12,300 bases of DNA from Tannerella sp. (GTDB taxonomy: Bacteria; Bacteroidota; Bacteroidia; Bacteroidales; Tannerellaceae): NCBI GenBank assembly GCA_031268395.1, contig JAIRXI010000243.1, positions 1 to 12,300 on the forward strand. Direction: 5' to 3'. Of the stretch, positions 1 to 12,300 are shown in pieces. Under the pieces are notes generated by a model, which had not been told where the DNA came from, did not search any database, and saw only the letters and a list, made by a program, of their open reading frames with translations. How positions within the stretch are numbered: position 1 is the first letter of the stretch; every line of letters starts with the position of its first letter. Position numbers and translations under genes: made by a program.

Positions 1-1058
1 CTGATCGCGTCGGTTTCGCGATAGGCGAAGGTGACGTTTTTCAGTTCGATGTCGAAATTCGACAGCACGACTGTTTCGTCGCCCGTCACGACTGTTTCGC
101 CGCGGAGTTTTTGCATGCGCCGGGTGGAGATCAGCATGTAGAAAAATTCGGGCATCAGCGTGAGAATGACAATCAGCGGGGAATAGATTTTGATGCTGAC
201 GATGGCGAACGTCAGGAATTTGACGGCGTCGAAACCGCCGTCGGCAAGCAGCAGCACGCCAGCCAGCACAACCAGGCCGATGCCCGTCTGCATGATCATC
301 ATGGCCAGGGTGATGAACGTGCCCGTCAGCCCTTCAAACCGGATCGCATTCCGCCTCATGCCGTACAGGGATTTCCGCAGCGATTCGAATTTCTCGCCCG
401 AAAGACCGAACGCCTTTACCACCTTGATGCCGTCCAGGTATTCCTGAATCCGGTCGGAGACATCCAGCTTCGCCTGTACATGCCGTTCGCCCAGTTTTTC
501 CTGGAGTTTCCGGCTGAAAAAGATCAGTCCGAACGACACGGGCAGGGCGGCAAACAGGGCCAGCGAAAGTCGCCAGTCGTAAAAGGCCAGCATCACGCAG
601 GCCAGCGTGACGGTGATGATGTTGGCAAAAAGTCCGGGCACCACGTGGCTCATGACGTGCTCGACGGATGTGCAGTCGGCCATCATGTTGGTCGTCAGTT
701 CGGACAGGTCTCTGTTGTTGAAGAAACTCATCGGCAGTTTGCGGATGCGTTCGGCCACGTCCAGGCGGATTTTTTCCGACTCGCGGTACGCCACCACGTA
801 GGTTTGGCGGTATTCGTTGCGGCAGGCAAAAAAGTAAAGCAGGGCGGCGACAATGCCGCAACCCAGCCAGCACCACAGTTTTTCGGTATCCGGCGGCCTG
901 CCGCTCGCCAGAGGCTCGAGCAGGGTGACAATAACCTGTATCATTACAACGAAAGGCGGCAGGAGGGTGAGGTTGGAAATCACAACGGCCGCAACGGCCC
1001 GCCTGAAGTTGCGGTATCCCTCGTCGGACAGGCCCAGGAGTGTCTTTATCCTTTTCAT
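1..1058 (-). CDS. ABC transporter, membrane domain plus start of ATPase domain (partial, runs off left edge)
   Basis: Reading from an ATG at 1058 on the minus strand gives an open frame of 352 codons to the window edge, beginning MKRIKTLLGLSDEGYRNFRR. It is a half-transporter of the exporter fold. Hydrophobic segments lie near residues 22-45, 62-80, 135-180 and 255-300. Typical intracellular-loop text is present, such as KLPMSFFNNRDLSELTTNMM and FYDWRLSLALFAALPVSF. The ATPase domain has only begun at the edge (IELKNVTFAYRETDAI, the A-loop region with its aromatic Tyr), so Walker A and later motifs are outside the window. Its ATG overlaps the TGA of the preceding ABC gene (ATGA, 1055-1058), which implies translational coupling and a heterodimeric transporter. 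Substrate and direction are not shown. The pair reminds me of the IrtAB/YbtPQ branch of exporter-fold ABC proteins, but that is recollection rather than proof. Confidence 0.9.
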   Translation of the reverse strand, partial: MKRIKTLLGLSDEGYRNFRRAVAAVVISNLTLLPPFVVMIQVIVTLLEPLASGRPPDTEKLWCWLGCGIVAALLYFFACRNEYRQTYVVAYRESEKIRLDVAERIRKLPMSFFNNRDLSELTTNMMADCTSVEHVMSHVVPGLFANIITVTLACVMLAFYDWRLSLALFAALPVSFGLIFFSRKLQEKLGERHVQAKLDVSDRIQEYLDGIKVVKAFGLSGEKFESLRKSLYGMRRNAIRFEGLTGTFITLAMMIMQTGIGLVVLAGVLLLADGGFDAVKFLTFAIVSIKIYSPLIVILTLMPEFFYMLISTRRMQKLRGETVVTGDETVVLSNFDIELKNVTFAYRETDAI

Positions 1059-2893
1059 GACCGACACCCTCCTTTCCGTGCCAGCGTCCAGTCCATGGCG
1101 CCGGTATACTGTTGCCAGAGGCGGCTGTAGCGTCCGCCGGCATGAATCAGATCGTCATGCCGGCCTTCTTCCGACAGCCGGCCCCTGTCAATCACGGCAA
1201 TTTTGTCTGCCGCGCGCACCGTGGAAAGGCGGTGCGCGATAATAATTACGGTTTTATTTTTCATCAGTTCTTCACAAGCCTGCTGGATTTTCTGTTCGTT
1301 TTCCGGATCGGCAAAGGCCGTCGCCTCGTCCAGCACAAGGACGGGCGCGTTCTTGAGCATCGCCCGCGCGATGACGATGCGTTGCCGTTCGCCGCCGGAA
1401 AGATGTATGTTTTTCGTGCCGACAACCGTGTCGTAACCGTCCGGCAGTTGCAGGACAAAATCGTGGCACTGCGCCGCCTTTGCCGCGGCAATGGCTTCTT
1501 CGCGACTTGCGTTTCGGTTGCCGACCAGGATATTGTCCACAATGCTTTGCCTGAACAGAAACACCTCCTGGAACACGAACCCGACAATGCTCATCAGGTA
1601 GTCGCTGCTCATCTCCCGGATGTCCACGCCGCCGATTTTAACCGCGCCGCCCGTTACGTCGTAAAAGCGCGGGATCAGGTGTGCCAGCGTAGACTTCCCG
1701 CTGCCGGACGGTCCGACCAGGGCCGTAAATTCACCCTGCTTTGCCGTAAAGGTGACGTCCGAAACGGCAACGGCTTCCCCCTCGCCATTATAGGTAAAGG
1801 TGACGTTTTCAAAAGAAACGGAATATTCGCCGGTTGTCCGGGGCCGGGCTGCTTCCGCAAGCGGCGGGGTATCCAGCACCCGGTCCATGCGTTCGATACC
1901 GTCCGCCACCTGCATACCCGTCTGCGACACGTAGACAAGCTTGGTAAACGGCGTGGACAGCGAGACGGAAAAGACAAGGTAGAAAACCGCCGCCATCGCA
2001 AATGCGGGATAATCCGTCACGCTTCCCGACAGAAGGATAATGACGGGAAGCAGGAACAGGTAAACATGATTGATGATCAGCAGGAACAGTGTCATGTGTG
2101 TGCGGAAGGCCATCGTGTAATCGAAGACATATTTCCCGTAATTGCGGATAATCTCGTGGAATTTGCGGAAGGAAAAAATCGTCTGGTTGAACGCTTTCAG
2201 CACGGATATGCCGCGCACATATTCCACCGCCGCACTGTTCATTTCCTCCAGCGAATCCTGATATTTTTTGATGAAGCGCTGAGCCATGTGGCTGCCGAAA
2301 CCCGCCACCTGAATCAGGTAACTGATGATAATCGGCACAAAGCTTGCCAGTCCCATCCGCCAGTCGAACCAGAACAGGATCGCCAGCGTAACTGCCGGCA
2401 TGGCAAAAGATCCGGCAAGATCAGGGAGCTGGTGCGCGATGAACTGCTCCAGTTTTTCAATGTTTTCGTCCACGATTTTGCGCAGCTTGCCGGTCGCATT
2501 TTTGCTGTGAAAACCCAGCGGCAGCGAGGCGATATGCCGGGTAAAATCCAGTTTGAGACGGTAAAGCGTGGTAAACGCCGCCACATGCGAACACATCAGG
2601 GCGACGAAATTCAGCAGGATGGCCGCCACCGCCCCGCCGCAGGCCAGCCAGCCAAGCCGGGTTACGTGCGCATAGTCAAGCGTACTCAAATCCGCAAAAT
2701 GAAACACCAGTTCGCGGATAATGCCGTAAATGGCGATAAACGGCGTGAACGACACGATCACGCTCAGTACCGACAGCACGCACGAAGCGATGACCGGCGC
2801 TCTTTCCGTCATCGCCAGTTCCCACAGCCGTGCCATGCCCCGCTTGCGCGGACGGCCTTCTTTCGGTTCGGAAGAATGTCCGTTTTTGCTCAT
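1055..2893 (-). CDS. ABC transporter ATP-binding/permease protein (half-transporter, 612 aa)
   Basis: Complete exporter-fold ABC half-transporter. Numbering from the chosen Met, the membrane domain spans roughly residues 28-325, with an intracellular-loop motif at NATGKLRKIVDENIEKLEQF (132-151). The ATPase domain is intact: Walker A GPSGSGKS (394-401), Q-loop FQE with Q442, signature LSGGE (498-502), Walker B VLVLDE (518-523) and H-loop His554 in AHRLSTV. The motif DEATAFADPENE after Walker B is one I associate with IrtAB/YbtPQ-like transporters; this is weak evidence for a siderophore- or peptide-type substrate. The frame stays open 13 codons further upstream (ATG at 2932). The ATG at 2893 is preferred because a perfect -7 box lies inside that extension and TAAGGAT directly precedes 2893. 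The stop overlaps the start of the next ABC gene by 4 nt. It is first in a leftward operon. Confidence 0.93.
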   Translation of the reverse strand: MSKNGHSSEPKEGRPRKRGMARLWELAMTERAPVIASCVLSVLSVIVSFTPFIAIYGIIRELVFHFADLSTLDYAHVTRLGWLACGGAVAAILLNFVALMCSHVAAFTTLYRLKLDFTRHIASLPLGFHSKNATGKLRKIVDENIEKLEQFIAHQLPDLAGSFAMPAVTLAILFWFDWRMGLASFVPIIISYLIQVAGFGSHMAQRFIKKYQDSLEEMNSAAVEYVRGISVLKAFNQTIFSFRKFHEIIRNYGKYVFDYTMAFRTHMTLFLLIINHVYLFLLPVIILLSGSVTDYPAFAMAAVFYLVFSVSLSTPFTKLVYVSQTGMQVADGIERMDRVLDTPPLAEAARPRTTGEYSVSFENVTFTYNGEGEAVAVSDVTFTAKQGEFTALVGPSGSGKSTLAHLIPRFYDVTGGAVKIGGVDIREMSSDYLMSIVGFVFQEVFLFRQSIVDNILVGNRNASREEAIAAAKAAQCHDFVLQLPDGYDTVVGTKNIHLSGGERQRIVIARAMLKNAPVLVLDEATAFADPENEQKIQQACEELMKNKTVIIIAHRLSTVRAADKIAVIDRGRLSEEGRHDDLIHAGGRYSRLWQQYTGAMDWTLARKGGCRS

Positions 2894-2914
2894 ATCCTTA
2901 TGTTTTTTGGAACG

Positions 2915-2945
2915 CAAAAGTACGTGCGGCATCCGCTCCGTGCAA
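2915..2945 (-). promoter_or_regulatory. Bacteroides-type promoter for the ABC operon
   Basis: On the minus strand TACTTTTG (2922-2915) matches the TAnnTTTG -7 consensus exactly. A TTG at 2945-2943 lies 20 nt upstream, which is the expected -33 spacing. Transcription would start near 2908, leaving a leader of about 15 nt (containing TAAGGAT) before the ATG at 2893. The promoter therefore decides the ABC start codon. Confidence 0.75.
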
Positions 2946-3082
2946 TCCCTATTGTTAAGTATTTGAAGGGATAACGATACCTAATTCAATGACTGAATCT
3001 CTCCAAAGCGGTATTTCCGGAAGTTTTGTTTTGAATGTTTAACGCAAGATAACTTCTTATGGGGCAAAAAAATTGTCAGAAA

Positions 3083-3114
3083 TTTGTACGGACAAAAAAA
3101 AGTTGTTAGATTTG
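3083..3114 (+). promoter_or_regulatory. Bacteroides-type promoter for the surface-protein operon
   Basis: TTTG at 3083-3086, a 20-nt spacer containing an A8 run, and TAGATTTG at 3107-3114 give exact matches to both the -33 and -7 boxes. The expected start site is near 3121, 32 nt before the ATG at 3153 and about 596 nt before the ATG of the first giant surface protein at 3717. I see no equally good promoter between 3121 and 3717. It diverges from the ABC promoter, with about 140 bp of AT-rich DNA between them. Confidence 0.75.
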
Positions 3115-3152
3115 CGCCGGAAAAATAATACTCATTTTCGAGTCAGAACGGA

Positions 3153-3695
3153 ATGAATTTAAATAGCGCAATCCTACCCTTGCAGAAAAACAGCTATCGT
3201 TGCCGGACATTCGCAGCTTTTGCAGAGACTGTTCGTACACGACTGATTTTCAGCATAATAGCGGGGGGGGGGGGGGGTATTTCTGTAATATACAATGAGT
3301 TAAGCTCATTCTACAGTAAATATTCCTTTCCCGCTTACCTCTATTGTACGCCATCCGGTTTTGCGCACAAAGCATACCATTCAAAAAAACTCCATAAAAA
3401 ATTATCGCTTTCATCATACGTGCAAGCCCGCGAAATTATCGGGGAAGCATTGACCTTTGCGCCGCGTTGCAGCGTCCGCAAAAACGCATCCGTCACGCAC
3501 ATAAAAACGGCGCGCGCCGCCACCGGCAAGGATTTTCACGAACGGATCAGGCGACCGGAAGCCCTTGCGAGGGTAAACGGCATGAACAGTTGCGAAGCGC
3601 TGTTTTGCAAACTCAACGTCGTGCTCGAACGCCACAGCAATCTGATTGCGCGCAGGAAAAGCGAACCGCGCGCCGCCTCAAACAGTAAAATTTGA
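3153..3695 (+). CDS. Leader open reading frame of unknown function, gated by a G15 tract
   Basis: This 180-codon frame begins 32 nt after the predicted transcription start and ends 21 nt before the next ATG. I recognise no domain. The first part is AT-rich and low in complexity. From about 3420 codon third positions become GC-rich, as in the neighbouring genes (VQAREIIGEALTFAPRCSVR onward), so at least that part may be or have been coding. A run of 15 G at 3263-3277 encodes the Ala-Gly5 stretch. One G fewer leads to TAA four codons later and one G more leads to TGA seven codons later, so only tract lengths of 3n keep the frame open. It lies in the same frame as the downstream gene, separated by one TGA and seven sense codons. 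It could be a real phase-variable small protein, a regulatory leader peptide, a gene remnant, or chance. Antisense frames over 3341-3907 also exist and are no more convincing. Confidence 0.3.
   Translation: MNLNSAILPLQKNSYRCRTFAAFAETVRTRLIFSIIAGGGGGISVIYNELSSFYSKYSFPAYLYCTPSGFAHKAYHSKKLHKKLSLSSYVQAREIIGEALTFAPRCSVRKNASVTHIKTARAATGKDFHERIRRPEALARVNGMNSCEALFCKLNVVLERHSNLIARRKSEPRAASNSKI
3263..3277. repeat. Homopolymeric G tract (15 G)
   Basis: Fifteen consecutive G residues lie in an otherwise AT-rich leader, between the promoter at 3083-3114 and the surface-protein gene at 3717. Long poly-G runs are classic slipped-strand mispairing sites for phase variation of surface proteins. The exact length in any one cell may vary, and homopolymer length in an assembly is itself error-prone. 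Confidence 0.9.
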
Positions 3696-3716
3696 ATTCT
3701 ATTAAATAATAAACAA

Positions 3717-6700
3717 ATGTATGTAAGTATGGGAAAAAAATTTACCCCCAAGAGTAGCCGCAGCAATCGACCGGCGGCAAAAATCAAGATGGCCGGACGC
3801 AGTCTGTTTGCGTACGCTGCCATTGTGTTAATCATGGCATTTGCCGCGCTGCACATGCAGGCGGCAGATACCAATTCGGGCAATGCAAAGCAGGCGACAG
3901 GAAACACAGTCTGGTTTGGAAGCTATCCGCAGGCCTATTACGGATGGCCGCCTCAGAATACGGCGCCAACCGAGCCTTACGTGTTGAAATTGAATCACAG
4001 GGTACGTGACGGACAAAATCCGCCGCAAATGCGCCCCTGCTTTTTTCTGGTGCAACCCGTCAAGTGGAACGTGCTGACCGTCGATGCGCAGGGCATACTC
4101 CTTGTGGCGAGCGAAAACATCGACACTCATCCGTATAATAATGGTGGAGGAAGCACAAGCTGGAGCGCTTCGACATTGCGGACATTTCTGGCCGACTCGT
4201 TCATGCATGGAAGTACCGCGCTCCCGTCGCCGACGGATTATTTTTCGAGCGTCGAACGCAATGCGGTCGTGGTTTCTTCGCTGCTAAATCCGACTACTGG
4301 CCCCGATGTGGACGGCATATCCACAAACGACAGCGTATTTCTTCTCTCGGCCGAAGACGCCCAGACACTTTTTGCCAGCGACAATGCACGGAAAGGCTAC
4401 AACACGGATTATGCCGCATCGTACGAGAATACCTTCGATCCGCATACGGCGCCGGACGACTGGCTGACCCGTTCGCACATCAAGGGAGGACTTTTCCCGG
4501 GGCCGAGGTTTGTAACAGCAAGCGGACTGGTAAATCAGGAAGACGGACTGAACGATCGTCCTTACCAGGTCCGTCCCGCCCTGCGTCTGTCGCGGGACGC
4601 CGTGGTCATGCTCTCGGATGCGGCAGGCAAACCGGCCTATTCGGACGGCTCGCTGAAAACTACCGATATTCCCTCCGGATCTTCGCTGAAACTGACGCTG
4701 GCGGACGCTTCGCTGGCATTGACGTCGTCGAGCAATAAATATCCGATCGTGGTGCCGTCCGGAACCGTCACACTGAACTATGCCGGCGTGAGTACCGGCC
4801 CGGGACGATACGTCTCCTGCACGCTCGAAGAACAGGGCGGCAACATGCTCTACTATGCCAAACTGGCTGATGCCTCATCGGCAGCCTCCGGTACCGTGAG
4901 CATCGCCATACCCGCGGCCGTACTGGAAGGCAGCTACGTGCTGAAACTCTTCTGCGAAGCGCCGAATGCCAACCCGCAGACGCCGGATCTGGCCAGCCAG
5001 CCGGTCGTGTTCAACCTGGGCGTCAGCAACGATGCCGTCGCGCCTGCCATTACGACCGCCACGCTGTCGGACGGCATCACGGGACTGGCTTTCGACATCG
5101 CACTGACCGCCACCGGAACGCCGGCGCCCGTTTGGGAACTGTCGTCCGGGACGATTCCTCCGGGACTGACGCTCGAACCTGCCGGACAGCTCCACGGAAC
5201 GCCCACCGCGGCGGGCAGCTATTCCTTTACCCTGGCGGCCATCAACGGCGTCAGCAGCGACACGCGTCCGTATACCGTACAGATACAGGCTTCCTCGCCG
5301 CCCGTTATTACCTCGCCGGCCGCCGGCGCACTGGCTTCACAGGTGAGAGGCGTCGCATACACGCCGGTTACGGTTGTGGCCACAGGCTTTCCCGCGCCCA
5401 CGTTCGACATTATCGACGGCAGTCTGCCGCTGGGAATCACGCTGAACACGGCCACCGGAGAAATCAGCGGAACGCCTACGAAAGAGGTGAATGCCACTTT
5501 CACGGTCGAAGCAAGCAACTTCGCCGGAGTAAGCTCGCAAGCGTACAGTATTAATATTGTACCCACGGGAACGCCGGCAGCTCCGGCGTTTATCACGCCG
5601 CTGACAACGCCGCTGACGCCGCTTCCGACGGCATACGCCGACAAACTTTACTCGTTCCAGTTTGAGGTGACGGGAGTCCCTGCACCGGATTTTAGCTCGA
5701 TACCGATGCCGGCCGGGCTGACCCTCAGTAACACGGGACTGCTGAGCGGAACGCCCTTCCTCGCCGTGGCAGGACAGACCTATACGCTTCCGATTAAAAT
5801 AGAAAATACGGTCACAAGCGTGACGGAAATCTTCTCGCTGGAGATTGCCTTTCTGCTGAATCCGCCGACCCTGGCAACGCTGCCGGTCATTACGACCACC
5901 GACAGTAATCCGTTCCATGTCACGGCGACCTTTGAACGCCCCGTATCCGGACTGATCGACACGGATATTTCCGTCGTCGGAGGCTCGCCGTCCAATGTGG
6001 CAATGGATAATCCCGCAGGCTCGCCCGTCCGCGCAAGCATCTGGTCGTTCGACGTCACGCCCGATCCGACCAATTCGGACGGCACGCTGATCAAGGCATG
6101 GATCCTTCCGAACGCCGCGCTGGACGAACATGGCGCGCAGACCGTCAGCGAATCCGACACGGTCGTCGTAACCTATCGCGCCGACCGGCCTGTCGGGTCG
6201 TTCAGTTTTGCCGAAGGACAGGTATTTCTCTCCGACCCGAACGGCTTCTCGTTCACCGTCAATTCCTACGGACTGACCTCCGCCCTCTTTGTCGGCGCAG
6301 CCGCCCTGGACAGCGACAATGTCGACGGAGCAATCGAAATCACCCGCGACGGTGCGACGGTCGAAGGATGGGATGCCACCGTGAGTGGAAATACGGTGAC
6401 GGTGAACGGCGTTTTCGGCATGGGAGCCTATACGGTCACCCTCAAAGGAAACACGATTCGCAACGACCTCGGCCATTACCTGGGCCAGACGGTCGGGCAT
6501 TTCCTTGTGCAGACATCGACAAACTGGTACGAAGACTGCACGCAGACGGTTGAACTGAACTTCGCGGCTTCCGGCAGCAGCCGTCAGCTGACGGTCGAAT
6601 ATCGCGATCTGGCGGCAAGCGCTGTCGTGGCAGCGGACGGCAGTTCTGCCCCGACCTCCCTGACGGTGGCCGCAGGCAATACGGAAGCTGCCATTGAACT

Positions 6701-7556
6701 GAAATCGCTCTACATCCCGGCCCTGCAGGAAGGCGAAACGGGCGAAATCGTTATCCGGCTCGGCGGCGCGCCGCTGGCCACGCTTTCGGGACTGCACTTC
6801 TATAACCGTCCGACCGAAGATGACATCGTCTACATCCCTCCCACAACGCTTTATTCCGGATACTTTGCCCAGCTGCGCAGCGGCTCGCCGTATCTGCTGC
6901 GCAGCATTAACGGAGGAAGTACGTGGCAAAACGCATGGACGCCGCTCACGCTGACCGAACTGTCGAACATAGCGCAGGATGTACGCTTCCGCGAACCCGA
7001 CGGGTGCTATGAGACGGTCATTCCGGTATCCTCCAGCGCGAATGTCAACTACAGCATACGGCGCACAGTCATGCTGCCCGCCGTTCAGGGGATCGTCACC
7101 CTGCCGGCCGGAGGAGGCGCCTATTCTACGTTCAGCGGCGAAGACTTTGTCTTCCGCCTGACGCCGGGCGAACAGTATGCGGGGATGATTCCCGACATAT
7201 CGACCGGCCGCCTCAACGTGCCCGATTCGATAGGCGTCGTTGTGACGCCCAATGGCGACGGCTCGTTTGAAGTGCGTGTGCGCGTGGTGCGCGAACCCGT
7301 GAATATCGGGATACGGATGATAGTCGATACCAGCATCGCGAATGCCGGCGTGGAAGCCCGGCGCGTCTGGACTGCCGGCGGGCAGCTGTATGTCTCCGCC
7401 GCCCATTCGGGTGAAGCGCGCGTGTACACCACGACCGGCGCACTGGTGCGCAGTCTCTCCGTCGAAGCCGGGCAGACAAGCCGCACGCCCCTCGCGCCCG
7501 GATTTTATATCGTGGCCTTCGACGACGGAAGTAAATTTAAAGTAAGCGGATTTTAA
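3717..7556 (+). CDS. Giant secreted multi-Ig surface protein with DUF6273-like head and T9SS-type C-terminal domain (1279 aa)
   Basis: Probable exported, cell-surface-anchored adhesin-like protein. Residues 1-49 form a long signal peptide with a basic stretch and a hydrophobic core near 29-47 (LFAYAAIVLIMAFAALHMQA). Met5 and Met23 are alternative starts, and Met23 would give a conventional ~29-residue signal. Residues 63-292 resemble DUF6273: VWFGSYPQ (65-72), PVKWNVL (114-120), a TLRTFL segment, VFLLSAEDA and QVRPALRL (284-291). Three putative Ig (He_PIG-like) domains follow at about 442-525, 528-616 and 622-711, each with a PxGxTL...GxxxGTP pattern. Two further Ig-like domains lie at about 714-820 (FERPVSGLIDTDISVVGG) and 823-933. 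Residues 934-1210 form a module shared with the next gene, with Cys941 and Cys1097. Residues 1215-1279 are a T9SS type A-like sorting domain (RVWTAGGQLYVSAAHSGEAR, then VYTTTGALV and GFYIV). The end, KFKVSGF, lacks the usual basic terminal residues. No catalytic residues were recognised. It probably forms an operon with the next gene. Confidence 0.88.
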   Translation: MYVSMGKKFTPKSSRSNRPAAKIKMAGRSLFAYAAIVLIMAFAALHMQAADTNSGNAKQATGNTVWFGSYPQAYYGWPPQNTAPTEPYVLKLNHRVRDGQNPPQMRPCFFLVQPVKWNVLTVDAQGILLVASENIDTHPYNNGGGSTSWSASTLRTFLADSFMHGSTALPSPTDYFSSVERNAVVVSSLLNPTTGPDVDGISTNDSVFLLSAEDAQTLFASDNARKGYNTDYAASYENTFDPHTAPDDWLTRSHIKGGLFPGPRFVTASGLVNQEDGLNDRPYQVRPALRLSRDAVVMLSDAAGKPAYSDGSLKTTDIPSGSSLKLTLADASLALTSSSNKYPIVVPSGTVTLNYAGVSTGPGRYVSCTLEEQGGNMLYYAKLADASSAASGTVSIAIPAAVLEGSYVLKLFCEAPNANPQTPDLASQPVVFNLGVSNDAVAPAITTATLSDGITGLAFDIALTATGTPAPVWELSSGTIPPGLTLEPAGQLHGTPTAAGSYSFTLAAINGVSSDTRPYTVQIQASSPPVITSPAAGALASQVRGVAYTPVTVVATGFPAPTFDIIDGSLPLGITLNTATGEISGTPTKEVNATFTVEASNFAGVSSQAYSINIVPTGTPAAPAFITPLTTPLTPLPTAYADKLYSFQFEVTGVPAPDFSSIPMPAGLTLSNTGLLSGTPFLAVAGQTYTLPIKIENTVTSVTEIFSLEIAFLLNPPTLATLPVITTTDSNPFHVTATFERPVSGLIDTDISVVGGSPSNVAMDNPAGSPVRASIWSFDVTPDPTNSDGTLIKAWILPNAALDEHGAQTVSESDTVVVTYRADRPVGSFSFAEGQVFLSDPNGFSFTVNSYGLTSALFVGAAALDSDNVDGAIEITRDGATVEGWDATVSGNTVTVNGVFGMGAYTVTLKGNTIRNDLGHYLGQTVGHFLVQTSTNWYEDCTQTVELNFAASGSSRQLTVEYRDLAASAVVAADGSSAPTSLTVAAGNTEAAIELKSLYIPALQEGETGEIVIRLGGAPLATLSGLHFYNRPTEDDIVYIPPTTLYSGYFAQLRSGSPYLLRSINGGSTWQNAWTPLTLTELSNIAQDVRFREPDGCYETVIPVSSSANVNYSIRRTVMLPAVQGIVTLPAGGGAYSTFSGEDFVFRLTPGEQYAGMIPDISTGRLNVPDSIGVVVTPNGDGSFEVRVRVVREPVNIGIRMIVDTSIANAGVEARRVWTAGGQLYVSAAHSGEARVYTTTGALVRSLSVEAGQTSRTPLAPGFYIVAFDDGSKFKVSGF

Positions 7557-7563
7557 AACGTAG

Positions 7564-7584
7564 GGGCAACCCTTGCGGTTGCCC
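7564..7584 (+). repeat. Intergenic hairpin between the two surface-protein genes
   Basis: GGGCAACC (7564-7571) and GGTTGCCC (7577-7584) make a perfect 8-bp stem with a 5-nt loop, starting 8 nt after the first gene's stop. The following sequence is TTCAAATAAAA, not a U-tract, so it is a poor intrinsic terminator. It may instead be an mRNA-stabilising or attenuating hairpin. The sequence also resembles short palindromic repeats I recall as dispersed between genes in many bacterial genomes. Confidence 0.65.
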
Positions 7585-7596
7585 TTCAAATAAAAC

Positions 7597-10500
7597 ATGC
7601 AAATAATGAAATCAATAAAATATACAGATATGAAAACAGTTTTTTGTTTGACCGGCAGGAGCCGGCATAAAATGCGAACCGTCCTGTTCATGCTGGCCGT
7701 TGTGCTGGCAGGCGCGATGCCCGCAAAGGTGAAAGGGGCAGTCATTACAGTTGATATTACGACCTCCAGCACAAATCCATACGTGATTTTGGGTACCAGT
7801 ACCGACGACTATATTTTTGTAGGAGGTGGCACACAAACGGTCAACCGGATTAATGTGCAAAACGGATACGAGGGTACGATTACACTGGATAATGTGAATA
7901 TTGTTTGCCCTATAAATTATGCACCCATGCGGCTTTTCGGAACTTTCAATGGAGACAACAACAATCCGACTACCAAAGTCAGACTGATTCTCAAGGGAAA
8001 TAATTATTTAAATTCGGGAAATGGAGTAAACAGTGTAGCTGCAGGGCTGCAGGTAGACCAGGGCGCTCAGGTGGATATTAGCGCCATTGATCCCGACAAT
8101 AATGCCAGTGGATATCTGAAGGCAGATACGCGCAATACGGATATGGGTATTGCCGGCGCAGCCGGAATTGGAGGATCCTGTGTGCAGAATACTGTTGGAG
8201 ATGCCACTTCTACCGGCACATATCTTGGAACATGCCCCGAATATAACGGACTTTATATGAGAGCAGGAACCACTTCCACCGCGGGTGGTGGCAGACGTAC
8301 CACCGGCGGAAATATTGTCATTACCAGCGGAACCATTGTTGCGCAGGGAGGAAACTGTGGTGCCGGTATTGGCGGTGGTGGTTATTCAGGGCTTTACACC
8401 GGCAATATTGTGATTACAGGCGGCGATATTACAGCTACCGGAGGTGTGCACAGTCCCGGTATCGGCGGCGGTTGTGATAGTGGTTCAGGAAATATTGGAA
8501 GTTATGTACCTGGCACTTGCGTAATCGCTGTTCCTCCAGCAAAAATCGTCGCCAATACACCCAATGCCGGAAAAGGCTTGTCCGGCGCAAACTACATCGT
8601 GTATATCGGCGACCCGCAATCACCCCAGTTTACGGTCTATACCGAAGATTACAGGGCTACGACCATGTATTTGGACCTGAGCGGCGACCTCAATGTAAAA
8701 GCCAAACTCAATCAGTTCGCGCCGACCCGCGACCCTGAACGAATGTATCTGGGCGAAAGCAAGGTATATCCTGTGGACGGTCTCCTCCTCTGGAACACGG
8801 AATTTTCAGGAAAAAACATCGTACAAAACTACGGTACGTTTACCAATGCGATCACCTTCTTTACCGACGCCAAGAACGACAGGGGATTCGAATATGTGCC
8901 CGCGACGACGACGTATCCGGTTCCGTCCAATGTCAAAGTACAGTTGAACGCTCCGATATATGACCCGATCATGACGATGACGAAATACGTGCCTGCCGTT
9001 GGCGCCCCGGCGCCAATGGATACGGCCGACCTGCTGGTAGGGTATGACGGCACGGAAGCCGGTGCCAAAGCCGTGACGCTGACTTTCAAAAACGATGGAA
9101 ATACCAAACTGTACAATCCGGTGATTGAACTTGTCGCGCCCTATCATACGGACTTGGGCGGAGGTTCGCTGGATTTGGCCATCCAGACCGCGCTGGCAGC
9201 CGCGCTGACCACCGATGCGGGAGGCGCCTATCTGGCTCCGGGTGACCAGTTTCAGGTGCAGGCACTGCTGAATCTCGGTCTGGGTGTGGGCACCTATACG
9301 GGCGCCGTGCGGTTCAAGGCCGACAATGTGCCTACGGAAGCGCTTAAGCAGATCCCGTTCTCTGTCGACGTGGTGCGCATCATGCTGCCCCCGCCGACGC
9401 TGACTACCGTCCCGTCCGGGGTCAACGAAACCAATGCGCCGTTCAACGTGGAAGCGCTCTTCGTAAGGCCGGTAACAGGACTGGTGGATGCAGACATCCA
9501 GATCACCGGCGGAACGGTGTCGGGCACGGCCCCGGTCGGAATGCCCCCGACGGACTCGTGGACATTTACCGTGACGCCCAACGGGTCGCTTACAACCGGG
9601 CAGTATATCCAGTTTTATGCAAAGCAGGACGTTGCATACGACGACCACTCGATACGTACCGACGAAAAGTCCAACACGCTGAACGTAAAATACAATACGG
9701 ACAAGCCCTATGCAACGTTTGACTTCCCGTACGACTTCCCGGCAGACAGCGTTTTCATTACGGCTCAAAACAGCTTTACCTTTACGCTGAAGGCCAACGG
9801 CAGCGGAGCCGATGCCGACAGTCTTTGGATCGGAGCGAGTTATGTGAATATAACCAACATCGTGCCCGTGATTACAATCGAGCAAGACGGCGTGGCGTAC
9901 ACCGACTGGGATGTTACATCGTATAGCTGGGACGACGTTGCCGGCGTACACAGGGTCACCGTTACGGGCGCACCCGGCGACTTCCTGGAAGGTGCGTACA
10001 AAATCACGCTGGCAACCGGTCAGATCGAAAACAATAACGCCAACGCGATGGACGAACAGAAGGGCGGCTTCAACGTGCGGATTCCGGTCATCAATCCCGG
10101 CCCGAGCTATCCGGGAACGGGCATCGGCTACGGCATCGAACCCAATCCGGTATCGCTGCCCTATCCGGGCGGCGACGTGCTGCTGACGGTCTACGGCAAG
10201 CACCTGCAATATGCCGCAGCCGCGGGTATACTGGAGATTCAGCTGCCTCCGACGGTGGCAGGCGGTATCAGGGTCATTCCCCGCGCTGCGACGGACGGCC
10301 TGACGGCTACCCTCACGGTGCCGGTGCCGGGCAACAACACGGTTGTCCCCGAAGACCATCTTTTCGAACTGCTCCTGAACGGTGTAAGACCGAATCCGAA
10401 TTCCGAGGGCACGACGACCGTGGCCGCAGCTCCGGCGATTATCGTCGGTCCGGTAGACGGCAAATGGTTCGGCCTTTGCGAATATGAATTTACGGCTACG

Positions 10501-11508
10501 ATTCCCGACGACGGCACCAGCCGCGAAGTCAATCTCACCTATCTGGGCCTGGCGAAAGACTATCTCGTCATGCAGGGCGGCATCCGTCCGCCGGAAAAGG
10601 TGACGCTGCGCAGCGGCGAAACGGATCTGTCTCTGAAGTTCCAGTTGCTTCGGACGCCCGACAATCTGAACGGCGGGACGGGCGCCATTGTCGTTTCGTC
10701 GCCCGGACTGCCCAGCGACACGTCGGCCTGGTTCCAGATCTACAGTATCCCGAATGTGGACGACATGGTCTATTATCCGCCCACGACGATGTATTCCGGA
10801 CGGCTGGATCTCAATATCCGCGGCGGATCGCCCAACCTGGAACGCAGTTTCAACGACATCACGTGGGAAAACGCCTGGCTGCCGGTTACGCCCCTGCAGA
10901 TCGAAAATCTGGAAGGCATCATCTATTTCCGGGAGCCGGAGGGTTGTCCGGCCGACATGCATTTCTCCATAAACGGCTTTGGAAACGGTTCACACAGTAC
11001 GCCTCAGATTGTACGCGATGTGACCCTTCCGACCCTTTCGAACATCGCCACAGCGCCCGGGCCGGGCGTTCACCAGGTCGTCAGCGGCAAAGACTTCACC
11101 TTTACGGTGACGCTGGCAGGGCCCTACAGCGGCATGTTACCGAAAGTGACGGTCAACCGTCAGGCGCAGTCCGGAGACGAAGGCATTATCGTTACACCGC
11201 TGGGCGACGACGTCTTCAGCGTCACGATTCAGTCCGTGCGCGAATCAGTCACTGTCGGCATCAGCCCGATGGAAGAGATCCATCAGGGCATCGAATCGGC
11301 AGACGGTCCGCGCGTCTGGACTTCCGACGGACAGCTGCACATTTATGCCGTCCGCTCCGGCGAAGCGAACGTTTACACGCTCACGGGAGCGCTGGTAAAA
11401 AAGTTCCAGCTTGTCGGCGGCCGAACAAACAGTACGGCGCTCAACACGGGCTTTTACGTGGTACTGACCTTCAGCGATGGACAGCGGTATAAAGTAGTTA
11501 TCCGGTAG
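7597..11508 (+). CDS. Giant secreted surface protein with glycine-rich beta-helix-like head, Ig-like domains and T9SS-type C-terminal domain (1303 aa)
   Basis: Second adhesin-like protein of the pair. The secretion signal is MRTVLFMLAVVLAGAMPAKV (residues 26-45). The first ATG is at 7597, but 7606, 7630 (Met12) and 7672 (Met26) are also possible, and no Shine-Dalgarno decides between them. Residues 48-310 are a repeat region: successive strands such as GNIVITSGTIVAQGGN and GNIVITGGDITATGG, each ending in GIGGG, resemble beta-helix carbohydrate-binding-like regions. Residues 450-595 look like an Ig/CARDB-type domain. Two Ig-like domains follow at about 598-700 and 703-830, homologous to those at 714-933 of the upstream protein. 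A TIG-like domain lies at about 833-945. The shared module is at 955-1230 (Cys961 and Cys1117, DDMVYYPPTTMYSG, FREPEGC). A T9SS type A-like domain at 1239-1303 ends canonically in YKVVIR. The gap to the upstream gene is only 40 nt. The head is clearly AT-richer than the rest, suggesting module exchange. Confidence 0.88.
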   Translation: MQIMKSIKYTDMKTVFCLTGRSRHKMRTVLFMLAVVLAGAMPAKVKGAVITVDITTSSTNPYVILGTSTDDYIFVGGGTQTVNRINVQNGYEGTITLDNVNIVCPINYAPMRLFGTFNGDNNNPTTKVRLILKGNNYLNSGNGVNSVAAGLQVDQGAQVDISAIDPDNNASGYLKADTRNTDMGIAGAAGIGGSCVQNTVGDATSTGTYLGTCPEYNGLYMRAGTTSTAGGGRRTTGGNIVITSGTIVAQGGNCGAGIGGGGYSGLYTGNIVITGGDITATGGVHSPGIGGGCDSGSGNIGSYVPGTCVIAVPPAKIVANTPNAGKGLSGANYIVYIGDPQSPQFTVYTEDYRATTMYLDLSGDLNVKAKLNQFAPTRDPERMYLGESKVYPVDGLLLWNTEFSGKNIVQNYGTFTNAITFFTDAKNDRGFEYVPATTTYPVPSNVKVQLNAPIYDPIMTMTKYVPAVGAPAPMDTADLLVGYDGTEAGAKAVTLTFKNDGNTKLYNPVIELVAPYHTDLGGGSLDLAIQTALAAALTTDAGGAYLAPGDQFQVQALLNLGLGVGTYTGAVRFKADNVPTEALKQIPFSVDVVRIMLPPPTLTTVPSGVNETNAPFNVEALFVRPVTGLVDADIQITGGTVSGTAPVGMPPTDSWTFTVTPNGSLTTGQYIQFYAKQDVAYDDHSIRTDEKSNTLNVKYNTDKPYATFDFPYDFPADSVFITAQNSFTFTLKANGSGADADSLWIGASYVNITNIVPVITIEQDGVAYTDWDVTSYSWDDVAGVHRVTVTGAPGDFLEGAYKITLATGQIENNNANAMDEQKGGFNVRIPVINPGPSYPGTGIGYGIEPNPVSLPYPGGDVLLTVYGKHLQYAAAAGILEIQLPPTVAGGIRVIPRAATDGLTATLTVPVPGNNTVVPEDHLFELLLNGVRPNPNSEGTTTVAAAPAIIVGPVDGKWFGLCEYEFTATIPDDGTSREVNLTYLGLAKDYLVMQGGIRPPEKVTLRSGETDLSLKFQLLRTPDNLNGGTGAIVVSSPGLPSDTSAWFQIYSIPNVDDMVYYPPTTMYSGRLDLNIRGGSPNLERSFNDITWENAWLPVTPLQIENLEGIIYFREPEGCPADMHFSINGFGNGSHSTPQIVRDVTLPTLSNIATAPGPGVHQVVSGKDFTFTVTLAGPYSGMLPKVTVNRQAQSGDEGIIVTPLGDDVFSVTIQSVRESVTVGISPMEEIHQGIESADGPRVWTSDGQLHIYAVRSGEANVYTLTGALVKKFQLVGGRTNSTALNTGFYVVLTFSDGQRYKVVIR

Positions 11509-11541
11509 CCCGGTACGCAGCCGGTCGCTGCATTGCGAAAG

Positions 11542-11583
11542 AAAAGGAGAAAGGGGCGATCGCCGCCTCTTCTCCTTTTTTTT
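11542..11583 (+). terminator. Rho-independent terminator of the surface-protein operon
   Basis: AAAAGGAGAA (11542-11551) pairs perfectly with TTCTCCTTTT (11570-11579). The loop contains a second palindrome, GGCGATCGCC (11555-11564). The stem runs into a T8 run (11576-11583). It begins 34 nt after the second surface gene's stop. Confidence 0.88.
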
Positions 11584-11591
11584 ATCCCAAC

Positions 11592-11715
11592 ATGTCCATT
11601 AGACCTTTCCCCGTCGTGTCCGGAAGAGAAGACGGGTTGACGGGCGGATATTCCGTTTGTTGCCGGCAGGCCGTCTTCTCTTCCGGATACGACAGGAGAA
11701 GCATCTAATGGACAT
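11592..11715. repeat. 124-bp interrupted inverted repeat
   Basis: The outer arms ATGTCCATTAGA (11592-11603) and TCTAATGGACAT (11704-11715) are perfectly complementary. The inner arms at 11613-11635 and 11671-11693 (23 bp; core GTCGTGTCCGGAAGAGAAG) pair along their whole length with a single G-T wobble. The 35-nt centre holds a small CGGA/TCCG stem (11645-11655). No coding frame spans it convincingly. It could be a MITE-like element, a decayed insertion-sequence end pair, or a large transcribed hairpin. Confidence 0.85.
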
Positions 11716-12013
11716 TTCGGGTTTATAACCGTCGGCAGCAATAGTTGGCTGCTCATCCCGAATTCTGCGAACCGCAGACAAGTGCATCGCGAGGGAAAAA
11801 GCGGTTTCACGAGGTAAAAACAGACCGGAAGCATCATTCCGCAGGCTGCGGAAACGTCAAATCTCAATCGTCCGGCTTACCGTTCACGGCAGGGGCGATT
11901 TCAAGAGACGGAAAACCGTCACCTTCAACATCGTCGGCACCCTGCCGGACCATTCCGACGAACACTAACATCCGCTATTGCTTCAGCCGTTGAAAATGGA
12001 AGGTTGAAACCCC
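11716..12013. other. Intergenic stretch without a recognisable gene
   Basis: No convincing complete gene is visible. A frame open from 11729 to a TAA at 11966-11968 has host-like GC-ending codons near its end (about 11876-11965, encoding DFKRRKTVTFNIVGTLPDHS) but no start codon. It may be the tail of a decayed gene. An 82-codon ATG-initiated frame at 11745-11993 has no coding character that I can see. Confidence 0.4.
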
Positions 12014-12051
12014 GTTCATCGTTCATCGTTCATCATTCATCGTTCATCGTT
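12014..12051. repeat. 7-bp tandem repeat (GTTCATC)n
   Basis: Five tandem GTTCATC units (12014-12048, the fourth with A for its first G) are followed by a partial GTT. The run lies in the spacer upstream of the aldo/keto reductase promoter. No spacers separate the units, so it is not CRISPR. Confidence 0.9.
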
Positions 12052-12060
12052 ATATAAAAG

Positions 12061-12083
12061 GTCGTGTCCGGAAGAGAAGGCGG
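12061..12083 (+). repeat. Third copy of the inverted-repeat arm
   Basis: These 23 bases match the arm at 11613-11635 with one difference (GAAGGCGG instead of GAAGACGG). With 12120-12124 and 12113-12117 it forms an imperfect hairpin: CGGAA pairs with TTCCG, and AGAAG pairs with CTTCT. It sits about 50 nt upstream of the next gene's promoter. Confidence 0.8.
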
Positions 12084-12134
12084 CCGTCCACAAAAACCGA
12101 CACGGGCGGCGGCTTCTTATTCCGCAACAATTTC

Positions 12135-12142
12135 TATCTTTG
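12135..12142 (+). promoter_or_regulatory. Probable -7 box of the aldo/keto reductase promoter
   Basis: TATCTTTG matches TAnnTTTG exactly. No good TTTG lies at the -33 position; CTTC/TTC at 12113-12116 is the nearest candidate. Transcription would start near 12149, leaving a leader of about 18 nt that contains AACGGAT before the ATG at 12167. Confidence 0.6.
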
Positions 12143-12166
12143 CCCCGAAATATAAAGATAACGGAT

Positions 12167-12300
12167 ATGAAAAGAATTGGAATTTCGACAACGGGCATCA
12201 CTGCCTCGAATATGGTTATGGGATGCATGCGGCTGAAAAGTCGGTCGGCCGCAGAAGTGAAAACGCTGCTTCATACGGCGCTGGATGCGGGAATCAACTT
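12167..12300 (+). CDS. Aldo/keto reductase family protein (N-terminal fragment, runs off right edge)
   Basis: The first 44 codons are visible: MKRIGISTTGITASNMVMGC, then MRLKSRSAAEVKTLLHTALD and AGIN. This is the usual N-terminus of the aldo/keto reductase TIM barrel, with the first strand, then the MVMGCMRL strand, and a helix leading to DAGIN(F), after which the family normally has the catalytic Asp-x-Ala-x-x-Tyr region. That region lies beyond the window, so catalytic residues cannot be checked. The N-terminus most resembles YdhF-like members, predicted NAD(P)H-dependent oxidoreductases of the cytoplasm. The ATG at 12167 is supported by an exact -7 box 25 nt upstream and an AACGGAT leader. 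It is transcribed separately from the surface-protein operon, which ends in a strong terminator. Confidence 0.85.
   Translation, partial: MKRIGISTTGITASNMVMGCMRLKSRSAAEVKTLLHTALDAGIN

Follow-up and report, generated by a model that had tools for sequence, protein, structure and literature searches.

A G15 tract within a leader ORF as a probable slipped-strand switch of a surface-protein operon in Tannerella sp.

What is the role of 15 consecutive G residues in the leader of an operon of two giant surface proteins? The tract lies in a 12,300-nt stretch of Tannerella sp. DNA (contig JAIRXI010000243.1), here called the window, which is one entire contig of a 3.13-Mb draft genome of 82% completeness from an uncultured bacterium. 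The preliminary description had recorded the 15 G at 3263-3277, an exact promoter (TTTG and TAGATTTG with a 20-nt gap) upstream of them, and a 180-codon frame from 3153 that stops 21 nt before ATG 3717, and all of these are present in the sequence (Table 1; gene calls are long ORFs). The window has eight G8 matches against a shuffle mean of 0.51, and none of 200 dinucleotide shuffles equalled this count. The pre-tract part of the leader frame (whole frame 3153-3695) is the sole ATG-started frame that reaches G15. Behind the tract, the three frames are 6, 3, and 139 codons long, the two short ones near the codon counts given earlier for one G fewer and one G extra; thus 15 G retains the long frame and a change of a single unit shuts it. 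Taken alone, the long post-tract frame is only mildly unusual, as 52 of 2000 shuffles gave at least 120 open codons, and the case for a switch rests on orthologs and other loci, not on the window frame by itself. The leader protein had no Pfam match, and no known RNA element was found at E<=1 in window positions 2800-3900 or at the gathering threshold in eight tract loci.

Table 1. Features of the leader and the surface-protein operon in the window.
Feature	Position	Strand	Details
Bacteroidota-type promoter	3083..3114	+	TTTG 3083-3086, 20-nt spacer, TAGATTTG 3107-3114
Leader ORF, 5' part	3153..3262	+	ATG 3153, 36 full codons
Near-palindrome CTGATTTTCAG	3243..3253	+	9 nt 5' of the tract; recurs near further tracts in the genus
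G15 tract, proposed slippage switch	3263..3277	+	G11, G8, and G9 at the equivalent site in three orthologs
Stops closing both alternative frames	3278..3298	+	TAA 3286-3288 (at 14 G), TGA 3296-3298 (at 16 G)
Leader ORF, 3' part	3278..3695	+	stop TGA 3693-3695, 21 nt 5' of ATG 3717
DUF6261 C-terminal remnant	3495..3692	+	about 65 codons, in frame with the leader ORF
Giant surface protein 1	3717..7556	+	DUF6273 and He_PIG Ig-like domains
Giant surface protein 2	7597..11508	+	Big_12 and Beta_helix_3 matches, weak and under the Pfam cut-offs

The tract is probably a slipped-strand switch inside a translated leader that gates the surface operon. RNA synthesis would begin at the listed promoter and ribosomes would initiate at ATG 3153. 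With 15 G (or 12, or 18), they would traverse the tract as far as the leader stop beside the surface gene; with any other remainder, they would halt at most 21 nt past the tract and leave about 420 nt of the leader untranslated. In the ON state, ribosomes trailing the RNA polymerase would block a terminator or Rho and bring ribosomes to the surface gene, and in the OFF state transcription would end early or the surface gene would be translated poorly. The identity of the leader peptide would be of little importance. The parts, the frames, their conservation, and their recurrence are properties of the sequences themselves; from them we infer variation of tract length in cells and a control of expression by leader translation.

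Orthologs of the operon were found in other species by DNA and protein searches, each species being represented by one assembled tract length. The genomes G029, G024, and G015 have a G-tract of 11, 8, and 9 G, respectively, at the equivalent place. The run begins 114-127 nt after the leader ATG in these genomes and 110 nt after it in the window, and the pre-tract part of their leaders is 38-42 codons long. The long post-tract frame has 165 codons in G029, 146 in G024, and 126 in G015, and the two alternative frames end within 6-8 codons in all three (3-6 in the window). With 15 and 11 G, the leader halves are joined in frame, and with 8 and 9 G, they are out of frame. The long frame of G015 ends 7 nt 5' of the surface gene (21 nt in the window), that of G029 ends 2 nt before the start of a DUF6261 gene, and that of G024 overlaps this start. 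A TAnnTTTG box is found 38-66 nt 5' of the leader ATG in the window and all three G-tract orthologs (4/4). In G004 (locus L326, contig C45), the G-run is replaced by (CA)24, which follows an ATG frame and ends 221 nt before the surface gene; of the post-repeat frames, one closes after 21 nt, and the other two run beyond a hairpin with seven T and stop 21-28 nt short of the gene. None of the scanned repeat types was present within 900 nt upstream of four distant homologs (46-48% identity), a scan that left out one distant homolog with 82 nt upstream and the relatives at 61-72% identity. In another distant homolog (L202, 43%), which has a C13 tract, a gap of 178 nt separates the end of the long frame from the gene.

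G-runs of at least 12 were found in 29 of the 37 genomes of the genus (157 runs, summed from per-genome counts) and in three of 24 genomes of the order's other families, with one run each. Examined were 141 such runs, with some, e.g., in G020, G022, G032, and G034, left out; 28 were excluded because they were near a locus end, at least 30 nt long, or in G- or C-rich junk sequence, and another 16 lay inside long genes (14 of them SusC-like by eye, plus L191 and L229). The 97 runs kept, a few of them also coding (e.g., L159, L183, L196, and L264), gave 64 tract-gene pairs, and 27 of these have a gene of at least 800 aa with the tract 100-700 nt upstream. Among the 27 large-gene proteins, 17 match the TonB-receptor Plug domain and 17 match CarbopepD_reg_2. 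The longest post-tract frame ends from -80 to +20 nt of the gene start, a range picked after the tract-gene pair data had been viewed, in 17 of the 27 loci, and in the other 10 it does not end near the start. By the same measure, 500 shuffle rounds gave a mean of 3.8 and a maximum of 8 of 27, and when 27 leaders were drawn 300 times from 18 natural tractless ones, the mean was 4.5 and the maximum 10. Smaller genes (220-799 aa) show such an ending in 11 of 38 pairs, against a mean of 4.2 and a maximum of 8. A looser measure of open frames did not separate the tract loci (22/27) from tractless large genes (29/41), a set that contains genes inside operons. The architecture of the frame switch that had been proposed in the preliminary description is thus borne out by three G-tract orthologs, the (CA)24 ortholog, and many SusC-type loci, and its action on expression keeps the standing of a proposal.

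An ATG frame starts 17-47 nt 3' of a TAnnTTTG box at 12 of the 27 large-gene loci, a count that has no control, and another 12 are without this box in the 400 nt before the tract. As assembled, 10 of the 25 loci with an ATG frame are in frame, which is not different from one third (p 0.53), the proportion that drifting lengths would give. In a tally over all tracts that ignored gene direction and involved no statistical test, the ORFs spanning them showed no evident strand bias. Five loci of G012 (L280, L281, L282, L283, and L284) have similar flanks with runs of 17, 16, 14, 19, and 12 G, respectively. In the genome of the window, a G15 on contig C357 (L157) ends 61 nt before an ORF resembling, by eye, an ECF sigma factor gene, and the G12 of L150 is immediately preceded by T10.

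Between tract and gene, a sense-strand hairpin with a T-run is present in 17 of the 27 leaders and an antisense one in six, and 15 shuffles gave 3-8. Sixteen loci have a hairpin of -10 kcal/mol or better. The long frame passes the hairpin start in 15 of them and ends 1 nt short of it in L201; in all 16, at least one alternative frame closes 25 nt or more ahead of a hairpin, and at several loci the third frame also passes. Hairpins that reach -12 or better and lie no more than 300 nt from the gene were found in 12 of 27 tract leaders vs. 5 of 41 tractless large genes (Fisher p 0.004), and within 250 nt in 10 of 27 vs. 5 of 41. Good intrinsic terminators were identified in the orthologs G024 and G004. 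Two strict scans of the sense strand of the window from 3278 to 3716 gave no intrinsic terminator; a looser scan gave two candidates with about four T, the better one of -16.6 kcal/mol, and in G029 and G015 it also gave only candidates with about four T. Since the strict scans gave no terminator at the window, we infer the last step there, which may be Rho polarity, translational coupling, or the action of a weaker hairpin. Coupling may be unnecessary, since the surface gene possesses an A/T-rich start region of its own.

The leader peptide itself is poorly conserved, while the openness of one frame is clearly kept, a distinction that bears on the possibility that the leader ORF encodes its own phase-variable protein and the tract switches that protein, with no effect on the surface operon. 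In most ortholog pairs, changes are spread almost evenly over codon positions 1, 2, and 3, and nonsynonymous codon changes dominate, with a similar picture in three other leader groups. The mild third-position excess of some downstream pairs (22, 22, and 35 for the window genome, G000, vs. G029) leaves room for a weak constraint on the peptide and speaks for a protein of its own. Such a protein would also agree with a downstream part open for 126-165 codons in four species, with short similar stretches such as CTPSGF common to G000 and G029, and with a weakly similar upstream peptide beside two tracts of the window's own genome, on contigs C158 (L150, E 0.011) and C213 (L153, E 0.096), whose tract regions are alike. 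A search that needs shared 5-residue words, and is thus of limited sensitivity, nevertheless gave no homolog of the leader protein at E<=0.01 among 547 candidates, downstream leader peptides of other loci match one another only among related loci, and at many loci the frame ends near the start of the next gene. A phase-variable leader protein is on this evidence unlikely, and a leader that serves through its translation is preferred.

The tract could also be taken as an inert mutational relic, with a length that drifts and has no effect on expression; the genus has many G-tracts (157). From a relic, one would not expect a frame that stays open to the gene start while the others soon close, as in four orthologs and many other loci, nor (CA)24 at the place of the tract in G004, and a relic is considered quite improbable.

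Another reading, raised in part by the preliminary description, is that tract length sets the spacing of a second promoter or regulator site, e.g., of the palindrome CTGATTTTCAG and of TATTTCTG (3278-3285) as a -7 box. The octamer is not conserved and reads TATTTCGC, AAATTACT, and CAATTTAC in three orthologs, and what is kept is the TAnnTTTG box 5' of the leader ATG; the promoter-spacing model was rejected in this form. The palindrome speaks for a spacing effect. Copies with at most two mismatches, mostly 6-9 nt from the tracts, occur in 15 of 97 left flanks (on average 1.3 and at most 4 in shuffles), and the palindrome is the top EM motif of left flanks; its reverse complement is found in 12 of 97 right flanks, and EM recovers the motif on both sides, more weakly on the right. 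Left-flank copies occur with the gene on the G strand (L158 and L226) as well as on the C strand (L206, L216, and L217), which is odd for a promoter, and the pattern of one open frame would be left unexplained, so that a spacing effect is judged very unlikely. Copies resembling CTGATWTTCAG were noted in the left flanks of L150, L153, L154, L206, L216, L217, L222, and L226 and also of L227, L237, L242, L261, L269, and L278, and the distance to the G-run is 13-17 nt in L150, L222, and L269.

That G15 is an error of sequencing or assembly is hardly credible: although for 47 of the 141 examined tracts the end of the locus is no more than 150 nt away and some runs at contig ends look like two-colour dark-cycle artefacts (36, 89, and 58 G in L221, L231, and L258, probably such artefacts), 3262 and 9023 bases separate the window tract from the contig ends, its flanks are conserved, and shorter tracts occupy the equivalent place in three other species.

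The translated-leader switch remains the preferred reading, and its proposed target is the pair of surface-protein genes. By eye, orthologous starts align better with ATG 3729 than with ATG 3717, and ATG 3729 is the likelier start of surface protein 1; surface protein 2 is presumed to be in one operon with it. The DUF6261 remnant is 63% identical over 65 aa to a protein of G029 that matches PF19775 (DUF6261); by itself, it had no Pfam match. In G029 and G024, an intact DUF6261 gene lies between the leader and the surface gene, and the window has just its tail. Proteins 3' of the tracts in L153 and L223 look similar by eye. A long imperfect inverted repeat (11605-11701) is found 3' of the operon, and the unit CGTTCAT, repeated about 5.6 times, and one more inverted copy of a repeat arm also lie within 11605-12085; the coordinates reported for these repeats are 11605-11701, 12013-12051, and 12061-12085. 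For the neighbouring ABC transporter gene, MAGs of the isolates Gx481 and Gx485, which we take to be termite-gut samples, gave the best named relatives (82-84%).

It is an evenly balanced proposition that this genus, probably of insect-gut Bacteroidales, has a stochastic regulon in which each genome contains many independent SusC/TonB and giant surface-protein operons, each gated by slippage. Every operon would have its own leader ORF with poly-G, poly-C, or in one case CA as a conduit for ribosomes through an attenuator, the leader peptides would be free to diverge, and the palindrome close to CTGATWTTCAG may tune slippage. DNA inversions are a known route of surface diversification in some Bacteroidales. 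If the proposition is true, slippage would be a second large-scale, cell-by-cell diversification of nutrient receptors and surface proteins in some of them. A slippage-gated attenuator would then stand at many operons, and a mechanism of two pilus loci would become a genus-wide design, with tract length modulo three predicting, for any genome or read set, the state in which each operon is. As it is mainly the openness of the frame that is kept, the leaders would also provide a clear example from nature of translation with a nearly irrelevant product.

A literature search whose coverage did not extend to most subscription journals gave no recognisable account of such a leader switch in Bacteroidota. 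Among classic arrangements, the window tract is not of the promoter-spacer type, as the promoter boxes have a regular 20-nt spacer and end at 3114, 148 nt 5' of G15, and it is not intragenic, as it ends 439 nt 5' of ATG 3717, outside the surface-protein ORF. Poly-G slippage that switches haemoglobin receptors is described for Neisseria HmbR/HpuAB, where the tract is within the receptor gene (PMC3786947); the window tract is in a separate leader ORF. The Neisseria arrangement rather resembles the 14 SusC-internal tracts of this genus. These runs (L156, L175, L182, L185, L193, L199, L200, L224, L225, L243, L246, L259, L268, and L276) are placed between TQEIS-like and LED..EVVVVGYGT segments, with two of the 14 in frame as assembled, and they look like classic intragenic phase variation. 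In the E. coli MG1655 rph frameshift, a 1-bp change shifts the stop of the upstream ORF relative to an attenuator and lowers pyrE expression (PMC2784333); the mutation there is a fixed one of laboratory origin and affects a real enzyme gene, whereas a reversible repeat in a leader is proposed here.

The closest known system is that of the Streptococcus gallolyticus pil1/pil3 leader, with GCAGA pentamers, a 38-aa leader, and two loci in a Gram-positive bacterium, and for pil1 with a leader translation that was shown to relieve termination at an experimentally supported terminator (PMC3894217). In both systems, a repeat lies in a leader ORF 3' of a promoter, and changes of repeat units shift the frame and move the stop, in the pil1 case relative to a terminator hairpin that precedes a surface operon (PMC3894217). 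The window accordingly has a simple-sequence repeat within an ATG-initiated leader ORF 3' of a promoter, and in the window and its orthologs a unit change moves the leader stop from a site close to the structural gene to a distant one or back. Unlike pil1, the units here are a single G or C (once CA) and the leaders are mostly longer and often end near the gene start; there are many loci in one genus, with 17 of the 27 large genes TonB-receptor-like, and they are known from sequence alone. An intrinsic terminator, a defining part of pil1, was not obtained for the window by strict scans, and the window locus is for this reason not classed as a member. By analogy, it may nevertheless work like pil1, and the loci of the genus with terminators come closer still to that system.
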